A DNA stretch of 64,000 bases from Reyranella sp. (GTDB taxonomy: Bacteria > Pseudomonadota > Alphaproteobacteria > Reyranellales > Reyranellaceae): assembly GCF_004297405.1 (NCBI RefSeq), contig NZ_SCVC01000011.1, positions 248,001 through 312,000 of the forward strand, in the 5' to 3' direction. The position numbers and the translations under genes are program-made. Of the stretch, positions 1-64,000 are shown one piece after another. Every line of letters starts with the position of its first letter. Position 1 is the stretch's first letter. The notes below the pieces were generated by a model. It worked only from the letters and a program-made list of their open reading frames with translations. It made no database searches and was not told the origin of the DNA.

Positions 1-557
1 GAGTGGGCGGTGGCTCGGCCGATGCGGCGGCGGCGCTGCTGGCGCTGGTCGATCATTGGCGTGTGGCGATGCCCCAGGAAGAGTTGTTCGAACTGGCGGC
101 CGAACTCGGCGCCGATGTGCCCATGTGCCTGGCCGGCCGGGCAGCGCTTGTTTCCGGCGTCGGGGAACGACTGGAGCCGGCGCCGCGTCTGCCTGCCTGT
201 GCGATCCTGCTGGTCAATCCGGGAGTGCCCTTGCCGACGCCGCAGGTCTTCGCCGCGCGCCAAGGGGCCTTTTCGGCCGAGAGGGCGGCACCCACGGCGT
301 GGCCTGATCTCGCTGCATTCGGCCGTGAGCTCGCCGCACGCGGCAATGATCTCACCGAGGCAGCCATCTCCTTGCGGCCCGAGATTGCGGAGATCCTGCA
401 AGCCCTTCAGCACAGCGACAGCATTGTTCACGCCGCTATGAGCGGGAGTGGCGCCACCTGCTTCGGTCTCTACGCAACCATCGACGCAGCGCGGCGTGCA
501 GAGGCAGAGTTGCCGCCGTCATGGTGGCGACATGCCGGTCAGCTCGTTACGGGCTGA
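1..557 (+). CDS. ispE: 4-diphosphocytidyl-2-C-methyl-D-erythritol kinase, C-terminal part
   Basis: This is the 3' part of a GHMP-family kinase whose start lies before the window. The visible residues open with the GHMP ATP-binding loop GGGSADAA and end with the family's C-terminal motif (SGSGATCFGL). The family phosphorylates the 2-hydroxyl of CDP-methylerythritol in the cytosolic non-mevalonate isoprenoid pathway. About 184 codons are visible of the usual ~290, so roughly the first third is missing because of the window edge, not because of a mutation. The gene converges on the Sel1-repeat gene with only 3 bases between stop codons. Identification rests on the two motifs and the length from loop to end. 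Confidence 0.93.
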   Translation, partial: VGGGSADAAAALLALVDHWRVAMPQEELFELAAELGADVPMCLAGRAALVSGVGERLEPAPRLPACAILLVNPGVPLPTPQVFAARQGAFSAERAAPTAWPDLAAFGRELAARGNDLTEAAISLRPEIAEILQALQHSDSIVHAAMSGSGATCFGLYATIDAARRAEAELPPSWWRHAGQLVTG

Positions 558-560
558 CGT

Positions 561-2267
561 TTAAGGCTTGGTAGGCGTCGCCGATCGACGCCGTTCTTTC
601 AGCGACTCGAACAGCGCCTTGCTGGGCTCGCCGGTGATCCTGAGGCCCGCCGCCTTCTCATAGTCGCGGATCGCCGTGCGGGTCAGCGGTCCCATGATGC
701 CGTCCGGCGTGTCGCGCAACAGATTGAGCTCGACCAGAAGCATCTGCACCATCTTGACCTGATCTACTGGCACCGTCGGCCAGGTCGCATCGGCCGGCAA
801 TGTCGGCCGCACGATATCGATCGAAGTCGGCGGCGGCGGCGGTGGCTCGGGCTTGCCGATATCGATGATGCTGGCTTGCTGCTCGACCGGAGGGGCAGCC
901 TTGGGTTCAGCCGCGAGAGCCTGCGCCTTCTCTTCGGTTTTTGCCTCCGCCTTTGGTGGAAGCGGCAACGGCGAGTTGGCGACGACGTCACGGTTGGCCA
1001 GCGCCGTGCGCATCGCGACGTACAATTCCTTGCTGGGCTCGCCGGTCTCGCGCATTCCCGCACCTTTCTGGAAGGTACGAATCGCGGTGCGGGTCATCGG
1101 TCCGATTGCGCCGTCTGGCGGGTCACGCAGGAGCTTGAGGTCGAACAAGACCTGCTGAGTGGCCCGTACCTGTTCGTTGGCGGCTTGCGGCCAGCCGGGC
1201 GGATCGACATTGGCGATTTGCGGCGCCGTCGGCGCCGGCCCACTGGATTGTGGGAGTGAGGCAGGCTTGGGTGGTTGCAGGGCCTCGACGATCTGCTTGA
1301 ACTCGTCCTGGCCGACCTGCTGTGCGCGCTCCAGTTCGCCTGGCGTGAGGAGACGTTGCAAAGTTTGCGCCCGCTGCCCCGAGGTCTTGGAGAGCGGCGT
1401 TTCCTCGCCCTTGTTCATCTGGCGGTCGAGTTCGGAAGCGATGGTGAACCAGGCCAGAGCGGCTGCTTGGTCCTTCGGTGCGGCATCGCCGCGTTCGTAG
1501 ATGTCGCCCAGGGTGAACATCGAAGCGACCATGCCCTGGCGTGTCGCCGAGCGCAGCAGCTCGACGGCTTCCTTGCCGTTGCGCGCGGCGCCCTTGCCGT
1601 CGCGCAGCAGCAAAGCGAGGTTGTGCTTGGCCATCGGCATGTCGGCATCGACGGCCTTGCGATACCACTCGATGGCTTTGCTGGAGTCGCGTTCGACGAC
1701 GAAGCCGCGCTCGTACATCACGCCAACGTTGAAGGCCGCCTGCGCCGAGCCCGCTTGTGCCGCCCTCAGCAGCCAACCGGCGCCGGCCTGAGCATCCTTG
1801 GTGACGCCTACGCCCTGCAGCAGCCGGCGCGCCAGTTCTTCCATGGCCAGGATTTCGTTGCCCTCGGCCCTGGTCCGCAACTCGCGGATCGGCATTGCTT
1901 CCCAGTCCGTCTTCGCGTCGGCGGGCTTCAACTCGGCAGCCTTCGCGTCGACAGGCTTCGTTTCCTCGGCCTTTGCGTCGACGATCTTCACGTCGACAAG
2001 GGTCGCGTTGTCGAAGTCGGCGCTGGTCGGCGGTGGCGGTGCACTAAGCGGCGGATCGACCTTGGCTACTGCTTCAGGCGGCGCGCTCGAGGCGGTCTGA
2101 GCCGGATCCGCGGCCTTTGCGGCAACGGGCGACGCCGCGTCGTTCGCCAGCCGCGTCAGCCAGGCGCCGCCTGTGGCTGCAGCCACGAGCACGACGGCGA
2201 CCCCCGCCAAGACGGCGGGTCGCTTCAGGGTCGCAAAGGGGGAGGGCCGGTCGGTGCTTCCGGTCAT
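561..2267 (-). CDS. Membrane-anchored Sel1-repeat protein with two peptidoglycan-binding domains
   Basis: The 568-residue product starts with a cytoplasmic Pro/Arg stretch, then one hydrophobic segment (about residues 12-33). An Ala/Pro/Lys-rich linker with repeated VDAKA/ADAK units follows. Next come three to four Sel1-like repeats (about 125-265; units such as AAFNVGVMYERG and ASMFTLGDIYERG). Two PG_binding_1 domains close it (about 345-400 and 500-550), each with the signature DGxxGPxTRTAIR. The architecture suggests an inner-membrane protein reaching into the periplasm to touch peptidoglycan, perhaps as a cell-wall or division scaffold; that role is inferred. The ATG at 2267 was chosen because the longer reading frame overlaps ctaA. 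It lies 14 bases behind ctaA and is probably cotranscribed. Confidence 0.85.
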   Translation of the reverse strand: MTGSTDRPSPFATLKRPAVLAGVAVVLVAAATGGAWLTRLANDAASPVAAKAADPAQTASSAPPEAVAKVDPPLSAPPPPTSADFDNATLVDVKIVDAKAEETKPVDAKAAELKPADAKTDWEAMPIRELRTRAEGNEILAMEELARRLLQGVGVTKDAQAGAGWLLRAAQAGSAQAAFNVGVMYERGFVVERDSSKAIEWYRKAVDADMPMAKHNLALLLRDGKGAARNGKEAVELLRSATRQGMVASMFTLGDIYERGDAAPKDQAAALAWFTIASELDRQMNKGEETPLSKTSGQRAQTLQRLLTPGELERAQQVGQDEFKQIVEALQPPKPASLPQSSGPAPTAPQIANVDPPGWPQAANEQVRATQQVLFDLKLLRDPPDGAIGPMTRTAIRTFQKGAGMRETGEPSKELYVAMRTALANRDVVANSPLPLPPKAEAKTEEKAQALAAEPKAAPPVEQQASIIDIGKPEPPPPPPTSIDIVRPTLPADATWPTVPVDQVKMVQMLLVELNLLRDTPDGIMGPLTRTAIRDYEKAAGLRITGEPSKALFESLKERRRSATPTKP

Positions 2268-2281
2268 CGTCTGAGAATAGC

Positions 2282-3286
2282 CTAGACTGGCCGCTGCAGA
2301 GAAGGCATGGCGCGATGTCGCACAATGATCAGCGCGGTCAGCAAAAGCACCGCGCCGGCCTGATGTGCAGTGGCGATGCCGATACTGACGCCGGTCAGGA
2401 TCGTGGCAATTCCGAGGCCAAGCTGCAGGAATGCCATCATGGCCGCCATCATCGTCTCGGGCCGCGGCGCGCGCCAGGCCATCACGAGCACCCCCAACAC
2501 CAGGAGCTTGGCCAGCCAGCGATGGATGAACTGGATGGTCGTGCCGTTCTCGAAGAGGTTGATCCACCAGGGTGAAAGATCGAACAGGCCGGGCGGGATC
2601 CAGTGACCCGACATGGTCGGGAAGGTGTTGTGGGCGGCGCCGGCACGCAGCCCCGCCATGAACGCGCCCCAGGTCAGTACGACGAACAGGAAGCCGATGA
2701 GAGCCGTGGCCTTGCGCCGCGTCTTGGCATCGTCCTGGCGCGCCGCCTGCGGCCCCAGTTCGAGGATCAGCCAGACCGTGTAGGCATAGAGGGTGATGGC
2801 CAGCAGGAGATGGGCCGCCAGGCGGTAGTGGCTGACCGCCGGCCGATCGACCAGGCCCGACGCCACCATGGCCCAGCCAAGCGCGCCCTGCAGTCCACCG
2901 GCCACCAGCAGCGCGAGAAGTCTCGGCTTCAGATGCGCGTTGAGGGCACCCCGCCACCAGAACCAGGCGAGCGGCAAGGCGAAGACGACACCGATGAGCC
3001 GTCCCCACACACGGTGGATGTACTCCAGCCAGAAGATCTCTTTGAATTCGCCGACGGTGAAAGAATGATTCACCAATCGTCCCTGCGGTGAGGAAAGATA
3101 CTTCTGCAGCTCTGCCTGCCAGGCTGTATCGGAAAGCGGCGGCAGCCAGCCGGTGACGGGTCGCCACTCGACCATCGACAGGCCGGACTCGGTGAGGCGC
3201 GTGAGCGCGCCAATCACGATCATGAAGAAGATCATCGCCGCAACGACGATCAGCCAATTGCGCACGGAGGGAGGGACGGGCTGCAT
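2282..3286 (-). CDS. ctaA: Haem A synthase (COX15/CtaA family)
   Basis: The 334-residue polytopic membrane protein has the CtaA/Cox15 pattern. An N-terminal helix is followed by GALTRLTESGLSMVEWRP. A conserved histidine sits in EYIHRVWGRLIG, another in SHYRLAAHLLLA, and the last in FIHRWLAKLL and ATAHQAGAVLLL; these are the haem-ligand type histidines. The enzyme oxidises the C8 methyl of haem O to make haem A for aa3-type cytochrome oxidase. About eight transmembrane segments are visible, the normal number. The longer loop after the first helix (TAWQAELQKYLSSPQG) is typical of the alphaproteobacterial/mitochondrial type. It heads a likely two-gene unit with the Sel1-repeat gene. Confidence 0.95.
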   Translation of the reverse strand: MQPVPPSVRNWLIVVAAMIFFMIVIGALTRLTESGLSMVEWRPVTGWLPPLSDTAWQAELQKYLSSPQGRLVNHSFTVGEFKEIFWLEYIHRVWGRLIGVVFALPLAWFWWRGALNAHLKPRLLALLVAGGLQGALGWAMVASGLVDRPAVSHYRLAAHLLLAITLYAYTVWLILELGPQAARQDDAKTRRKATALIGFLFVVLTWGAFMAGLRAGAAHNTFPTMSGHWIPPGLFDLSPWWINLFENGTTIQFIHRWLAKLLVLGVLVMAWRAPRPETMMAAMMAFLQLGLGIATILTGVSIGIATAHQAGAVLLLTALIIVRHRAMPSLQRPV

Positions 3287-3389
3287 CGAGGCGGACCATG
3301 CGTGAAGCGGGCTACGCCGTCATCTGGCATTAATGTCGCTAATCGGCGGCATGACTTGCGATGCCTTGCGCTTCCGGGGCACCTTGTTT

Positions 3390-3411
3390 AACGGTTCGTG
3401 CACGAACTGTT
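3390..3411. promoter_or_regulatory. Near-perfect 22-bp palindrome, candidate operator
   Basis: A perfect 14-bp palindrome (GTTCGTGCACGAAC, 3394-3407) is extended by AAC/GTT arms with one mismatched pair. It sits 28 bases before the ATG of the fused oxidoreductase and between two divergent genes. That position fits a repressor or redox-sensor operator. No regulator is encoded next to it, so the binding protein is unknown. Confidence 0.45.
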
Positions 3412-3438
3412 TTCCTCGCCCTATCCGGATACACGGTA

Positions 3439-6400
3439 ATGATCGCGTCCCCGCTGGCCCCGCCGGTCACCTTCGGGCTCAGCTTCAATGACTTCTACGA
3501 TCGCGAGGGACTGAGCCGTCTCGATGCTGCGTTCGTCACCTGGCTGAGCGAAGCCAACGTCGATATCCATGCACGCCTGATGGCGGCACGCGCTGCGCCG
3601 GAAGGGTTGGCAGCCAAAGACGAATCGAATTTGCTGATCGAGCTGGCGCGGCCACTCGAGGATTTCATCGGCACCCTGTTTGGGGTCGGCGAAGAGGTCG
3701 CTGCCCTGCGCGGTCGCCACAGCCGCTTGGCGCCGCTCTATGATTGCAAGCGGCTCTTTGTGCAGCGCTACGTCACGCGCGCCATCAAGCCCGATGCCGC
3801 GGCGGCACTCGACGGTGCGACCGTCACCGCGAACGTCAAATTGGCCGTCGATCTTTCTGCTGGATTGGAGGAGTGGGAACTCGCCTTCGCGCTCGCGGTT
3901 CGCGATCTCGTCGGCGCCGAGTTCAAGGTCGAGACGCCGACGCCCGAGATCACGGCCTTTGCGGAGTATGCCGCCTGGGCGTTGCATCATCCCGAGGGCA
4001 AGAAGCGCCATCACGACGGGCCGCTGTTCAAGGTGCCGCACAAGCTCGACTTCGAGCATCTCGTGCCGATCGAGACCGAGACGGTCGATGGCGTCATCCG
4101 CATGAAGCTGCCGCGGCCACTGCTACGGCATCGCGAGGGGTTTGCGCTCACCGACCAGGGCTTCGACCTCGTGCGCGCCCTCGACCATGCGAACTACTGC
4201 ATCTGGTGCCACAACCAGGGCAAGGATAGCTGCTCTCGGGGGCTGCGGGATCGCAAGACCGGCGCGTTCCAGAAGTCGCCCTTCGGCGTCACCCTCGCAG
4301 GGTGCCCGCTCGAGGAAAAGATTTCGGAGATGAACCTCCTGAAGGCGGAGGGCTTCTCGGTCGGCGCGCTGGCGATCGCCGCGGTCGACAATCCTCTGCT
4401 GGCGGCGACCGGCCACCGCATCTGCAACGACTGCATGAAGGCCTGCATCTATCAGAAGCAGGAACCGGTCGACATCCCGCAGATCGAGACCCGCACCTTG
4501 AAGGACGTGCTCGGTCTGCCCTGGGGCTTCGAGATCTACTCCCTGCTGACGCGGTGGAATCCGCTCAATCTGCGCCGCCCGATTCCGCGTCCCGCGACGG
4601 GGCGCACCGTGCTGGTCGTCGGCCTGGGACCGGCCGGTTTCAATCTTGCCCATCATCTGATGAACGACGGCCATACGGTGGTCGGCATCGACGGGCTCAA
4701 GATCGAGCCGTTACCCGAAGCGCAATCCGGGGTGGCGATGGATGGCACGCGCGTCGGGTTCCAGGCGGTGAAGGACGTCGCGGCCTTGCGCGAAAATCTC
4801 GGTGAGCGGGCGATGGCAGGCTTCGGCGGCGTCGCCGAGTACGGCATCACCGTGCGCTGGGACAAGAACTACCTGAAGATGGTGCGGCTCCTGCTGGAGC
4901 GGCGCGCCGAGTTCTCGATGTTCGGCGGCGTGCGCTTCGGCGGCACGGTGACGGTCGAAAGCGCTTTCGCCATGGGCTTCGACCATATCGCGCTCTGTGC
5001 CGGCGCGGGCAAGCCAACCGTGCTCGATCTGCCGAACGGCCTGGCGCGCGGCGTGCGTGCGGCGTCGGATTTCCTGATGGCGCTGCAGCTCACGGGCGCG
5101 GCCAAGAAAGAATCCATCGCCAACCTGCAGATCCGCTTGCCGGTGGTGGTCATCGGCGGCGGCCTGACCGCCATCGACACGGCAACCGAATCGCTCGCCT
5201 ATTATCCGCTGCAGGTCGAGAAGTTCCTGGCACGGCATGAAGCGCTGGTCGCCGAGCGCGGCGAAGCGGCGGTGCAGGGCAACTGGTCACCGGAAGAGCG
5301 CGAGATCGCCGACGAGTTCATAGCGCACGCCAAGGCGATCCGTGCCGAGCGCGAGGCGGCGGCCCGCGAAGGCCGCGAGCCTGCGATCGCCAAGCTGGTG
5401 AATGGCTGGGGCGGCGTGGCGCTGGTCTATCGCCGCCGTCTGATCGATTCACCGTCCTACACGCTGAACCACGAGGAAGTGCTGAAGGCGCTCGAGGAAG
5501 ACATCCGCTTCGTCGAAGGCCTCTCGCCAGTCGCGGTCGAAGTCGATGCTGTCGGTCAGGCCAAGGCGCTGAAGGTGGCGGGCGAGCAGAACGGCGCCAA
5601 GGTCGAGGCGACTCTGCCGGCGCGCACTATCCTGGTGGCGGCCGGCACGCAGCCCAACACCGTGCTGGCGCGTGAAGATGCGACGCATGCTTTCATCGAC
5701 GGCAAGTACTTCCGCGCCCTCGACGAGGAGGGAAATCCCGCCACACCCGAGCGCGTCGCCAAGCCTGCCGAGGTGCGGGTGCTGATGTACCGCCATGCCG
5801 ACAACCGCTTCATGTCGTTCTTCGGCGACCTGCATCCGTCCTTCGCCGGCAATGTTGTGAAGGCGATGGGCGGCGCCAAGCAGGGCTATCCGGTGCTGAC
5901 GCGCGCGATGACGGCACTGCCGGCACCCAAGCGTACGCCGGCCGAAATCCTGGGCGAGGCCAATCGGGAGTGGCGTGCCCGCGTCGTTCGCGTCGATCGG
6001 CTGACACCCACTATCGTCGAGGTCGTCGTCGAAGCGCCGGCGGCGGCGCGCAATTTCGAGCCCGGCCAGTTCTATCGCCTGCAGAACTACGAGGCGCGGT
6101 CGCTGCAAAGCGAAGGCACACTGCTCACCATGGAAGGTCTGGCGCTGACCGGCGCGTGGGTCGACAAGGACAAGGGCCTGCTGTCGCTGATCGCGCTGGA
6201 GATGGGCGGCTCGTCCGATCTCTGCGCAATGCTGAAGCCCGGCGAACCTGTGATCGTCATGGGCCCGACCGGTGCGCCGACAGAGATCGAACCGGGCGAA
6301 ACGGTTGTCCTTGTTGGCGGCGGCCTGGGCAATGCCGTTCTGTTTTCGATCGGCCAGGCTTTCCGCAAGGCCGGCAGCAAGGTGCTCTACTTCGCGGGCT

Positions 6401-6939
6401 ACAAGCGGGTCATCGACCGTTACAAGGTCGAAGAGATCGAAGCGGCGGCCGATGTCGTAATTTGGTGCTGCGACGAGGAGCCGGGCTTCACGCCGGGCCG
6501 GCCGCAGGACAAGGCGCTGGTCGCCAACATCGTCGAAGCGATGCGCCGCTACGCATCAGGTGAACTCGGCGACCAGCCGATCCCCTACAATGCGGCGGAC
6601 CGTATCGTCGCCATCGGCTCCGACGGCATGATGAACGCGGTGCGGCTGGCGCGGCACAATGCGCTGAAGCCGTTCCTCAAAGCCGATCATCGTGCGCTGG
6701 GTTCGATCAACTCCCCCATGCAATGCATGATGAAGGAGATCTGCGCCCAGTGCCTGCAGCTCCATAAGGACCCGGTGACCGGCAAGGAGAGTGTCGTCTT
6801 CTCCTGCTTCAATCAGGATCAGGAGCTCGACCGTGTCGACTTCGCCGGTCTTCGCCAACGGCTGCGCCAGAACTCCGTGCAGGAGAAGATCGGCGCGCTC
6901 TGGATCGACCGCTCGCTGAGGAAAATCGGCGCACGCTAG
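3439..6939 (+). CDS. Fused NfnB/NfnA-like (GltD-type plus ferredoxin-reductase-type) pyridine nucleotide oxidoreductase
   Basis: This 1166-residue protein joins three parts. About residues 1-380 carry a cysteine-rich region with CIWC (from 254), CPLEE and CNDCMKAC (from 329), resembling the iron-sulfur segment ahead of GltD-type flavoproteins. About 385-840 is a two-dinucleotide-fold reductase with GLGPAG (about 392) and GGGLTAID (about 572). About 845-1100 is an FNR/DHODB-type reductase with the FAD motif region EPGQFYRLQNY and NAD loop GGGLGNA (about 960). Near the end CMMKEICAQC resembles the DHODB 2Fe-2S ligand set. The whole is like NfnB followed by NfnA in one chain. It probably moves electrons between NAD(P)H and an iron-sulfur partner; the substrate is unknown. 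ATG 3439 was preferred to 3361, which would put the palindrome inside the gene. Confidence 0.72.
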   Translation: MIASPLAPPVTFGLSFNDFYDREGLSRLDAAFVTWLSEANVDIHARLMAARAAPEGLAAKDESNLLIELARPLEDFIGTLFGVGEEVAALRGRHSRLAPLYDCKRLFVQRYVTRAIKPDAAAALDGATVTANVKLAVDLSAGLEEWELAFALAVRDLVGAEFKVETPTPEITAFAEYAAWALHHPEGKKRHHDGPLFKVPHKLDFEHLVPIETETVDGVIRMKLPRPLLRHREGFALTDQGFDLVRALDHANYCIWCHNQGKDSCSRGLRDRKTGAFQKSPFGVTLAGCPLEEKISEMNLLKAEGFSVGALAIAAVDNPLLAATGHRICNDCMKACIYQKQEPVDIPQIETRTLKDVLGLPWGFEIYSLLTRWNPLNLRRPIPRPATGRTVLVVGLGPAGFNLAHHLMNDGHTVVGIDGLKIEPLPEAQSGVAMDGTRVGFQAVKDVAALRENLGERAMAGFGGVAEYGITVRWDKNYLKMVRLLLERRAEFSMFGGVRFGGTVTVESAFAMGFDHIALCAGAGKPTVLDLPNGLARGVRAASDFLMALQLTGAAKKESIANLQIRLPVVVIGGGLTAIDTATESLAYYPLQVEKFLARHEALVAERGEAAVQGNWSPEEREIADEFIAHAKAIRAEREAAAREGREPAIAKLVNGWGGVALVYRRRLIDSPSYTLNHEEVLKALEEDIRFVEGLSPVAVEVDAVGQAKALKVAGEQNGAKVEATLPARTILVAAGTQPNTVLAREDATHAFIDGKYFRALDEEGNPATPERVAKPAEVRVLMYRHADNRFMSFFGDLHPSFAGNVVKAMGGAKQGYPVLTRAMTALPAPKRTPAEILGEANREWRARVVRVDRLTPTIVEVVVEAPAAARNFEPGQFYRLQNYEARSLQSEGTLLTMEGLALTGAWVDKDKGLLSLIALEMGGSSDLCAMLKPGEPVIVMGPTGAPTEIEPGETVVLVGGGLGNAVLFSIGQAFRKAGSKVLYFAGYKRVIDRYKVEEIEAAADVVIWCCDEEPGFTPGRPQDKALVANIVEAMRRYASGELGDQPIPYNAADRIVAIGSDGMMNAVRLARHNALKPFLKADHRALGSINSPMQCMMKEICAQCLQLHKDPVTGKESVVFSCFNQDQELDRVDFAGLRQRLRQNSVQEKIGALWIDRSLRKIGAR

Positions 6940-7631
6940 GGCGTGCGCACGAACCTGAACAGTACCTTGTCCTGGCTGTAGTAGCGCAGCTGGTCGACCA
7001 CCTTCGGGAAATAGTCGCTGCCCACCGTCACCGGCATGAAAGCATCGAGGTCGAGCGGGCGAACGCCCACGGTGAAGCCTGCTTCCGAGAAAGCCTTCGC
7101 GACGCTGTCGAGCGAATGATCGTAGATCGGGATCGACGAGCTCTCGCTGATCAGCTTGCGCCAGCGCGACCACACGGCACTGTCCTTGTGGCAGCCCATG
7201 GCGGCGATATAGGCGCCACCGGGTCGAAGGGCGGCCTTCATGTCGGCGGCGTGCGCGGCGAGATCGGGTAGCAGGTAGAGCACTTCATGGCTGAAGGCGA
7301 AGTCGAAGGGGCTGCCGAGCGCGGCAGCGCTGTGGCCGACCTTGTAGTCGATTGGGCGATGGCCTTTCAGCAGCTCGGCGCGCGCCACCGATTCGCGGGC
7401 GATGTCGATGCCGATGGCGGAGCGAAAGGGATGCCGATCGTAGAGCATGCGCAGGAAGCCGCCTTGGTTGCAGCCGTAATCGAGGACTGCCGAGTTGTGC
7501 AGGCTGCCATGGATGGCGACGTCGATCATGCGTCGCCAGATCGGCGCATGGGCGGCGCCCATCGCCTCTTCGTCGGCGGGATTGCGGTTCCAGGTGTGAA
7601 TCGTGCCGTAGGCCGGGGAGGGTCGTTGCAT
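6936..7631 (-). CDS. Class I SAM-dependent methyltransferase
   Basis: The 231-residue product shows the Rossmann methyltransferase pattern. Motif I is VLDYGCNQGGF (about residue 48), the acidic end of strand 2 is IGIDIARES, and a later FSHEVLYLLPDL segment resembles motif IV. It would bind S-adenosylmethionine; no acceptor can be read from the sequence. The start at 7631 is set by AGGAGG 6 bases upstream. The reading frame continues further upstream but runs into the MATE gene. Its stop overlaps the stop of the fused oxidoreductase gene by four bases (convergent). It follows the MATE gene by 29 bases and may be cotranscribed with it. Confidence 0.8.
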   Translation of the reverse strand: MQRPSPAYGTIHTWNRNPADEEAMGAAHAPIWRRMIDVAIHGSLHNSAVLDYGCNQGGFLRMLYDRHPFRSAIGIDIARESVARAELLKGHRPIDYKVGHSAAALGSPFDFAFSHEVLYLLPDLAAHAADMKAALRPGGAYIAAMGCHKDSAVWSRWRKLISESSSIPIYDHSLDSVAKAFSEAGFTVGVRPLDLDAFMPVTVGSDYFPKVVDQLRYYSQDKVLFRFVRTP

Positions 7632-7660
7632 CGCTTCCTCCTGATGAGGAAGCCAGTCTA

Positions 7661-8932
7661 TCACGCCCGCGCGCGCCAGGGGTGAACGAGCAGCGGGCCG
7701 GCGATCAGGCTGCCGAAGGCGATCATGCCGATGGCGATCGCCGTGAACACGCCGTGCAAGCCCCAATCCAGACTTTCGATCATGAACCAGCCGCCGACTG
7801 TGGCAATACAAAGACGGGCGATGCCGGCGAAGAACGGCGCGGTCATCCGGCCCGCGCCCTGACTTGCGAAGGAAAGCGTCATGCCCACGCCGAACAGGCA
7901 ATAGAACGGCGCCACGTGCGTGACATAGGCGACAGTGGCCGCGATCACCTGCGGATCGTTTGTGAAGAGCCTCGCCCAGCCTTCGGGCACGATCGCCACG
8001 ATCCAGCCGAAGAGACCGATGCCGAGACCCGCGACGAGGCTGCCGGTCCAGGCGGCCCGCACAGCGCGCCGCCAGTCATTGGCGCCGGCCGCCACGCCGA
8101 CCAGGGTGGTGAGGCCCGAACCGATACCGAAGGCCAGCGGCACCAGCATGAATTCCAGCCGCACGCCGATGCCGTAGCCTGCGAGCGCAGCCACGCCGAA
8201 CCGGCCGACCAGACCTGTCACCAGCATGGCGGTGAGGTTGGCGGTGAAGGCGGAGAAGGAGGCGATCAGGCCGACGCGCAGGATGTCCCAGAAGAGACGA
8301 CCTTGCAGGGAGAGGCCGCCGAGTGCCGGCACGAACCCCAGCTTGCCGCCCCACAGGGCGCGCGCCTGCAGCAGGGCGGAGACGGCCGACGTCACCAGCG
8401 AGGAGAGTGCCGGTCCCGCCATGCCGAGGCCCGGCCAGTCGCCGATGCCCAGCGCCAGCACATAGGAGAGCGGCACCTGGGCAATCGAGGAGAAGAGCAT
8501 GTAGCGGCCGGGTGTTGCGGCATCGCCGCCGCCACGCAGCAGCGCCGACAGAAAGAAGTTCGCCCAGATGAGCAGCGAGCCAGAGAAGAGCACATGCGAG
8601 TAGGTGAGCGCATGGTCGAGCGACCGGCCTTCACCGCCCAGCAGGCGATAAAGCGTCGGCGCCACGGTCCAGGCGAGCAGGGTGAAGAGGAGGGCGAGCA
8701 CTGTCCCCAGCGCCAGGGCATGCAGCACCAGCGAGCGCGCATCGTCGCGTCGGCCGGCGCCCATGGCGCGCGCCATGGCGGCTGCCACGCCACCCCCCAT
8801 GCCGCCCGCCGCCATCATCGTCATCATCATCATGAGCGGGAAGACGAGGGCGAAACCCGCCAGCGCATCCGTGCCCAGCCGGCCGAAGATGAAGGTCTCG
8901 GCGATGGCGACGAAAGTCTGCGCGATCATCAC
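7661..8932 (-). CDS. MATE-family multidrug/toxin efflux transporter
   Basis: The protein has about twelve hydrophobic segments with MATE features: repeated small-residue helices, GIGVRLEFMLVPLAFGIGSGLTTLVG in the second half, and FGRLGTDALAGFALVFPL near the start. MATE proteins export cationic or amphipathic compounds in exchange for H+ or Na+ across the inner membrane. The formal start is the GTG at 8932. However, the frame upstream still encodes LWKLSAPTTA, which looks like the normal first-helix lead-in of this family. The true start is therefore probably a non-ATG codon between 8986 and 9013. No substrate can be inferred; the neighbouring methyltransferase may share its message. Confidence 0.85.
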   Translation of the reverse strand: MMIAQTFVAIAETFIFGRLGTDALAGFALVFPLMMMMTMMAAGGMGGGVAAAMARAMGAGRRDDARSLVLHALALGTVLALLFTLLAWTVAPTLYRLLGGEGRSLDHALTYSHVLFSGSLLIWANFFLSALLRGGGDAATPGRYMLFSSIAQVPLSYVLALGIGDWPGLGMAGPALSSLVTSAVSALLQARALWGGKLGFVPALGGLSLQGRLFWDILRVGLIASFSAFTANLTAMLVTGLVGRFGVAALAGYGIGVRLEFMLVPLAFGIGSGLTTLVGVAAGANDWRRAVRAAWTGSLVAGLGIGLFGWIVAIVPEGWARLFTNDPQVIAATVAYVTHVAPFYCLFGVGMTLSFASQGAGRMTAPFFAGIARLCIATVGGWFMIESLDWGLHGVFTAIAIGMIAFGSLIAGPLLVHPWRARA

Positions 8933-9018
8933 GGCCGTGGTCGGCGCCGAGAGTTTCCAGAGGCTGGAGCCGATCGGCGCAGTCAGGAGAGGGTGGGACA
9001 GGGGAGGCTCCAGATTAT

Positions 9019-9030
9019 GTGCATATGCAC
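9019..9030. promoter_or_regulatory. 12-bp perfect palindrome between MATE and cupin genes
   Basis: GTGCATATGCAC is a perfect palindrome in the short divergent region between the MATE exporter and the cupin gene. It is a plausible shared operator site, but nothing else (paired site, adjacent regulator) supports it. Confidence 0.3.
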
Positions 9031-9091
9031 CATATCAGCCCGCGCCCTCCTGTCACCTGACAAACCCTGCGGGCATCATTAGCTTTTGGCC

Positions 9092-9388
9092 ATGACAGAC
9101 AAGGAACGCCCGCTCGCCAAGCCCTCCGTCCAGGTCGAGAACGATCGTGTGATCGTAACGGAATGGCGCTTTCCGCCCGGCAGTCACACGGGCTGGCATC
9201 GCCACAATCACGACTACGTCGTGGTCCCGATAACGACGGGGGAACTGCACATCTTCGACGGCAAGGCGACCGTACCGGCGCCGCTCCGGGCCGGGGTTTC
9301 CTATTCCCGGCAGATCGGGGTCGAGCACGACGTCATCAACCCCAATGATTTCGAGTTCGTCTTCGTGGAAATCGAGCTCAAGGCCTGA
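9092..9388 (+). CDS. Small single-domain cupin protein
   Basis: The 98-residue product is one cupin barrel. Motif 1 is visible as FPPGSHTGWHRHNHDYVVVPITTGEL, carrying the His-x-His metal ligands and the following His/Tyr. The second motif region is weaker (GVEHDVINPNDFEFVFVEIE, with the single His). The ATG at 9092 was used because the frame's earlier TTG has no better ribosome site. The size matches stand-alone cupins of unknown substrate. It is divergent from the MATE gene, so a link to detoxification is possible but only contextual. Confidence 0.75.
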   Translation: MTDKERPLAKPSVQVENDRVIVTEWRFPPGSHTGWHRHNHDYVVVPITTGELHIFDGKATVPAPLRAGVSYSRQIGVEHDVINPNDFEFVFVEIELKA

Positions 9389-9390
9389 CC

Positions 9391-9418
9391 GACCCGCGCG
9401 GCTGCCCCGCGCCTGGTC
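9391..9418 (+). terminator. Possible terminator hairpin after the cupin gene
   Basis: GACC-C-GCGCGG, loop CTGCC, CCGCGC-CT-GGTC forms a GC-rich stem starting 3 bases after the cupin stop codon. There is no T run behind it, so termination would be weak or Rho-assisted. The remaining bases up to 9539 hold no gene that I can see and probably form the leader of the helicase gene. Confidence 0.35.
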
Positions 9419-9539
9419 GCATTGACTTGGGGCCTCCCCGGGCTCATATGAGGTCCGCCCAGCGGTCCGGCACGAACTCGAGCCCTTTGAGACCGCCCCC
9501 AGAGTCCAGCGGAACAATGGACTAAGTTACGGAAAATAA

Positions 9540-11093
9540 ATGAGTTTTGAGAGTTTGGGGCTGAGTGCCCCGGTACTGCAGGCAGTGTCTGAAAAGGGCT
9601 ATACCCAGCCCACCCCGATCCAGGAAAAAGCCATCCCCATCGTCCTGATGGGTCGTGACATCCTCGGATGCGCCCAGACGGGCACAGGCAAGACTGCCTC
9701 CTTCGTCCTCCCGATGATCGATATCCTCGCCGAGGGCCGCGCCAAGTCGCGCATGCCGCGATCGCTCATCCTGGAGCCGACGCGCGAACTCGCCGCCCAG
9801 GTGGCCGAAAACTTCGAAATCTACGGCAAGAACCACAAGCTCAACATGGCGCTGCTGATTGGCGGCGTGAGCTTCGAGGACCAGGAACGGGCCCTCGAGC
9901 GTGGTGTCGACGTGCTGATCGCCACGCCGGGCCGCCTGCTCGACCATTTCGAGCGTGGCAAGGTTCTGCTGAACGACGTCAAGGTGCTGGTGATCGACGA
10001 AGCCGATCGCATGCTCGACATGGGGTTCATCCCCGACGTCGAGCGCATTGTCGGCCTGCTCTCGCCGATGCGTCAGACCCTGTTCTTCTCGGCGACCATG
10101 CCGCCGGAGATCAAGCGCCTGGCCGACCGCTTCCTCAGCAACCCGAAGGAAGTGACCGTCTCGGCGCCGGCATCGACCGGCAAGAACATCGTGCAGGGCC
10201 TCGCGGTCGTGCCCGAAGAAGACAAGCGCGAGGCGCTGCGTCGGCTGATCAAGGATCAGGACATCAAGAACGCCATCGTCTTCTGCAATCGCAAGCGCGA
10301 TGTGGCGATTCTTCAAGGTTCGCTCAAGAAGCACGGCTTCAATGCCGGTGCGCTGCATGGCGACATGAGCCAGCCCGCGCGTATGGAGACGCTGGAGAAA
10401 TTCAAGCAGGGCGAGATCCAGATCCTGGTCGCGTCCGACGTTGCGGCTCGCGGCCTCGACATCGTCGCCATGAGCCACGTGTTCAACTTCGACGTGCCGT
10501 TCTCGCCGGAGGATTACGTTCACCGTATCGGCCGCACCGGCCGCGCCGGAAACAGTGGCCATTCCTTCACCCTGGCGTCGCCTGCCGAAGGGAGCCTGGT
10601 TGAGGCTATCGAAAAGCTGATTGGCGCCGAGATCCCGCGCGTCGAAGTGCCGGGCATGGACGCCGTTGCGTTCGATCCGTCCGAGGGCCGTGGCCGTCGT
10701 GGCCGCGGACGTGGACGGACCGCCGGCGGTGGCCGTGGTGGCCGCAGCGGTGAACGCGCTCCGCGCGCGCCCCGCGCCGAGCGCGAACCGAAGCCAGTCG
10801 AGGCCGAAGTGCAGGCAGAGCGTGCGCCGCGTCCGGAGCGTACACCGCGTCCGGAGCGCGCCGAGCGTCCCCATCGCGAACCTCGCCAGGAACCGCGGCA
10901 GGAGGCTCGTCATGAGCCTCGGCATGAAGCTCGTGAGCCCCGCGAACCTCGCAGCGAGGGCCGTGCTCACCGTGAGCGCCGGCCGGAGCGTCGCGATCGT
11001 CCGCACCGCAACGATCGCCATGATCGTGACGAGGCCGTGCCGATGGGGCTCGGCGATCACGTCCCGGCTTTCCTCGCTCGCCCGACGCGCTAG
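9540..11093 (+). CDS. rhlE: DEAD-box RNA helicase, RhlE-like
   Basis: All core motifs are present in order: Q motif (TQPTPIQEKAIP), Walker A (AQTGTGKT), PTRELA, TPGR, DEAD, SAT, and motif VI (HRIGRTGRAG). Residues about 1-375 form the two RecA-like domains. The remaining 140 residues are low complexity: an RGG/RGRGRG-like basic stretch, then Pro-Glu-Arg and His-Glu-Arg repeats, ending in the conserved-looking MGLGDHVPAFLARPTR. RhlE-type helicases unwind short RNA duplexes in ribosome assembly and RNA decay. The basic tail would bind RNA unspecifically. The start is the first ATG, with only a weak upstream ribosome site. It is followed 26 bases later by the AsnC-domain gene. Confidence 0.92.
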   Translation: MSFESLGLSAPVLQAVSEKGYTQPTPIQEKAIPIVLMGRDILGCAQTGTGKTASFVLPMIDILAEGRAKSRMPRSLILEPTRELAAQVAENFEIYGKNHKLNMALLIGGVSFEDQERALERGVDVLIATPGRLLDHFERGKVLLNDVKVLVIDEADRMLDMGFIPDVERIVGLLSPMRQTLFFSATMPPEIKRLADRFLSNPKEVTVSAPASTGKNIVQGLAVVPEEDKREALRRLIKDQDIKNAIVFCNRKRDVAILQGSLKKHGFNAGALHGDMSQPARMETLEKFKQGEIQILVASDVAARGLDIVAMSHVFNFDVPFSPEDYVHRIGRTGRAGNSGHSFTLASPAEGSLVEAIEKLIGAEIPRVEVPGMDAVAFDPSEGRGRRGRGRGRTAGGGRGGRSGERAPRAPRAEREPKPVEAEVQAERAPRPERTPRPERAERPHREPRQEPRQEARHEPRHEAREPREPRSEGRAHRERRPERRDRPHRNDRHDRDEAVPMGLGDHVPAFLARPTR

Positions 11094-11119
11094 AGTGTGC
11101 GCCGCTGGAGCGGAGGCAC

Positions 11120-11359
11120 ATGCAGACTATTTTTGTCATGGTGAAGTGCGAACTCGGTAAGGCCTACGAGGTCGCCGACGACGCTGTGAACATCGAACAG
11201 GTATCGGAGGTCTATTCGACCTCCGGCCAGTACGATCTACTAATGAAGTGCTATCTCGACGAGAAGACCGATATCGGTCACTTCGTCACCAGCCACATCC
11301 AGACGCTGCGGGGCGTGAAGGACACCTTCACCCTCATCACCTTCAAGGCCTTTTCCTGA
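11120..11359 (+). CDS. Stand-alone Lrp/AsnC ligand-binding domain protein
   Basis: The 79-residue product is the RAM/AsnC effector domain alone: MQTIFVMVKCELG, then a VSEVYSTSGQYDLL core and a final TFTLITFKAF strand. There is no helix-turn-helix in front. A clear GGAGG lies 4 bases before the ATG, so this is a complete gene and not a broken Lrp. Such proteins oligomerise and bind amino acids; they may modulate full-length Lrp proteins by mixed assembly, which is inference here. The next gene starts about 80 bases later on the same strand. Confidence 0.85.
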   Translation: MQTIFVMVKCELGKAYEVADDAVNIEQVSEVYSTSGQYDLLMKCYLDEKTDIGHFVTSHIQTLRGVKDTFTLITFKAFS

Positions 11360-11442
11360 GTACGGCCGTTCCGCGACGGCATCTCCCGAGGGGCGAGGAT
11401 TTCCTGCTCCTCCCGCCGTCGATCCAGCCCTACGCCTACCGC

Positions 11443-12504
11443 ATGGTCGACAGCCTGTTCGCCCATCGCGTGATCCGCCGCGGTGATCGTCCGCGCGAGC
11501 TGCCGCGCGGCGAGGAGATCGCGCCGGTTTATCAGGCCGACGGCAGCGATCACGATCTCGGCTCCTTCATGGATCGCAACAGGATCGTGGGCGTTCTGGT
11601 GATCCGCGACGGCAAGATCGTTCTGGAACGCTACGGGCTTGGCCTCGGCGAACATGATCGCTGGTCGACCATGTCGACCGTGAAGTCGATGACGGCCATG
11701 CTGGTGGGCGCCGCAATCCACGACGGCGCCATTGGTTCGATCGACGACCCACTCACGCGCTACTTGCCGGCGCTCGCGGGCTCCGCCTACGAGGGCGTGA
11801 CCCTGCGTCATGTCATGACCATGTCGTCCGGCGTGCGCTGGACCGAGGTCTATCCCGATCGTAGCTCCGACGTGAACCGCTACAGCAAGTCGCTGGCCGA
11901 CAAGGTGCCGGGCGGCGTCCTCAAGCTGATGGCCTCGCTGCCGCGCGCCAATCCGCCGGGCAGCACCTTTCTCTACAATTCCGGCGATACCTATCTGCTG
12001 GGGGCAGCTCTCACCAAGGCCGTCGGCAAGCCGCTGGCCGACTACATGTCCGAGAAGGTCTGGCAGCCGGCCGGCATGGAATGCGATGCCTTCTACACAG
12101 TGGAAAGCGACGGTGGTCAGGAGATCGGCGGCAGTCGGGCCGGCATGGTCCTGCGCGACTTCGGCCGCTTCGGGCAGTTCGTCCTCGACGATGGCGTGAT
12201 CGCGGGCAAACGTGTGCTGGCTGAAGGCTGGGTCGATGCCGCCGCGACGCCAGCCTTCGCCGTGCCCGCGCCGCCGGTCCTCGATATCACCCACTATGGC
12301 TATAGCTGGTGGCTCGGTGACGGCGTGATGGCGGCACTCGGCCATGCCGGCCAGCGCATCGACGTCTTCCGCAAGGAGCGGCTGGTCGTCGTGACTCTCG
12401 CCGCATTCCCGCAACCGCCCTATGTGTCGACGACAGATCATGATCGTCGTGCTGAGGTGGTGGCCTTCACGAACGCCGTCAGGCGCATCGGGGCTGGAAC
12501 CTGA
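11443..12504 (+). CDS. Serine hydrolase of the beta-lactamase/penicillin-binding fold
   Basis: The class C beta-lactamase-like signature is visible: S-T-V-K (SxxK) in STMSTVKSMTAML, the YNSGD segment as the second (YxN-like) motif, and HAGQ as the KTG-equivalent HxG. The family includes esterases, D-aminopeptidases and carboxypeptidases; the real substrate cannot be told. There is no clear signal peptide from the ATG at 11443. In-frame sequence between the preceding stop (11357-11359) and 11443 reads LLLPPSIQPYAYR and could be coding from a CTG, so the start is uncertain. It probably shares an operon with the AsnC-domain gene and the following unknown gene. Confidence 0.75.
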   Translation: MVDSLFAHRVIRRGDRPRELPRGEEIAPVYQADGSDHDLGSFMDRNRIVGVLVIRDGKIVLERYGLGLGEHDRWSTMSTVKSMTAMLVGAAIHDGAIGSIDDPLTRYLPALAGSAYEGVTLRHVMTMSSGVRWTEVYPDRSSDVNRYSKSLADKVPGGVLKLMASLPRANPPGSTFLYNSGDTYLLGAALTKAVGKPLADYMSEKVWQPAGMECDAFYTVESDGGQEIGGSRAGMVLRDFGRFGQFVLDDGVIAGKRVLAEGWVDAAATPAFAVPAPPVLDITHYGYSWWLGDGVMAALGHAGQRIDVFRKERLVVVTLAAFPQPPYVSTTDHDRRAEVVAFTNAVRRIGAGT

Positions 12505-12596
12505 CCGGCAGCGGCGGCCAGGCGGTTCTCGCCCTCTGGGTCGATATCGATCCGGCGGACGATGCCTTCTTTGAGAACTGGCACAGCCGCGAGCAT

Positions 12597-13121
12597 ATGC
12601 AGGAGAGGGTGGGTTGTCCTGGCTGGCTACGCGGCAGCCGCTTCAAGGCCGTGACGAAATCAGGCCGCTATCTCCTGTTCTACGATGCCGAGACGGCGGA
12701 CGCCTACGAGAGCGACGTCTACTACGCGCGCCTGCGCTCGCCGACGGAAATGAGCCGCGCGATCTTCCCGAAGTTCCGCGATACCTGGCGCACCGTCTGC
12801 ACGGTCGAGCGCCGGTTGGGCGACGGGATCGCTGCTGCTGTGCTGACCTTGCGCCTCGGCGCCAACGATCCCGTGCCATTCGAGGCACTGGCCGCCCTTG
12901 CGCCTGCCCGGCTCGATCTGCTGCAGGGCCACAAATCCGTCGGCCAGGCGCATACGACGGAGAAGGATTTGCGGCCCGCACCCGACCGGCAGATCGAACG
13001 GGCGATCGTTGCCTTCTTCTGGTCGGTCGAAGATGCAGAAAAGGCGCGTGCTGCACACGCGCCTTCTGCTGAAGTCTTTGCTCTTCGCCACACCGTGTCG
13101 AAGAGCGACCTTGGCCAGTGA
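12597..13121 (+). CDS. Unknown protein, possible dimeric alpha/beta-barrel (EthD-like) fold
   Basis: The first ATG gives 174 residues. The reading frame is open upstream to 12456 and encodes ALWVDIDPADDAFFENWHSREH just before the ATG. This resembles the start of EthD-like or dimeric alpha/beta-barrel proteins, in which a Trp-x-x-x-Glu-His segment follows the first strand. The true start is therefore probably further upstream, for example the CTG at 12501 that overlaps the stop codon of the serine hydrolase gene. The second half repeats a similar strand-helix pattern (AIVAFFWSVEDAEKARA). I do not recognise a specific function. Confidence 0.6.
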   Translation: MQERVGCPGWLRGSRFKAVTKSGRYLLFYDAETADAYESDVYYARLRSPTEMSRAIFPKFRDTWRTVCTVERRLGDGIAAAVLTLRLGANDPVPFEALAALAPARLDLLQGHKSVGQAHTTEKDLRPAPDRQIERAIVAFFWSVEDAEKARAAHAPSAEVFALRHTVSKSDLGQ

Positions 13122-13127
13122 TCGAGG

Positions 13128-14270
13128 CTAGTTGATCAGCCCGTAGAACTTACCGGCGTTGGTGCAGGTGATCATCTTGACCTGCTCCTCCGGCACCTCG
13201 GCGAACTGCTCCTTGATGTACTTCTCGGAGTGCGGCCACACACCGTCGCCGTGCGGGTAGTCGGAGCCCCACATCAGGCTCTCCGCACCCATGTCGTCGA
13301 TCAGCTTGGCGCCGATGCGGTCGAACTGGAAGGTCGCCTTGCACTGGCGGCGCCAGTAGTCGCTGGGCTTCATCTTCAGTCCGAGGTCGGTGAAGCGGTC
13401 CTCCCATTCGAAGTCCATGCGGTCGAGCGCATAGGGAATCCAGCCGCAGCCGCTTTCGCCGAAGGCGATGCGGACATTGGGGTAACGCTCCAGCACGTTG
13501 GCCGCGATGATGGCGGCCAGGATGTTCACCAGGTTCATCTGGAAGCCGGAGACGACGGTGAAGAACACCGAACGGCCGACCCGGCCGGGGTGCTTGCTGA
13601 TCGTGTCGGGCGGTACGGCGGGGAAGGTGTGGAAGTGCAGCGGCAGTTGCACGTCGTTGACCGCCTTCCACAGTGGCTCCCACATTGGATGCCACATCGG
13701 CTCCATGTCCCAGGAGCAGGAGAGTTCCAGTCCGCGCAGCCCCATCTTGGCGGCGCGATGGACCTCCTTCACTGCGGCATCGATGTCGCCATAGGGCAGG
13801 CAGGCGAGGCCGATGTGCCGGTCGGGATAATGGCTGCAGAAGTCCTTCAGCCAGTCGTTGTAGATGCGCAGCATCTCGTTCGACGCATCCTTGTCGTTCA
13901 GTCGGCTCGATGCGCCCAGGATGCCGTAGATCACTTCAGCATCGACGCCGTCGCGATCGAGATCCTTGATGCGCAGGTGCGGATCGGAAACGCGGCGAAT
14001 GTCCTTGGCGCCGTCGGCGTAGAGGCCTGTCTCGGCCATGATGTCGACGCGATGATGCTTGCCGGGAACATACTTGGCGCCCGCGGGGCCAACGCCGTTC
14101 TTGAAGCCGAAGGTAGCGCCGTTCCGGGCCGTCCACTTCGGGCCGTCATCGGTCTCCACGACGTACGGCATGCGATCCTTCATGTCGCGCGGCGCCATCG
14201 ACGTGAACAGGTCCGGCGGCATCCAGGGTAGATCGAGGTGGCAATCGGCCGATATGCGCTTGTACTGCAT
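13128..14270 (-). CDS. Amidohydrolase-2 (ACMSD-like) family metal-dependent hydrolase
   Basis: The 380-residue product has an amidohydrolase TIM-barrel layout. An N-terminal ADCHLD motif takes the place of the usual HxH. LPLHFHTFP carries the strand-6 His, GESGCGWIPYALDRMD follows, and WGSDYPHGDGVWP carries the late Asp. The family decarboxylates or hydrolyses carboxylated aromatic and heterocyclic compounds. Asp instead of the second His in the first motif occurs in some family branches, so activity is likely but the substrate is open. ATG 14270 has GGGAG 9 bases upstream; the longer frame reaches into the GNAT gene and is rejected. Confidence 0.82.
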   Translation of the reverse strand: MQYKRISADCHLDLPWMPPDLFTSMAPRDMKDRMPYVVETDDGPKWTARNGATFGFKNGVGPAGAKYVPGKHHRVDIMAETGLYADGAKDIRRVSDPHLRIKDLDRDGVDAEVIYGILGASSRLNDKDASNEMLRIYNDWLKDFCSHYPDRHIGLACLPYGDIDAAVKEVHRAAKMGLRGLELSCSWDMEPMWHPMWEPLWKAVNDVQLPLHFHTFPAVPPDTISKHPGRVGRSVFFTVVSGFQMNLVNILAAIIAANVLERYPNVRIAFGESGCGWIPYALDRMDFEWEDRFTDLGLKMKPSDYWRRQCKATFQFDRIGAKLIDDMGAESLMWGSDYPHGDGVWPHSEKYIKEQFAEVPEEQVKMITCTNAGKFYGLIN

Positions 14271-14365
14271 GGCGTTGGCTCCCTTTTGCGTCCTTGGATT
14301 TCCTGATCGAATTATGCGCCACCTGACAGAGCGAGCAATGGCCGTTCGTTTCGCGTATCGGCAGG

Positions 14366-14911
14366 TCACCGCAGCGCGGGATTGCCCATGCGATAGAGGA
14401 CATGTGGGCGGAGGGCGTCGCCTACCGGTACCGTCGCGTCTTCGAAATCGTCTGCGGACGATCGCGTCATGCCAAGCTTCTCCATCAACTGGCGTGAAGG
14501 TGTGTTGATGGTCGAGGTGTAGGCCACCACCTCCTTCGCCTGCAGCGCCGACCAAGCGTGAGCGATGCAGGCCGAGGCCGCTTCGAAGGCGTAGCCGCGC
14601 CGCCAGTTGGGACGGCCGAGGATCCAGCCGACCTCCATCTCCGGCGCGCCCGGCACTTCGGGGCCGGGCTTGGAGAGGCCGAGCCCACCGACCAGGCCGC
14701 CATCTTCGCGCCGCTCGACGGCGACGAAACCGAACCCATGTAGGTCGAGGTGTTCGGCACAGCGGTCGATCAGCTCGTCCGACTGGGCGCGCGACAGGAT
14801 CGAGGGGAAGTAGTAGCGCCGGACCTCGGCATCGGCATTGATCGCCGCGAAGGCCGCCCGATCGCGGTCTTCCCAGGGACGGAGCAGCAGTCGCGAAGTT
14901 TCCAGGTGCAT
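14366..14911 (-). CDS. GNAT-family N-acetyltransferase (RimJ/RimL type)
   Basis: The 181-residue product begins with the RimJ/RimL signature LETSRLLLRPWEDRD. It carries the acetyl-CoA loop region GRPNWRRGYAFEAASA (an R-R-G-Y-A version of the Q/RxxGxG/A motif), and ends in NTPSRQLMEKLGM, the usual last helix of this branch. It would acetylate an amino group on a protein N-terminus or small molecule; the acceptor is unknown. It lies 65 bases from the divergent GMC oxidoreductase gene. Confidence 0.85.
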   Translation of the reverse strand: MHLETSRLLLRPWEDRDRAAFAAINADAEVRRYYFPSILSRAQSDELIDRCAEHLDLHGFGFVAVERREDGGLVGGLGLSKPGPEVPGAPEMEVGWILGRPNWRRGYAFEAASACIAHAWSALQAKEVVAYTSTINTPSRQLMEKLGMTRSSADDFEDATVPVGDALRPHVLYRMGNPALR

Positions 14912-14976
14912 CCAGTTACAGCAGGCTTGTTGAAAATCCCGGAACAGTCTAGCCCTGATGGCGCAAGGAGTGCTGG

Positions 14977-16608
14977 ATGACTGCGGAAACGGCCGCCCGT
15001 CTCGAAGGGGATTTCGATTACATCGTCGTCGGTGCCGGCTCGGCTGGCTGCGTGATGGCGAACCGGCTTTCGGCCAATTCGAAGTCGCGCGTCCTGCTGC
15101 TGGAAGCTGGCGGCAAGGACAACTGGATCTGGTTCCACATTCCGGTGGGTTATCTCTATGCCATGGGCAATCCGCGGGCCGACTGGTTGTTCCAGACGGA
15201 GAAGGAGCCGGGGCTCAACGGTCGAGCACTCAACTATCCGCGTGGCAAGGTGATCGGCGGCTGCTCGGCGATCAACGGCATGATCTCCATGCGCGGCCAG
15301 GCGCAGGATTACGACCACTGGCGGCAACTCGGCCTCACCGGCTGGGGCTGGGACGATGTGGCGCCGGTCTTCAGACGGCTCGACGGGCACTTCCTCGGCG
15401 ACACCGAGCATCATGGTGGCAGCGGCGAATGGCGCGTCGAGCAGATGCGCGTGAAGTGGGACGTGCTGGACGCCATTACCAAGGCCGCGACGGAAATGGG
15501 CGTGCCGGCGACGCAGGACTTCAACACCGGCGACAACGAAGGCGTCGGCTACTTCCACGTCAATCAGAAGCGCGGGCTGCGCATGTCGGTCGCCACCGCC
15601 TTCCTGAAGCCTGTGCTCAACCGCCCGAACCTGCGGCTGGAAACGGGCGTGCTGGTCGAGAAGATCATCTTCGAGGGCAAGCGCGCCGTCGGCGTACAAT
15701 TCCGCCAGGGCGGGAAGCTCGTCGAGGCGCGAGCCAAGGGCGAGGTCGTGCTCTCGGCGGGTGCCATCGGCTCCCCGCAGATCCTGCAGCTCTCGGGCGT
15801 CGGCGCGGCCGACTGGCTGACGGAGCTTGGCATTGCCACATTGCACGACAGGCCAGGTGTCGGCCGCAACCTGCAGGACCATCTGCAACAGCGCGCCATC
15901 TTCAAGGTGACGGGCGTCAAGACGTTGAACGCGACCTATCATTCGCTGATCGGCCGTGCCTTCATGGGCATGGAATATGCATTGTTCCGCTCGGGCCCGC
16001 TCACGATGGCGCCCTCCCAGCTCGGCATCTTCACGAAGTCTTCGCCCGATCACGAACGCGCCAACATCGAGTTCCATGTGCAGCCGCTTTCGCTCGACAA
16101 GTTCGGTGAGCCGCTCCATCGCTTCCCCGCCATCACCGTCAGCGCCTGCAATCTGCGGCCGACATCACGCGGCACCGTCCGTCTGCGCTCGGGCGATCCT
16201 GCGGCCAAGCCGGTCATCGCACCCAACTATCTTTCGACGCCGGAGGATCGGCGCGTGGCGGCCGATGCGATCCGCGTCACGCGTCGGCTGATGAAGCAAC
16301 CCGCGATGCAGGTCTACCGGCCGGAAGAGTATCTGCCGGGGCCGAGCATCGGTGACGACGAGGCCTCGCTCGCCAAGGCGGCCGGCGATATCGGCACCAC
16401 GATTTTCCATCCTGTCGGGACGGCGAAGATGGGCTTGCCCTCCGATCCGATGACGGTAGTGGATGATAGGCTGCGGGTCATCGGTCTCGAAAGACTACGG
16501 GTGGTCGATGCATCGGTGATGCCGACGATCACCTCGGGCAACACCAACACGCCAACGATCATGATCGCCGACAAGGCTGCGCAAATGATGATTGAGGAAG
16601 GACGTTAG
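14977..16608 (+). CDS. GMC-family FAD-dependent alcohol/choline-type dehydrogenase
   Basis: The 543-residue protein has the GMC oxidoreductase plan. The FAD Rossmann motif is VGAGSAGCVMANRL (about residue 18), with LLLEAGG closing the fold. GMC signature 1 is NYPRGKVIGGCSAING, signature 2 is GAIGSPQILQLSG, and the C-terminal catalytic region has FHPVGTAKMG and SGNTNTPTIMIADKAA. It oxidises primary alcohols or polyols, passing electrons to a quinone or oxygen; the substrate is unknown. AGGAG lies 6 bases before the ATG. It is followed by two solute-binding protein genes, the first only 3 bases downstream, so the imported compound may be its substrate. Confidence 0.92.
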   Translation: MTAETAARLEGDFDYIVVGAGSAGCVMANRLSANSKSRVLLLEAGGKDNWIWFHIPVGYLYAMGNPRADWLFQTEKEPGLNGRALNYPRGKVIGGCSAINGMISMRGQAQDYDHWRQLGLTGWGWDDVAPVFRRLDGHFLGDTEHHGGSGEWRVEQMRVKWDVLDAITKAATEMGVPATQDFNTGDNEGVGYFHVNQKRGLRMSVATAFLKPVLNRPNLRLETGVLVEKIIFEGKRAVGVQFRQGGKLVEARAKGEVVLSAGAIGSPQILQLSGVGAADWLTELGIATLHDRPGVGRNLQDHLQQRAIFKVTGVKTLNATYHSLIGRAFMGMEYALFRSGPLTMAPSQLGIFTKSSPDHERANIEFHVQPLSLDKFGEPLHRFPAITVSACNLRPTSRGTVRLRSGDPAAKPVIAPNYLSTPEDRRVAADAIRVTRRLMKQPAMQVYRPEEYLPGPSIGDDEASLAKAAGDIGTTIFHPVGTAKMGLPSDPMTVVDDRLRVIGLERLRVVDASVMPTITSGNTNTPTIMIADKAAQMMIEEGR

Positions 16609-16611
16609 AAT

Positions 16612-18192
16612 ATGCGTAAACGGATACTCGGACTGTTCGCGGCACTGGCGCTTTCGACGCCGGTAGCAGCCCCGGTGACGGCGATCGCCCAGCAGCCCAA
16701 GACCCTGCGGGCGGTCATGCATTCGGATCTCAAGATCCTGGATCCGATCTGGACCACGGCCTTCATCGTGCGCAACCACGGCTACATGGTCTACGACACG
16801 CTGTTTGCGCTGGACAGCAACCTGAAGATCCAGCCGCAGATGGTCGACACGTGGAAGATGAGCGACGACAAGCTCACCTGGACCTTCACCCTGCGTGACG
16901 GACTCGAATTCCATGACGGCCAGCCGGTCACGTCCGACGACGTGATTGCTTCGCTGAAGCGCTGGGCGGCCCGTGATTCGCTGGGCCAGATCCTGTGGGC
17001 CAAGGTCGCCGAAGCCAAGGCCGTCGATCCCAAGACCTTCCAGCTCGTGCTGAAGGCGCCGACCGGCATCGTGCTGCAGGCGCTGGCCAAGCCTTCGGGC
17101 AATCCGTTCATCATGCCGAAGCGGGTCGCGGAAACCGACCCCAGCAAGCAGATCGACGACTATGTCGGCTCAGGGCCGTTCATCTTCAAGAAGGACGAAT
17201 GGAAGCCCGGTGACAAGACGGTCTACGTCAAGAATCCCAAGTACAAGCCGCGCGCCGAGCCGGCGTCGGGGCTGGCCGGCGGCAAGATCGCCAAGGTCGA
17301 TCGCGTCGAGTGGGTGGCGATGCCCGACCAGCAGACCGCGGTCAACGCGCTGCAGGCCGGTGAGATCGACATCATCGAGCAGCCCCAGCACGATCTCTAT
17401 CCGATCCTGAAGAACGACAAGAACATCGCACTGGTCACCACCAACAAGTGGGGCAACCAGTACATCTACCGCTTCAACCAGCTCCACAAGCCGTTCGACA
17501 ATCCCAAGAACCGGCAGGCGATGCTCTATGCGTTGAACCAGAAGGACTTCCTCGAAGGCGTGATCGGCGACCCCGACTACTACAAGCTCTGCAAGGCGAT
17601 GTTCGTCTGTGGCGGCCCCTACGAGACGGCCGCAGGCTTCGAGGACAAGTACGGCAGCGATTTCGCCAAGGCGAAAGAACTCCTGAAGGCAGGCGGCTAC
17701 GACGGTACGCCCGTCGTGCTGCTGCATTCGACCGACCTCTACGTTCTGACCAACATGGCGCCGATCGCCAAGTCGTTGATGGAGAAGGCTGGCCTCAAGG
17801 TCGACATGCAGTCGATGGACTGGCAGACCCTGGTTGCCCGCCGCGCCAAGAAGGACGCGCCGGACAAAGGTGGCTGGAACATCCTGATCACCTCGACCAG
17901 CAGCGTCGACTCGCTCGACCCGGTGAATTCGAGCTTCATCAGTGCGAGCTGCGACAAGGCGTGGTTCGGCTGGCCCTGCGACGAGGAGATCACACGGCTG
18001 CGTCAGGCCTTCGCCGACGAGACGGACGAGGCCAAGCGCAAGGAGCTCGTCGAGAAGATTCAGCTCCGCGCCGCCGAAGTACCGACGCACGCCGTGCTCG
18101 GCCAGTACACCGGAGCGATGGGAACCCGCAAGAACATCAGCGGCAACGTCACTTCGCCCGTGCCGGTGTTCTGGAACGTCGAGAAGAAGTAG
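16612..18192 (+). CDS. ABC transporter substrate-binding protein, family 5 (peptide/opine type), copy 1
   Basis: The 526-residue product starts with a signal peptide (MRKRILGLFAALALSTPVAA, cut near AIAQQ) and is a periplasmic SBP_bac_5 protein. Typical landmarks are LDPIWTTAFIVRNHGYMVYDTLF, LEFHDGQPVTSDDV and the SGPFIFKK segment. It sits 3 bases behind the GMC gene, with its ribosome site (GAGGAAGG) inside that gene's end, so the two are cotranslated. No permease or ATPase gene is adjacent. It is a close tandem paralogue of the next gene. The most divergent part is about residues 420-460 (STSSVDSLDPVNSSF), in the half likely to touch ligand. Confidence 0.93.
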   Translation: MRKRILGLFAALALSTPVAAPVTAIAQQPKTLRAVMHSDLKILDPIWTTAFIVRNHGYMVYDTLFALDSNLKIQPQMVDTWKMSDDKLTWTFTLRDGLEFHDGQPVTSDDVIASLKRWAARDSLGQILWAKVAEAKAVDPKTFQLVLKAPTGIVLQALAKPSGNPFIMPKRVAETDPSKQIDDYVGSGPFIFKKDEWKPGDKTVYVKNPKYKPRAEPASGLAGGKIAKVDRVEWVAMPDQQTAVNALQAGEIDIIEQPQHDLYPILKNDKNIALVTTNKWGNQYIYRFNQLHKPFDNPKNRQAMLYALNQKDFLEGVIGDPDYYKLCKAMFVCGGPYETAAGFEDKYGSDFAKAKELLKAGGYDGTPVVLLHSTDLYVLTNMAPIAKSLMEKAGLKVDMQSMDWQTLVARRAKKDAPDKGGWNILITSTSSVDSLDPVNSSFISASCDKAWFGWPCDEEITRLRQAFADETDEAKRKELVEKIQLRAAEVPTHAVLGQYTGAMGTRKNISGNVTSPVPVFWNVEKK

Positions 18193-18234
18193 CGAACGCT
18201 TCTCCGGTAGCGCTTGCCAATACCTACCTCCATG

Positions 18235-18256
18235 GCAGACGATGCATGTCGTCTGC
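18235..18256 (+). other. Intergenic hairpin between the two binding-protein genes
   Basis: Perfect 8-bp arms GCAGACGA and TCGTCTGC enclose TGCATG, 18 bases before the second binding-protein ATG. There is no T run. It may stabilise the upstream message or dampen readthrough, setting different levels of the two paralogues. Confidence 0.4.
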
Positions 18257-18273
18257 AAATAGGGAGGCGGGTA

Positions 18274-19848
18274 ATGCGCAAGCGTGTACTTGGCTTAGCA
18301 GTAGCGTGCGTACTCGGCGTAGCATCAGGCGTCGTCGGGAGTGTTCAGGCGCAAACGACTCTGAGGGTGGTCAACCACTCCGATCTCAAGATCCTCGATC
18401 CGATCTGGACGACGGCCTACATCGTCCGCAACCACGGCTACATGATCTACGACACGCTGTTCGCGCTGGACGGCAATCTCGAGGTCAAGCCGCAGATGGT
18501 CGATACGTGGAAGGTGAGCGACGACAAGCTCACCTGGACCTTCGCCTTGCGCGACGGTCTCGAATTCCACGATGGCACGCCGGTCACGTCGGCTGACGTC
18601 ATCCCCTCGCTCAAGCGTTGGGCGGTGCGTGATCCGCTGGGCCAGATGCTCTGGACCAAAGTGGTCGATGTCAAAGCGATCGACCCCAAGACCTTCCAGA
18701 TCGTGCTGAAGGCACCGACCGGCATCATGCTGCAGGCACTGGGCAAGCCCTCGGGCAACCCTTTCATCATGCCGAAGAAGGTCGCCGAGACAGACCCCGG
18801 CAAGCAGATCGACGAGTACACCGGCTCTGGTCCTTTCATCTTCAAGAAGGAGGAATGGAAGCCCGGCGACAAGACGGTCTACGTCAAGAACCCCAAGTAC
18901 AAGCCACGCGCCGAGCCGGCATCGGGGCTGGCCGGCGGCAAGATCGCCAAGGTCGATCGCGTCGAATGGGTCGCCATGCCGGACCAGCAGACCGTGGTGA
19001 ACGCCCTGATCAGGGGCGAGATCGACATGATCGAAAGCCCGCAGCACGACCTGTTCAAGGTCATGGAGGCCGATCCCAACATCAAGCTGGAAAACCTGAA
19101 CAAGTGGGGCAACCAGTACATCTTCCGCTTCAACCAGCTCTTCAAGCCGTTCGATAACGCCAAGATCCGGCAAGCTGTCATCACCGCCTTCAACCAGAAG
19201 GACTTCCTCGACGGCGTGATCGGTGATCCCAAGTACTACAAAGTCTGCAAGGCGATGTTCATGTGCGACACGCCCTATGCCACTACCAAGGGCATGGAAG
19301 CGATGTACGACAGCAACTTCGCCAAGGCGAAGGAGCTTCTGAAGGAAGGCGGCTATGACGGCACTCCCGTGGTTCTGATGCACTCCACCGACCTTTACGT
19401 GCTGACGAACCTTGCGCCGGTCGCCAAGTCGCTGATGGAACGGGCCGGTATCAAGGTCGATATGCAGTCGATGGATTGGCAGACCTTGGTCAGCCGCCGC
19501 GCCCGCAAGGACCCGCCGGACAAGGGCGGCTGGAATGCCTTCCTGACCTCGTCGGCCGCCGTCGACATCGTCGATCCGCTGGCCAACACCTACATCAACG
19601 CTGTGGGTGAGAATGCCTGGTTCGGCTGGCCGAAGGACGACGAGCTTCTACGGTTGCGCGCCGCCTTCGCCGACGAGACCGACCCGGCCAAGCAGAAGGA
19701 ACTGGCCACCGCCATGCAGGTGCGCGTGTCGGAAAATCCGACGCACGGCTATGTCGGCCAATGGTACGCGCCGGTGGCATTGCGCAAGAACGTGACCGGC
19801 AATCTCATCTCGCCGGTCACGATTTTCTGGAACATCGAAAAGAAGTGA
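18274..19848 (+). CDS. ABC transporter substrate-binding protein, family 5, copy 2
   Basis: The 524-residue product starts at the ATG at 18274, directly behind GGGAGGCGGGTA. The longer frame from 18214 runs through the intergenic hairpin. It has a signal peptide (MRKRVLGLAVACVLGVASG, ending near VQAQ). It is nearly identical to copy 1 through long blocks (for example KTVYVKNPKYKPRAEPASGL and VDMQSMDWQTLV), pointing to a tandem duplication. It differs around residues 420-460 (SSAAVDIVDPLANTYINA) and 260-275, which suggests a shifted ligand preference. It lacks the extra cysteines of copy 1 (SASCDKAWFGWPCD there, AVGENAWFGWPKD here). It converges on mmsA with 6 bases between the genes. Confidence 0.93.
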   Translation: MRKRVLGLAVACVLGVASGVVGSVQAQTTLRVVNHSDLKILDPIWTTAYIVRNHGYMIYDTLFALDGNLEVKPQMVDTWKVSDDKLTWTFALRDGLEFHDGTPVTSADVIPSLKRWAVRDPLGQMLWTKVVDVKAIDPKTFQIVLKAPTGIMLQALGKPSGNPFIMPKKVAETDPGKQIDEYTGSGPFIFKKEEWKPGDKTVYVKNPKYKPRAEPASGLAGGKIAKVDRVEWVAMPDQQTVVNALIRGEIDMIESPQHDLFKVMEADPNIKLENLNKWGNQYIFRFNQLFKPFDNAKIRQAVITAFNQKDFLDGVIGDPKYYKVCKAMFMCDTPYATTKGMEAMYDSNFAKAKELLKEGGYDGTPVVLMHSTDLYVLTNLAPVAKSLMERAGIKVDMQSMDWQTLVSRRARKDPPDKGGWNAFLTSSAAVDIVDPLANTYINAVGENAWFGWPKDDELLRLRAAFADETDPAKQKELATAMQVRVSENPTHGYVGQWYAPVALRKNVTGNLISPVTIFWNIEKK

Positions 19849-19854
19849 CGGGGC

Positions 19855-21348
19855 CTATCGCGCCTTGAAGTTGAACTCCGCACCCGACCGGATGCCGGTC
19901 GGCCAGCGGGCGGTCACGGTCTTGAGCTTGGTGTAGAAGCGCACGCCTTCCATGCCGTAGATGCCGTGATCGCCGAACACCGAGGCCTTCCAGCCGCCGA
20001 AGCTGTGATAGGCCACGGGCACCGGGATCGGCACGTTGATGCCGACCATGCCTATCTTCACGTTGCTGGCGAAGGCGCGGGCGGCATCGCCGTCGCGGGT
20101 GAAGATCGCCGTGCCGTTGCCATAGGCGTGGTCGTTTACCAGCTTTACGGCATCGTCGAAGGTCTTGGAGCGCACGACCGAGAGCACGGGTCCGAAGATC
20201 TCGTCCTTGTAGATCGTCATGTCTGGCGTCACCTGGTCGAATAGGCAACCGCCCATGAAGTTGCCGTTCTCGTAGCCCTGCAGCTTCAGCCCGCGGCCAT
20301 CGACCACCAGCTTGGCGCCTTCCTTCACGCCCTGGTCGACATAGCCCATCACCTTGTCGCGATGCTGGCGCGTCACGAGCGGACCCATCTCCGACTGCGG
20401 ATCGAGGCCCGGTCCGACCTTGAGGGTCTGGACACGGGGCGCCAGCTTTTCGATCAGCCGGTCTCCGACATCGCCCACTGCGACAGCCACCGAGATCGCC
20501 ATGCAGCGCTGGCCGGCGGCGCCATAGGCTGCTCCCATCAGGGCATCGGCCGTCTGGTCGAGGTCGGCATCGGGCATCACCACCATGTGGTTCTTGGCGC
20601 CGCACAGCGCTTGCACGCGCTTATTCTGCTGCGTGCCGGTGTGATAGACGTACTCGCCGATCGCAGTCGAGCCGACGAAGGAGATCGCCGGCACATCGGG
20701 ATGCTTCAGCAGCGCATCGACCGCGACCTTGTCGCCATTCAGCACCTGGAAGATGCCGGCCGGCGCGCCCGCCTCGGCATAGAGCTCAGCCAGCAGCATG
20801 GGCGCGCTGGGGTCCTTCTCCGAGGGCTTCAGGATGAAGGCGTTGCCTGTGGCCACGGCCATGGCGCCCATCCAGCAGGGAATCATGATCGGGAAGTTGA
20901 ACGGCGTGATGCCTGCCACCACGCCGAGCGGCTGGCGGATCGACCAGGTGTCCATGTCCGACGCGACCTGCTCGGAGAAATCACCACGCAGGTGATGGGC
21001 GATGCCGCAGGCGAATTCGACGACTTCGAGGCCGCGTCCGACTTCGCCCTTGGCGTCGTCGAAGGTTTTGCCGTGCTCGAGCGACAGGTGCCGCGCCAGA
21101 TCGTCGAGGCGCTTTTCGATCAATCCCTTGAGGTTGAACATGACCCGTTGACGGCGCATCGGCGGGGTCGCAGCCCAGGCCAATTGCGCCTTCTTGGCGA
21201 TCTGTACGGCGGCGTCAATCTCCTCGACCGAGGCGAAGGCTACCTTGGCGGTGATCTCGCCGGTCGCGGGGTTCGTGATATCGCCGGTGCGGCCGCTCTT
21301 CCCCGCCACCAGCTTGTTGTCGACATAGTGCCCAATGCTCGCGACCAT
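19855..21348 (-). CDS. mmsA: CoA-acylating methylmalonate-semialdehyde dehydrogenase
   Basis: The 497-residue aldehyde dehydrogenase has the MmsA signatures. GVVAGITPFNFPIMIPCWM is characteristic of this subfamily, the glycine-rich loop is FVGSTAIGEYVY, LCGAKNHMVVMPDA follows, and the catalytic cysteine sits in AAGQRCMAIS (about residue 285). The normal ALDH general-base Glu is replaced by the Gly-Ala-Lys-Asn segment, as in CoA-dependent members. It converts methylmalonate or malonate semialdehyde to propionyl- or acetyl-CoA in valine, inositol or beta-alanine breakdown. It lies behind the cation exporter gene on the same strand but shows no functional link to it. Confidence 0.95.
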   Translation of the reverse strand: MVASIGHYVDNKLVAGKSGRTGDITNPATGEITAKVAFASVEEIDAAVQIAKKAQLAWAATPPMRRQRVMFNLKGLIEKRLDDLARHLSLEHGKTFDDAKGEVGRGLEVVEFACGIAHHLRGDFSEQVASDMDTWSIRQPLGVVAGITPFNFPIMIPCWMGAMAVATGNAFILKPSEKDPSAPMLLAELYAEAGAPAGIFQVLNGDKVAVDALLKHPDVPAISFVGSTAIGEYVYHTGTQQNKRVQALCGAKNHMVVMPDADLDQTADALMGAAYGAAGQRCMAISVAVAVGDVGDRLIEKLAPRVQTLKVGPGLDPQSEMGPLVTRQHRDKVMGYVDQGVKEGAKLVVDGRGLKLQGYENGNFMGGCLFDQVTPDMTIYKDEIFGPVLSVVRSKTFDDAVKLVNDHAYGNGTAIFTRDGDAARAFASNVKIGMVGINVPIPVPVAYHSFGGWKASVFGDHGIYGMEGVRFYTKLKTVTARWPTGIRSGAEFNFKAR

Positions 21349-21410
21349 CGTTTCCTCCGCTCAATCGCTGGCGTTTTAGCATGGAACCGACGCGAACGAG
21401 GATGAGCTAT

Positions 21411-21429
21411 CCTAGGGATAGACCCTAGG
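21411..21429 (-). terminator. Possible hairpin terminator overlapping the CDF stop codon
   Basis: CCTAGGG, loop ATAGA, CCCTAGG makes a perfect 7-bp stem that includes the stop codon of the cation exporter gene. No T run follows in the direction of transcription, so it may only be an attenuating or protective hairpin before mmsA. Confidence 0.3.
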
Positions 21430-22351
21430 CATGGACTGACTCATGGACTGCACAGGCCTCTCGTTCGGTCTGGATCGTCGCGTGCTCGATCTTGAACCGG
21501 TCATGGAGAATGGCCGCGACACTGCGCCGAACGGTTTCGGCTTCGGCGCCTTCGGCCAGCACGACATGCGCCGAGAGGCTGACATCGTTGCTGCTCATCG
21601 ACCAGACGTGGAGGTCGTGCACGCTGGCAACACCCGGTGCGCCCGCCATGGCCGCCCTGATGTCAGCCAGCTTCAAATGCGCCGGCACGCCCTCGAGTAG
21701 GATCTGCGTCGTATCCTTCAGCAGGGTCCAGGTGCGCGGCAGCACCCAGAGGCCAATGGCGATGGCGACGATGGCGTCCACCCAGGTCCAACCCGTCGCC
21801 ATGATGATCAGCGCCGCACCAACCACCCCGGCCGATCCCAGCATGTCGGCCCAGACTTCGAGATAGGCGCCTTTGACGTTGAGGCTCTGGTCTTTGCCCG
21901 CCGACAGGAGACGCATGGCGATGAGGTTGACGACCAGGCCCGCCACGGCAATGACCAGCATGCCGCCCGATTCGACGGGCTGCGCGACCATCAGGCGGCT
22001 GATGCCTTCCCAGAGTACGAAGGCCGCGACGGCGAACAGCAGCAGGGCGTTGAAGGCCGCTGCCAGGATCTCGAAGCGGCGGTAGCCGAAGGTCCGGCTC
22101 TCGTCGGCCGGTCGCTGTCCGATCTTCACGGCGGTCAGCGCGATCGCCAGTGCTGCGGCGTCGGTGAACATGTGTGCAGCATCGGAGAGCAACGCGAGGC
22201 TGTTGAACAGGTAGGCGCCGACCAACTCGACGATCAGGAAGGTGCCGGTGAGGGCGAGCGCTATGCCCAGCATCTTGCTGTTGGCGCCGGCCGCATGGTT
22301 GTGAGAATGGCCGCTATGGCTATGACCGGCATGATCGTGGCCTGCGGACAT
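21425..22351 (-). CDS. Cation diffusion facilitator (zinc/cobalt/cadmium exporter)
   Basis: The 308-residue product opens with a His-rich tail (HDHAGHSHSGHSHNH), then six transmembrane segments. Metal-site residues sit in the HMFTDAAA region (helix 2, with SLALLSDAAH before it) and EVWADMLGSAG (helix 5). A C-terminal cytoplasmic domain contains VHDLHVWSMSSNDVSLSAH. This is the CzcD/ZitB type, exporting Zn2+ and similar cations against protons. The start at 22351 follows AGGAG by 7 bases; the longer frame would add an unrelated leader. The downstream neighbour on the strand is mmsA, 76 bases away. Confidence 0.93.
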   Translation of the reverse strand: MSAGHDHAGHSHSGHSHNHAAGANSKMLGIALALTGTFLIVELVGAYLFNSLALLSDAAHMFTDAAALAIALTAVKIGQRPADESRTFGYRRFEILAAAFNALLLFAVAAFVLWEGISRLMVAQPVESGGMLVIAVAGLVVNLIAMRLLSAGKDQSLNVKGAYLEVWADMLGSAGVVGAALIIMATGWTWVDAIVAIAIGLWVLPRTWTLLKDTTQILLEGVPAHLKLADIRAAMAGAPGVASVHDLHVWSMSSNDVSLSAHVVLAEGAEAETVRRSVAAILHDRFKIEHATIQTEREACAVHESVHA

Positions 22352-22442
22352 CCGACTCTCCTGGTGACGCGAGGTGACAGTTTGATGACAAGTGGACGCG
22401 CGCGCAATCATACACGGAGCGTCCAGTAAGCAGGGCGATAGT

Positions 22443-22784
22443 CTAGGCGCGGCCTCGTTCGATGGCTGCGCGCAAGGCGTCCAGGCCGACCTGCATCTCC
22501 TGGATGATCTCCTCGAGATCGACCGCATTGGCCGATTCGGCAGCGCGAGCGGCGCGATTGGCCCTGGTTTCGACATCCTTTGCGGCACTTCGGATGTAGA
22601 GGGGCAGGTCGGGCGCTTGCGCTAGCATCGACATCCGCTGGATCTGCAGCAACAGATCGCGATGGAATTCGAGCTTCATGGGCGCTTCGACGATCTGCCG
22701 GCCGGTCGCGTCCAGCCTGTCCACCAACTCTTGCAGCTCAAACAGCATCGGACCCTCGCGGCAATGCCACGAGACCATGTCCAC
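22443..22784 (-). CDS. Small helical protein of unknown function
   Basis: This 113-residue product is almost entirely predicted helix, with heptad-like patterns (LFELQELVDRLDATGRQIVE and EEIIQEMQVGLDALRAAIE). There is no signal peptide or membrane segment. Two starts are possible: the ATG at 22784 (AAAGGTGG upstream) or the ATG at 22748 (GAGGG upstream), which would drop the Cys/His-containing first 12 residues. I do not recognise a family. It lies divergent from the next small gene. Confidence 0.5.
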   Translation of the reverse strand: MDMVSWHCREGPMLFELQELVDRLDATGRQIVEAPMKLEFHRDLLLQIQRMSMLAQAPDLPLYIRSAAKDVETRANRAARAAESANAVDLEEIIQEMQVGLDALRAAIERGRA

Positions 22785-22955
22785 CTTTCTCGCTGCAGTT
22801 TTATGACGCTCGCTGCGCTGCGCATATTTTTCGGTGACAGCGAAAGCAACGCGTGCAGTGCATACCGAGTATTGGCCGAGGCGAGTATTTCTCGCTCGCC
22901 TACTCTACAAATACGGGCAAGCTACCTAGAGCAGCCGTGCACGGGGAACACCGCC

Positions 22956-23246
22956 TTGGAGTACGACGACGAATTTCGGCGAACGACCCAGGACGCCTAC
23001 GAACGCGAACTCGATCGTATGGAGCGCGCCGGTCGTCCTCTGACCAAACAGGAAGCGTCATTCCTCTATGCCGTGCACAGTGCGCTCCTGCTCGGTAACT
23101 ACGGGTTGGCGGAGCGCATGCTCTCGACCTATCGCGGGAAACGGCCGAGACACTGGGTCTCCGATTGGCTGGCGCGGCCGGCGCCCGAAGATGTGACCGT
23201 GGCCGGGCTGCGCACCGTGCTGGCCGACATCAAGCTCAAGAAATAG
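22956..23246 (+). CDS. Small basic protein of unknown function
   Basis: A TTG start at 22956, preceded by GGGGAACACC, gives 96 residues: LEYDDEFRRTTQDAYERELD, then a helical part (KQEASFLYAVHSALLLGNYGLAERML) and a conserved-looking basic RGKRPRHWVSDWL. The frame is open much further upstream, but that part overlaps the divergent helical gene and has poor coding character. An ATG at 23022 is another possible start. No family is recognised. The AapJ gene follows 105 bases downstream. Confidence 0.5.
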   Translation: MEYDDEFRRTTQDAYERELDRMERAGRPLTKQEASFLYAVHSALLLGNYGLAERMLSTYRGKRPRHWVSDWLARPAPEDVTVAGLRTVLADIKLKK

Positions 23247-23351
23247 CTGAAATCTCAAAGGCCCACGCCATCCCCTATGGCATGTTTCGACCTGCAGTTT
23301 ACTCGTCCAGCGAGGGCTAGTACGGTCTGCCCCATCAGGGGAGTAACCGTT

Positions 23352-24383
23352 ATGAAAGTATTCGCCAGCGCCGTTTCGGCGGCTTTTCTCGTTGTCGCCT
23401 CGTCTGCCGGGGCTCAGCAGCTCGCTCCCAGCCCGACGCTCGATGCGATCAAGGCGCGCGGCCATATCGAATGCGGCGTGCATCTCGGCCTGCCGGGCTT
23501 CTCCTTCGCCAACGACAAGGGCGAGTGGACAGGCCTCGACGTCGACTACTGCCGGTCGCTGGCCGCGGCCGTCCTGGGTGATGCGACCAAGGTCAAGTTC
23601 ACGCCCACTTCCGTGCAACAACGCTGGGCTGTGTTGCAATCTGGCCAGGTCGACCTCCTGTCGCGCAACACGACGATCACCTTCTCGCGCAATGCCACGC
23701 TCGGGGTGAACTTCCAGGGCATCAACTTCTACGAGGGCCAGACCTTCGTGGTGCGGACCAAGGCCAAGGTCGCCGCGGTGAAGGATCTCGCCGATGCCAC
23801 GATCTGCGTCGCCGCCGGTTCGACCGAGGAGAAGATGGCGGCCGACTGGTTCCGCGAGCGCAACCTCAAGGTCACGGTCATCAACTTCCAGAAGAACGAC
23901 GACGCCATCTCGGCCTACGACCAGGGCCGCTGCGATGCCTACACGGCAGGCATCGGCGCGCTCGCCGGCCAGCGCATCAAGTTCAAGAACCCGGAAGAGC
24001 ATCAGATCCTGTCCGAGATCATCTCCAACGATCCGCAGGGACCGGTGACGCGCTGGGGTGACGAGCGCTGGCAGCTCATCGTGCGCTGGGTGCTGAACGG
24101 CACCATCGCTGCCGAAGCCCTGGGCGTCACCTCAAAGAACGTCGACGAAATGAAGGCCAAGTCGACCAACTCGGAAGTCCGCCGTCTGCTGGGCGTCGAA
24201 GGCAAGTTCGGCGAGATGATGGGCATCTCCAACGACTGGATGTTCAACGCCATCAAGCAGGTCGGTAACTACGGCGAAAGCTACGAGCGCACGGTCGGCA
24301 TGGGCTCGCCGCTCAAGCTGCCACGTGGCGCCAATCAGCTCTGGACCAAGGGTGGGCTTCTGTTCACACCGCCATTCCAGTGA
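23352..24383 (+). CDS. aapJ: General L-amino acid ABC transporter, substrate-binding protein
   Basis: The 343-residue periplasmic protein starts with a signal peptide (MKVFASAVSAAFLVVASSAGA). It has AapJ/YhdW-type marks: IKARGHIECGVHLGLPGFSF near the start, LSRNTTITFSRNA in the ligand cleft, and a long C-terminal extension ending ANQLWTKGGLLFTPPFQ, which short glutamine-binding proteins lack. The family binds many L-amino acids. The ATG at 23352 is in front of the signal peptide; the longer frame is not needed. Its last codons overlap the GTG start of aapQ by 4 bases, so the operon is translationally coupled. Confidence 0.93.
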   Translation: MKVFASAVSAAFLVVASSAGAQQLAPSPTLDAIKARGHIECGVHLGLPGFSFANDKGEWTGLDVDYCRSLAAAVLGDATKVKFTPTSVQQRWAVLQSGQVDLLSRNTTITFSRNATLGVNFQGINFYEGQTFVVRTKAKVAAVKDLADATICVAAGSTEEKMAADWFRERNLKVTVINFQKNDDAISAYDQGRCDAYTAGIGALAGQRIKFKNPEEHQILSEIISNDPQGPVTRWGDERWQLIVRWVLNGTIAAEALGVTSKNVDEMKAKSTNSEVRRLLGVEGKFGEMMGISNDWMFNAIKQVGNYGESYERTVGMGSPLKLPRGANQLWTKGGLLFTPPFQ

Positions 24384-25534
24384 TCCGCTTCCTACGCGAC
24401 CGCAAGGTACGCGACTACTTCTGGCAGGGCCTAGCGACGGTCGGGTTGCTGGCCGTCATCTGGTTCTTCGTGCAGAACGCCTCGGAGAACATGCTGAAAG
24501 CCGGCATGGCGACCGGCTTCCAGTTCCTGTGGCGTGATTCCGGCATCGAAGTGCCGTTCAACCTGACGGGCTACAAGCCGTCCGACACGATCCTGGCGCT
24601 GCTGTGGACCGGCATCGTCAACACCATCCTGGTGTCGGTGGTGTCGATCGCCGTGGCGACGGTGATCGGCTTCAGCGTCGGCCTGCTGCGCCTGTCGCGC
24701 AATTGGCTGCTGTCGAGCCTGGCCGGCTTCTACATCGAGTTCGTGCGCAACATCCCGCTGCTGTTCTTCGTGTTGTTCTGGTACTTCGGCGTTCTCGCTG
24801 CCCTGCCGACGCCGCGCGAGAGCCTGGGCCTTTTCGATGCCGTGTTCCTGAACCGGCGTGGCCTCTCCATTCCGACCCCCAACGATCTCGCAGGCTTCAG
24901 GATTGCGGTCGTCGTAACGCTTGTGCTGATCGCGGTTCAGTTCGGACTGTCGCGCTGGGCACGCGCCCGGCAGGCCCGTACCGGTCGGGATTTTCCGCTG
25001 TGGGCGGTGGGCTTCGTGTTATGCGGCGCCTTGCCATTGGCGGCCTTCGTGGCGGCCGGCTTCACCACGTCCTGGGATGTGCCGACCCTGCGTGGCTTCA
25101 ACTATCGCGGCGGTTTCGTGCTGGTGCCGGAGTTCGTCGCATTGTTTGCGGCGCTCTCGACCTACACGGCAGGCTTCATCGCCGAGGTCGTGCGCGGCGG
25201 TATCCAGTCGGTGCGGCAGGGCCAGCTCGACGCCGGGCGGGCGCTCGGCCTCAGCCCCGGGCGCGTTGTGCGGCTGGTGGTGATCCCGCAAGCCATGCCG
25301 GTGATCATCCCGCCGATCACCAGCCAGTATCTCAACCTGATCAAGAATTCCTCGTTCGGCGCGGCCATTGCCTATCCCGACATCGTGTCGGTGTTCATGG
25401 GCTCGGCCCTTGTCGCCACCGGGCAGGCGGTCGAGATCATCGCCATTACGCTGGCGATCTACCTCGCGCTCAGCCTTTTCGTGTCGTTGTTTATGAATTG
25501 GTACAACGCGCGCCACAAGCTGGTGACGCGATGA
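24380..25534 (+). CDS. aapQ: General L-amino acid ABC transporter permease, AapQ type
   Basis: The 384-residue inner-membrane permease starts with a GTG that overlaps the aapJ stop (GTGA). It has about eight membrane segments. The EAA loop, which docks with the ATPase, reads GQLDAGRALGLSPGRVVRLVVIP. The large periplasmic insert between early helices (around LPTPRESLGLFDAVFLNRRG) is typical of AapQ and not of the short HisQ/HisM type. It pairs with AapM to form the pore. The stop overlaps the aapM start by 4 bases. Confidence 0.93.
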   Translation: MIRFLRDRKVRDYFWQGLATVGLLAVIWFFVQNASENMLKAGMATGFQFLWRDSGIEVPFNLTGYKPSDTILALLWTGIVNTILVSVVSIAVATVIGFSVGLLRLSRNWLLSSLAGFYIEFVRNIPLLFFVLFWYFGVLAALPTPRESLGLFDAVFLNRRGLSIPTPNDLAGFRIAVVVTLVLIAVQFGLSRWARARQARTGRDFPLWAVGFVLCGALPLAAFVAAGFTTSWDVPTLRGFNYRGGFVLVPEFVALFAALSTYTAGFIAEVVRGGIQSVRQGQLDAGRALGLSPGRVVRLVVIPQAMPVIIPPITSQYLNLIKNSSFGAAIAYPDIVSVFMGSALVATGQAVEIIAITLAIYLALSLFVSLFMNWYNARHKLVTR

Positions 25535-26607
25535 GGCTCAACGACCTCCCGCGCATCCTCCCGCCCTGGGCCGAGACGCTTCGGCAACGACTGTTCGCCA
25601 CGCCCCTCGACGCGCTGGCGACATTGGTTTGCCTCTACATCATCTGGCGCGTTTCCGTGCCGCTGATCGAATGGCTGCTGATCGACGCGACCTGGAACGG
25701 CACGACGCGCGAGGATTGCCGCAGTTCCGGCGCCTGCTGGGTCTTCATTCGCGCCCGCTTCGGCCAGTTCATGTACGGCCAGTATCCTCTAGCCGAACGC
25801 TGGCGGGTCGATCTGCTGGGCTTGTTGATTGTTGGCGCAGCCATAGCGCTCTCCTGGCGCGGCCTGCCACGGCGCAAGGAGGCATCGATCCTCGCCCTGA
25901 TCGTGCTGCCACCGCTGGGGATCTGGCTGCTCTACGGCGGTTGGGGCCTCAAGCTGGTCGAGACACGCGAGTGGGGTGGCCTGATGCTGACCCTGTTCCT
26001 GGCGATCTATGCCGGCCTGATCGCGGTACCGCTCGGAATCCTGCTGGCACTGGGACGCCGCTCACGCCTGCCGCTGATCCGTTTCGCCTCGATCGTCTTC
26101 ATCGAATTTTGGCGCGGCGTGCCGATCATCACCGTGATCTTCCTGGCTTCGCTGCTGTTGCCGCTGATCATGCCGACCGGCTTTAATGTCGACCGATTGG
26201 CTCGCGCCGTCATCGGGCTTGCCTTCGTCATTGCAGCCTACATGGCCGAAGCGGTGCGAGGCGGTCTGCAGGCGCTACCCGACGGGCAGGCCGAAGCGTC
26301 ACAGGCGCTTGGTCTCGGCTACTGGCGGACCATGCGGCTGATCGTGCTGCCGCAGGCGCTGCGCATTTCCCTGCCAGCCATGACCAACGAGTTCATCGCG
26401 CTGTTCAAGAACACGACACTGGTCCTGATCGTCTCGATCTTCGACCTGCTGGGTATCGCCCAGGCGGCACTCGCCGATCCGGCCTGGGTCGGCATGAACA
26501 TGGAGGCCTATGTTTTCGCGGGGGCGATCTACTGGTTCTCCTGCTTCGGCCTCTCGCAATGGAGCCGCCTCAAGGAGAAGCGCCTGCAGGCCGCTTATGG
26601 CCGCTAG
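25531..26607 (+). CDS. aapM: General L-amino acid ABC transporter permease, AapM type
   Basis: The 358-residue second permease starts with an ATG overlapping the aapQ stop (ATGA). AapM marks include an N-terminal extension with a cysteine pair (EDCRSSGACWVFI), several helices, and the EAA loop GQAEASQALGLGYWRTMRLIVLP. It completes the pore with AapQ. In the usual Aap operon an ATPase gene (aapP) follows directly. Here the next gene is on the other strand, 17 bases away, so the operon is JQM only. The only GlnQ/AapP-like ATPase in the window is at 35422..36183. Confidence 0.93.
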   Translation: MRLNDLPRILPPWAETLRQRLFATPLDALATLVCLYIIWRVSVPLIEWLLIDATWNGTTREDCRSSGACWVFIRARFGQFMYGQYPLAERWRVDLLGLLIVGAAIALSWRGLPRRKEASILALIVLPPLGIWLLYGGWGLKLVETREWGGLMLTLFLAIYAGLIAVPLGILLALGRRSRLPLIRFASIVFIEFWRGVPIITVIFLASLLLPLIMPTGFNVDRLARAVIGLAFVIAAYMAEAVRGGLQALPDGQAEASQALGLGYWRTMRLIVLPQALRISLPAMTNEFIALFKNTTLVLIVSIFDLLGIAQAALADPAWVGMNMEAYVFAGAIYWFSCFGLSQWSRLKEKRLQAAYGR

Positions 26608-26624
26608 GCGCTTCTATCCAGGGA

Positions 26625-26885
26625 TCAGAACCCGGCCTTGTCGATCAGGAATGCCTTGAACGTGATGATGTCACTGGGCTTGCCGGTCCTGGTGCAATGA
26701 TCGGCAAATTCCTTCGGGGTGATCGCGACCATCTTGATGGTGTGTCGCCGGGCGCGCCATTCCGCCATCCGCGCGGCCTCGCGCAGATGCCAATCGGAAT
26801 AGCTCGAGGCCGGATAGTGTTTAACGGTGCGCTGAAACACTTCATGATCGTTCGCCGTGACCTTGGCGAAATACTGTATGGCCAT
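26625..26885 (-). CDS. Small protein of unknown function
   Basis: The 86-residue product from ATG 26885 (AGGGAG about 11 bases upstream) begins MAIQYFAKVTANDHEVF and contains a basic, tryptophan-containing middle (SDWHLREAARMAEWRARR) and TPKEFADHC. No signal peptide, membrane segment or known motif is visible. It lies tail to tail with aapM and head to head with a serine hydrolase gene. A longer start at 26933 would overlap that gene. The function is unknown. Confidence 0.55.
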   Translation of the reverse strand: MAIQYFAKVTANDHEVFQRTVKHYPASSYSDWHLREAARMAEWRARRHTIKMVAITPKEFADHCTRTGKPSDIITFKAFLIDKAGF

Positions 26886-26937
26886 GCCGGCGGGTCTCCC
26901 TAGGATTGCGGCCCGCGCGTTTGTACCCGTCAAAGAG

Positions 26938-28053
26938 ATGATTTTCTATGCCCCTGCCGCTATGCGTCGCGTAATCGTTCTGACGATTTTTGCTGCCGTC
27001 CTGAGTCTTTGTCTCGCTGCAGTAGGAGTGGCAGAGGCCCAGACCGTCCAGGATATCGAACAGGCCTGGCGCGGCTGGATGACCAAGCAGCAGCGCTCGA
27101 CAGGCGGATTGGTCGTGGTCCATGGAGGCCGGCCGGTGCATTCGGCCCAGATGGGCCGGCTGGCGGCCGGCGCGCCGGTGCCGCTGGCGAGCCTGTCCAA
27201 GGCGGTGACCGGTGTTTGTATCGCCTCTCTGATCGACCGCGGCCGGTTTAGTTTCGACACGCGCGTGGCTGAGGCGCTGGCCAAGACTCTGGTTCGCGTC
27301 GGACCGCCTGCCGATCCGCGCCTGCTGCAGGTGACGATCGGCGAACTGCTTGCCCACCGTGCGGGCTTCGACGGCAAGAACGACGCGACGTCGGGAGCGT
27401 TCGGCAACTACCTGCGGACTCATACCGCGCGGGAAACTGCATTCGATGCCCAACTGAAATGGGTGATTGCCCAGCGGCTGCCCCTGCAACCCGACACGAA
27501 ATACGCCTACTCGAATGCAGCCTATCTGATGTTGGGCGCGATCATCGAGGAAGCGACGGGCCAGTCTTATGAAGCCTTCTGTCGGCAAACTGTGCTGGTG
27601 CCGTTGGGCGCGCGCGACGCGGAACTCGATCCGGCGTGGCGCATTCTCGCGAGCTATGGCGGCTGGCGCATGCCGTTGGCCGACTATGGCCGCTTCTATC
27701 AGGCCTTCGCTGTCGACAATCCCGCGATCGGCCCCGTGGCGCGGCGTTGGATGATGCAGCCGCCTTTCGCAGATAACGAACGTGCCGCCACGCATTACGG
27801 ACTCGGCACCTTCGTTCGGCCGACCCGGCAGGGCGGTGGTAATTTCTGGCACTGGGGCCGCTGGACCTACACGACGAACAAGAGCTTCGACGGACCGTTG
27901 CGCATTTCCTATTCGACCTTCGCGGTCCGGATCGGCGCCCTCGACGTCAACATGGTGGTCTATCTCGAGCCCGGCCTTCAGGGCGGACCAGCGCATGGCG
28001 AACTCGACCGCCTCCTGGGCGACGCCGCACGCGCGGTCACGCGCTGGCCGTAG
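26938..28053 (+). CDS. Secreted serine hydrolase of the beta-lactamase fold
   Basis: The 371-residue product carries an N-terminal signal peptide (core RRVIVLTIFAAVLSLCLAA, ending near AEAQT). The SxxK nucleophile motif is SLSKAVTG, the second motif is YSNAAY (YxN), and an HWGRW segment stands in for the third motif. It therefore acts in the periplasm as an esterase, peptidase or amidase of unknown target. ATG 26938 and ATG 26962 are both possible; the second begins exactly at the signal peptide. It is a distinct branch from the other beta-lactamase-fold protein at 11443..12504 and ends 3 bases before the convergent deacylase gene. Confidence 0.8.
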   Translation: MIFYAPAAMRRVIVLTIFAAVLSLCLAAVGVAEAQTVQDIEQAWRGWMTKQQRSTGGLVVVHGGRPVHSAQMGRLAAGAPVPLASLSKAVTGVCIASLIDRGRFSFDTRVAEALAKTLVRVGPPADPRLLQVTIGELLAHRAGFDGKNDATSGAFGNYLRTHTARETAFDAQLKWVIAQRLPLQPDTKYAYSNAAYLMLGAIIEEATGQSYEAFCRQTVLVPLGARDAELDPAWRILASYGGWRMPLADYGRFYQAFAVDNPAIGPVARRWMMQPPFADNERAATHYGLGTFVRPTRQGGGNFWHWGRWTYTTNKSFDGPLRISYSTFAVRIGALDVNMVVYLEPGLQGGPAHGELDRLLGDAARAVTRWP

Positions 28054-28056
28054 TCG

Positions 28057-29742
28057 TTAGGCTGCGAAGCGGCGCAGGACCTCGCCGGGACGTGCCTTGG
28101 GATCGGCACAGAAGCCCTTTTCGTCGGCGGCCTTGGTGCCGTTGATCCAGACACCATGCAAGCCCACGGCCGAGGCCGTGAGCCGCGCTGCGCCCGCCGG
28201 CAGGTCATGGGCGCGGCGCTTGGGGCCGCGCGCCACTGTGGTGGGATCGAACAGCATCAGGTCGGCGGCATAGCCTTCGCGCAGGAGGCCGCGGCCTTCG
28301 ATGCCGAACAGCTTGGCAGGCTGGCCGGTGAGGCGGTGCACCGCCTGCGGCAGGTCGAGCACGCCAAGATCGCGGCTCCAATGGCCCATCAAGTGCAGGC
28401 CAAAACCGGCATCGCAGAAGAAGGTGAGATGCGCGCCCGCGTCACTCAGCGAGATATGCGTATTGGGATCGGCCAGGATCTTGCCGACGGCCGCATCGTC
28501 GTTGTGCAGGAGCTGCGCCACGAACATCGTGTCGAGTTTTTCCGACAGAGCGAAGTCCAGGATGAAGTCGAGCGGATCCTTGCCTGCCTGCTTTGCCAGC
28601 ACGTCGAGGGTCGCGCCTTCGAGGGCGCGGTTCTCGGCTTTTGCCGTCTCGACAACGAAGAGCTTATTCCATTCGCTGTTGAACAGCAGCCGGCCGCGCT
28701 TGGCTTCCAGTTCGGCGCGCACCGAGGCACGCCACGCGGGATCGCGGTAGATCTTCTCGAGCTCAGCGGGATCGTGGGCGGCCATCGCAGGCTTCCATGC
28801 CTGCATGCTCTCGAACAGGTAGGGGCTTTTGAAGGTGAAATCCATGCTGAGCGGGCAGCAGGACGTCTGCGCCACCAGTGCATGTCCACGCGCGCGCGCT
28901 TCGTTCACCTGACGCAGCCAATCGAAGGAGGCCGTCGGATTGGTGTTGGAGTGGAAGAGGGCGGCGATCACGACCGGCCGCTTGGCCTCGGCGGCGATTT
29001 CTTCGAGATAGGGGATCGAGGTCTTGCTGCCCTTGGTCAGCATGTAGACGCCTTTGCCGCTTTCGCTCATGGCGCGGACCAAGGTGCGCAGCTCGCGATC
29101 GTCGGCCAGACGTGACGGCATGGGCGTTCCGCCCTCGCCGTTGTGGGCCTCGGCCGTGCTCGACGCGAAGCCGACCGCGCCGGCCTTCATGGCGTCGCGC
29201 ACCAGGTCTGCCATCTGCGCGACCTCCGCTTCGGTCGAGGCACGTTCGGTCGCATCAGTGCCCATCACGAAGGTGCGGATGGCGGAGTGGCCGGCAAAGC
29301 AGGCGACATTGGGACCGACGCCGTTTTTCTCCAGCATGTCGAGATACTGCGGGAAGCTCTCGAACTCCCAGCGGATGCCGGCGCGCAAGGCATCGAGCGA
29401 CATGCCCTCGACATGAGTCAGGTGACGCATGGTGAGGTCGCGGTCCTGTGGCTTGCAGGGCGCGATGGTGAAGCCACAGTTGCCGAGCACGGTCGTCGTG
29501 ACGCCGAGCGCAGGAGAGGGATCGACGAACGGATCCCAGGTGATCTGCGCATCGTAATGCGTGTGACCGTCAATGATGCCTGGGGCGAGGGCGAGCCCGT
29601 CCGCTTTCACGCTCTCCTTGGCAGTGCCGAGCTTGGGGCCGATGGCGGCGATCTTGCCGTTGGTGACGCCGACGTCACCGTGAATCGGCTTGGTGCCGGA
29701 GCCGTCGAAGATTTCAGCGTCCCTGATGACAAGGTCGAACAT
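28057..29742 (-). CDS. N-acyl-D-amino-acid deacylase (D-aminoacylase-type amidohydrolase)
   Basis: The 561-residue product has the D-aminoacylase layout: DLVIRDAEIFDGSG at the start, the HxH metal motif in GIIDGHTHYDAQITWDP (about residue 58), and the family cysteine region TTTVLGNCGFTIAPC. A late LSLSDAGAHLTFFC carries the metal-side Asp, and the end returns to the small beta domain. It would release D-amino acids or related amines from N-acyl compounds. The start at 29742 has GGAGG in front; the longer frame reaches through the divergent Bug gene and is rejected. The cytosolic enzyme is divergent from the binding protein gene 60 bases away. Confidence 0.85.
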   Translation of the reverse strand: MFDLVIRDAEIFDGSGTKPIHGDVGVTNGKIAAIGPKLGTAKESVKADGLALAPGIIDGHTHYDAQITWDPFVDPSPALGVTTTVLGNCGFTIAPCKPQDRDLTMRHLTHVEGMSLDALRAGIRWEFESFPQYLDMLEKNGVGPNVACFAGHSAIRTFVMGTDATERASTEAEVAQMADLVRDAMKAGAVGFASSTAEAHNGEGGTPMPSRLADDRELRTLVRAMSESGKGVYMLTKGSKTSIPYLEEIAAEAKRPVVIAALFHSNTNPTASFDWLRQVNEARARGHALVAQTSCCPLSMDFTFKSPYLFESMQAWKPAMAAHDPAELEKIYRDPAWRASVRAELEAKRGRLLFNSEWNKLFVVETAKAENRALEGATLDVLAKQAGKDPLDFILDFALSEKLDTMFVAQLLHNDDAAVGKILADPNTHISLSDAGAHLTFFCDAGFGLHLMGHWSRDLGVLDLPQAVHRLTGQPAKLFGIEGRGLLREGYAADLMLFDPTTVARGPKRRAHDLPAGAARLTASAVGLHGVWINGTKAADEKGFCADPKARPGEVLRRFAA

Positions 29743-29802
29743 CTTGGTTTCCTCCGACCGGAACCCTAGTCTGCTGGCAACAAAATGGAACGGGAGGTTT
29801 GC

Positions 29803-30783
29803 ATGACAGGCATGAAGCGTCGTGGATTCGTCGCTGGGGCCACCGGTCTTGGCCTCGCAAGCGGGCTCGCTCCTGCAATCGTTCGTGCGCAGGATTTTCC
29901 GACGAAGCAGGTCCGGGCGGTGGTGCCCTATCCGGCCGGCGGCGGCACCGACCTCGTGGCGCGCCTGATCATCCCCCGGCTCGCCGACCGCTGGAAGCAG
30001 ACTGTCATCATCGACAACAAGGGTGGTGCCAGCGGCATCCTGGGCAGCGAGATCGTCGCGAAGGCGGCGCCCGATGGCTACACGCTTCTGGTGACGACCA
30101 GCGCGCACACGATCAATCCCTACACGACAAAGACCCTGCCCTACGACACGGAGCGCGACTTCACGCCCGTGACGCCGTTGATCGAGGGCGCCATCGCTCT
30201 GGTCGGCTCGCCCAAGGCGGGCTTCGACACGATGGAAAAATTCCTGACGGCAGCCCGCGCCAACCCCGGCAAGTATCAGTTCGGCAGCACAGAGAACACG
30301 ACACGCTTGATCGGCGAACTCTTCCGGCTCCGCAGCGGGCTCAAGATCGAGAATGTCGCCTACAAGGGCGCAGCGCCGATGATGCAGGAGCTTGCCGGTG
30401 GCCATATCCCGATCGGCTTCACCAGCCCGCTCACGGTGATGTCGCATCACCGCGCCGGTACGCTGCGCATGTTGGCGGTCACGACGGGCAAACGGCTGGC
30501 CGCATTGCCCGACATTCCGACCATGGCCGAGGCTGGTGTGGCGGGCGTCGAGCAAGGGGCGTGGTTCTCTCTGTTCGGCCCCGGCAACATGCCGCCGGCG
30601 CTTACTCGGAAACTGCGCGACGATGTGGTCGCCGTGCTGGCCGAACCGGAGACGCTCGCCAAGATCCGCGACCTCGCCAGCGAACCGGGTGGCGAGGCAC
30701 CGGACGCTTTTGCCAGGCGCATCAAGAGGGAGCTGGTGACCTGGGGCGAGATCGCCAAGCAGGCGGGCATCGAGCCGGAGTGA
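29803..30783 (+). CDS. Bug/TctC-type tripartite tricarboxylate transporter binding protein
   Basis: The 326-residue protein starts with a Tat-like leader (KRRGFVAGATGLGLASGLAPA) and the Bug signature VRAVVPYPAGGGTDLVARL. It continues with GKYQFGSTENTTRLIGELF and VAYKGAAPMMQELAGG. It binds a carboxylated solute in the periplasm. The ATG at 29803 follows GGGAGG by 5 bases. No TctA/TctB membrane genes lie nearby, which is common for Bug proteins. Its position opposite the deacylase gene hints that the ligand could be an acyl-amino acid or a product, but this is contextual only. Confidence 0.93.
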   Translation: MTGMKRRGFVAGATGLGLASGLAPAIVRAQDFPTKQVRAVVPYPAGGGTDLVARLIIPRLADRWKQTVIIDNKGGASGILGSEIVAKAAPDGYTLLVTTSAHTINPYTTKTLPYDTERDFTPVTPLIEGAIALVGSPKAGFDTMEKFLTAARANPGKYQFGSTENTTRLIGELFRLRSGLKIENVAYKGAAPMMQELAGGHIPIGFTSPLTVMSHHRAGTLRMLAVTTGKRLAALPDIPTMAEAGVAGVEQGAWFSLFGPGNMPPALTRKLRDDVVAVLAEPETLAKIRDLASEPGGEAPDAFARRIKRELVTWGEIAKQAGIEPE

Positions 30784-30845
30784 TCGTCAGCCGACGATCG
30801 TCTTGATCATGGATGGCGATCTTCCCGTCGCTTTATACTAGCGCC

Positions 30846-31631
30846 ATGATTCGGGCCTTTGCGATTGCAGTTCTTCTGCTGTTCGGCAGCCAGGCCGTAG
30901 CGCAGAGCGTGAGTTTCCCGAGCGTGCCGGTCGGCACCAGCCAGGCCGGACCGGAAATGAGCGGCTGGGTTTCCAAGCCGCCGGGCGACGGGCCGTTTCC
31001 CGCGATCATCCTCGCGCATAGCTGTGCCGGCGTGGGACGGCATACCGACGCATGGGCAAAGCTGCTGGTGAACTGGGGTTATCTCGTGCTGGCGCCGGAT
31101 TCGTTCAACCCGCGCGGCACCAAGGCTGTCTGCACGACACCCAATGTGGTGACGCCGAACATGCGCGTCGCCGATATCGCGGGCGCTCTCGACTATCTCG
31201 CGACGCGGCCCGATGTGGTGAAGGGCAAGGTCGGCATCATCGGCCACAGCCACGGCGGATCGACGGTGATCCGGTCCGCGCAGTCGAGCTTTGCGCTCGA
31301 CAAGCGCGGGCTCGTGGCGGGCGTTGCCTACTATCCGGGTTGCAATCCGCAATTCGATACGGCCATCGACATCCCGGTCCTGCTGCTGGCCGGCGACAAG
31401 GACGACTGGACGTCTTCGGACCGTTGCCGAAAGCTAGTCGGCAGCCTCGCCCGCGGCGATCTCGTTGAGGCTATCTACTATCCCGAGGCCTATCACAGCT
31501 TCGATGTGAAGGCCGCGGATCGCACCGTACCGGGTGCCGCCGGCAAGCAGCACCGGCTGGTCTACGACACCGTGGCCGCGCCTGATGCCGAGGCGCGGAC
31601 CAGGGCCTTCTTCGCGAAGTACCTGCGTTAG
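30846..31631 (+). CDS. Secreted dienelactone-hydrolase-family protein
   Basis: The 261-residue product has a signal peptide (RAFAIAVLLLFGSQAVAQS) and an alpha/beta-hydrolase core. The nucleophile elbow is GHSHGGS, the acid is in LLAGDKDDW, and the His is in AYHSFD. An AHSCAGVGRHTDAWA loop resembles the oxyanion part of dienelactone hydrolases. Unlike true dienelactone hydrolase the nucleophile is Ser, not Cys. It probably hydrolyses an ester or lactone in the periplasm. The ATG at 30846 starts at the signal peptide. Its stop overlaps the convergent arginase-family gene by 4 bases. Confidence 0.82.
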   Translation: MIRAFAIAVLLLFGSQAVAQSVSFPSVPVGTSQAGPEMSGWVSKPPGDGPFPAIILAHSCAGVGRHTDAWAKLLVNWGYLVLAPDSFNPRGTKAVCTTPNVVTPNMRVADIAGALDYLATRPDVVKGKVGIIGHSHGGSTVIRSAQSSFALDKRGLVAGVAYYPGCNPQFDTAIDIPVLLLAGDKDDWTSSDRCRKLVGSLARGDLVEAIYYPEAYHSFDVKAADRTVPGAAGKQHRLVYDTVAAPDAEARTRAFFAKYLR

Positions 31632-32584
31632 GCGTTGCCTGCCAGGCCCATCTGCCGGCAGAGCAGGACCAGGGTTTCGTAGATCACGTGAGCGCAGAGA
31701 TGGGCGGCCATGCCGTTCACATCCTGCGGCGGGCTCACGGTGTTCACGTCGATCGCCACGATGTTGAGGTCGGTCAGGCAGCGCAGCAGGTCTATGCCTT
31801 CGCGCGCACTGAGACCGCCCCAGGACGGCGTGCAGACGCCCGGTGCGGTCGAAGGATCGAACACATCCATGTCGAAGCAGAGATAGACCGGCCGCTTGCC
31901 GACCTTGTCGCGAAACTCCGCCATGCGCTGGGCAAAGCCACCGCGGATCAGCTCGTCGATCGAGACGACCTTGTATCCGAGGCTCATGGCGCGCGGCACG
32001 ACGCCCTGTGCGTAGGTCGTGCTGCGGATGCCGACATGCCAGGAGAATTCTGGATCGACGAGGCCTTCCTCGGCGACGTGCGTGAACTGGGTAGCGGAGT
32101 TGTACTTTTCCTCCGCGCCGTAAGGGTAGGAATCGGTGTGCGAGTCGATATGGAGCGCCGCCATCTTGCGGTACTTCTTGCCGACTGCGCGCGCGACCGG
32201 GACGGTGACCGAACCGTCGCCGCCGATGGTGATCGGCACGGCGCCGGCCTCGACGATGCGGTCGACGGCCTGTTCGGTACGCTCGAAGGCGTCGACAATC
32301 TTGCTGGGCGTGAGCTTCACGTTACCGCAATCGACCAGGCCCAGCGCAGTGACCGGATCGAAGTCGGCATTGGTCGGATTGAATCGGCGCATCAGCGCCG
32401 ATTGCTGGCGCACCGAGTCGGGGCCGCCACGCGCGCCGATCCGCATGTTGGTGCCGCAGTCGAACGGAATGCCGAGAATCGCCGCCTTGTTGTTGGGGCC
32501 GGGCCGTCCATAGGGCGCGCCCATGAAGGTCATGGGCGAGGTGAAGAGATCGGCGTCAGAGAGGCGGTCCAGGGTGCGATCCAT
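31628..32584 (-). CDS. Arginase/agmatinase-family hydrolase with an altered first metal motif
   Basis: The 318-residue protein has the ureohydrolase fold. Motif 2 is HIDSHTDSYPYG (DxHxD) and motif 3 is CFDMDVFDPSTAPG (DxDxxDP), both complete for binuclear metal binding. Motif 1 reads TIGGDGSVT, where the family normally has GGDHS or GGDHT, so the His ligand to the first metal is replaced by Gly. It may use a different ligand or metal, or a different guanidino substrate. It begins one base after the M20 peptidase stop and ends the ABC-transporter operon, so it probably acts on an imported compound. ATG 32584 was chosen to avoid overlap. Confidence 0.85.
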   Translation of the reverse strand: MDRTLDRLSDADLFTSPMTFMGAPYGRPGPNNKAAILGIPFDCGTNMRIGARGGPDSVRQQSALMRRFNPTNADFDPVTALGLVDCGNVKLTPSKIVDAFERTEQAVDRIVEAGAVPITIGGDGSVTVPVARAVGKKYRKMAALHIDSHTDSYPYGAEEKYNSATQFTHVAEEGLVDPEFSWHVGIRSTTYAQGVVPRAMSLGYKVVSIDELIRGGFAQRMAEFRDKVGKRPVYLCFDMDVFDPSTAPGVCTPSWGGLSAREGIDLLRCLTDLNIVAIDVNTVSPPQDVNGMAAHLCAHVIYETLVLLCRQMGLAGNA

Positions 32585-32585
32585 T

Positions 32586-33842
32586 TCAAGGCTCCGCAGA
32601 GAGGAAGTCGTAGGCGACAAGGGTGTGGATCTTGGCGACAGCCAGCAGCTCGTCGACCAGGACGTATTCATCGGGGCCGCCCATGTTGAAGGGCGTCAAC
32701 CCCAGCACCACGGTCGGCACATCGAACATGCGGTACCAGCGCGAGTCCGAACCGCCGACGCGCATGTTGACGGCCGGCGTCTCGCCCAGCACTTCGGCGG
32801 CGACCTCGGCGGTACGGCGCACGATCTCGTGGTCCGGCGGGGTGAAGGAGGGCTCGAAGCGACGGATCGCCTTCCAGCTCACGCCCTCAAGCGGCGTCAG
32901 CCATTCGTCGAGCTGGCGCACCAGTACGTCCGTCGTGATGCCGACCGGTAGCCGGATATCGGCGCGGGCGATGGCATGCGTCGGGACCAGGTTGGGTGAG
33001 GTGCCGCCTTCGATGGTGCCGATGTTCACCGTGACATGCTGCAAGGTATGGGCCTCGCCCACCCCGGATAGTGGCTCGGAAATCGCCTTCGCCTTGGCGA
33101 TGGCGCTTGTGACGGCGGGCGGGGACTGGAAGGGAACCTCTTCTAGATCCTTCAGCCGATCCAATGCGGTCCGCAGCCGGTCGACGGCGTTGACGCCCTT
33201 GTGCACATGCGCGCCATGCGCCGGCGAGCCTGTGGCTTCGATCTCGACCCACATCAGGCCTTTTTCACCGAAGCGCACGACCCTGGGCGATCCGACATCG
33301 CCGCAGATATTGGCGTCGCCAGCAGCGTGTGGGATGTGCTTCAGCATCCAGCCGGAGCCCAGCGAACCCATATTCTCTTCGTCGCCGGCCAGGGTGAGCA
33401 CGATCTCGCCCGACCAGGCGTCGCGATTCTCGGCGAGCAGCAGCGCGGCAAGGAGAGAGCAGGCGATGCCGCCCTTCATGTCGCAGACGCCGCGGCCGTA
33501 GAGCTTGCCGTCCTTCAGCACGCCGCCCAGCGGCGGCACGGTCCAGGGCAGGTTCTCGAGAAGCGGGAACGTGTCGAGATGGCCGTTGAAGATCAGCCGC
33601 CGGCCGGGCTTGCCGCTCTTGATGCGGGCAACCAGGCTGACTACCCGTGGTTCGGGCTCGACCCTCTCTATCTCGATGCCGGGAATCTCGCGCAGCAGGG
33701 CTTCGGCGATGGCCGCAACATCGAATGTGTCGCTCGGCGGGTTGGGTGAGGCAACGCCCACGAGGCGTTGCGTGACGGCGACCAGCCGGTCGAGCGAACC
33801 CTCGACGCGGCGCGCCAGTTCAGTACGGACTTCGTTCGACAT
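32586..33842 (-). CDS. M20-family metallopeptidase (ArgE/DapE-like)
   Basis: The 418-residue protein has the M20 zinc ligands in order: GHLDTFP (His and catalytic Asp), GRGVCDMKGG (bridging Asp), GDEENMGS (catalytic Glu then ligand Glu), and a dimerisation-domain IGTIEGGTSPNLVP. It would deacylate an amino acid or cleave a dipeptide or amidinated compound in the cytosol. The ATG overlaps the permease stop by one base (TGATG), so it is translated from the transporter message. With the downstream arginase-fold protein it probably processes the imported solute. Confidence 0.88.
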   Translation of the reverse strand: MSNEVRTELARRVEGSLDRLVAVTQRLVGVASPNPPSDTFDVAAIAEALLREIPGIEIERVEPEPRVVSLVARIKSGKPGRRLIFNGHLDTFPLLENLPWTVPPLGGVLKDGKLYGRGVCDMKGGIACSLLAALLLAENRDAWSGEIVLTLAGDEENMGSLGSGWMLKHIPHAAGDANICGDVGSPRVVRFGEKGLMWVEIEATGSPAHGAHVHKGVNAVDRLRTALDRLKDLEEVPFQSPPAVTSAIAKAKAISEPLSGVGEAHTLQHVTVNIGTIEGGTSPNLVPTHAIARADIRLPVGITTDVLVRQLDEWLTPLEGVSWKAIRRFEPSFTPPDHEIVRRTAEVAAEVLGETPAVNMRVGGSDSRWYRMFDVPTVVLGLTPFNMGGPDEYVLVDELLAVAKIHTLVAYDFLSAEP

Positions 33843-34507
33843 CAGCGTGCCTGCAGCCTGCGTTCCCAAAACCGGATGCCCATGGCGAGCGGCCAGCAGA
33901 TGAAGAAATAGACCACGGCGATGAAGGTGAAGGTCTCGAGCGGCCGGAAGTTCGTTGCCGAAAGCTCCATGCCGCGTCGCGTGATCTCGCTCACCGAGAT
34001 GACGGCGCCCAGCGACGAGAACTTGATGAGCTGTACGAAGTTCGACGCCAGCGGCGGCAGGGTCATACGGATCGCCTGTGGCAGCACGATGCGTCGGAAC
34101 GACTGGATCGGGGTCAAGCCGAGCACTTGCGCGGCTTCACGATGGCCTTTGGGCACGCCCTGGATTCCGGAGCGATAGACCTCGGAGATAAAGGCCGCCT
34201 GGTAGAGGGCGAGGCCGATGATTAGGGCAACCAGCGCCTCGATGCGGATGCCGAACACGATCGGCAGCACGTAGTAGACCCAGAGCAACTGCACCAGGAT
34301 CGGTGTGTTGCGTACGATCTCGCCGATCGACACGCCGATCCAACGCAGCACCCGGAAGCGCGACATGTCGAGGAGGGCGATGATCAGGCCACCGATCATC
34401 GCCAGCACCAGGGTGATGGCCGAGATGATCAGCGTCATCTCGAGGCCGCCCATCAGGAAGTCGAAACTTCCCCAGACCGTGTCCCAGCGGAATTGATATT
34501 TGAACAT
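33842..34507 (-). CDS. Polar amino acid ABC transporter permease (HisM/GlnP type)
   Basis: The 221-residue inner-membrane protein has about five helices and the EAA loop GHREAAQVLGLTPIQSFRRIVLPQA. The IGEIVRNTPILVQLLWVYY segment is typical of polar amino acid permeases. The ATG at 34507 follows AAGAGGA. Only this one permease is present in the operon, so it probably forms a homodimer. It lies between the binding protein gene and the M20 gene. Confidence 0.93.
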   Translation of the reverse strand: MFKYQFRWDTVWGSFDFLMGGLEMTLIISAITLVLAMIGGLIIALLDMSRFRVLRWIGVSIGEIVRNTPILVQLLWVYYVLPIVFGIRIEALVALIIGLALYQAAFISEVYRSGIQGVPKGHREAAQVLGLTPIQSFRRIVLPQAIRMTLPPLASNFVQLIKFSSLGAVISVSEITRRGMELSATNFRPLETFTFIAVVYFFICWPLAMGIRFWERRLQAR

Positions 34508-34564
34508 GTCGTCCTCTTGCCGGGAGCGCGCCACGAGCGTGACGCGCTCCCAACGATGAGCGGC

Positions 34565-35383
34565 TTACGGTGCCACGATCGGGTCGAGCTTGTGCTTCTT
34601 GGCGTACTTCAGCAGCCGTCCGTCGAGCTTGATGGTGTCGACGAACAGGTTGACGTAGTTCAGCCAGATCTGGTCGCCCTGTGGTACGACATAGGCATAG
34701 GGCGTGATGGCGAGCTTCTCGTTGGGCAGGATGTAAGTTGCCCAGTCGAACTCGTCGGTCACTTTGATGGCGGTCGGGAAGTCGGTGATGATCACATCGA
34801 CCCGCTGCGCCACCAGCTCGGCCTCACGCGTGTTGGGCGGCGCCACCGAAACCATGTCGGCGTTCTTCAGGTAGCCCTTCATGAAGGGCTCCATGTAGCT
34901 GCCCATCGACACCGCGGCCTTGACGCCCTTCTTGTCGATGTCTTCCCACTTCTTGATCTTGCCGTCCTTGCGCGTGACCGCATAGAGGTTGGTCAGCAGA
35001 TAAGGCTTGGAGAATTCGACGGCCTGTCCGCGCTTCATGGTGGCGCCGACGCCGAACATGCCGATCTCGCACTTGCCGGCCTGCAGGTCGGCGATGAACG
35101 ATCCGAAGCTCGACTCGACGATCTCGAGCTTGGCGTCGAGCTCCTTGGCGAATTCCTTCGCAAGGTCGGCATCGATGCCCTCGATCTCGCCGGTCTTGGA
35201 ATTACGGAACGAGATCGAATAGTAGAGCGGGAACTGGCAGACCCTGAGCTTCTTGCTCTTGGTCACCTCGTAGAGACGCGACTGCGTCTGTTGTGCTTCG
35301 GCTCCCGTGGCGCCGAACGTCGTGGCGAGCAGGCCGACGGCCCCTGCCAGAGCAAATGCTCCGAAGATCTTTGCAACACCCAT
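34565..35383 (-). CDS. Polar amino acid ABC transporter substrate-binding protein (family 3)
   Basis: The 272-residue periplasmic protein has a signal peptide (KIFGAFALAGAVGLLATTFG, cut near AEAQQ). Family 3 marks are KKLRVCQFPLYYSISFRN, GEIEGIDADLAKEFAKEL and GATMKRGQAVEFSKPYLL. It delivers a small polar solute, perhaps an amino acid or a guanidino/N-acyl derivative given the downstream enzymes. The usual acidic or Arg ligand residue (Arg in the xxTRxR segment) is not obvious, since the equivalent reads ATMKRG. It is the second gene of the operon. Confidence 0.92.
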   Translation of the reverse strand: MGVAKIFGAFALAGAVGLLATTFGATGAEAQQTQSRLYEVTKSKKLRVCQFPLYYSISFRNSKTGEIEGIDADLAKEFAKELDAKLEIVESSFGSFIADLQAGKCEIGMFGVGATMKRGQAVEFSKPYLLTNLYAVTRKDGKIKKWEDIDKKGVKAAVSMGSYMEPFMKGYLKNADMVSVAPPNTREAELVAQRVDVIITDFPTAIKVTDEFDWATYILPNEKLAITPYAYVVPQGDQIWLNYVNLFVDTIKLDGRLLKYAKKHKLDPIVAP

Positions 35384-35421
35384 GATCTGTCTCCCTCGTT
35401 AGCCTTCCCTGTTAAGCGTCG

Positions 35422-36183
35422 TTACTCGTCCTCGAACTGCTGCAGAAAGCGCTTGGCGCGTTCGGTCTTGGGCGCATCGAAGAAGGAGGCTCCCGGCGCT
35501 TCCTCGACGATCTCGCCGCGATCCATGAACACCGTGCGGGTGCCGACATGGCGCGCGAAGCCCATCTCGTGCGTGACCACGAGCATGGTCATGCCTTCCT
35601 GCGCGAGTTGGCGCATGACCAGCAGCACTTCGCGGCGAAGCTCGGGGTCCAGCGCGCTGGTTGCCTCATCGAACAGCAGAACCTTGGGCGACATGGCCAG
35701 TGCGCGGGCAATAGCGACGCGCTGTTGCTGGCCGCCCGACAGTCGCGCTGGATAGGCGTCGCGCTTGTCCGAGAGGTCGACCTTCTTCAGGAGGCCCTCG
35801 GCGATGGCAATTGCCTCGTCCTTGGGCATCTTCTTCACGAGCATCGGTGCTTCGATCAGGTTCTCGAGCACCGACATGTGCGGCCAGAGATTGAAGTGCT
35901 GGAACACCATGCCGATGTCGGAGCGCACGGCGCGTGCCGCACTTTTCACCTGACGGTCGGGATTGGCCGTCGCGATCGGCACACCCTGCATGACGATGCG
36001 GCCTTCGCTCGGGGCTTCCAGCAACGCAAAGCAGCGCAGCAAAGTGGTCTTGCCCGAGCCTGAAGGCCCGACGATGCAAACCACGTCGCGTTCCGTTACC
36101 GGCAGGGAGACGCGTGTCAGCACTTGATTAGCGCCGAACCGCTTCGTGACGCTATCGGCGAGAAGGATAGGAGTACCGCTCAT
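35422..36183 (-). CDS. Polar amino acid ABC transporter ATP-binding protein
   Basis: The 253-residue ATPase has Walker A GPSGSGKTT, Q-loop FQHFNLWPHMSV, signature LSGGQQQR, Walker B VLLFDEATSALDP and switch THEMGFA. This is the GlnQ/HisP/AapP group. The ATG at 36183 follows GGAGTGAC. It is the first gene of the minus-strand operon (ATPase, binding protein, permease, M20 peptidase, arginase-fold). It might also energise the AapJQM system, which lacks its own ATPase; that is inference. Confidence 0.93.
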   Translation of the reverse strand: MSGTPILLADSVTKRFGANQVLTRVSLPVTERDVVCIVGPSGSGKTTLLRCFALLEAPSEGRIVMQGVPIATANPDRQVKSAARAVRSDIGMVFQHFNLWPHMSVLENLIEAPMLVKKMPKDEAIAIAEGLLKKVDLSDKRDAYPARLSGGQQQRVAIARALAMSPKVLLFDEATSALDPELRREVLLVMRQLAQEGMTMLVVTHEMGFARHVGTRTVFMDRGEIVEEAPGASFFDAPKTERAKRFLQQFEDE

Positions 36184-36263
36184 GTCACTCCATAAGCAAT
36201 TGCTATGCCTGTGTCGACAAGACTGCCGGATCGGCCGAAGATTTGCTAGTTGGAAGGTATTGG

Positions 36264-36280
36264 ATTGCCAAAATCGCAAT
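36264..36280. promoter_or_regulatory. LysR-type binding box (ATTGC-N7-GCAAT)
   Basis: ATTGC (36264-36268), 7 bases, GCAAT (36276-36280) is a perfect 17-bp dyad containing the T-N11-A pattern of LysR regulators. It lies 19 bases before the lysR ATG and 80 bases from the divergent transporter operon. A second GCAATTGC core at 36196-36203 lies nearer the transporter genes. Both fit recognition and activation sites. Confidence 0.6.
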
Positions 36281-36299
36281 AACCGTTGTTTATAGGTAA

Positions 36300-37178
36300 A
36301 TGGACGTCAAGCTCCTCGAGGCCTTTCGGGCCGTCGTTGACCATCGCTCGGTCACCGCTGCGGCGACCGCCATGGGCGTCACCCAACCCGCCGTCAGCAC
36401 CCAGATCGCCCGGCTCGAGGAAGCGGTGGGTTTCCCGTTGTTCGAGCGCGCCGGCGGCCGGTTGAAGCCTACGCCCGAAGGCGTGCTGTTCTATGCCGAG
36501 GCGAGCCGTGTCCTGGGCGAGGTCGATCGCCTGCAGGCGGCGACGATGCAGATCCGCGAGGGGCAGTCGGGCCGCCTGGTGATCGCCAGCCATCCCTCGG
36601 CGGCGATCTCGCTCCTGCCGCCGCTGGTGGCCGCCTTTGTCGCCGAACGACCGGGCGTCGCGGTGCGGCTGATCTCGCGCCATTCCGATGTCGTGAGTCA
36701 GCTTCTGCCGACCGAGAGTTTCGACATCGGCATCGCCGAACTGCCGATCGACGAAACCCAGGTTGAGGTGCGGCGCTACGGTATGAGGTGCGTCGCCATC
36801 CTGCCGCCACGTCATGCACTGGCTTCGCGCCGCGTGCTGACGCCGCAGCTTCTTGCCGAGTATCCGATGGTGATGCCGGCGCGTTCGCATCAGGTGCCGA
36901 ACCGGATCCGGGGCGTCTTCAGCGCCGCCGGTGTGCAGTTGAACGGTGTAGTCGAGGCGGAGTTCTTCGCCACGCTGTGCGGCCTGGTCGCGGCCGGCAC
37001 GGGCTGGTCGATCGTCGATCCGCTGTCTGCCCAGAATTTTGCCCATCTCGGCCTGGTGGCCCGGCCGTTCGAGCCCGCCATCACCTACGAGATTGGCGCC
37101 TTCTGGCGTCGCGACCGTGAGCCCTCAGTGCTGGCAGCGGCGTTTCTCGAGATGCTCGACAACAAGTTGAATGGGTGA
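36300..37178 (+). CDS. LysR-family transcriptional regulator of the transporter operon
   Basis: The 292-residue protein opens with the LysR helix-turn-helix (LLEAFRAVVDHRSVTAAATA and VTQPAVSTQIARLEEAVGFPLFER), followed by the ligand-binding domain with LVIASHPSAAISLLPPLVAAF. It resembles the NocR/OccR side of the family. It is divergent from the amino-acid transporter operon with an LTTR box between them, so it probably controls that operon and itself. The stop overlaps the GTG of the M28 peptidase gene by 4 bases, tying that enzyme to the same regulon. Confidence 0.92.
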   Translation: MDVKLLEAFRAVVDHRSVTAAATAMGVTQPAVSTQIARLEEAVGFPLFERAGGRLKPTPEGVLFYAEASRVLGEVDRLQAATMQIREGQSGRLVIASHPSAAISLLPPLVAAFVAERPGVAVRLISRHSDVVSQLLPTESFDIGIAELPIDETQVEVRRYGMRCVAILPPRHALASRRVLTPQLLAEYPMVMPARSHQVPNRIRGVFSAAGVQLNGVVEAEFFATLCGLVAAGTGWSIVDPLSAQNFAHLGLVARPFEPAITYEIGAFWRRDREPSVLAAAFLEMLDNKLNG

Positions 37179-38464
37179 GTGCCGTCATGCGTTTGGATAC
37201 CGATCTGGCCGGCCGTCTCGCAGTCGATGAGCTGCTCTGGAAGGATTTCAACGACATTTGCGATTGCGGCGGCAGGCTCTCCGGCACCGAGAGCGAGAAG
37301 CGCGCTTTTGCCTTGCTGCGCGAACGCGTGAAAGCCGCATCACCGGCCAATTCGGGACGTTCGATTCCCGTGCCGTACAATGGCTGGCGGTCGCAGTCGG
37401 CGACGCTCCGGCTGCAGGACGGCAGCTTTGCCGCGTGCCATCCACTGGTCCGCACGATCGCCACGGGCAAGAGCGGACTCACCGCCGAGGTGATCGACCT
37501 CGGTCGCGGCACGCCGGAAGAATTCGAGTCGCACAAGGCGGAGATCAACGGCCGCATCGTGCTGGTGCGCCATGAGCTGATGTTCGCTGCCGGCACCATC
37601 CATCGCCGCCGCAAGTACGATATGGCGCGTGCCAACGGCGCGTTAGGTTTCCTGATTGCGGGGCCGCTCGCCGGCCATGTCGTGGCGGGATCGTCGGGAC
37701 GCGACTCGGGAGATGGCATCCCGGCGCTGGGCATCGCGCCGGAGACGGCGGCAAAACTCGCCCGCCGCGCAGCGGGATTCCCGACAGTCACGATGACGAT
37801 CGAGACGGACGAGGGGCCAGCTGAGACGGAGACGCTGGTCTACGACTATCCCGGCCAGACCGACGAGTGGGTCGTGCTGTCCGCCCATGTCGACGGCCAC
37901 GACCTTGCTGAGAGCGCGATGGACAACGGTACTGGCCTCGCCTCGGTGCTGGCGGTCACGCGTGCCCTGTCACCGCATGTGACTTCCTTCCGTCGCGGCC
38001 TACGCGTGATGTTCTTCAGTGTCGAGGAGTGGGCGCTGACCGGGTCGGCCCAATATGTGCAGGGATTGAGTGACGCCGAGCGCGCCAAGATCGCGCTCAA
38101 CGTCAATCTCGACTCGGTGGCGGGCAGTCCTCATCTCGCGGCGCTCACCAGCGGCTTTGGCGGTGTCGAGCGGTTCCTCCTCGGGGTCGCCGAAGTCAAT
38201 GGCCAGAACCTGCGCACCGTGCGGCCGCTGATGACAAATTCGGACCATGCCAACTTCGCGGCCGGCGGCATTCCCGCAATCCGTCTCGTCGCGGGCTTCG
38301 ACGATCCGGCGGCCCATCTGCGGGTCGTGCTGACGCCCGCAGACACGCGCGACAAGGTGGCCCAAAGCGAGCTTCGGCAGGCGACCTTGCTGACAGCCGC
38401 ATTGGTTGCCGCCGCCTGCAATGCCGATCCGGCAGAAGCCGCGAAATGGCGGATCAGGCCTTAG
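37175..38464 (+). CDS. M28-family zinc aminopeptidase-like protein
   Basis: The 429-residue protein has an M28 peptidase core: HVDGHD (first zinc His and catalytic Asp), SAMDNGTG (bridging Asp), FFSVEEWALTGS (catalytic Glu pair), NLDSVAG (second-site Asp), and NSDHANFAAGG (last His). A PA-like insert (residues 95-175) precedes it. There is no signal peptide, so it should act in the cytosol. The GTG start overlaps the lysR stop (GTGA); an ATG 12 bases later is an alternative. The overlap says that peptidase and regulator are made together. Confidence 0.87.
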   Translation: MSAVMRLDTDLAGRLAVDELLWKDFNDICDCGGRLSGTESEKRAFALLRERVKAASPANSGRSIPVPYNGWRSQSATLRLQDGSFAACHPLVRTIATGKSGLTAEVIDLGRGTPEEFESHKAEINGRIVLVRHELMFAAGTIHRRRKYDMARANGALGFLIAGPLAGHVVAGSSGRDSGDGIPALGIAPETAAKLARRAAGFPTVTMTIETDEGPAETETLVYDYPGQTDEWVVLSAHVDGHDLAESAMDNGTGLASVLAVTRALSPHVTSFRRGLRVMFFSVEEWALTGSAQYVQGLSDAERAKIALNVNLDSVAGSPHLAALTSGFGGVERFLLGVAEVNGQNLRTVRPLMTNSDHANFAAGGIPAIRLVAGFDDPAAHLRVVLTPADTRDKVAQSELRQATLLTAALVAAACNADPAEAAKWRIRP

Positions 38465-38476
38465 CTTCCTGCAACG

Positions 38477-39370
38477 TCAGATTTGACTCTTGAAGCGCTC
38501 GATCAGCCATTGCGCGGCGGGGCCGGGCGGCGTGTCGGTGCGATATAGCGCTTTCAACGGATAGATACCTTCAGACCACTCGGGTAGATCGAGTTTGACC
38601 AGCCGGCCGGCGTCGAGGTCGCCTTGCACCATCGCCGCCGGCATGTTGCCCCAGCCGACGCCAGCCAACAGCAAGGCATGCTTGGCGCCGAGATCGGCGA
38701 GGCGCCAGCTCTTCATGCTGATGACGCCGAAATCCTGTCCTTCGGTCAGCTTCGATCGGTCGGTCAGCACGAGCTGGATGTGGTTGCGTGCCGCGCCGGG
38801 TGTTTGGGCACCGAGGCGCGCCAGCGGATGAAACGGCGCCGCGACGGGGACGAGCTCCACGCCGCCGATGGCGATGCGTTCGAGGCCAATCGTATCGACA
38901 TGCAGCGGACCGCTGATGCCGACAACGGCCGTGCGCTCGGAGACGAGCTGTGTGACGGCACCCAGGGTCTCGACGTGAAGGCGCAGCGGGACGGTCGGGA
39001 ACGTCGCCTGAAACGCCTGCAGGGCATCGACCAGGCGACTCGTCGGTAGCATGACATCGACCGCGACCGAGACTTCGGCCTCCAGGCCTTCGAGCAGGCC
39101 CTTCACCTTGGCGCGCAGCATATCGACGCTATGGGTCACGGTTCGCGCCTCCGCGACGATCGCGCGGCCGGCCTGCGTCAGCTCCGGTTTGCGCGTCGCC
39201 ACGCGGTCGAACAGCGGCAGCCCGAGCTGGGCTTCGAGATTATCGATCGCGTAGGTGATGGCCGACGTCGCGCGGTTCAGTCGCCGGGCCGCCGCGGCGA
39301 AGCTCCCAGCATCGACCACGGTGAGCAGAACCTGGAGCTGCCCGAGGGAAGGAAAGCCGGGTTCAGACAT
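38477..39370 (-). CDS. LysR-family transcriptional regulator next to pirin/wrbA
   Basis: The 297-residue protein begins with a LysR helix-turn-helix (LQVLLTVVDAGSFAAAARRLNRATSAITYAIDNLEAQLG) and a normal effector domain (VSVAVDVMLPTSRLVDALQAF). It is divergent from the pirin gene, with an AT-rich dyad between them. LysR regulators in this arrangement with pirin and WrbA usually control them in response to redox stress, which is known from similar loci and inferred here. Confidence 0.92.
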   Translation of the reverse strand: MSEPGFPSLGQLQVLLTVVDAGSFAAAARRLNRATSAITYAIDNLEAQLGLPLFDRVATRKPELTQAGRAIVAEARTVTHSVDMLRAKVKGLLEGLEAEVSVAVDVMLPTSRLVDALQAFQATFPTVPLRLHVETLGAVTQLVSERTAVVGISGPLHVDTIGLERIAIGGVELVPVAAPFHPLARLGAQTPGAARNHIQLVLTDRSKLTEGQDFGVISMKSWRLADLGAKHALLLAGVGWGNMPAAMVQGDLDAGRLVKLDLPEWSEGIYPLKALYRTDTPPGPAAQWLIERFKSQI

Positions 39371-39378
39371 TTCTAAAA

Positions 39379-39395
39379 TAATGAAAAGATCATTA
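39379..39395. promoter_or_regulatory. AT-rich dyad in the lysR/pirin divergent region
   Basis: TAATGA, 5 bases, TCATTA is a perfect 17-bp dyad 9 bases from the lysR start and 71 bases from the pirin ATG. This is the most AT-rich short stretch in the window. It fits an operator for the adjacent LysR protein, although the T-N11-A spacing is not exact. Confidence 0.5.
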
Positions 39396-39465
39396 AGTAT
39401 TATACAGATTTTCAGTCCAGAAGGGAACCCCTACATACGCCCTCGACAGGAGGAGGGCGTCTCAC

Positions 39466-40335
39466 ATGCAGAACTCAAAGCGAACCGTCGCTTCGGTCCA
39501 TGAAGCTTTCCGGACCCTCGAAGGCGATGGGTTCGAAGTCCGCCGGGCCATCCCGTCGAATGCCTACGAGGCCATAGGCCCTTTCATTTTCCTCGATCAG
39601 TTCGGCCCGATCGACGTCCGGCCGGGCGAAGCGAAGGGCGCTTCAGCGCACCCGCACGCCGGCATCGAGACACTGACCCTGCTGCTGGAAGGCAGCCAGC
39701 GGCACAAGGACAGTCTCGGCAACACCAGCGCCATGCGTCCAGGCGAGGTCCAATGGATGCGCGCCGGCCGCGGCGTGATCCATGACGAAGGCCCCGACGA
39801 GGCGATGCGCCGCGACGGTGGTCACGTCCATGGCGTGCAGCTCTGGATCAACATGCCCAAGGGCGAGAAGCACGCCGAGCCGTCCTATCGCCACGTGCAG
39901 GCTTCCGAGATCCCGACCCTGCAACGCCAGGATGGGCGCGTGCGGACCCGTCTGGTTGCCGGAACGCTCGGCGATCTGGTCGGGCCGATCGCGACCTCGG
40001 GCAATCCCTTCGTCGTGCACGCTTCGCTGAAGGCTGGCGCCGAAACGGAACTCGAGACAGGCAATGCGGCGGAGCTTGCGGTCTACGTCATGGTCGGCGC
40101 TGTGAGCATCGGCGGTGACGACAAGCGCGTCGCTGCCGGCCAACTCGCGCGGCTGTCGGCCGGCCAGGTCGTGACCCTCACCGCCACAGAAGACAGCGAA
40201 GTGCTGTTGATCGGGGGCGATCCGCTCGACGCACCGATCCTGCGTCACGGACCGTTCGTCATGAACTCGATCGCCGAGCTCGAGCGCGCTGTCCGCGACT
40301 ATCACGCCGGCCGCATGGGCCACATCGACATCTGA
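39466..40335 (+). CDS. Pirin-family protein
   Basis: The 289-residue bicupin has the pirin N-terminal metal motif [16 protein letters not shown] with the later RGVIHDE (His and Glu), which together bind a single iron. The pirin-specific [12 protein letters not shown] and [10 protein letters not shown] follow. Pirins act as quercetinases or redox-sensing cofactors. AGGAGG lies 12 bases before the ATG. It precedes wrbA by 49 bases in an apparent operon controlled from the lysR side. Confidence 0.93.
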
Positions 40336-40384
40336 GTTTCTACAACCCCCAACCCTCAAAAGTGAAAGACGAGTGGAGAGTGTG

Positions 40385-40984
40385 ATGACCAAGGTTCTTG
40401 TTCTTTATTATTCGAGCTACGGCCACATCGAGACGATGGCCAAGGCGGTTGCCGAGGGCGCCCGCGAGGCTGGCGCTCAGGTCGATATCAAGCGCGTTCC
40501 CGAGACGGCGCCGGAAGCGGTGGCCAAGGCCGCCCACTTCAAGCTCGACCAGGAAGCGCCGATCGCCAAGATCGAGGACCTGGCCAACTACGACGCCGTG
40601 ATCATCGGCACGGGCACGCGCTTTGGCCGCATGTCCTCGCAGATGGCGAGCTTCCTCGACCAGGCCGGCGGGCTGTGGGCCAAGGGCGCGTTGCACGGCA
40701 AGGTGGGCGGCGCCTTCACCTCGACGGCGACGCAGCATGGTGGCCAGGAGACGACGCTGTTCAGCATCATCACCAACCTGCTGCACTTCGGCATGGTGGT
40801 CGTCGGGCTGGATTACGGCCACGCCGGCCAGATGACGCTCGACGAGATCACCGGCGGCAGCCCCTACGGCGCCACGACCATCACGGGCGGCACAGGCCAG
40901 CGCCAGCCTTCGGAGAACGAGTTGGTCGGCGCCCGTTATCAGGGCCGCAAGATCGCCGAGACGGCCAAGAAGCTTGCGGTCTAA
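40385..40984 (+). CDS. wrbA: NAD(P)H:quinone oxidoreductase, flavodoxin-like
   Basis: The 199-residue protein shows the WrbA signatures: [19 protein letters not shown] for the FMN phosphate loop, [17 protein letters not shown], and [23 protein letters not shown] near the end. It reduces quinones by two electrons with NAD(P)H and protects against redox cycling. The ATG at 40385 follows GGAGAG; the longer frame adds only four residues. It ends the pirin/wrbA unit before a strong terminator. Confidence 0.96.
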
Positions 40985-41014
40985 CGATTACTTGGGTGTT
41001 CTGAGACACTGAAG

Positions 41015-41044
41015 AAACAGCCGGCCGACTTGGGCCGGCTGTTT
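41015..41044. terminator. Bidirectional intrinsic terminator after wrbA
   Basis: Arms AAACAGCCGGCC and GGCCGGCTGTTT form a perfect 12-bp stem around GACTTG. On the + strand the stem ends in TTT; read on the - strand it ends in TTTCTTC. It lies between convergent wrbA and the epoxide-hydrolase-like gene and fits a shared terminator. Confidence 0.8.
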
Positions 41045-41066
41045 ACTATGCGGTCTCAGCCAACGC

Positions 41067-42203
41067 TCAGGTCTTCAGAAAGGCCAGGAGGAGCCGGTTG
41101 ACCTCCTCCGGCTGTTCCTGCTGCACCCAGTGGCCGGCGCCTTCGACGAAGTGGATTTCCTTCATGTTGGTGCAGGCGCTCTTCTGCATCTTTTCCAGCG
41201 CGCCGGGGGCTTGATAGTTACCCCAGTCGCTCTTGCCCGAAATGAAGGTCGAGGGCTGATCGATGGTGCGACCGGTGAAGATTTCGAGTTCCGGCGTCAC
41301 GCGGCCGCTGGTTCGGGCGCGATACCAGTTCAAGCCGCCCTGGAAGCCGGTGCGCTGATACTCGCCGCTATAGATCTTGAGCTCGGTATCGGTGAGCCAC
41401 TTGTTCGCCGCGATCTCGGTGGCGCTCGGCATTTCCTTGGCGACCGTCTCGGCCATGCCTTCGGCAAGGTCCATGATGTAGTAAGTCGGCATCTTGGCCA
41501 GCTCTTCGGCGATCCAGCCCTTGAGTTCGTGTGGCTTGTTCGCCTTCCAGTCGGCGCTCTTGTAGTGATAGTAGGCGCGCAGGAAATCGTGCAGGCCCTG
41601 TTTGGCGTGCCATTGGTTCTCGTTGGCTTCGCGCGTCGACTGATACCATTGGTAATGCTTGCGCGGCCGCGGCAGCGCTGCCATCGCGGCGTGGATGTCC
41701 GGCACCTTTCCGGCGGGTGGCTTGCCGACCGTATCGAAGGGCACGGCGGTGGGACCGCCGAAGGGCGCACTCATCAGCGCCATCCGCTTGAAGATGTCGG
41801 GGCGCGCGAGAGAGGCGTAGGAGGCGACCGTCGAGCCGAAATCGTGGCCGACGGCAGCCTCGGCCGTGCGATGGCCCAAGGCGTACAGCACGCCGATCGC
41901 ATCGCGCAGCAGGTTGGTGAAGCGAAAGCCGATCTGATCGGCATCGTAGTCCGCATCCCATCCCGTCGTGCGGCCATAGCCGCGCAGGTCCGGTGCAATG
42001 GCATGATATCCGGCGGCGCTGAGCGCCGGCAGCACCTTGCGCCAACTGAAGGCAAGTTCGGGAAAGCCGTGGAAGAGCATCACGGCGGGCCGACCGGGCG
42101 TCTCGAAACCTGTTTCGAGGATGTGGATGTCGAGGCCGTTGATGCCGGGAAGAATGCGGCTGCGCACGCCGGCCGGCAGGACGGAAGAGGGAAGCGGTTC
42201 CAT
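41067..42203 (-). CDS. Epoxide-hydrolase-like alpha/beta hydrolase
   Basis: The 378-residue protein has the epoxide hydrolase/haloalkane dehalogenase core. The oxyanion motif is HGFPELAFSW, the nucleophile elbow is GHDFGST with Asp as nucleophile, a cap domain of about 150 residues is rich in Trp/Tyr (KHYQWYQSTREANENQW), and the His is in GAGHWVQQEQP. An Asp nucleophile means the enzyme opens epoxides or C-halogen bonds through an ester intermediate. Cap tyrosines suggest an epoxide. No signal peptide. Confidence 0.85.
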   Translation of the reverse strand: MEPLPSSVLPAGVRSRILPGINGLDIHILETGFETPGRPAVMLFHGFPELAFSWRKVLPALSAAGYHAIAPDLRGYGRTTGWDADYDADQIGFRFTNLLRDAIGVLYALGHRTAEAAVGHDFGSTVASYASLARPDIFKRMALMSAPFGGPTAVPFDTVGKPPAGKVPDIHAAMAALPRPRKHYQWYQSTREANENQWHAKQGLHDFLRAYYHYKSADWKANKPHELKGWIAEELAKMPTYYIMDLAEGMAETVAKEMPSATEIAANKWLTDTELKIYSGEYQRTGFQGGLNWYRARTSGRVTPELEIFTGRTIDQPSTFISGKSDWGNYQAPGALEKMQKSACTNMKEIHFVEGAGHWVQQEQPEEVNRLLLAFLKT

Positions 42204-42398
42204 GGGCTGTGTGTCCGAGGCTTGAACGAAAGGGAGCGCGAGCCTACTTTGACCTTGTCGAAAAAGGCAGGCCGGTGTGGTTTAGTCCGGCGCTTTCGTC
42301 CGCTCTGCGGGCGATCGTCCTGACGGGAGTTTCGCTCCTTTGCCCCGCGACCTCGCGCTCACGCACTCCCGCGTTGGCGAACAAGAGGGACGTGGACC

Positions 42399-42818
42399 AT
42401 GCAACAGCAGATTTCCGTGATCACGTTGGGCGTCGCCGATCTGGCGCGCTCCAAGCGTTTCTATGTCGGCGGCTTCGGCTGGAAGCCAGTCTTCGAAAAT
42501 CCCGAGATCGCCTTCTATCAGATGAACGGCCTGGTGCTCGGCACCTGGCTCGCGTCGGCGCTGGACGCCGATTCCCGGCGGGAGAGCCGACCCTCCGGAG
42601 CCTTCAGCTTGGCGCACAACGTTGCATCACAAGAGGGCGTCCAGCCCTTGATCGATCGACTGGCGCAATTCGGCGGCCGGGTGCTGCGGCCGGCCGATGC
42701 GCCACCGCATGGTGGCTTCCGCGGCTACGTCGCAGATCCCGACGACCACGCCTGGGAAATCGCCTGGAATCCCGCCTGGCCGATCGCCGAGGACGGCCGG
42801 GTCACTTTTGCGATCTGA
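42399..42818 (+). CDS. VOC-family (glyoxalase/bleomycin-resistance-like) protein
   Basis: The 139-residue product has the VOC repeat pattern: VITLGVADLARSKRFYVGGFGWKP, then a second module with GYVADPDDHAWEIAWNP, whose final Glu is the usual metal ligand. It belongs to the glyoxalase superfamily; the reaction is unknown. It lies upstream of the ArsR-family and SRPBCC genes on the same strand and may be the first gene of their unit, or the gene whose end carries their operators. Confidence 0.85.
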   Translation: MQQQISVITLGVADLARSKRFYVGGFGWKPVFENPEIAFYQMNGLVLGTWLASALDADSRRESRPSGAFSLAHNVASQEGVQPLIDRLAQFGGRVLRPADAPPHGGFRGYVADPDDHAWEIAWNPAWPIAEDGRVTFAI

Positions 42819-42824
42819 ATAACC

Positions 42825-42842
42825 TTCAACTAAATGGTTGAA
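42825..42842. promoter_or_regulatory. Operator-like inverted repeat TTCAAC-N6-GTTGAA (site 1)
   Basis: TTCAAC, TAAATG, GTTGAA forms a 6-bp-arm dyad 6 bases after the VOC stop and 18 bases before the ArsR ATG. The same 18-base motif recurs at 42864-42881, 39 bases away centre to centre. Two matching dyads beside an ArsR-type gene fit autoregulation. Confidence 0.6.
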
Positions 42843-42849
42843 TAGTCTG

Positions 42850-42895
42850 GCCGGGGCATTATGTTCAACCGTATGGTTGAACATAATGCCCCGGC
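42850..42895. repeat. 46-bp inverted repeat with 21-bp perfect arms across the ArsR start codon
   Basis: The arms (42850-42870 and 42875-42895) are perfectly complementary around a GTAT loop. The repeat starts in the leader, covers the ATG at 42861 and runs to codon 12. Its centre contains a second copy (42864-42881) of the TTCAAC-N6-GTTGAA operator motif. It could be an operator, an RNA hairpin hiding the start codon, or both. Confidence 0.75.
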
Positions 42896-43226
42896 TCTCG
42901 ACCGCGTGTTCCGTGCGCTCGCCGATCCGACCCGTCGCGCGATGCTGCGTCGGCTGGCCGACGGCGAGCACAGCGTGGGCGAGCTCGCTGAGCCGTTCGA
43001 CATGTCTTTTGCGGCCGCAGCCAAGCACGTGAAGGTGTTGGAAGAGGCGGGGCTTCTCAGCCGCACCATCGAAGGCCGCACTCATCGCTGCCGCATCGAG
43101 GCGGGGCCACTGGCCGAAGCCGATCGCTGGATCGCCTACTACCAGCGCTTCTGGACAGGCCGTCTCGACGATCTCGAAACCGCGCTGCTGCGCCATGCCC
43201 ACCAGAAGAAGAGGAGTCGCAAATGA
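42861..43226 (+). CDS. ArsR-family winged-helix repressor
   Basis: The 121-residue protein has an ArsR helix-turn-helix: ALADPTRRAMLRRLADGEHSVGELAEPF and AAAAKHVKVLEEAGLLSR. There are no clustered cysteines, so metal sensing of the classic type is unlikely; this is the branch paired with SRPBCC proteins. Two ATGs are possible, 42861 (MFNRMVEHN) and 42873 (MVEHN), and both lie inside the 46-bp inverted repeat. Its stop overlaps the SRPBCC start by 4 bases (ATGA). Confidence 0.88.
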   Translation: MFNRMVEHNAPALDRVFRALADPTRRAMLRRLADGEHSVGELAEPFDMSFAAAAKHVKVLEEAGLLSRTIEGRTHRCRIEAGPLAEADRWIAYYQRFWTGRLDDLETALLRHAHQKKRSRK

Positions 43227-43765
43227 CGACTGCATCCGACGGCTACGGCCGGATCATCGCGCCTACCGAAGTGCGCTTCGAGAGGTTGCTACCGGGGCCG
43301 ATCGAAACGGTCTGGGAGTTTCTCACCGACGCGAAGAGGCGTGGCGAATGGCTGGCGCCCGGACCCATGGAGCTCAGGGTCGGCGGCAAGGTCAAACTCT
43401 TCTTCAAGCACGCCGATCTCTCGCCTCATCAGGCGCCGGCGCCGGAGAAGTACAAGAGCCTCGACACCAAGGGGCACGAGAGCGACCACGAGATCACGCA
43501 GATCGATCCGCCGCGCCTGCTGGCCATGACCTGGCCGAAGAGCTCGGAAGTGATCTTCGAGCTGAAGCCCCAAGGCAGCCAGGTTCTGCTGACGGTGACG
43601 CATCGCCGATTGGCGAGCCGCGAGGAGATGGTCGACGTCAGTGGTGGTTGGCATACGCATCTCGACATCCTGGTCGAGCGCGCCAACGGGCGGACGCCTC
43701 CTGCCTTCTGGATCGTATTTGGCGATATCGAGCAGGCGTACGAAAAGCGCTATCCCAAAGACTAA
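43223..43765 (+). CDS. SRPBCC (AHSA1-like) domain protein
   Basis: The 180-residue product has the AHSA1/START-like fold: VRFERLLPGPIETVWEFLTD at the start, KRRGEWLAPGPMELRVGGKV, then ITQIDPPRLLAMTW, and the final helix (GGWHTHLDILVERANG). These proteins hold a hydrophobic ligand in a cleft. In ArsR/AHSA1 pairs the ligand and role are usually unknown. Translation is coupled to the ArsR gene. The ligand could be a compound handled by the nearby VOC protein; that is only context. Confidence 0.88.
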   Translation: MTTASDGYGRIIAPTEVRFERLLPGPIETVWEFLTDAKRRGEWLAPGPMELRVGGKVKLFFKHADLSPHQAPAPEKYKSLDTKGHESDHEITQIDPPRLLAMTWPKSSEVIFELKPQGSQVLLTVTHRRLASREEMVDVSGGWHTHLDILVERANGRTPPAFWIVFGDIEQAYEKRYPKD

Positions 43766-43806
43766 ATTGGTGTTTCAGACTGCCCATATTCTCTCTGTGC
43801 CGCCGC

Positions 43807-43839
43807 ACTCTCGCGAATATAATCCGTGAACGCGAGAGT
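43807..43839. promoter_or_regulatory. Inverted repeat flanking a consensus -10 box before the LuxR gene
   Basis: ACTCTCGCG and CGCGAGAGT are perfect 9-bp arms separated by 15 bases. The loop holds TATAAT (43818-43823), a perfect -10 hexamer. No good -35 is visible, which fits an activated promoter. The arrangement places an operator directly over the promoter of the LuxR-family gene. Confidence 0.55.
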
Positions 43840-43873
43840 CGACGGCCGCGAGGCTTGGTAGCGGGAGAAGTTT

Positions 43874-45034
43874 TTGGCGGCGATGGACAACACGAAGCTG
43901 TTAGAGACCATCGGCGCCCTTTACGACTGCGTTGCCGAGCCTGATCTCTGGCAAGCCGCCCTGGGCCGGGTCACGGAGATGACGGACAGCGTCCTGACCA
44001 TGCTGGCCGTCATGGATCCATCGAAGAAGACAGCGCGGTTCTCGGCGGTCCATGGTGACCCGACCGTGCTTGAGCCGCTAGTTACCACTTACGCCGCTCA
44101 TGTGCCGTTCTATTCGATCCTGTCCAAGTTCGAACTCGACGTGCCGCTCGATTTCGATGCGCTGTGCCGCCTGTACGGTCCGGAAGGCTACGACGTCTGG
44201 TACGCAAGTCGCACCTATACGGAATGGATGCAGCCCAATCGCTTTCGTACGGGGTTCAATCTTGCGGTGATGAAGCGTGACGAGTTTGTCGGTGCGCTCA
44301 CCACCATCACCCGTGACGACACGCCGGCGACGCCGGCCAGCAAGGCGCGGCTGGCGCAGCTCGCCCCGCACATCCGGCGTGCCGTGAGCATCACGGATTT
44401 GTTCGAGGTGGAACGGCGCAGATCCAGGGTCTTCCAGGAAGTGATCGACAACCTGGCTCATCCCGTCTTCATCGTGACGAGCGACATGCGTCTCCTCTAC
44501 GCCAACACGGCGGCCGAGGTTCTCCTGCGGGACGAAGCGTTCATCCGGCAGGCCGAAGGCCGGCTCACCATCGCCTATGCGCCGGCGCAAGCGTCGATCG
44601 CTCATGCTGTGGAACTCGGGCACCGCGATGAGTTCCTGCTCGGGACGGCCGGGATCGGCGTACCGCTCGTCAAGATGGAGCGACCCTCGATCGTCCATGT
44701 GCTGCCGCTGAACCGGCGTCACAACACGATCATGTCGCCTCAGGCCACAGCAGCGATCTTCATCGCAGCACCCGGGACCAATCCCATCCCGGCCATCGAG
44801 GCGATCGCGGCCTTGTTCGGATTGACCGCGGCCGAGAAGCGAGTCGCTGCCCTGGCGGCCGAAGGCATGACGCGCAGCGAGATCGCCAAGGCGAACGGCG
44901 TGTCCGACCATACCGTGAAGAGCCAGCTCGGCGTCGTCTACGACAAGACCGGCACCCGCGATCAACGGCAGTTGCAATTGCTGATGCGTGAACTCACGCC
45001 TCCGATCAGGACTGGCCGGCCGGACGAGACCTGA
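43874..45034 (+). CDS. LuxR-family regulator with PAS-like sensor region
   Basis: The 386-residue protein ends with a LuxR helix-turn-helix (LTAAEKRVAALAAEGMTRSEIAKANGVSDHTVKSQLGVVYDKTG). The first 300 residues hold no acyl-homoserine-lactone domain. A PAS-like stretch (VFIVTSDMRLLYANTAAEVLL) lies near 200. The TTG at 43874 was chosen because GGAG lies 6 bases upstream; the ATG at 43883 would be too far from it. It is followed by the autotransporter gene and may control it. Confidence 0.85.
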   Translation: MAAMDNTKLLETIGALYDCVAEPDLWQAALGRVTEMTDSVLTMLAVMDPSKKTARFSAVHGDPTVLEPLVTTYAAHVPFYSILSKFELDVPLDFDALCRLYGPEGYDVWYASRTYTEWMQPNRFRTGFNLAVMKRDEFVGALTTITRDDTPATPASKARLAQLAPHIRRAVSITDLFEVERRRSRVFQEVIDNLAHPVFIVTSDMRLLYANTAAEVLLRDEAFIRQAEGRLTIAYAPAQASIAHAVELGHRDEFLLGTAGIGVPLVKMERPSIVHVLPLNRRHNTIMSPQATAAIFIAAPGTNPIPAIEAIAALFGLTAAEKRVAALAAEGMTRSEIAKANGVSDHTVKSQLGVVYDKTGTRDQRQLQLLMRELTPPIRTGRPDET

Positions 45035-45049
45035 ACCGAGTTCGTCGTA

Positions 45050-45073
45050 GGCATCACCCTATAGGGCGATGCC
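45050..45073 (+). other. Hairpin between the LuxR and autotransporter genes
   Basis: GGCATC-A-CCC, loop TATA, GGG-C-GATGCC forms a stem with one mismatch 16 bases after the LuxR stop. No T run follows, so it may be a weak terminator or a leader hairpin for the autotransporter message. Confidence 0.35.
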
Positions 45074-45130
45074 GGCCCCATCGACCATCCGATATTGCCT
45101 CCCGCCGGTTCGTCGTCGGGGAGAGTACAA

Positions 45131-47737
45131 GTGTCGGTCACTCGTTGGAAATCTCGCAGAAGCACGGTGCCGATGGCCATATCGGCGTTCGCCTTGGCAG
45201 CCACGGCAACGTCGGCATCGGCGCAGAGCCTCTGGACGGGGGCCATCGACAACGACTGGTTCAAGGCCGGAAACTGGAATCCGGCTGGCGTGCCGGCCGA
45301 CAATGCCTGGATCGACAAAACTGGCCCGAATACCGTCATCGATGGTGGCGCGGCATCGGTGACAGGCGCCGTCACGGTGGGTCATACGGCAGGCTCGCTC
45401 GGCATGCTGACCATTCGCAACGGTGGTTCGCTCGTCAGCGCAAACGGTTACATCGGGCAGGAGGGCGCCACGGCCGGCATCGTGACGGTCGATGCCGCCT
45501 CCTGGAAGGTCGATAGTGCCTTTTATGTCGGCATGGCCGGTGGCGGTTCGGTCCTCGTTTGGAATGGCGGCAAACTGATAACCAACTATACGAATATCGC
45601 CGATCAAAGTACCTCCAGCGGCAGTGTTGTCGTCGATGGTGTCGGATCCGCCTGGAACAATGTCCAGGAAATCGAGGTCGGCCGCAGCGGCAATGGCAGG
45701 CTTCTGATCAGTAACGGCGGCGTCGTGATCAGCGCGGGCGCAAGGCTCGGCCTGAATCCCGATGCCGAGGGTATTTTGACGGTAGACGGCATCGGGTCAC
45801 GTTGGCACAACTCGCAAGGTTTCAAGTTTGGTGATTTCGGCAACGCCACGGTGACGATCCGCAATGGCGGCACGATATCGGCCCCGCTTGGGATCATCCT
45901 CGCGGAGAAAGCAACCTCGGTGGCGACGCTTAACTTCGGCGCGGCGGCAGGCGACGCTCCGGTCGCGCCGGGCACTGTGACCGTAACTGCGATCAAGTTC
46001 GGCGATGGCGACGGCACGATCGTCTTCAACCATACGAGTGCCGCTTACTCTTTCTCTCCTCTTTTCATCGGCCAGGGCCGCATCGATCAGATGGCTGGCA
46101 CGACGATCCTGACCGGGAGTTCCGCCGGCTTTTCCGGTCTGACAAACGTGAGTGGCGGCCAGCTCATCGTCAACGGTACGTTGCTCGGGACGACGTTCGT
46201 GACGGGCGGCGTTCTCGGCGGCACCGGGACGGTGGGCTATCTCGAGCCTAAGATCGGGGGCACGGTTGCGCCGGGCAACGGCTCGATCGGCACGCTGACG
46301 GTGACCAACCATTACGGTCAAGCGCCAGGCTCGATCTATCAGGTCGACCTCGCTTCGAGCGGTGTGAGCGACCGGCTCGTCGTGGGCGGCATCGCGCAGT
46401 TTCTCAATGGCTCGATGCTTCAGATCGCCAAGGCGGACAGCGGACCCTACGTCGCCGGCACGCGCTACACCGTGGTCACGGCCGCTACCAATATATCCGG
46501 GACGTACACACTCACCGGCGACACACAGATCTCGGCGTTCCTGGGATTCGCCGCCGCCTACGATAACAACAACGTCTATGTCGACGTCCTGCAGACCCGT
46601 TCCTTGACGGCAGCAGCCCAGACCGCGAACCAGCTCAATACAGCGGCCGGTCTCGGAACGTTGCCGGCGTCGGGGGCGCTTTCCACTGCCATCCTCAACC
46701 TCCCGAGCGACGCAGCGGCTCGTGTAGCTTTCGATCAGCTTTCGGGAGAGGTCCACGCCTCGATCAAAAGCGTCCTGATCTCCGACAGCCAGTTCTTGCG
46801 CGATGCCGCGTTCGGCCGTCTGCGCAGCGCTTCCGGCAGTCCGGGGACGGCAATGGCGCCGACCGTGGCCCAGGCTGAATGTGAGGCGGCGACATCATGC
46901 GCGACCATGGATCGCGTGACGTTCTGGACACGAGCCTTTGGCTCCTGGGGCCGATGGAACAGCGACGGCAATGCTGCCACGCTGTGGCGCGACACGGGCG
47001 GCTTCTTCCTGGGCGCCGACATTCCCGTAATCGAGGATCGGGGACGTGTCGGCCTCCTTGTCGGTTACAGCCGGTCGAGCTTTCAGGTCAGTGACCGCAA
47101 CTCTTCCGGCACCAGCGATAACTTCCATCTTGGCTTCTATGGTGGGACACAATGGGGCGATCTCGCCCTTCGCCTGGGCGTTGCCCAGACATGGCATACG
47201 CTCTCGACCAGCCGTTCGATTGCCTTCCCTGGCTTCACTGACACAACCAAGGGCAACTACACCGCTGGTACTACCCAGGTGTTCGGTGAGTTGGGTTACG
47301 GTCTGGAGATGGGTTGGGCCTCCTTCGAGCCTTTTGCCAACGTGGGCTATGTGAGCCTTCGGACTGATGGCTTCAGCGAGACGGGTGGCGCCGCCGCCTT
47401 GTCGAGCTGGGGATCGGTCGCGAATGCCACCTTCACCACTCTCGGGATGCGGGCCTCGACTGATTTCACGCTGGGCAATGTCAATGCGGTGGCGAAGGCG
47501 AGCGCCGGTTGGCGGCATGCTTTTGGTGGCACGACTCCCGCCGCGACCTTTGCTTTCGCCGGTGGTGGACCATTCAACGTGTTGGGTGTTCCGATCGCAC
47601 AGGATGCCGCTGTCATCGAAGCAGGATTCGATTTCCGTCTCGCACCCAACGCCACCTTAGGGATCTCCTATGGCGGACAGTTCGGTTCCGGCACGCTCGA
47701 CCAATCCGTCCGCGGAAACCTCAGCATCAAGTTCTGA
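45131..47737 (+). CDS. Type Va autotransporter with T5SS/PEP-CTERM-type passenger repeats
   Basis: From the GTG at 45131 (GGGGAGAG 5 bases upstream) the product is 868 residues. A signal peptide (hydrophobic core AISAFALAATATSAS, cut near SAQS) is followed by passenger repeats of the pattern G-x-LTIRNGGS... VTVDAASW (about residues 70-290). Passenger beta-helix sequence with GGVLGGTGTVG and VAPGNGSIGTL comes next. The linker is FDQLSGEVHASIKSVLISDSQFLRDA (about 545-570), then a 12-strand beta-barrel ending in aromatic F (GNLSIKF). It would display or release the passenger on the cell surface, perhaps as an adhesin. The TTG at 45095 is a less likely start. Confidence 0.9.
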   Translation: MSVTRWKSRRSTVPMAISAFALAATATSASAQSLWTGAIDNDWFKAGNWNPAGVPADNAWIDKTGPNTVIDGGAASVTGAVTVGHTAGSLGMLTIRNGGSLVSANGYIGQEGATAGIVTVDAASWKVDSAFYVGMAGGGSVLVWNGGKLITNYTNIADQSTSSGSVVVDGVGSAWNNVQEIEVGRSGNGRLLISNGGVVISAGARLGLNPDAEGILTVDGIGSRWHNSQGFKFGDFGNATVTIRNGGTISAPLGIILAEKATSVATLNFGAAAGDAPVAPGTVTVTAIKFGDGDGTIVFNHTSAAYSFSPLFIGQGRIDQMAGTTILTGSSAGFSGLTNVSGGQLIVNGTLLGTTFVTGGVLGGTGTVGYLEPKIGGTVAPGNGSIGTLTVTNHYGQAPGSIYQVDLASSGVSDRLVVGGIAQFLNGSMLQIAKADSGPYVAGTRYTVVTAATNISGTYTLTGDTQISAFLGFAAAYDNNNVYVDVLQTRSLTAAAQTANQLNTAAGLGTLPASGALSTAILNLPSDAAARVAFDQLSGEVHASIKSVLISDSQFLRDAAFGRLRSASGSPGTAMAPTVAQAECEAATSCATMDRVTFWTRAFGSWGRWNSDGNAATLWRDTGGFFLGADIPVIEDRGRVGLLVGYSRSSFQVSDRNSSGTSDNFHLGFYGGTQWGDLALRLGVAQTWHTLSTSRSIAFPGFTDTTKGNYTAGTTQVFGELGYGLEMGWASFEPFANVGYVSLRTDGFSETGGAAALSSWGSVANATFTTLGMRASTDFTLGNVNAVAKASAGWRHAFGGTTPAATFAFAGGGPFNVLGVPIAQDAAVIEAGFDFRLAPNATLGISYGGQFGSGTLDQSVRGNLSIKF

Positions 47738-47759
47738 TCGATGCGAGGCGCCAGTCGCG

Positions 47760-48143
47760 TTACGGGTTCGCGATCTGGTGCTCGTACTGTGGTTCGTCGC
47801 TGAAGATGACCAGGCTGCGAGCATAAGTTTCGCGCTCCAGACACGCCCGGTAGTCTGTCGTGGTCGGCGCCAGCCCATACTCCATGCAGGCGTCGCGCGA
47901 GTCGGCTGTCATGCGCGCCAGCGAGTAGGCCAGTTCCGGCTTGCCCCACTCGAGTGCACGTGTGGCCTGCGACAGGCAATATTCATAACCGGCTGACGAG
48001 GACCCGATGCCTTGTCCCAAGCAAATACGATCAGCCTGGCTTTGGGCCGATGCCGGCGGCGCTGACGGAACGATAGAAGCTGCGACGGCAACGAGAAGTG
48101 TGGTGCCGAGGGCGAGAGCGGCCCAATGGTGGGTACGAGTCAT
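47760..48143 (-). CDS. Secreted four-cysteine protein of unknown function
   Basis: The 127-residue product has a signal peptide (TTLLVAVAASIVPSAPPASAQ). The mature part shows a repeated cysteine pattern: RICLGQG, YEYCLSQA, DACMEYGL, YRACLERE. Four spaced cysteines suggest two disulfides in the periplasm. GGAGG lies just before the ATG at 48143; the longer frame is an artefact. No family name comes to mind. It is convergent with the autotransporter gene and divergent from the exporter-like gene. Confidence 0.65.
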   Translation of the reverse strand: MTRTHHWAALALGTTLLVAVAASIVPSAPPASAQSQADRICLGQGIGSSSAGYEYCLSQATRALEWGKPELAYSLARMTADSRDACMEYGLAPTTTDYRACLERETYARSLVIFSDEPQYEHQIANP

Positions 48144-48254
48144 GGACTCCTCCACGCTGATGAATTGAAAGTGGTACCTAAGGAACGCGTCGGCAAGGGG
48201 ACGGTTGCCCTTGTCCACTTTCCGCCGCATTCACGGCATGGTTCCTTGTCGGGA

Positions 48255-49367
48255 ATGATTTTGTCCCGCCTTGAGGTCCTTCGACGCTGGTTGCGTGCGC
48301 GCACCCGTGCCTATCGCGTGCAACTGGCGCTCACCTTGCGGATGACCCTGGCGGCGATCCTGAGCCTCATCCTGGCCCAGGCCCTCGATCTCCCGCTGCC
48401 GCTCTGGACGGTGCTGACGGCACTGATCGTGACGCAGATGAGCGTTGGTCGGTCCCTCAAGGCTTCGATCGATTACATGCTGAGCACGGTTGCCGGCACG
48501 ATCTATGGCGGTGCGCTGGCCATCCTGATTCCGCATCAAAGTGAATGGTCACTCCTCCTGGTTCTGTTCCTGGCCGTAGCACCTCTGGCCTTGCTGGCTG
48601 CACTCAAGCGCAATCTCAACGCCGTACCGGTCGCGTCGATCATCATCGTGCTGATGCCGGCCATCGCCCATACCAGCGGCCCCTTCGACACCGCGGTCTA
48701 TCGCGTGCTCGAAGTATCGCTGGGTGTGATCGTGGGGTTCCTGGTGTCCTTCCTCGTTCTCCCGGCAGGCGGCCACCGGTTGGCCCGTCAGGAAGCGGCC
48801 CGCGTGCTCGATCTCCTGGCCAAGGTGCTCGCGCGCCTGCTGCCGGGACCAATGGCCGATGTGGAGGCCGAAGAGTTACGGCAGCTCTATGACCGCATCG
48901 GTCAGGCTCTCGGCGACCTGACTGTGAGCGCCACTGAGGGCGAGCATGAGCGCTCCGCCGGACTCTCCGCCGAACCCGATGTTCGCCCGTTGCGCCAGAC
49001 GCTGGCGCGCTTGCGCCATGACGTGATCACGCTCCGCCGTATCGTGCGCGGTGAATCCTTGCCCGAGCCGCTACAGTCGCGGCTCACGCCCAAACTTGTC
49101 GAGGTCGGTCGCGCAGGCGGTGAATATTTGAGGGCAGCGGGCATCGAGCTGCTGGCCCGCCGTCTGCCTCCCTCCGCCGATCGCCTGGAGGCGGCATTCG
49201 TTGCCGCCGCCGCCGAGATTGCGGCACAGCGCGGCGAAGGGCTGACGCGCGGCCTGTCCGACGACATGGTCGGCCGCTTCTTCGCGCTGAGCTTCGCGCT
49301 CGAACAGTTGCGGCAGAACCTGCGCCAGCTCGGCCGCGAGATCGAGCGCTCGGCTCGCGCTCAGTAG
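48255..49367 (+). CDS. FUSC/aromatic-acid-exporter-family membrane protein
   Basis: The 370-residue protein begins with a basic leader (RRWLRARTRAYRVQLALTL). About six membrane segments in the first half follow the FUSC pattern (AILSLILAQALDLPLPLWTVLTALIV and GTIYGGALAILIP). A long helical cytoplasmic half follows. This fits the aromatic acid exporter (ArAE) or FUSC-like group, which exports aromatic carboxylates. The ATG at 48255 is the first in frame after the divergent gene's start. The last 7 bases overlap the convergent acyl-CoA dehydrogenase gene. Confidence 0.82.
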   Translation: MILSRLEVLRRWLRARTRAYRVQLALTLRMTLAAILSLILAQALDLPLPLWTVLTALIVTQMSVGRSLKASIDYMLSTVAGTIYGGALAILIPHQSEWSLLLVLFLAVAPLALLAALKRNLNAVPVASIIIVLMPAIAHTSGPFDTAVYRVLEVSLGVIVGFLVSFLVLPAGGHRLARQEAARVLDLLAKVLARLLPGPMADVEAEELRQLYDRIGQALGDLTVSATEGEHERSAGLSAEPDVRPLRQTLARLRHDVITLRRIVRGESLPEPLQSRLTPKLVEVGRAGGEYLRAAGIELLARRLPPSADRLEAAFVAAAAEIAAQRGEGLTRGLSDDMVGRFFALSFALEQLRQNLRQLGREIERSARAQ

Positions 49368-50527
49368 CTCTTGGGCAGGCCCAGCACGCGCTCCGCGACA
49401 TAGCAGAGGATGAGCTGTTCGCTCACCGGCGCGATCCGCGCGATCATCACTTCGCGCAGGAAGCGCTCGACGTGGAACTCCTTGGCGTAGCCGTAGCCGC
49501 CATGCGTCAGGATCGCCCGTTCGCAGGCGTCGTAGGCCGCACGCGCCCCGAGATACTTGGCCGAGTTCGCCTCGGCGCCGCATTCCTTGCCGTTGTCGTA
49601 GAGCCAGGCGGCCTTGAAGGCCATCAGGTTGGCGGCTTCGAGCGTCATCCAGCTCTCGGCCAGAGGATGCTGGATCGCCTGGTTCTTGCCGATGGGTCGG
49701 CCGAACACGACACGCTCCTTGGCGTACTGCGTGGCGCGGGCGAGGGCGGCCTTGCCGATGCCGATCGCCTCCGAAGCGATCAGCACGCGTTCGGGGTTCA
49801 GCCCGTGCAGGAGGTAGTGGAAGCCCTTGCCCTCCTCGCCAATGCGATCCTCGAGCGGCACCTTCAGTCCGTCGATGAACACCTGGTTGGTGTCGATCGC
49901 CTTGCGGCCCATTTTGTCGATCTCGGTGATCTCGACCTTGGAGCGGTCGAGATCGGTGTAGAAGAGCGACAGCCCGTCCGTCGGCTTCTTGCACTTCTCC
50001 TTGGGCGTGGTGCGCGCGATCAGGAGCATCTTGTCGGCGACCGAGGCGGTCGTCGTGAAGGTCTTCTTTCCGTGCACGATGTAGCCGTTGCCGTCGCGCT
50101 CGGCCTTGGTATCGAGTGCAGTGGTGTTGAGGCCGGCGTCGGGCTCGGTGACAGCGAAGCAGCCCTTGACCTTGCCTGCGATGATATCCGGCAGGATGCG
50201 CTTCTTCTGCTCTTCCGTGCCGAACACCACGATCGGGTTCGGCCCGAAGATGTTGAGATGGATTGCCGACGCGCCCTGGAGGGCGGCACCGGACTCCGCC
50301 ACCGTCTGCATGACCAGCGCTGCTTCGGTGATGCCGAGACCGGCGCCGCCATATTCCTCCGGCATGGCGATGCCCAGCCAGCCAGCGTCCGCCATCGCCT
50401 TGTAGAAGTCGTTGGGGAAGCCGCCGTCCTTGTCCTTCTTCAGCCAGTACTTGTCGTCGAACTGGGCACAGAGCTTGGCCACGCTGTCCTTGATGGCGAG
50501 CTGGTCTTCAGTGAAGGCGAATTCCAT
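49361..50527 (-). CDS. Acyl-CoA dehydrogenase (operon with SDR and hydrolase)
   Basis: The 388-residue FAD enzyme has the N-terminal FTEDQLAIKDSVAKL helix, the FAD/substrate motif CFAVTEPDAGLNTT, DGLKVPLEDRIGEEGKGF, and a C-terminal THGGYGYAKEFHVERFLREV. At the position of the usual catalytic Glu (near the YEGT segment of medium-chain enzymes) it reads IARIAPVSE, without Glu. LNPERVLIASEAIG instead offers the Glu used by isovaleryl- and long-chain-type enzymes. It is the last gene of a four-gene minus operon and starts 4 bases after the hydrolase gene. Confidence 0.9.
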   Translation of the reverse strand: MEFAFTEDQLAIKDSVAKLCAQFDDKYWLKKDKDGGFPNDFYKAMADAGWLGIAMPEEYGGAGLGITEAALVMQTVAESGAALQGASAIHLNIFGPNPIVVFGTEEQKKRILPDIIAGKVKGCFAVTEPDAGLNTTALDTKAERDGNGYIVHGKKTFTTTASVADKMLLIARTTPKEKCKKPTDGLSLFYTDLDRSKVEITEIDKMGRKAIDTNQVFIDGLKVPLEDRIGEEGKGFHYLLHGLNPERVLIASEAIGIGKAALARATQYAKERVVFGRPIGKNQAIQHPLAESWMTLEAANLMAFKAAWLYDNGKECGAEANSAKYLGARAAYDACERAILTHGGYGYAKEFHVERFLREVMIARIAPVSEQLILCYVAERVLGLPKSY

Positions 50528-50531
50528 GGTG

Positions 50532-51326
50532 TTACCTGTTGAGTCCTAGCCATTGCATCATGATCGGATTGAACTGTTCCGGCCGCTCGACATTCGGCAG
50601 GTGGCGCGCCTTGGCGATGTCTTCGTAGCGCGCCCCCGGGATCTTGGAGGCGATCAGCCTGTTGCGGTCCGGCGGCGTCGCCTGGTCGTCGTCGCCACAT
50701 ACGACGAGGGTCGGCGTCTTGATGGTGGCGAGCCGGTCCAGATAGTCGAAATTCTGGATCGCCGCAGCGCAGCCCAGGAAGCCAGGGCTCGATGTGCCGC
50801 AGATCGTCGAATGGATTTCCTTCCAGCGCTGCGGGTTCGTTCCTTTGAACTCGGCCGTGAACCAGCGTTCCATATTGCCGTCGGCTAACAGCGCCGTACC
50901 ACCCTTGCGGACGGCCGCCTTGCGCTGATCCCACAGGCCAGCCGAGTCGTCGGGCGAGGAGGGGTGCGTGTCGCAGAGCATCAACGACTTCAACCGGTCG
51001 GGATAGGCCAGCGCAAAACCCTGGCCGATCATGCCGCCGATCGACAGGCCGATGTAATGCACCTTGGCGATGCCCAGGAAATCGAGGGCGCCTTTCACGT
51101 CGGCCGCCAGCGCGTCCATCGTGTAGTCGCCGTCGACCGGCTGGCTGCCGCCGTGGCCGCGCATGTCCAGCCGCAGCACGCGATAACCGGCGGCCAGCAG
51201 CGGCACGAGCTGCTCGTTCCACATGCCGCCATCGGCCGACAGCGAATGGGTGAAGCAGACCACCGGCGCGTTCTGCGGCCCGGCGAGGTCGAAGTAGATC
51301 TTGTGGCTGTTATGGGAGAAGAGCAT
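50532..51326 (-). CDS. Alpha/beta hydrolase, 3-oxoadipate enol-lactonase-like
   Basis: The 264-residue protein has FTHSLSADGGMWNEQL (oxyanion region), RGHGGSQPVDGDYTMDALAAD, nucleophile elbow GLSIGGMIG, and the acid in VVCGDDDQATPP. The His near the end (ARHLPNVERPEQF) completes the triad. The layout matches PcaD-type lactonases, but true function could be any ester or C-C hydrolase. It lies between an SDR and an acyl-CoA dehydrogenase in one operon (9 and 4 bases), suggesting a ring- or chain-degradation route. Confidence 0.85.
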   Translation of the reverse strand: MLFSHNSHKIYFDLAGPQNAPVVCFTHSLSADGGMWNEQLVPLLAAGYRVLRLDMRGHGGSQPVDGDYTMDALAADVKGALDFLGIAKVHYIGLSIGGMIGQGFALAYPDRLKSLMLCDTHPSSPDDSAGLWDQRKAAVRKGGTALLADGNMERWFTAEFKGTNPQRWKEIHSTICGTSSPGFLGCAAAIQNFDYLDRLATIKTPTLVVCGDDDQATPPDRNRLIASKIPGARYEDIAKARHLPNVERPEQFNPIMMQWLGLNR

Positions 51327-51335
51327 GGCCTTCCC

Positions 51336-52106
51336 TCACATCGCCGAGATGCCGCCGTCGATCACGACTTCCGAGCCGGTCATGAAGCTCGATTCGTCGG
51401 AGGCGAGGAAGACGAGCGCCCAGCCCACTTCCTCGGGCCGGCCGAGGCGGCCGATCGGGACCTGCTTGCCGAGCTTCTGCTGCATCAGGTCCTGGCCGAA
51501 GCGGTCGCGATACTTGTCGAGGATCGGTGTGTCGATGAAGGTGGGATGCACCGAGTTGCAGCGGATGTTGTAGCCTGACTTGGCGCAGTGCAGCGCCACC
51601 GACTTGCTGAGGAGGCGCACGCCGGCTTTGGCCGAGTTGTAGGCCGCCATGTTGGCGCCGGCGATGATGCCGGAGATCGACGAGATGTTGATTACCGAGC
51701 CGCCCAGGCGGCTGGTGTGCTTCTTGATCTCGGAAACGCCGTGTTTGCAGCCGAGGAACACACCGTCGAGGTCGATGGCGTGGACCTTGCGCCACTCCGC
51801 GAGTTCGATCTCCTCGACGGTCTTGCTGAGGCCGATGCCGGCGGAGTTCAGCAGCACGTGCAGCGCGCCGAACTTGTCGACCGTTTCTTTGATCGCGGCC
51901 TTCCAATTGTCCTCGCTGGTGACGTCGAGCTTCACGAAATGGCCCGAAGAACCCAGCTTGTCGGCCATTGCCTTGCCGCGATCCTGTGCGATATCGGCGA
52001 CTACCACCTTGGCGCCTTCCTGCACCATCAGCGCCGCCGCGTTGGCGCCGAGACCCGATGCGCCACCCGTGATCAAGGCCACTTTGCCGGCCAGACGATC
52101 CGTCAT
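51336..52106 (-). CDS. Short-chain dehydrogenase/reductase
   Basis: The 256-residue classical SDR has the cofactor loop TGGASGLG, the acidic VADIAQDR after strand 2 (NAD preference), NSAG, the catalytic Ser in INISSISG, YNSAK as the Tyr-x-x-x-Lys, and a normal end (TGSEVVIDGG). It oxidises a secondary alcohol, for example a hydroxyacyl, cyclic or steroid alcohol. The ATG overlaps the DMT stop by 4 bases; the longer frame runs through the DMT gene and is rejected. Confidence 0.93.
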   Translation of the reverse strand: MTDRLAGKVALITGGASGLGANAAALMVQEGAKVVVADIAQDRGKAMADKLGSSGHFVKLDVTSEDNWKAAIKETVDKFGALHVLLNSAGIGLSKTVEEIELAEWRKVHAIDLDGVFLGCKHGVSEIKKHTSRLGGSVINISSISGIIAGANMAAYNSAKAGVRLLSKSVALHCAKSGYNIRCNSVHPTFIDTPILDKYRDRFGQDLMQQKLGKQVPIGRLGRPEEVGWALVFLASDESSFMTGSEVVIDGGISAM

Positions 52107-53017
52107 TTCTTCTTTCCTCCCGAAACTGCTTCCCGATGAGCGATGTAGGTCGTGGCGGCCACGATGATCGCGGCGCCGACGAAGGTCCAGACGTCGGAGG
52201 TCTTGCCCCAGACCGCCACGTCCATCAAGGCGGCCCAGACGATCCCTAGGAAGGTGATGGGTTGCAGGGCGGAAATGTCGAGGAGGCGATAGGCCCAGGT
52301 GATGAAGAAGTAGCCCATGGTGCCGAAGAAGCCGGCGGCCAGGAACAGCAGGAGCTGCATCAGGGTCGGCGTCTGCCAGAACCAGAGGCCGAAGGGGGCA
52401 AAACAAACGGTGGCGATCATCGTCTGCCAGAAGACCACGAGGGCCGGTCGATCGCGGCCCGACACGGCTTTGGCGACGAGATTGGAACCGGCGATCAACG
52501 GCACTGCGCCGAGCATCAGCCAGATGCCGGCATTCGCCTCGGCGAGGCCTGGCCGCACGATCACCAGCATGCCGAGGAAGCCGATGGCAACCGCCGTCCA
52601 GCGCCGTGCGTGGACCTTCTCCCCGAGGAAAAGCACGGCGCCCAGCGTGACGAAGATCGGACCGGTGAAACCCAACGCCGCCATGGTGGCCAGCGGCAGC
52701 CAGACGACGGCCTCGTACCAGAGGGCATAGCCGGAGGTATGGAACATGCCGCGAAAGCAGTGCAGCTTGAAATCGCGCGTCGCCATCCCCGCGATGCCGC
52801 CGTACCACAGCATGACGGGCGCGATCACGACGACGCCGGCCAGCCAGCGCCCCCACGAAACGAGGAGTGGCGGCAGTTCGGTCGCCAGCTCCTTTACCGA
52901 GGTGTTGAGCAGGGTGAAGAAGATGCCAGATATTACGGCGACGACGAAGCCGCGGGCTGTGCGCGATGGGATGAACCGCGACAGGGAGTCGGGAGCTTCG
53001 ACGGCGGGGGCGGACAT
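52103..53017 (-). CDS. DMT-superfamily (EamA) transporter
   Basis: The 304-residue membrane protein consists of two EamA repeats, about ten helices (GFVVAVISGIFFTLLNTSVKEL and, in the second half, WQTMIATVCFAPFGLWFW). The repeat-end marks are AALGFTGPIFVTLGAVLFLGEKV and QPITFLGIVWAALMDVAVWG. It probably exports or imports a small metabolite. It heads the operon DMT, SDR, hydrolase, acyl-CoA dehydrogenase, so it may carry the substrate of that route. Confidence 0.9.
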   Translation of the reverse strand: MSAPAVEAPDSLSRFIPSRTARGFVVAVISGIFFTLLNTSVKELATELPPLLVSWGRWLAGVVVIAPVMLWYGGIAGMATRDFKLHCFRGMFHTSGYALWYEAVVWLPLATMAALGFTGPIFVTLGAVLFLGEKVHARRWTAVAIGFLGMLVIVRPGLAEANAGIWLMLGAVPLIAGSNLVAKAVSGRDRPALVVFWQTMIATVCFAPFGLWFWQTPTLMQLLLFLAAGFFGTMGYFFITWAYRLLDISALQPITFLGIVWAALMDVAVWGKTSDVWTFVGAAIIVAATTYIAHREAVSGGKKK

Positions 53018-53072
53018 GGGGCATCCGGCTTGCCTGCGCCACGAACGCCGGTCAACCCGCAGGTTTTGCAGG

Positions 53073-54209
53073 TCAGTCCAGCGTCACCCGATAGCGGCTG
53101 ATGGCCAGGATCGAGACCAGCAGCAGCATCGCCAGTAAAGCCGCAAGCGCGGTCGCGATGTCGTCGAAGCTCGCACCCTTCAACATGACGCCGCGCACGA
53201 CCCGCATGAAGTGGGTGGCCGGCAGCGCCTCGCCGATCCATTGCGCCCACACCGGCATGCCGCGGAAGGGGAACATGAAACCCGACAGCAGGATCGACGG
53301 CAGCATCATGAAGAACGAAGCCTGCATGGCCTGGAGCTGGTTCTGCGTCAGCGTCGAGATGGTAAAGCCGATGGCGAGGTTCACGGTGATGAACAGCGCC
53401 GTTCCGACCGAGAGAAGGGTGACGCTGCCTTCGATCGCTACGTCGAAGAGCAGGCGTGAAACGATCAGGATGACGGCGACCTGCACCGAGCCGATCACGA
53501 TGTAGGGCACGATCTTGCCCACCATGACCTCAAGTGGCCGCACCGGCATGGCGAGCAGGTTCTCCATGGTGCCGCGCTCGCGCTCGCGGGTGACGGCGAG
53601 TGCCGTCATCATCACCATGGTCATGGTGAGGATCACGGCGAGCAGCCCGGGCACGATGTTGAGCCGCGACTTGCCCTCGGGATTGTAGCGGCGCTGCACC
53701 ACCAGTTCGACCGCGTCGGGCTTGTTGCGCAGGCTACTCAGCGGGCCGACGAAGTCGTGGGCAGACAATGCCTGATTGATCGCGCGCCCGGCAGCGGCCA
53801 GCGGGTTGGCCGTGGCTAAGGGATCGGTTGCGTCGGCGTCGATCAGGATCTGCGCGCGCTCGCCACGGATCAGCCGGCGCGTGAAGTCCGAGGGGATGGT
53901 CACGACGAACTGCACATCACCTTGTTGCAGGAGCGCGCTCGCTTCGTCCTCGCTTTTTGGCTGGTGTGTGAATTTCATGTAGCCGGTGTTGGAGAGCGCC
54001 GAGAGAACGGTGCGCGTGATCTGGCTCTGGTCGGCAGCGATGACGGCGGTCGGCAGACGGTGCGGGTCGGTGTCGATCGCGTAGCCGAACAGCAGGAGCT
54101 GCATGATCGGCATGCCGAACATCATCGCGAAGGTGAGGCGGTCGCGGCGGAGCTGGAGCACCTCCTTCACGATGATGGCGGCAAGCCGCTTCCAGGCACC
54201 ACGCCACAT
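53073..54209 (-). CDS. ABC-2-type exporter permease (YhhJ/YbhR type)
   Basis: The 378-residue protein has one N-terminal helix (LTFAMMFGMPIMQLLLFGYAID), a large periplasmic part with VIAADQSQITRTVLSAL, and about five C-terminal helices. These include TRERERGTMENLLAMPVRPLEVMVGK, the hallmark of ABC2_membrane_3 exporters. It works with the ATPase 2 bases upstream and the HlyD adaptor. Only one permease gene is present, whereas the related YbhFSR operon has two, so a homodimer is likely. Confidence 0.92.
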   Translation of the reverse strand: MWRGAWKRLAAIIVKEVLQLRRDRLTFAMMFGMPIMQLLLFGYAIDTDPHRLPTAVIAADQSQITRTVLSALSNTGYMKFTHQPKSEDEASALLQQGDVQFVVTIPSDFTRRLIRGERAQILIDADATDPLATANPLAAAGRAINQALSAHDFVGPLSSLRNKPDAVELVVQRRYNPEGKSRLNIVPGLLAVILTMTMVMMTALAVTRERERGTMENLLAMPVRPLEVMVGKIVPYIVIGSVQVAVILIVSRLLFDVAIEGSVTLLSVGTALFITVNLAIGFTISTLTQNQLQAMQASFFMMLPSILLSGFMFPFRGMPVWAQWIGEALPATHFMRVVRGVMLKGASFDDIATALAALLAMLLLVSILAISRYRVTLD

Positions 54210-54211
54210 GG

Positions 54212-55144
54212 TCAGGCCTCGACGCCGGGTGCGTTGTCGTGCGCCCGTCCCATGAGATGGATGAAAATGTCCTCCAGTGTCGGTTCAGCCTCCTGCCAGA
54301 CGACGTTGGGATCGCCACGGAAGGGCTCTATGGCGCGTTCGAGTTCGGCTCGGTCGGGACCGCAGACATGGAGCGTCGTGCCGAACGCGGCCGCGGCGCT
54401 CACGCCCGACGCATCGCGCAACTTTGGGGCAAGCCGATCCGCGCCCGGGCCGGTCGCCACGAATGCGAAGAGGCCGGATTGCCGGATGATGTCCTCGGCG
54501 GTGCCGCGTGCCATCAGCTCGCCGTAGGCGATGTAAGCGATCTCGTGACAGCGCTCGGCTTCGTCCATGTAGTGCGTCGACACCAGCACGGTGATGCCTT
54601 CAGCCGCGTAGGTATGGATCTCGTCCCAGAACGCGCGGCGTGCCTTGGGATCGACGCCGGCGGTCGGTTCGTCGAGCAGCAGCAGCTTGGGCTCGTGCAG
54701 GACGCAGGCCGCGAGGGCCAGGCGTTGCTTCCAGCCGCCGGAGAGCGATCCAGCCAGTTGGCCCTGGCGTGTCGTCAGCCCCAGTCGTTCCAGCGATTGG
54801 TCGACACGGGCTTTCAACCGGTCGAGCCCATAGACGCGGCCGACGAACTCGAGATTCTCGCGAATGGTGAGATCCTCGTAGAGACCGAAGCGCTGGGTCA
54901 TGTAGCCGGTCTGCCGCTTGATCGCCTCGCGGTCGTGCACGAGGTCATGACCGAGACAGGTGCCACCCCCTTCGTCGGGGGTCAGCAGGCCGCAGATCAT
55001 GCGCAAGGTCGTGGTCTTGCCTGAACCGTTCGGCCCGAGGAAGCCGCAGATGCGGCCCTGTTCGACGGCGAGACTGAAGCGATCGACGACGGTGCGCGTG
55101 CCGTAGCGCTTCACCAGATCATGGACGTCGATCGCCCGTGTCAT
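54212..55144 (-). CDS. ABC-2 exporter ATP-binding protein
   Basis: The 310-residue ATPase has Walker A GPNGSGKTT, signature LSGGWKQRLALA, Walker B LLLLDEPTAGVDP and switch STHYMDEAERC. A C-terminal extension (ELERAIEPFRGDPNVVWQEAEPTLEDIFIHLMG) is typical of the CcmA/YbhF drug- or antibiotic-exporter group. The ATG overlaps the HlyD stop by 4 bases; the longer frame through the HlyD gene is rejected. This ATPase is single-domain, whereas E. coli YbhF has two. Confidence 0.93.
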   Translation of the reverse strand: MTRAIDVHDLVKRYGTRTVVDRFSLAVEQGRICGFLGPNGSGKTTTLRMICGLLTPDEGGGTCLGHDLVHDREAIKRQTGYMTQRFGLYEDLTIRENLEFVGRVYGLDRLKARVDQSLERLGLTTRQGQLAGSLSGGWKQRLALAACVLHEPKLLLLDEPTAGVDPKARRAFWDEIHTYAAEGITVLVSTHYMDEAERCHEIAYIAYGELMARGTAEDIIRQSGLFAFVATGPGADRLAPKLRDASGVSAAAAFGTTLHVCGPDRAELERAIEPFRGDPNVVWQEAEPTLEDIFIHLMGRAHDNAPGVEA

Positions 55145-56142
55145 GGCGCGGTTCCAAACGGTTCGACGGCGACGGGAAGACCCGGCTGCAGGGGCGTGGC
55201 CAGCTTGGTGGGCCGTGCTTCGACCAGGAACACGAGCTTGGTCCGGGCGCTCTGAGAATAGATGACGGGCGGCGTGTACTCGGCGCGCGGTGAAACATAG
55301 ATGATTGTCGCCTTGAGGCCGGATGGGCAGGAATCGCAGGTAAAGGACACTTCGTTGCCGGGGCGGGCCCGCGCCACGTCCTCTTCGGGTACGAAGAAGC
55401 GCAGCTTCACCCGGAAGTCGGGCAACAGGGAGACGACAGGCGATCCGGCTGGCACCCATTCGCCGACGTTGAAGAAGGTGTTTTCGACCAGCGCGTCTTC
55501 GGGCGCGACGGGCATCAGGTCGTCGAGCTTCTTCCTCGCCTGGTCGACGTTGGCCTGGTTCTGGACGACCAGCGCCTTGGCGGCGTCGATCTCGTCGGGG
55601 CGCGCGGCGAGATCGCCGACTTTTTCCTGCGCGGCGAGAGACGCCGCGCGCGAGCGGAGTTGGCGCACCTGGGCATCGGCCTGGTCATAGGCCTGGCGTG
55701 TCGTGTAGGCACGTTCGAGAAGCTGCGCCTGGCGCTTGAGCTCGACCTCGGCCAGCGCCAGAGACGCTTCGACCTCACGGCGTTGGCCACGGATGACGTC
55801 CTGCTCTTCCTGCCGCTTGCCGGTCAGCATGTTTTCGTAGCGCGCCTTGGCTTCGGCGAGGGCTGCTTCGGCACGTGCGACCTCGGCCTTGGCGACCACG
55901 GGATCGATCACGAACAGCCGATCGCCTTTCTTCACGCGGCCGCCGCGATCGACCGGCCGTTCGAGCAGCCGTCCGGCGATGGGGGGCGCGATCAGGCTGG
56001 TCTCGCCTTCGACATAGCCGAGATACGTCGATGTGTCGGAGCCGAGGCCGATGAAAGCAAGCATGCGCTCGCCCCAGACAACATAGGAGACGAGCGCCGC
56101 AGCAACGAGTGCTGCGATGACGACGAAGGGCGCGCGTTTCAT
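55141..56142 (-). CDS. HlyD-family periplasmic adaptor (membrane fusion protein)
   Basis: The 333-residue protein starts with one membrane anchor (FVVIAALVAAALVSYVVWG), then a biotinyl/lipoyl half (GETSLIAPPIAGRLLERPVDRGGRVKKGDRLFVID). A long coiled-coil hairpin (about residues 95-215) follows, then the second half and a beta domain. It bridges the ABC exporter to an outer-membrane channel, which is not encoded here. The start lies 2 bases behind the tetR stop, so the operon runs tetR, adaptor, ATPase, permease. Confidence 0.92.
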   Translation of the reverse strand: MKRAPFVVIAALVAAALVSYVVWGERMLAFIGLGSDTSTYLGYVEGETSLIAPPIAGRLLERPVDRGGRVKKGDRLFVIDPVVAKAEVARAEAALAEAKARYENMLTGKRQEEQDVIRGQRREVEASLALAEVELKRQAQLLERAYTTRQAYDQADAQVRQLRSRAASLAAQEKVGDLAARPDEIDAAKALVVQNQANVDQARKKLDDLMPVAPEDALVENTFFNVGEWVPAGSPVVSLLPDFRVKLRFFVPEEDVARARPGNEVSFTCDSCPSGLKATIIYVSPRAEYTPPVIYSQSARTKLVFLVEARPTKLATPLQPGLPVAVEPFGTAP

Positions 56143-56144
56143 GA

Positions 56145-56774
56145 TCAGGCCTCCGGAGCGGGGCGTAACGCGTGCAGCATCAGGTCGGCGTGATGGCGAG
56201 CCAGCGCTCGCACATCGAGCTTCTCCGCGCCGATCGGCTCGAACACTGTGCGCCAGAGGCCGGCCAGCAGCATGGCGCCCATCATCGAGCGCACCGTCAT
56301 CGCCGGATCGACCTTGCGGAACTCACCTTGCTTGATGCCGCGTGCGATCAGCTCTTCGAGCAGTGGCAGGCCGCGGCCGATCACTTCCTTCAGGTAGAAC
56401 TGGCCGATCTCGGGGAAGGCGCGGGACTCGGCGATCACCAGCTTGGCGATCGAGGCCATGGGCGTGTCCTCGATGCGGCCGGCCATAAATTCGAGGATGC
56501 GGGGCAGCAGGTCGGCCACGGGGCCACGATGGGCGGCCAGCATCGTCTCTACCGTCATCAGATTGGCGGTGATGGCCTGCCGGATCACACCTTGGAAGAG
56601 GGACAGCTTGTCGTCGAAGTAGAGGTAGATCGCCGCCTTGCTGAGGCCCGCGCGCCGGGCGACGTCGTCCAGCCGCGTGCCGGCGAAGCCCGTTTCGACA
56701 AACTGGGCGAGGGCGGCGTTCAGTATTTCCTGCGGCCGTTCGGCCGGTGCGCGACGCTGTTTGACCGGCTTCAT
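56145..56774 (-). CDS. TetR-family repressor of the exporter operon
   Basis: The 209-residue protein opens with a TetR helix-turn-helix (EILNAALAQFVETGFAGTRLDDVARRAGLSKAAIYLYFDDKLSLF). The ligand domain has a TetR_C-type pattern (MASIAKLVIAESRAFPEIGQFYLKEVI), as in the YbiH/CecR group, whose E. coli member controls a similar exporter operon. It is the first gene of the operon, and its own promoter region carries a matching dyad, so it probably represses its own operon until a drug-like ligand binds. Confidence 0.93.
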   Translation of the reverse strand: MKPVKQRRAPAERPQEILNAALAQFVETGFAGTRLDDVARRAGLSKAAIYLYFDDKLSLFQGVIRQAITANLMTVETMLAAHRGPVADLLPRILEFMAGRIEDTPMASIAKLVIAESRAFPEIGQFYLKEVIGRGLPLLEELIARGIKQGEFRKVDPAMTVRSMMGAMLLAGLWRTVFEPIGAEKLDVRALARHHADLMLHALRPAPEA

Positions 56775-56776
56775 AA

Positions 56777-56800
56777 AACTAACTTACCAGTCAGTTAGTT
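56777..56800. promoter_or_regulatory. TetR operator dyad AACTAACT-N8-AGTTAGTT
   Basis: AACTAACT (56777-56784), 8 bases, AGTTAGTT (56793-56800) is a perfect 24-bp dyad starting 2 bases before the tetR ATG. Arm length and spacing fit TetR repressor sites. Binding here would block both transcription and the ribosome site of the operon. Confidence 0.7.
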
Positions 56801-56864
56801 GAGTTTCAAGAGGATGCCGATCCTGCAGGCGGCAGCCTAGACTGGCCGTTTGGAGGGACCTCCC

Positions 56865-57476
56865 ATGGACACAATGCTCGAAACGTCGCTGCGTGCCTGC
56901 CGCACGCTCGATCCCAAGCCGGCAACCCCCGTCCTGTTCGCCCACTTCGTGCTGCGCTCTTCGAACATCCAGCCGATGATCGACTGGTATTCGACGGTGC
57001 TGAACATGCATGTGGTGCAGCGCACCGAGTACATCTGCTTCCTGACCTACGACGACGAGCATCACCGGCTCGGCATTGTGAACCTCGCCGGACTCACGGC
57101 ACCCGATGCGAAGACATCCGGCCTCGCCCATGTCGCCTACACCATGGCCGATATCGGGGCGCTGCTCTCGACCTATCGCCGCGTGAAGACGCTCGGCATC
57201 GAACCGTCGCGCTGCATCCATCACGGTCCGACCGTGTCGATCTACTACCGCGATCCCGACGGCAATGGCGTCGAATTGCAGGTCGATCGCTACGCGACCA
57301 AGGAAGCGACGGCGGCCTATTTCCAGACGGCCGAGTTCAAGAAGAATCCGATCGGCGTTGTCTTCGACCCCGAGACACTGGTTCAGGCCTACGAGGCCGG
57401 TGCACCTGAAAGCGAGCTGCTCACCATGCCCGAGGGGCCGCCGGCAGCGCCGCAATCGCCACCCAAGCCAAACTGA
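56865..57476 (+). CDS. VOC-family extradiol-dioxygenase-like protein
   Basis: The 203-residue protein has the VOC/glyoxalase pattern of catechol-2,3-dioxygenase-like proteins: FAHFVLRSSNIQPMIDWYSTVL (first His), GLAHVAYTMADIGALLSTYRR (second His), and YYRDPDGNGVELQVDRYAT (Glu). These are the three iron ligands. The C-terminal tail is Pro-rich. The ATG at 56865 has GGAGG in front. It is divergent from the tetR operon, with the dyad between. Substrate unknown, perhaps a catechol. Confidence 0.88.
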   Translation: MDTMLETSLRACRTLDPKPATPVLFAHFVLRSSNIQPMIDWYSTVLNMHVVQRTEYICFLTYDDEHHRLGIVNLAGLTAPDAKTSGLAHVAYTMADIGALLSTYRRVKTLGIEPSRCIHHGPTVSIYYRDPDGNGVELQVDRYATKEATAAYFQTAEFKKNPIGVVFDPETLVQAYEAGAPESELLTMPEGPPAAPQSPPKPN

Positions 57477-57483
57477 GTCTGGC

Positions 57484-57852
57484 CTAGAACAGCCAGGCCA
57501 GGGCGGTTCCGCCCATGAGGATGAAGAGGATCGCCGTGCCGACGACGAGGCGGTTGGCCGGGCGATAGCTGCCGCTCTCGATCATCCGGCCGACATGCAG
57601 GTAGTGCCAGATCGCACCGCAAAGCATCACGATGCCGAGAACGACGAGGCCAATGCCCAGCTTCTCGACGTGACGGTTGGTGATCTGACGCACTTCCGGC
57701 ACGACCTGATGCATCTCCACGAGGAAAAGGCTGAAGCGGTTGATGGCGACGCCGAGCGTCATCACGGCAATCGATGTCCGGATCCAGGCGAGGAACGTCC
57801 GTTCGTTGGCGAGATGATCGCTGATGTGTCGGTTGATGGGCGCGTTCTCCAC
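57484..57852 (-). CDS. DUF202 (YidH-like) inner-membrane protein
   Basis: The 122-residue product has the DUF202 signature HLANERTFLAWIRTSIAVMTLGVAI (NERTFLAW), then two more membrane helices (GIGLVVLGIVMLCGAIWHYL and VGTAILFILMGGTALAWLF). Function in the family is not known. GTG at 57852 was chosen, with GGAGGG 6 bases upstream; the ORF is longer only by noise. It is separated from the acyl-CoA dehydrogenase gene by a strong terminator. Confidence 0.88.
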   Translation of the reverse strand: MENAPINRHISDHLANERTFLAWIRTSIAVMTLGVAINRFSLFLVEMHQVVPEVRQITNRHVEKLGIGLVVLGIVMLCGAIWHYLHVGRMIESGSYRPANRLVVGTAILFILMGGTALAWLF

Positions 57853-57871
57853 GGCATTCCCTCCAGACAAG

Positions 57872-57902
57872 AAAAAGGGCGCGACCCCGAAGGATCGCGC
57901 CC
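57872..57902 (-). terminator. Intrinsic terminator after the acyl-CoA dehydrogenase gene
   Basis: Read on the - strand, GGGCGCGATCC, tetraloop TTCG, GGGTCGCGCCC forms an 11-bp stem with one T-G pair, followed by TTTTTC. The extra-stable tetraloop and T run make this the clearest terminator in the window. It ends the dehydrogenase message and separates it from the DUF202 gene. Confidence 0.88.
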
Positions 57903-57926
57903 CGCTTTTCTCCGTCAAGTGACGGC

Positions 57927-59150
<1,224 letters not shown>

Positions 59151-59340
59151 CGCTCTTTCTCCCTTTGTGCTGCGGCGCACTCTGGCCGAAAACCTCGCCA
59201 ATGTGAACGGGCATTCAGGTCGGAGACGGTACCCACGACGCCGCATGCACGGCCGGTTTCGGATCGCGGACGAAGTCGAGCCTCACCGCGAGTGCATGCC
59301 GCAACAGACACGCTAGTATCCATACCGAGGGAGAACGCCC

Positions 59341-60792
59341 GTGAACCTTGTCGGAATGAACGAGGGATTCGTGCTGGTCGCCAAGCGCGACTGCCAGACC
59401 TGTGAACTGGTGCAGCCGGTGGTGCGCGAACTGGCCGCCGGGGCGCGACCGCTCGCTGTCTACAGCCAGGACGATCCGGCTTTCCCCGAGGGCGTGGCCG
59501 GCGTCCGCGATGACCGTGCCCTGGAAGTCTCTTTCCGTCTCGGCATCGAAACCGTGCCGACCCTGATCCGCCTCGAAGGTGGCCGCGAGGTCGAGCGCGT
59601 TGTCGGCTGGCAGCGTGACGAGTGGCGGGCGTTGACCGGCGTCAATTCGCTGGGCGAGGGCTTGCCAGCGTGGCGGCCGGGCTGTGGCTCCAAATCCGTC
59701 GAGCCCGGCATCGTCGACGAACTCGAGATCAAGTATGGCGACGTGCCGTTCCAGGCGCGGCGCATCGAGGTCGGTGAGCATGAGGACGAATTCGAGGCGA
59801 TGTATTCGCGGGGCTGGTCGGATGGCCTTCCGACGGTGCCGCCGACGCGACTGCGCGTGCATCGCATGCTGAAGGGCACAAACCGCGATCCCAAGGACGT
59901 GCTGGGTCTGCTGCCGCCCGACCTGCAGCCGATCACGGTCGAGAAGGTGGCCATCAATGCTGTCATGGCAGGCTGCGCGCCGGAATACATGCCGGTGGTG
60001 ATTGCCGCAGTCGAGGCCGCGCTCTCCGAGCCCTTCAATATGCATGGTGTACTGGCGACCACCATGTTCTGCGGCCCGATCATGATCGTGAACGGGCCGA
60101 TCGCCAGGGCCATCGGCATGAACGGCCGCGGCAATGCGCTGGGGCAAGGTAACCGTGCCAACGCCACGATCGGCCGCGCCCTGCAGCTTTGCGTGCGCAA
60201 TGTCGGCGGCGGGCGGCCGCAGGGTGTCGACCGTTCGACCCTGGGAACGCCCGGCAAGTACACCTTCTGCTTCGCGGAGGATGAGGCGGGCTCGTTCTGG
60301 GAGCCGCTGTCGGTCGAGCGCGGCTTTGCCAAGGGCAGCAATACCGTGACCCTGTTCGCCGGTGACGGCGTGCACGGCGTCGTCGATCAGCAATCGCGTA
60401 CGCCGGAATCGCTGTCGCGTACCTTTGCGCTCAGCCTGCGCGGCGTGAACCATTGGAAGCTCGCACAGGGAGCCGATGCCATCCTGGTCGTGAGCCCCGA
60501 ACACGAACGCACCTTCAAAACGGCCGGCTGGGACAAAGCACGACTGCGCCGGGAACTCGACGCCTTGCTCGAACTGCCCGCCGAAGAGATCGTGCGTGGG
60601 GCGGGTGGCATTGCCGAAGGTGTGCCGGCTGCGGCGCTGGGCGACCGCAAGACCATCCCGAAGTTCCGCAAGGGCGGACTGCTGATCGTGCGGGCCGGTG
60701 GCGACGCCGGCATGTTCTCGGCCGTGATTGCCGGTTGGGGCGCCTCGGGGCCAATCGGCAGCACACCGGTCACCATCGCCATCAAGGATTGA
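59341..60792 (+). CDS. Thioredoxin-like domain fused to a UGSC-partner domain of unknown function
   Basis: From the GTG at 59341 (GAGGGAGAA upstream) the product is 483 residues. Residues about 1-100 look thioredoxin-like: VLVAKRDCQTCELVQPVVREL with a CxxC pair (18 and 21) and the cis-Pro region IETVPTLIRLEGG. Residues about 130-483 form a conserved enzyme-like domain (GRGWSDGLPTVPPT-type start, GCAPEYMPVVIAAVEA, CGPIMIVNGPIARAIGMN) with several cysteines. I cannot name its reaction. The gene lies 11 bases before the selenoprotein gene, and a CxxC domain next to a Sec-x-x-Cys protein fits an electron donor or fused maturation partner. Confidence 0.7.
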   Translation: MNLVGMNEGFVLVAKRDCQTCELVQPVVRELAAGARPLAVYSQDDPAFPEGVAGVRDDRALEVSFRLGIETVPTLIRLEGGREVERVVGWQRDEWRALTGVNSLGEGLPAWRPGCGSKSVEPGIVDELEIKYGDVPFQARRIEVGEHEDEFEAMYSRGWSDGLPTVPPTRLRVHRMLKGTNRDPKDVLGLLPPDLQPITVEKVAINAVMAGCAPEYMPVVIAAVEAALSEPFNMHGVLATTMFCGPIMIVNGPIARAIGMNGRGNALGQGNRANATIGRALQLCVRNVGGGRPQGVDRSTLGTPGKYTFCFAEDEAGSFWEPLSVERGFAKGSNTVTLFAGDGVHGVVDQQSRTPESLSRTFALSLRGVNHWKLAQGADAILVVSPEHERTFKTAGWDKARLRRELDALLELPAEEIVRGAGGIAEGVPAAALGDRKTIPKFRKGGLLIVRAGGDAGMFSAVIAGWGASGPIGSTPVTIAIKD

Positions 60793-60803
60793 GGAGGAAA
60801 CGG

Positions 60804-61316
60804 ATGGAACTGCTCGACCCAACATCAGAGATTTCGCCCATACGGCGTGCCCGCAAGGCGCCGCCCGACAAGATCGCTGGCTTGACCGTGGGGCTGCTCG
60901 ATATCTCCAAGCCGCGCGGCAACATTTTCCTCGACCGCATCGAAGAGCGGCTGACGGAAAAGGGCGTGGCGGTGAAGCGCTACAAGAAGCCCACTTTTAC
61001 GCGGCCTGCCCCCAATGATCTGTCGCAGAAGATCGCCAGCGAGGTCGACCTCGTGATCGAAGGCCTGGCCGATTGAGGCTCTTGCACATCGTGCAGTCTG
61101 CACGACATCAAGACCCTCGACGACAAAGGCATTCCCGGCGGCTACGTCGCCTCTTCGGTGTTCGTGGAAGCAAGTGAGGCGCAAGCCCAGTCGCTCGGCT
61201 TCGAGCCCGGCGTCGTCTACGTCCCGCATCCCATCCAGGACCGCACCGACGACGAAATGCGGGCGCTCGCTGACCAGGCATTCGAGCAGGTGCTGGCATT
61301 GATTGAGCGCGCATAG
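60804..61316 (+). CDS. UGSC-family selenoprotein read through an in-frame TGA (Sec91)
   Basis: From ATG 60804 (GAGGAGG 7 bases upstream) the frame is open to TAG 61314-61316 except for one TGA at 61074-61076, codon 91. Around it the protein reads EGLAD-U-GSCTSCSLHDI, exactly the U-G-S-C motif that names the UGSC family, with Sec91, Cys94 and Cys97. The 79 codons after the TGA keep normal codon use and a globular sequence (GGYVASSVFVEASEAQAQSL; VVYVPHPIQDR). Full length is 170 residues. A SECIS-like hairpin follows the TGA. The protein should be a selenium-dependent redox enzyme of unknown substrate, paired with the thioredoxin-like gene upstream. It needs SelA, SelB, SelC and SelD from elsewhere in the genome. 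A nonsense mutation is the alternative and is less likely. Confidence 0.9.
61074..61115 (+). promoter_or_regulatory. Bacterial SECIS element directly after the Sec codon
   Basis: After the TGA, an outer stem TCTTG (61080-61084)/CAAGA (61109-61113) and an inner stem TCGTGC (61089-61094)/GCACGA (61100-61105) surround the loop AGTCT. Exactly 19 bases separate the TGA from the loop G-T (61096-61097). E. coli fdhF has the same 19-base distance and nearly the same apical sequence (TGCAGGTCTGCA there, TGCAGTCTGCA here). This would recruit SelB for Sec insertion. Confidence 0.85.
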
Positions 61317-61375
61317 AGCCCTGTGCGGCACGCACGTCCAGGGTAACGATGCCTCTTGCCGACGGCGTCGTTGCA

Positions 61376-61407
61376 TCCCTAAATCGTCGACAATGACGAT
61401 TTAGGGA
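61376..61407. promoter_or_regulatory. Inverted repeat with 13-bp perfect arms covering the ribosome site of the acyl-CoA ligase
   Basis: TCCCTAAATCGTC and GACGATTTAGGGA flank GACAAT. The right arm contains the AGGGA of the ligase's ribosome site, 5 bases before the GTG start. It may be a repressor operator, an RNA switch hiding the ribosome site, or a weak terminator for the selenoprotein message. Confidence 0.6.
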
Positions 61408-61412
61408 GAAGC

Positions 61413-63275
61413 GTGTTGGACAGCATTATGCAAGCACCGTTCAAGCCGATCGACTTTCTCAGCCGCGACGTGTCGGCGGAGCGGCGGGCCGACGGCACGA
61501 TCGTGCTGCAGTCGAACCACAAGCTGAAGCCTTACCAGAAGCACGTGCCGGCACTGCTTGCACGCTGGGCGGCCGAGGCGCCGGACCGGATCTGGCTGGC
61601 GCAGCGCCGCGGTCCTGATCGGGAATGGCTGAAGGTCACCTATGCCAAGGCCAAGAAGCAGGTCGATGCGGCGACCCAGGCGCTGCTCGATCGCGGGTTC
61701 GGGCCTGACAAGCCGGTGATGATCCTGTCGTCGAACTCCATCGAATTCGCGCTGCTCACCATGGCAGCCATGCAGGCGCGGACGCCGGTTGCGCCGGTGT
61801 CGCCGGCCTATTCGGTGATGAGCCAGGATCATGCCAAGCTCCGTTACGTCTTCGACCTGATCAAGCCCGGTCTCGTGTTCGTGCAGAACGGGGAGATTTA
61901 CGCCCGTGCTCTGGCCTCGCTCGATCTCGAGGGCGTGCTGCTGGTCCATGTCGACAAGGCGCCGCCCAAGATGCAGTCGCTGCCCTGGAGCGAACTGATC
62001 GCCACCCGGCCGACCGAAGCCGTCGCGGCGTCGATCGAGCAGATAGGGCCCAAGACGACGGGCAAGTTCCTGTTCACTTCGGGCAGCACCGGCATGCCCA
62101 AGGCCGTCATCAACACCCAGGAGATGATGTGTGCCAACCTGGCGATGGGGCAAATGTCGCGCACCCGCAAGGCCAGCGATCCGCCGGCCGTGATGCTCGA
62201 CTGGCTGCCGTGGAACCACACGATGGGCGGCAACGCGACCTTCCAGGGCAATCTGGCCGACGGCGGCACGACCTATATCGACGACGGCAAGCCGTTGCCT
62301 GGCCTTTTCGAGGAGACATTGCGCAATCTGCGCGAAGTCTCGCCGACTTACTTCGCCAACGTGCCGGCGGGCTACGCCATGCTGGCAACGGCTCTGGAAA
62401 ACGACAACGCGTTGGCCAAACGCTTTTTCAAGAACCTGAACTCGCTCGCCTATGGCGGCGCTACTCTGCCAGACGATCTTTACCAGCGGATGGAAGCGTT
62501 GGCCGTGAAGTACACGGGCTACCGTCTGCCCTTCGTCACCGGCTGGGGTTCGACCGAGACATCGCCGACGGCGACCACAGTGCATTGGGCTTCGGAGCGT
62601 GTCGGCCTGGTCGGGCTGCCGTATCCCGGCGTGCAGCTCAAGATGGTGCCGACCGGCGAGGAGGGCCGCTACGAGCTACGCCTCAAGAGCGTGATCGTGA
62701 CGCCGGGCTATCACAAGCGACCCGACCTCACCGCCCAGATGCTCGATGAAGAGGGCTTCTACAAGATCGGTGATGCCGGTCGCTTCGTCGATGCCAGCGA
62801 TCCGAGCCTCGGCCTGATCTTCGATGGTCGCGTCGTCGAGGACTTCAAGCTGATGAGCGGCACCTTCGTTCTGGTCGGTACCCTGCGCACGGCCGCGATC
62901 GCGGCAGCCTCGCCGGTACTGCAGGACGCCGTGATCTGCGGCCAGGACCGCGAATATGTCGGCCTGCTGGGCTTCCCCAACATCGCCGCCTGCCGCCAGC
63001 TCGCGGCAGATTCGGAGGCTCGGCTCACTACGGCCGAGCTGCTGGCTCACCCTGCCGTGGTCGGCACCCTGAAGGCCGGCCTTGCGAAGATGAACGCCGA
63101 GGGCGGCGGCTCGTCGATGCACGCGAAGCGTGTCCTGCTGATGACCGAGCCGCCCTCGGTCGATGGCAACGAGATGACCGACAAGGGCTACATCAACCAG
63201 CGCGCGACGCTGGAGCGCCGCAAGGCGCTGGTCGAGAAGCTCTACGCTGGGGGCGAGGGCGTGATCGTGATCTAG
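61413..63275 (+). CDS. Feruloyl-CoA synthase-like acyl-CoA ligase
   Basis: The 620-residue ANL-family adenylating enzyme has the P-loop-like FTSGSTGMPKAVINT, LDWLPWNHTMGGN, GWGSTETSPTAT and KIGDAGRFVD (A8-type), and a Lys near the end (VDGNEMTDKGYINQR). The LPWNHTMGGN/GGTTYIDDGKP pairing is typical of feruloyl-CoA synthases, which activate hydroxycinnamates for side-chain shortening. The substrate could also be a related aromatic or long-chain acid. The GTG at 61413 sits at the right distance from AGGGAG. Confidence 0.85.
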   Translation: MLDSIMQAPFKPIDFLSRDVSAERRADGTIVLQSNHKLKPYQKHVPALLARWAAEAPDRIWLAQRRGPDREWLKVTYAKAKKQVDAATQALLDRGFGPDKPVMILSSNSIEFALLTMAAMQARTPVAPVSPAYSVMSQDHAKLRYVFDLIKPGLVFVQNGEIYARALASLDLEGVLLVHVDKAPPKMQSLPWSELIATRPTEAVAASIEQIGPKTTGKFLFTSGSTGMPKAVINTQEMMCANLAMGQMSRTRKASDPPAVMLDWLPWNHTMGGNATFQGNLADGGTTYIDDGKPLPGLFEETLRNLREVSPTYFANVPAGYAMLATALENDNALAKRFFKNLNSLAYGGATLPDDLYQRMEALAVKYTGYRLPFVTGWGSTETSPTATTVHWASERVGLVGLPYPGVQLKMVPTGEEGRYELRLKSVIVTPGYHKRPDLTAQMLDEEGFYKIGDAGRFVDASDPSLGLIFDGRVVEDFKLMSGTFVLVGTLRTAAIAAASPVLQDAVICGQDREYVGLLGFPNIAACRQLAADSEARLTTAELLAHPAVVGTLKAGLAKMNAEGGGSSMHAKRVLLMTEPPSVDGNEMTDKGYINQRATLERRKALVEKLYAGGEGVIVI

Positions 63276-63290
63276 GAATTGAGGGGCCGA

Positions 63291-64000
63291 CTATTCGTCA
63301 GCCCGCGATTCCCGAATGCGGCGCGTGCCCTGGAACACCGGCTTCAGCGGATCCATCACGAAGCGGATCCGCGGCAGGTCGGTGTCCACGGTGCAGCAGG
63401 TGCCGATGATCGGATCGGCGAGCGTTACGTTGGGCGCGTGCCATGCCGCGGCGTCGAAGGCCGAGACCTGCGGCTTGCCGCGCTCGGACTTGTAGAAAGT
63501 GTACTTCGGGTCGACCTGGATCAGCATCGGCTGGGTCTGGCCATCGAGCGGCGCGTTCGCCGCCGTCACCCAGTTGATGTATTGCACGTCGTTGCCGGCC
63601 ACCGGCTGCGGGTCGACCAAAGCGCAATCGAGGATCGTCTTACCGTCCTTCTTCGCCGTGCCGATGATGCGGTCGTGGCGCCGCACGAACTTCACCTCGC
63701 CGACGTCGATGGGGAAACCCCAGCGCGTGCGCAGCGCCTCGGCTGCAGCCGAGCTGCTCGCGACGGCACCGAGCAGGAAGCCGCGCGGATGGACGCCGGC
63801 CCGGCTGCCCAGGCGCAGCACTGCAAGATTGAACGGACCGACCGGGCTCTCCGGATACTTCGTGACGGCGAGGATCACGTAGGAGGGCAGCGCGGGGTGC
63901 ATTGCCTTGGGCAGCAAAGCCTCCGTCGTCGTGCGCGGCACTTCGATCAGGAGCTGCATCATCTCGGCCTTGGGCAGCGTCCAGGCCTCGGTGTCGAGAT
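63291..64000 (-). CDS. Acetoacetate decarboxylase-like protein, 5' end beyond the window
   Basis: At least 236 residues are visible; the frame stays open to the window end (LDTEAWTLPKAE precedes the first internal ATG at 63962). The pattern matches ADC-family proteins: VPRTTTEALLPKAMHPALPSYV, FNLAVLRLGSRAGVHPRGFLLG, and a final VMDPLKPVF strand. The catalytic segment reads RWGFPIDVGEVKF, where true acetoacetate decarboxylases have Y/F-P-K-K; both lysines, including the Schiff-base one, are missing. It may be a non-decarboxylating family member. It is tail to tail with the ligase gene. Confidence 0.72.
   Translation of the reverse strand, partial: LDTEAWTLPKAEMMQLLIEVPRTTTEALLPKAMHPALPSYVILAVTKYPESPVGPFNLAVLRLGSRAGVHPRGFLLGAVASSSAAAEALRTRWGFPIDVGEVKFVRRHDRIIGTAKKDGKTILDCALVDPQPVAGNDVQYINWVTAANAPLDGQTQPMLIQVDPKYTFYKSERGKPQVSAFDAAAWHAPNVTLADPIIGTCCTVDTDLPRIRFVMDPLKPVFQGTRRIRESRADE

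Follow-up and report, generated by a model that had tools for sequence, protein, structure and literature searches.

Selenocysteine (Sec) subunits with closely spaced cysteines are known from the amino acid reductases, where GrdB of glycine reductase carries the motif UxxCxxC and thioredoxin serves as the reductant (as stated in a passage of PMC13188914). The UGSC family and its selenocysteine have also been in print since 2008, under the name "UGSC-containing protein" (PMC2398784; PMC13188914). It ranks with the most abundant selenoprotein families of aquatic metagenomes, with 255 Sec members (PMC2398784), and the portions of both papers that treat it group it with Trx-like folds (PMC2398784; PMC13188914). 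The papers found assign it no function, in agreement with an earlier note on the present DNA, made from its letters, which called the function apparently undescribed. The locus considered here lies in a window of 64,000 nucleotides (the whole stretch of Reyranella sp. DNA that was analysed). New for UGSC are a constant partner gene, links to thioredoxin and thioredoxin reductase (TrxR), and a model-predicted fold that is flavodoxin-like instead of thioredoxin-like. The partner gene and these links, together with a likely kinship to GrdB/PrdB, recast the "unknown redox protein" as a two-subunit enzyme open to testing.

The UGSC gene and its in-frame TGA

The gene occupies positions 60804..61316 of the window (+ strand) and consists of 170 codons followed by a TAG stop. 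Its putative ribosome-binding site, GGAGG (60793..60797, +), is recognised from the sequence, and the ATG lies 6 bases further on. The sole break in the frame is the TGA at codon 91 (61074..61076, +), the predicted selenocysteine within U-G-S-C-T-S-C, and the product reads MELLDPTSEI...VIEGLAD-U-GSCTSCSLHD...; the earlier description of one frame interrupted by this TGA, with 79 further codons, is confirmed on the sequence. The product scores 137.9 bits against the Pfam UGSC model (PF24696, curated cut-off 25) and 148.1 bits against its NCBIfam counterpart (NF041046, curated cut-off 125). It matches the family over the whole domain length, with Sec at the same place and the U-G-S-C motif, and differs from it in nothing essential. 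The closest named relative, from Reyranella massiliensis, is 98% identical.

Most nucleotide differences from seven relatives fall on the third base of a codon, on either side of the TGA; downstream of it, the differences from Reyranella massiliensis divide over the three codon positions as 2/1/15. This pattern implies that the codons there evolve as coding sequence, and it agrees with the earlier view of them as well-coding. It also bears on the antisense frame at 60825-61376 (-, 183 codons), which is open and could itself be taken for the real gene. Because the substitutions track the third positions of the + frame, and the + frame exceeds two curated family cut-offs, the probability of that reading is negligible.

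A total of 115 UGSC matches was obtained, of which one fragment ended short of the site and was dropped. TGA occupies the site in every one of the remaining 114 gene copies (the window gene being counted twice, once from the window and once under the handle L134), and all 114 rows share the predicted Sec, the cysteines three and six residues after it and the string TGA-G-S-C. Outside these rows, the second Cys of the motif is a Trp in the fourth copy of the Reyranella genome itself and in the relative L158. Homologues with Cys in place of Sec, a check that the earlier note had proposed, were found (P0125-P0130 and L156). On a tree of 54 rows the seven Cys rows require a minimum of two switches between Sec and Cys, and the genome of L156, 100% complete, has no selB over the cut-off. 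In a wider draw UGSC is rare (5 of 398 genomes). One of these genomes (G445) holds a TGA form and, about 3 kb from it on that contig, selB, and another (G279) a Cys form, with no selB over the cut-off. In a third (G411, C6:12789-13246), also with no selB over the cut-off, UGSC survives as two separate matching pieces beside a core gene of the kind described below, which suggests that the gene decayed once the Sec machinery had been lost.

Database records treat the codon differently. Among the 120 listed of 1419 database relatives, 107 are stored as proteins of 93-98 residues, whose last residue is in every case the Asp preceding the UGA; the remaining 13 reach 137-188 residues and show CGSC at the site in six cases, Trp or Arg in three and an altered surrounding in four. 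The short entries would suit a TGA that is an ordinary stop, whether the gene encodes a protein of 90 residues, has decayed or contains a sequencing error. This is scarcely credible given the TGA in 114 of 114 copies, the third-position pattern, the Cys forms and, as set out below, the recoding null and the sel genes, and a sequencing error is excluded in practice by so many independent records. The same 107 entries bear out the earlier claim that annotation truncates the gene at the TGA, and automatic annotation so removes the active site of an abundant enzyme. The term "hidden selenoprotein", used in that note, is therefore apt in that automatic annotation misses the protein, but not in that the family and its Sec were already published in the two papers cited above.

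The hairpin behind the TGA and the selenocysteine machinery

The hairpin that follows the TGA goes far beyond what synonymous recoding produces. This SECIS-like element (61074..61119, +), supported by folding and by the recoding null, has an apical stem of 61089-61095 paired with 61099-61105 and a loop, GUC, at 61096-61098. The loop G-U (61096-61097) stands 19 bases past the TGA. Folding of the window at 61065-61125 gives -24.4 kcal/mol (z -3.47), and one of 200 dinucleotide shuffles folds as well. For the recoding null the protein was kept and the codons were redrawn from these genes' own usage, 80 distinct natural stretches being compared. An apical stem of at least 6 pairs is present in 78 of these 80, against 23.4% of the recoded versions, and the G-U occupies the fdhF position in 80 of 80, against 17%. 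The mean hairpin energy is -17.3 kcal/mol in the natural stretches and -12.7 in the recoded ones. The window's own z against this null is -3.2, and 71 of the 80 stretches are more stable than their own null, while 9 are not. In the Cys form L156, G-U is absent from this position and the stem has 5 pairs. In the E. coli K-12 fdhF SECIS (reference sequence from NC_000913.3) the G-U of the apical loop likewise falls 19 bases past the UGA and the apical stem is near-identical, although the loop has four bases (GGUC) against three (GUC) in the window model. Both the hairpin with its loop 19 bases away and the spacing shared with fdhF, as the earlier note had them, are thus borne out by these results.

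The assembly behind the window (6.46 Mb, 50 contigs, 98.8% complete) contains the sel genes for which that note had suggested a search. SelA (526 bits), selB (461), the tRNA-Sec gene selC (75) and selD (288) each exceed their own cut-off; selA, selB and the tRNA-Sec gene lie within 5 kb on contig C44, and selD is on C30. About 4 kb before selA, a molybdopterin oxidoreductase gene (formate dehydrogenase-like; C44:106324-107979) contains one TGA. Among 146 relatives, whose rows are not independent (65 belong to one genus), selB over the cut-off accompanies UGSC in 78 of 82 genomes and is found in 3 of the 64 without UGSC (Fisher 3e-32); when only genomes outside the taxonomic family are counted, the values become 6 of 7 and 3 of 64. 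Completeness is 89, 60, 96 and 77% in the four UGSC-bearing relatives with no selB over the cut-off.

The conservation of the TGA, the hairpin statistics, the substitutions, the sel genes, the co-occurrence with selB, the wider draw and the tree together make a very strong case. The window gene is very probably a real selenoprotein gene, and its reading as one, with selenocysteine insertion predicted, comes close to certainty.

A role of UGSC and its partner in selenium metabolism itself, for instance in selenium delivery to SelD/SelA, might be read from the 13 of 83 loci in which UGSC is followed on the same strand by selA (12) and/or selB (12; both in 11), one of each having been identified by HMM and the rest by clustering. 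In those 12 loci selA follows UGSC after 15-21 bases. The other 70 of the 83 loci have neither gene behind UGSC, however, the Reyranella selA-selB pair lies on another contig near the formate dehydrogenase gene with its one TGA, and four paralogues per genome would be hard to explain. Such a role is accordingly judged very unlikely.

The partner gene and the paralogous copies

Directly upstream lies a gene of 478 codons (59356..60792, +; ATG at 59356, an earlier GTG start at 59341 being possible), which the earlier note had not seen and which is the best lead to the function of UGSC. Its end and the UGSC start are separated by 11 bases that include the GGAGG. By tblastn, 110 of 110 loci have the partner directly upstream of UGSC and in the same orientation, and a profile of the partner picks out the core in 82 of 146 genomes, precisely those that have UGSC. 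The N-terminal part, residues ~1-96 (59356..59643, +), is a thioredoxin domain with a C-x-x-C motif at residues 13 and 16, and the AlphaFold2 (AF2) model of the partner matches thioredoxins over residues 1-96. Both cysteines occur in 29 of the 29 rows reaching there, and Cys110 in 30 of 30. The remainder, residues ~130-478 (59743..60789, +), forms a core domain without a known family, for which no Pfam or NCBIfam match at E up to 1 was common to more than a few of 35 rows. Within it, Cys207 is invariant (35 of 35 rows) and Cys305 is found in 33 of 35.

In the close family the partner combines thioredoxin and core, whereas distant copies (e.g. L132, L133, L027) consist of the core only; the Cys form L156 retains a thioredoxin-fused partner, 55% identical. 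In Global Ocean Sampling data a conserved domain with no assigned function, "Unknown_1", occurs fused to UGSC (PMC2398784) and is genetically tied to it as the core is; the two are probably the same. From the linkage and the domain make-up, UGSC and its partner would form a complex and are likely to constitute a reductase together.

Beyond the partner the neighbours vary, and no other family occurs in more than 21 of 83 loci. Downstream in the window, a perfect 13-base inverted repeat, TCCCTAAATCGTC-6-GACGATTTAGGGA (61376-61407), stands just ahead of an acyl-CoA synthetase gene, for which it looks like a putative regulator site; its 12-base core recurs in the Reyranella-type loci L052, L053 and L055. 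Further on, a gene at 63291-63962 (-) belongs weakly to the acetoacetate-decarboxylase family (30.4 against 29.8 bits). The metagenome bins that contain three of the UGSC loci (L077, L080, L096) bear the titles Klebsiella pneumoniae or Bordetella parapertussis, which look wrong because L077 groups with environmental Gammaproteobacteria on the tree.

The Reyranella genome has four UGSC genes, all with TGA and each with a core beside it, and on the tree they form four deep branches. Besides the window gene, one copy (C48:99394) is accompanied by the core and a TctC-type solute receptor, and another (C32:378539) by the core, a LysR regulator and an alkanesulfonate-monooxygenase-like gene, the latter below its cut-off. 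The fourth (C48:824828) is followed by two cores and preceded, at 17 bases, by a gene for a thioredoxin-reductase-like flavoprotein with C-A-I-C (L172 4936-5802, on C48; TIGR01292 5e-58, below its cut-off); further out lie an enoyl-CoA hydratase and an ABC permease. In the relative G016 (L158), too, the matching UGSC has this flavoprotein, 65% identical, as a neighbour. Four deeply split copies, each with its own core gene, suggest several substrates.

Predicted fold, proposed mechanism and possible relation to GrdB and PrdB

AlphaFold2 was run on 46 sequences with Cys substituted for Sec. The UGSC model (pLDDT 93.5) has five alternating strands and helices, with Sec91 between strand 83-89 and helix 92-107. 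The rows returned for it by Foldseek and VIA are flavodoxins, SsuE, response regulators and other Rossmann-like folds, with no thioredoxin among the 50 listed rows of either search. The fold is therefore predicted to be flavodoxin/Rossmann-like, against the thioredoxin fold supposed in print.

The prediction weighs against a reading of UGSC as a general thiol/selenol redox protein, a disulfide or peroxide reductase that would use thioredoxin and act on no carbon substrate. The UxxC motif and the fused thioredoxin domain favour it, as does the placing of UGSC with Trx-like redox proteins in the relevant portions of PMC2398784 and PMC13188914. Apart from the fold, however, the obligate large core without redox-family matches suits catabolism better, as do the paralogues beside genes for transport, LysR, acyl-CoA ligase and an alkanesulfonate-monooxygenase-like protein, and the general redox role is deemed unlikely.

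Instead, UGSC, with its predicted Sec91, is proposed to be the selenocysteine subunit of a two-protein, thioredoxin-driven reductase formed with the product of the upstream gene. As in fdhF, the hairpin after the UGA would be recognised by SelB together with Sec-tRNA. In the predicted flavodoxin/Rossmann-like domain Sec91 sits where the third strand ends, and its selenolate would attack an electrophilic substrate held between UGSC and the core of the partner, and Cys94 of U-x-x-C-x-x-C would resolve the intermediate as a Se-S bond. This bond could then be reduced by the C-x-x-C of the partner's thioredoxin domain, possibly via Cys110 or Cys207, with electrons passing from NADPH to thioredoxin to Se-S and the substrate being reduced. 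On this view UGSC would act in the manner of GrdB and PrdB, the subunits of glycine and D-proline reductase, and be distantly related to them. The mechanism as a whole is cautiously favoured.

UGSC-bearing bacteria are mostly not known to live by fermentation of the glycine or D-proline reductase type. A bolder and rather doubtful extension is that UGSC and its core represent an unrecognised class of aerobic, thioredoxin-powered reductases. Such a class would be a trimmed-down relative of glycine/D-proline reductase that has undergone duplication inside genomes to serve different substrates and is distributed among Pseudomonadota, Actinomycetota and Chloroflexota, and most database entries would lack its active site.

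When 46 UGSC rows were searched against 18,950 NCBIfam models, the model most matched after UGSC was glycine reductase selenoprotein B (TIGR01917; 28 rows, best 4.1e-5), an E-value of a size that arises easily, since the unrelated methylthioadenosine phosphorylase model matched 7 of the 46 rows (best 5.3e-5). Further matches were to GrdF (26), TIGR01918 (10), GrdH (7) and PrdB (1); the Pfam GRDB model (PF07355) matched none of the 46 rows at E up to 1. Loci of relatives (L137-L151) carry PrdB-like selenoprotein genes of ~280-405 codons, with an in-frame TGA in U-P-x-C and a long extra C-terminal part. Thirteen were found in 15 loci, and 10 of 10 aligned match PrdB and GrdB models; for one of them, only ~60% is covered by the listed database entries. 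The window's own genome gave no PF07355 match. Aligned to these PrdB-like genes, the UGSC profile reaches a score of 28.5 and places Sec on Sec, and none of 200 column shuffles scores as high (maximum 25.4); the controls reach 10.9 (reversed profile) and 14.3 (partner), and the hhalign probability is only 9.8%.

The two groups differ in several respects. The GrdB/GrdF/GrdH/PrdB models span 238-435 positions, against 170 residues in UGSC, and UGSC scores far below the curated cut-offs of the GrdB/PrdB family (PF07355, TIGR01917, TIGR04483), the window gene reaching 15.8 bits against TIGR01917, below its family cut-off of 602. The partner core resembles no GrdE or PrdA model that was matched (no GrdE- or PrdA-like match was recognised among the 35 partner rows), and in UGSC loci the thioredoxin is fused to the partner. 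On the other side, the Sec subunits of glycine, sarcosine, betaine and D-proline reductase have U-x-x-C-x-x-C in common with UGSC (for GrdB, as given in part of PMC13188914), their Sec is likewise followed by a helix, and the weak profile matches align Sec on Sec. The thioredoxin dependence of glycine reductase (PMC13188914, in the same part) may be likened to the thioredoxin link of UGSC. Motif and weak profile matches, as sequence features, thus point towards the selenocysteine subunits of the glycine and proline reductases and, with no claim to family membership, it is reasonable to suppose that UGSC works like the GrdB/PrdB subunits.
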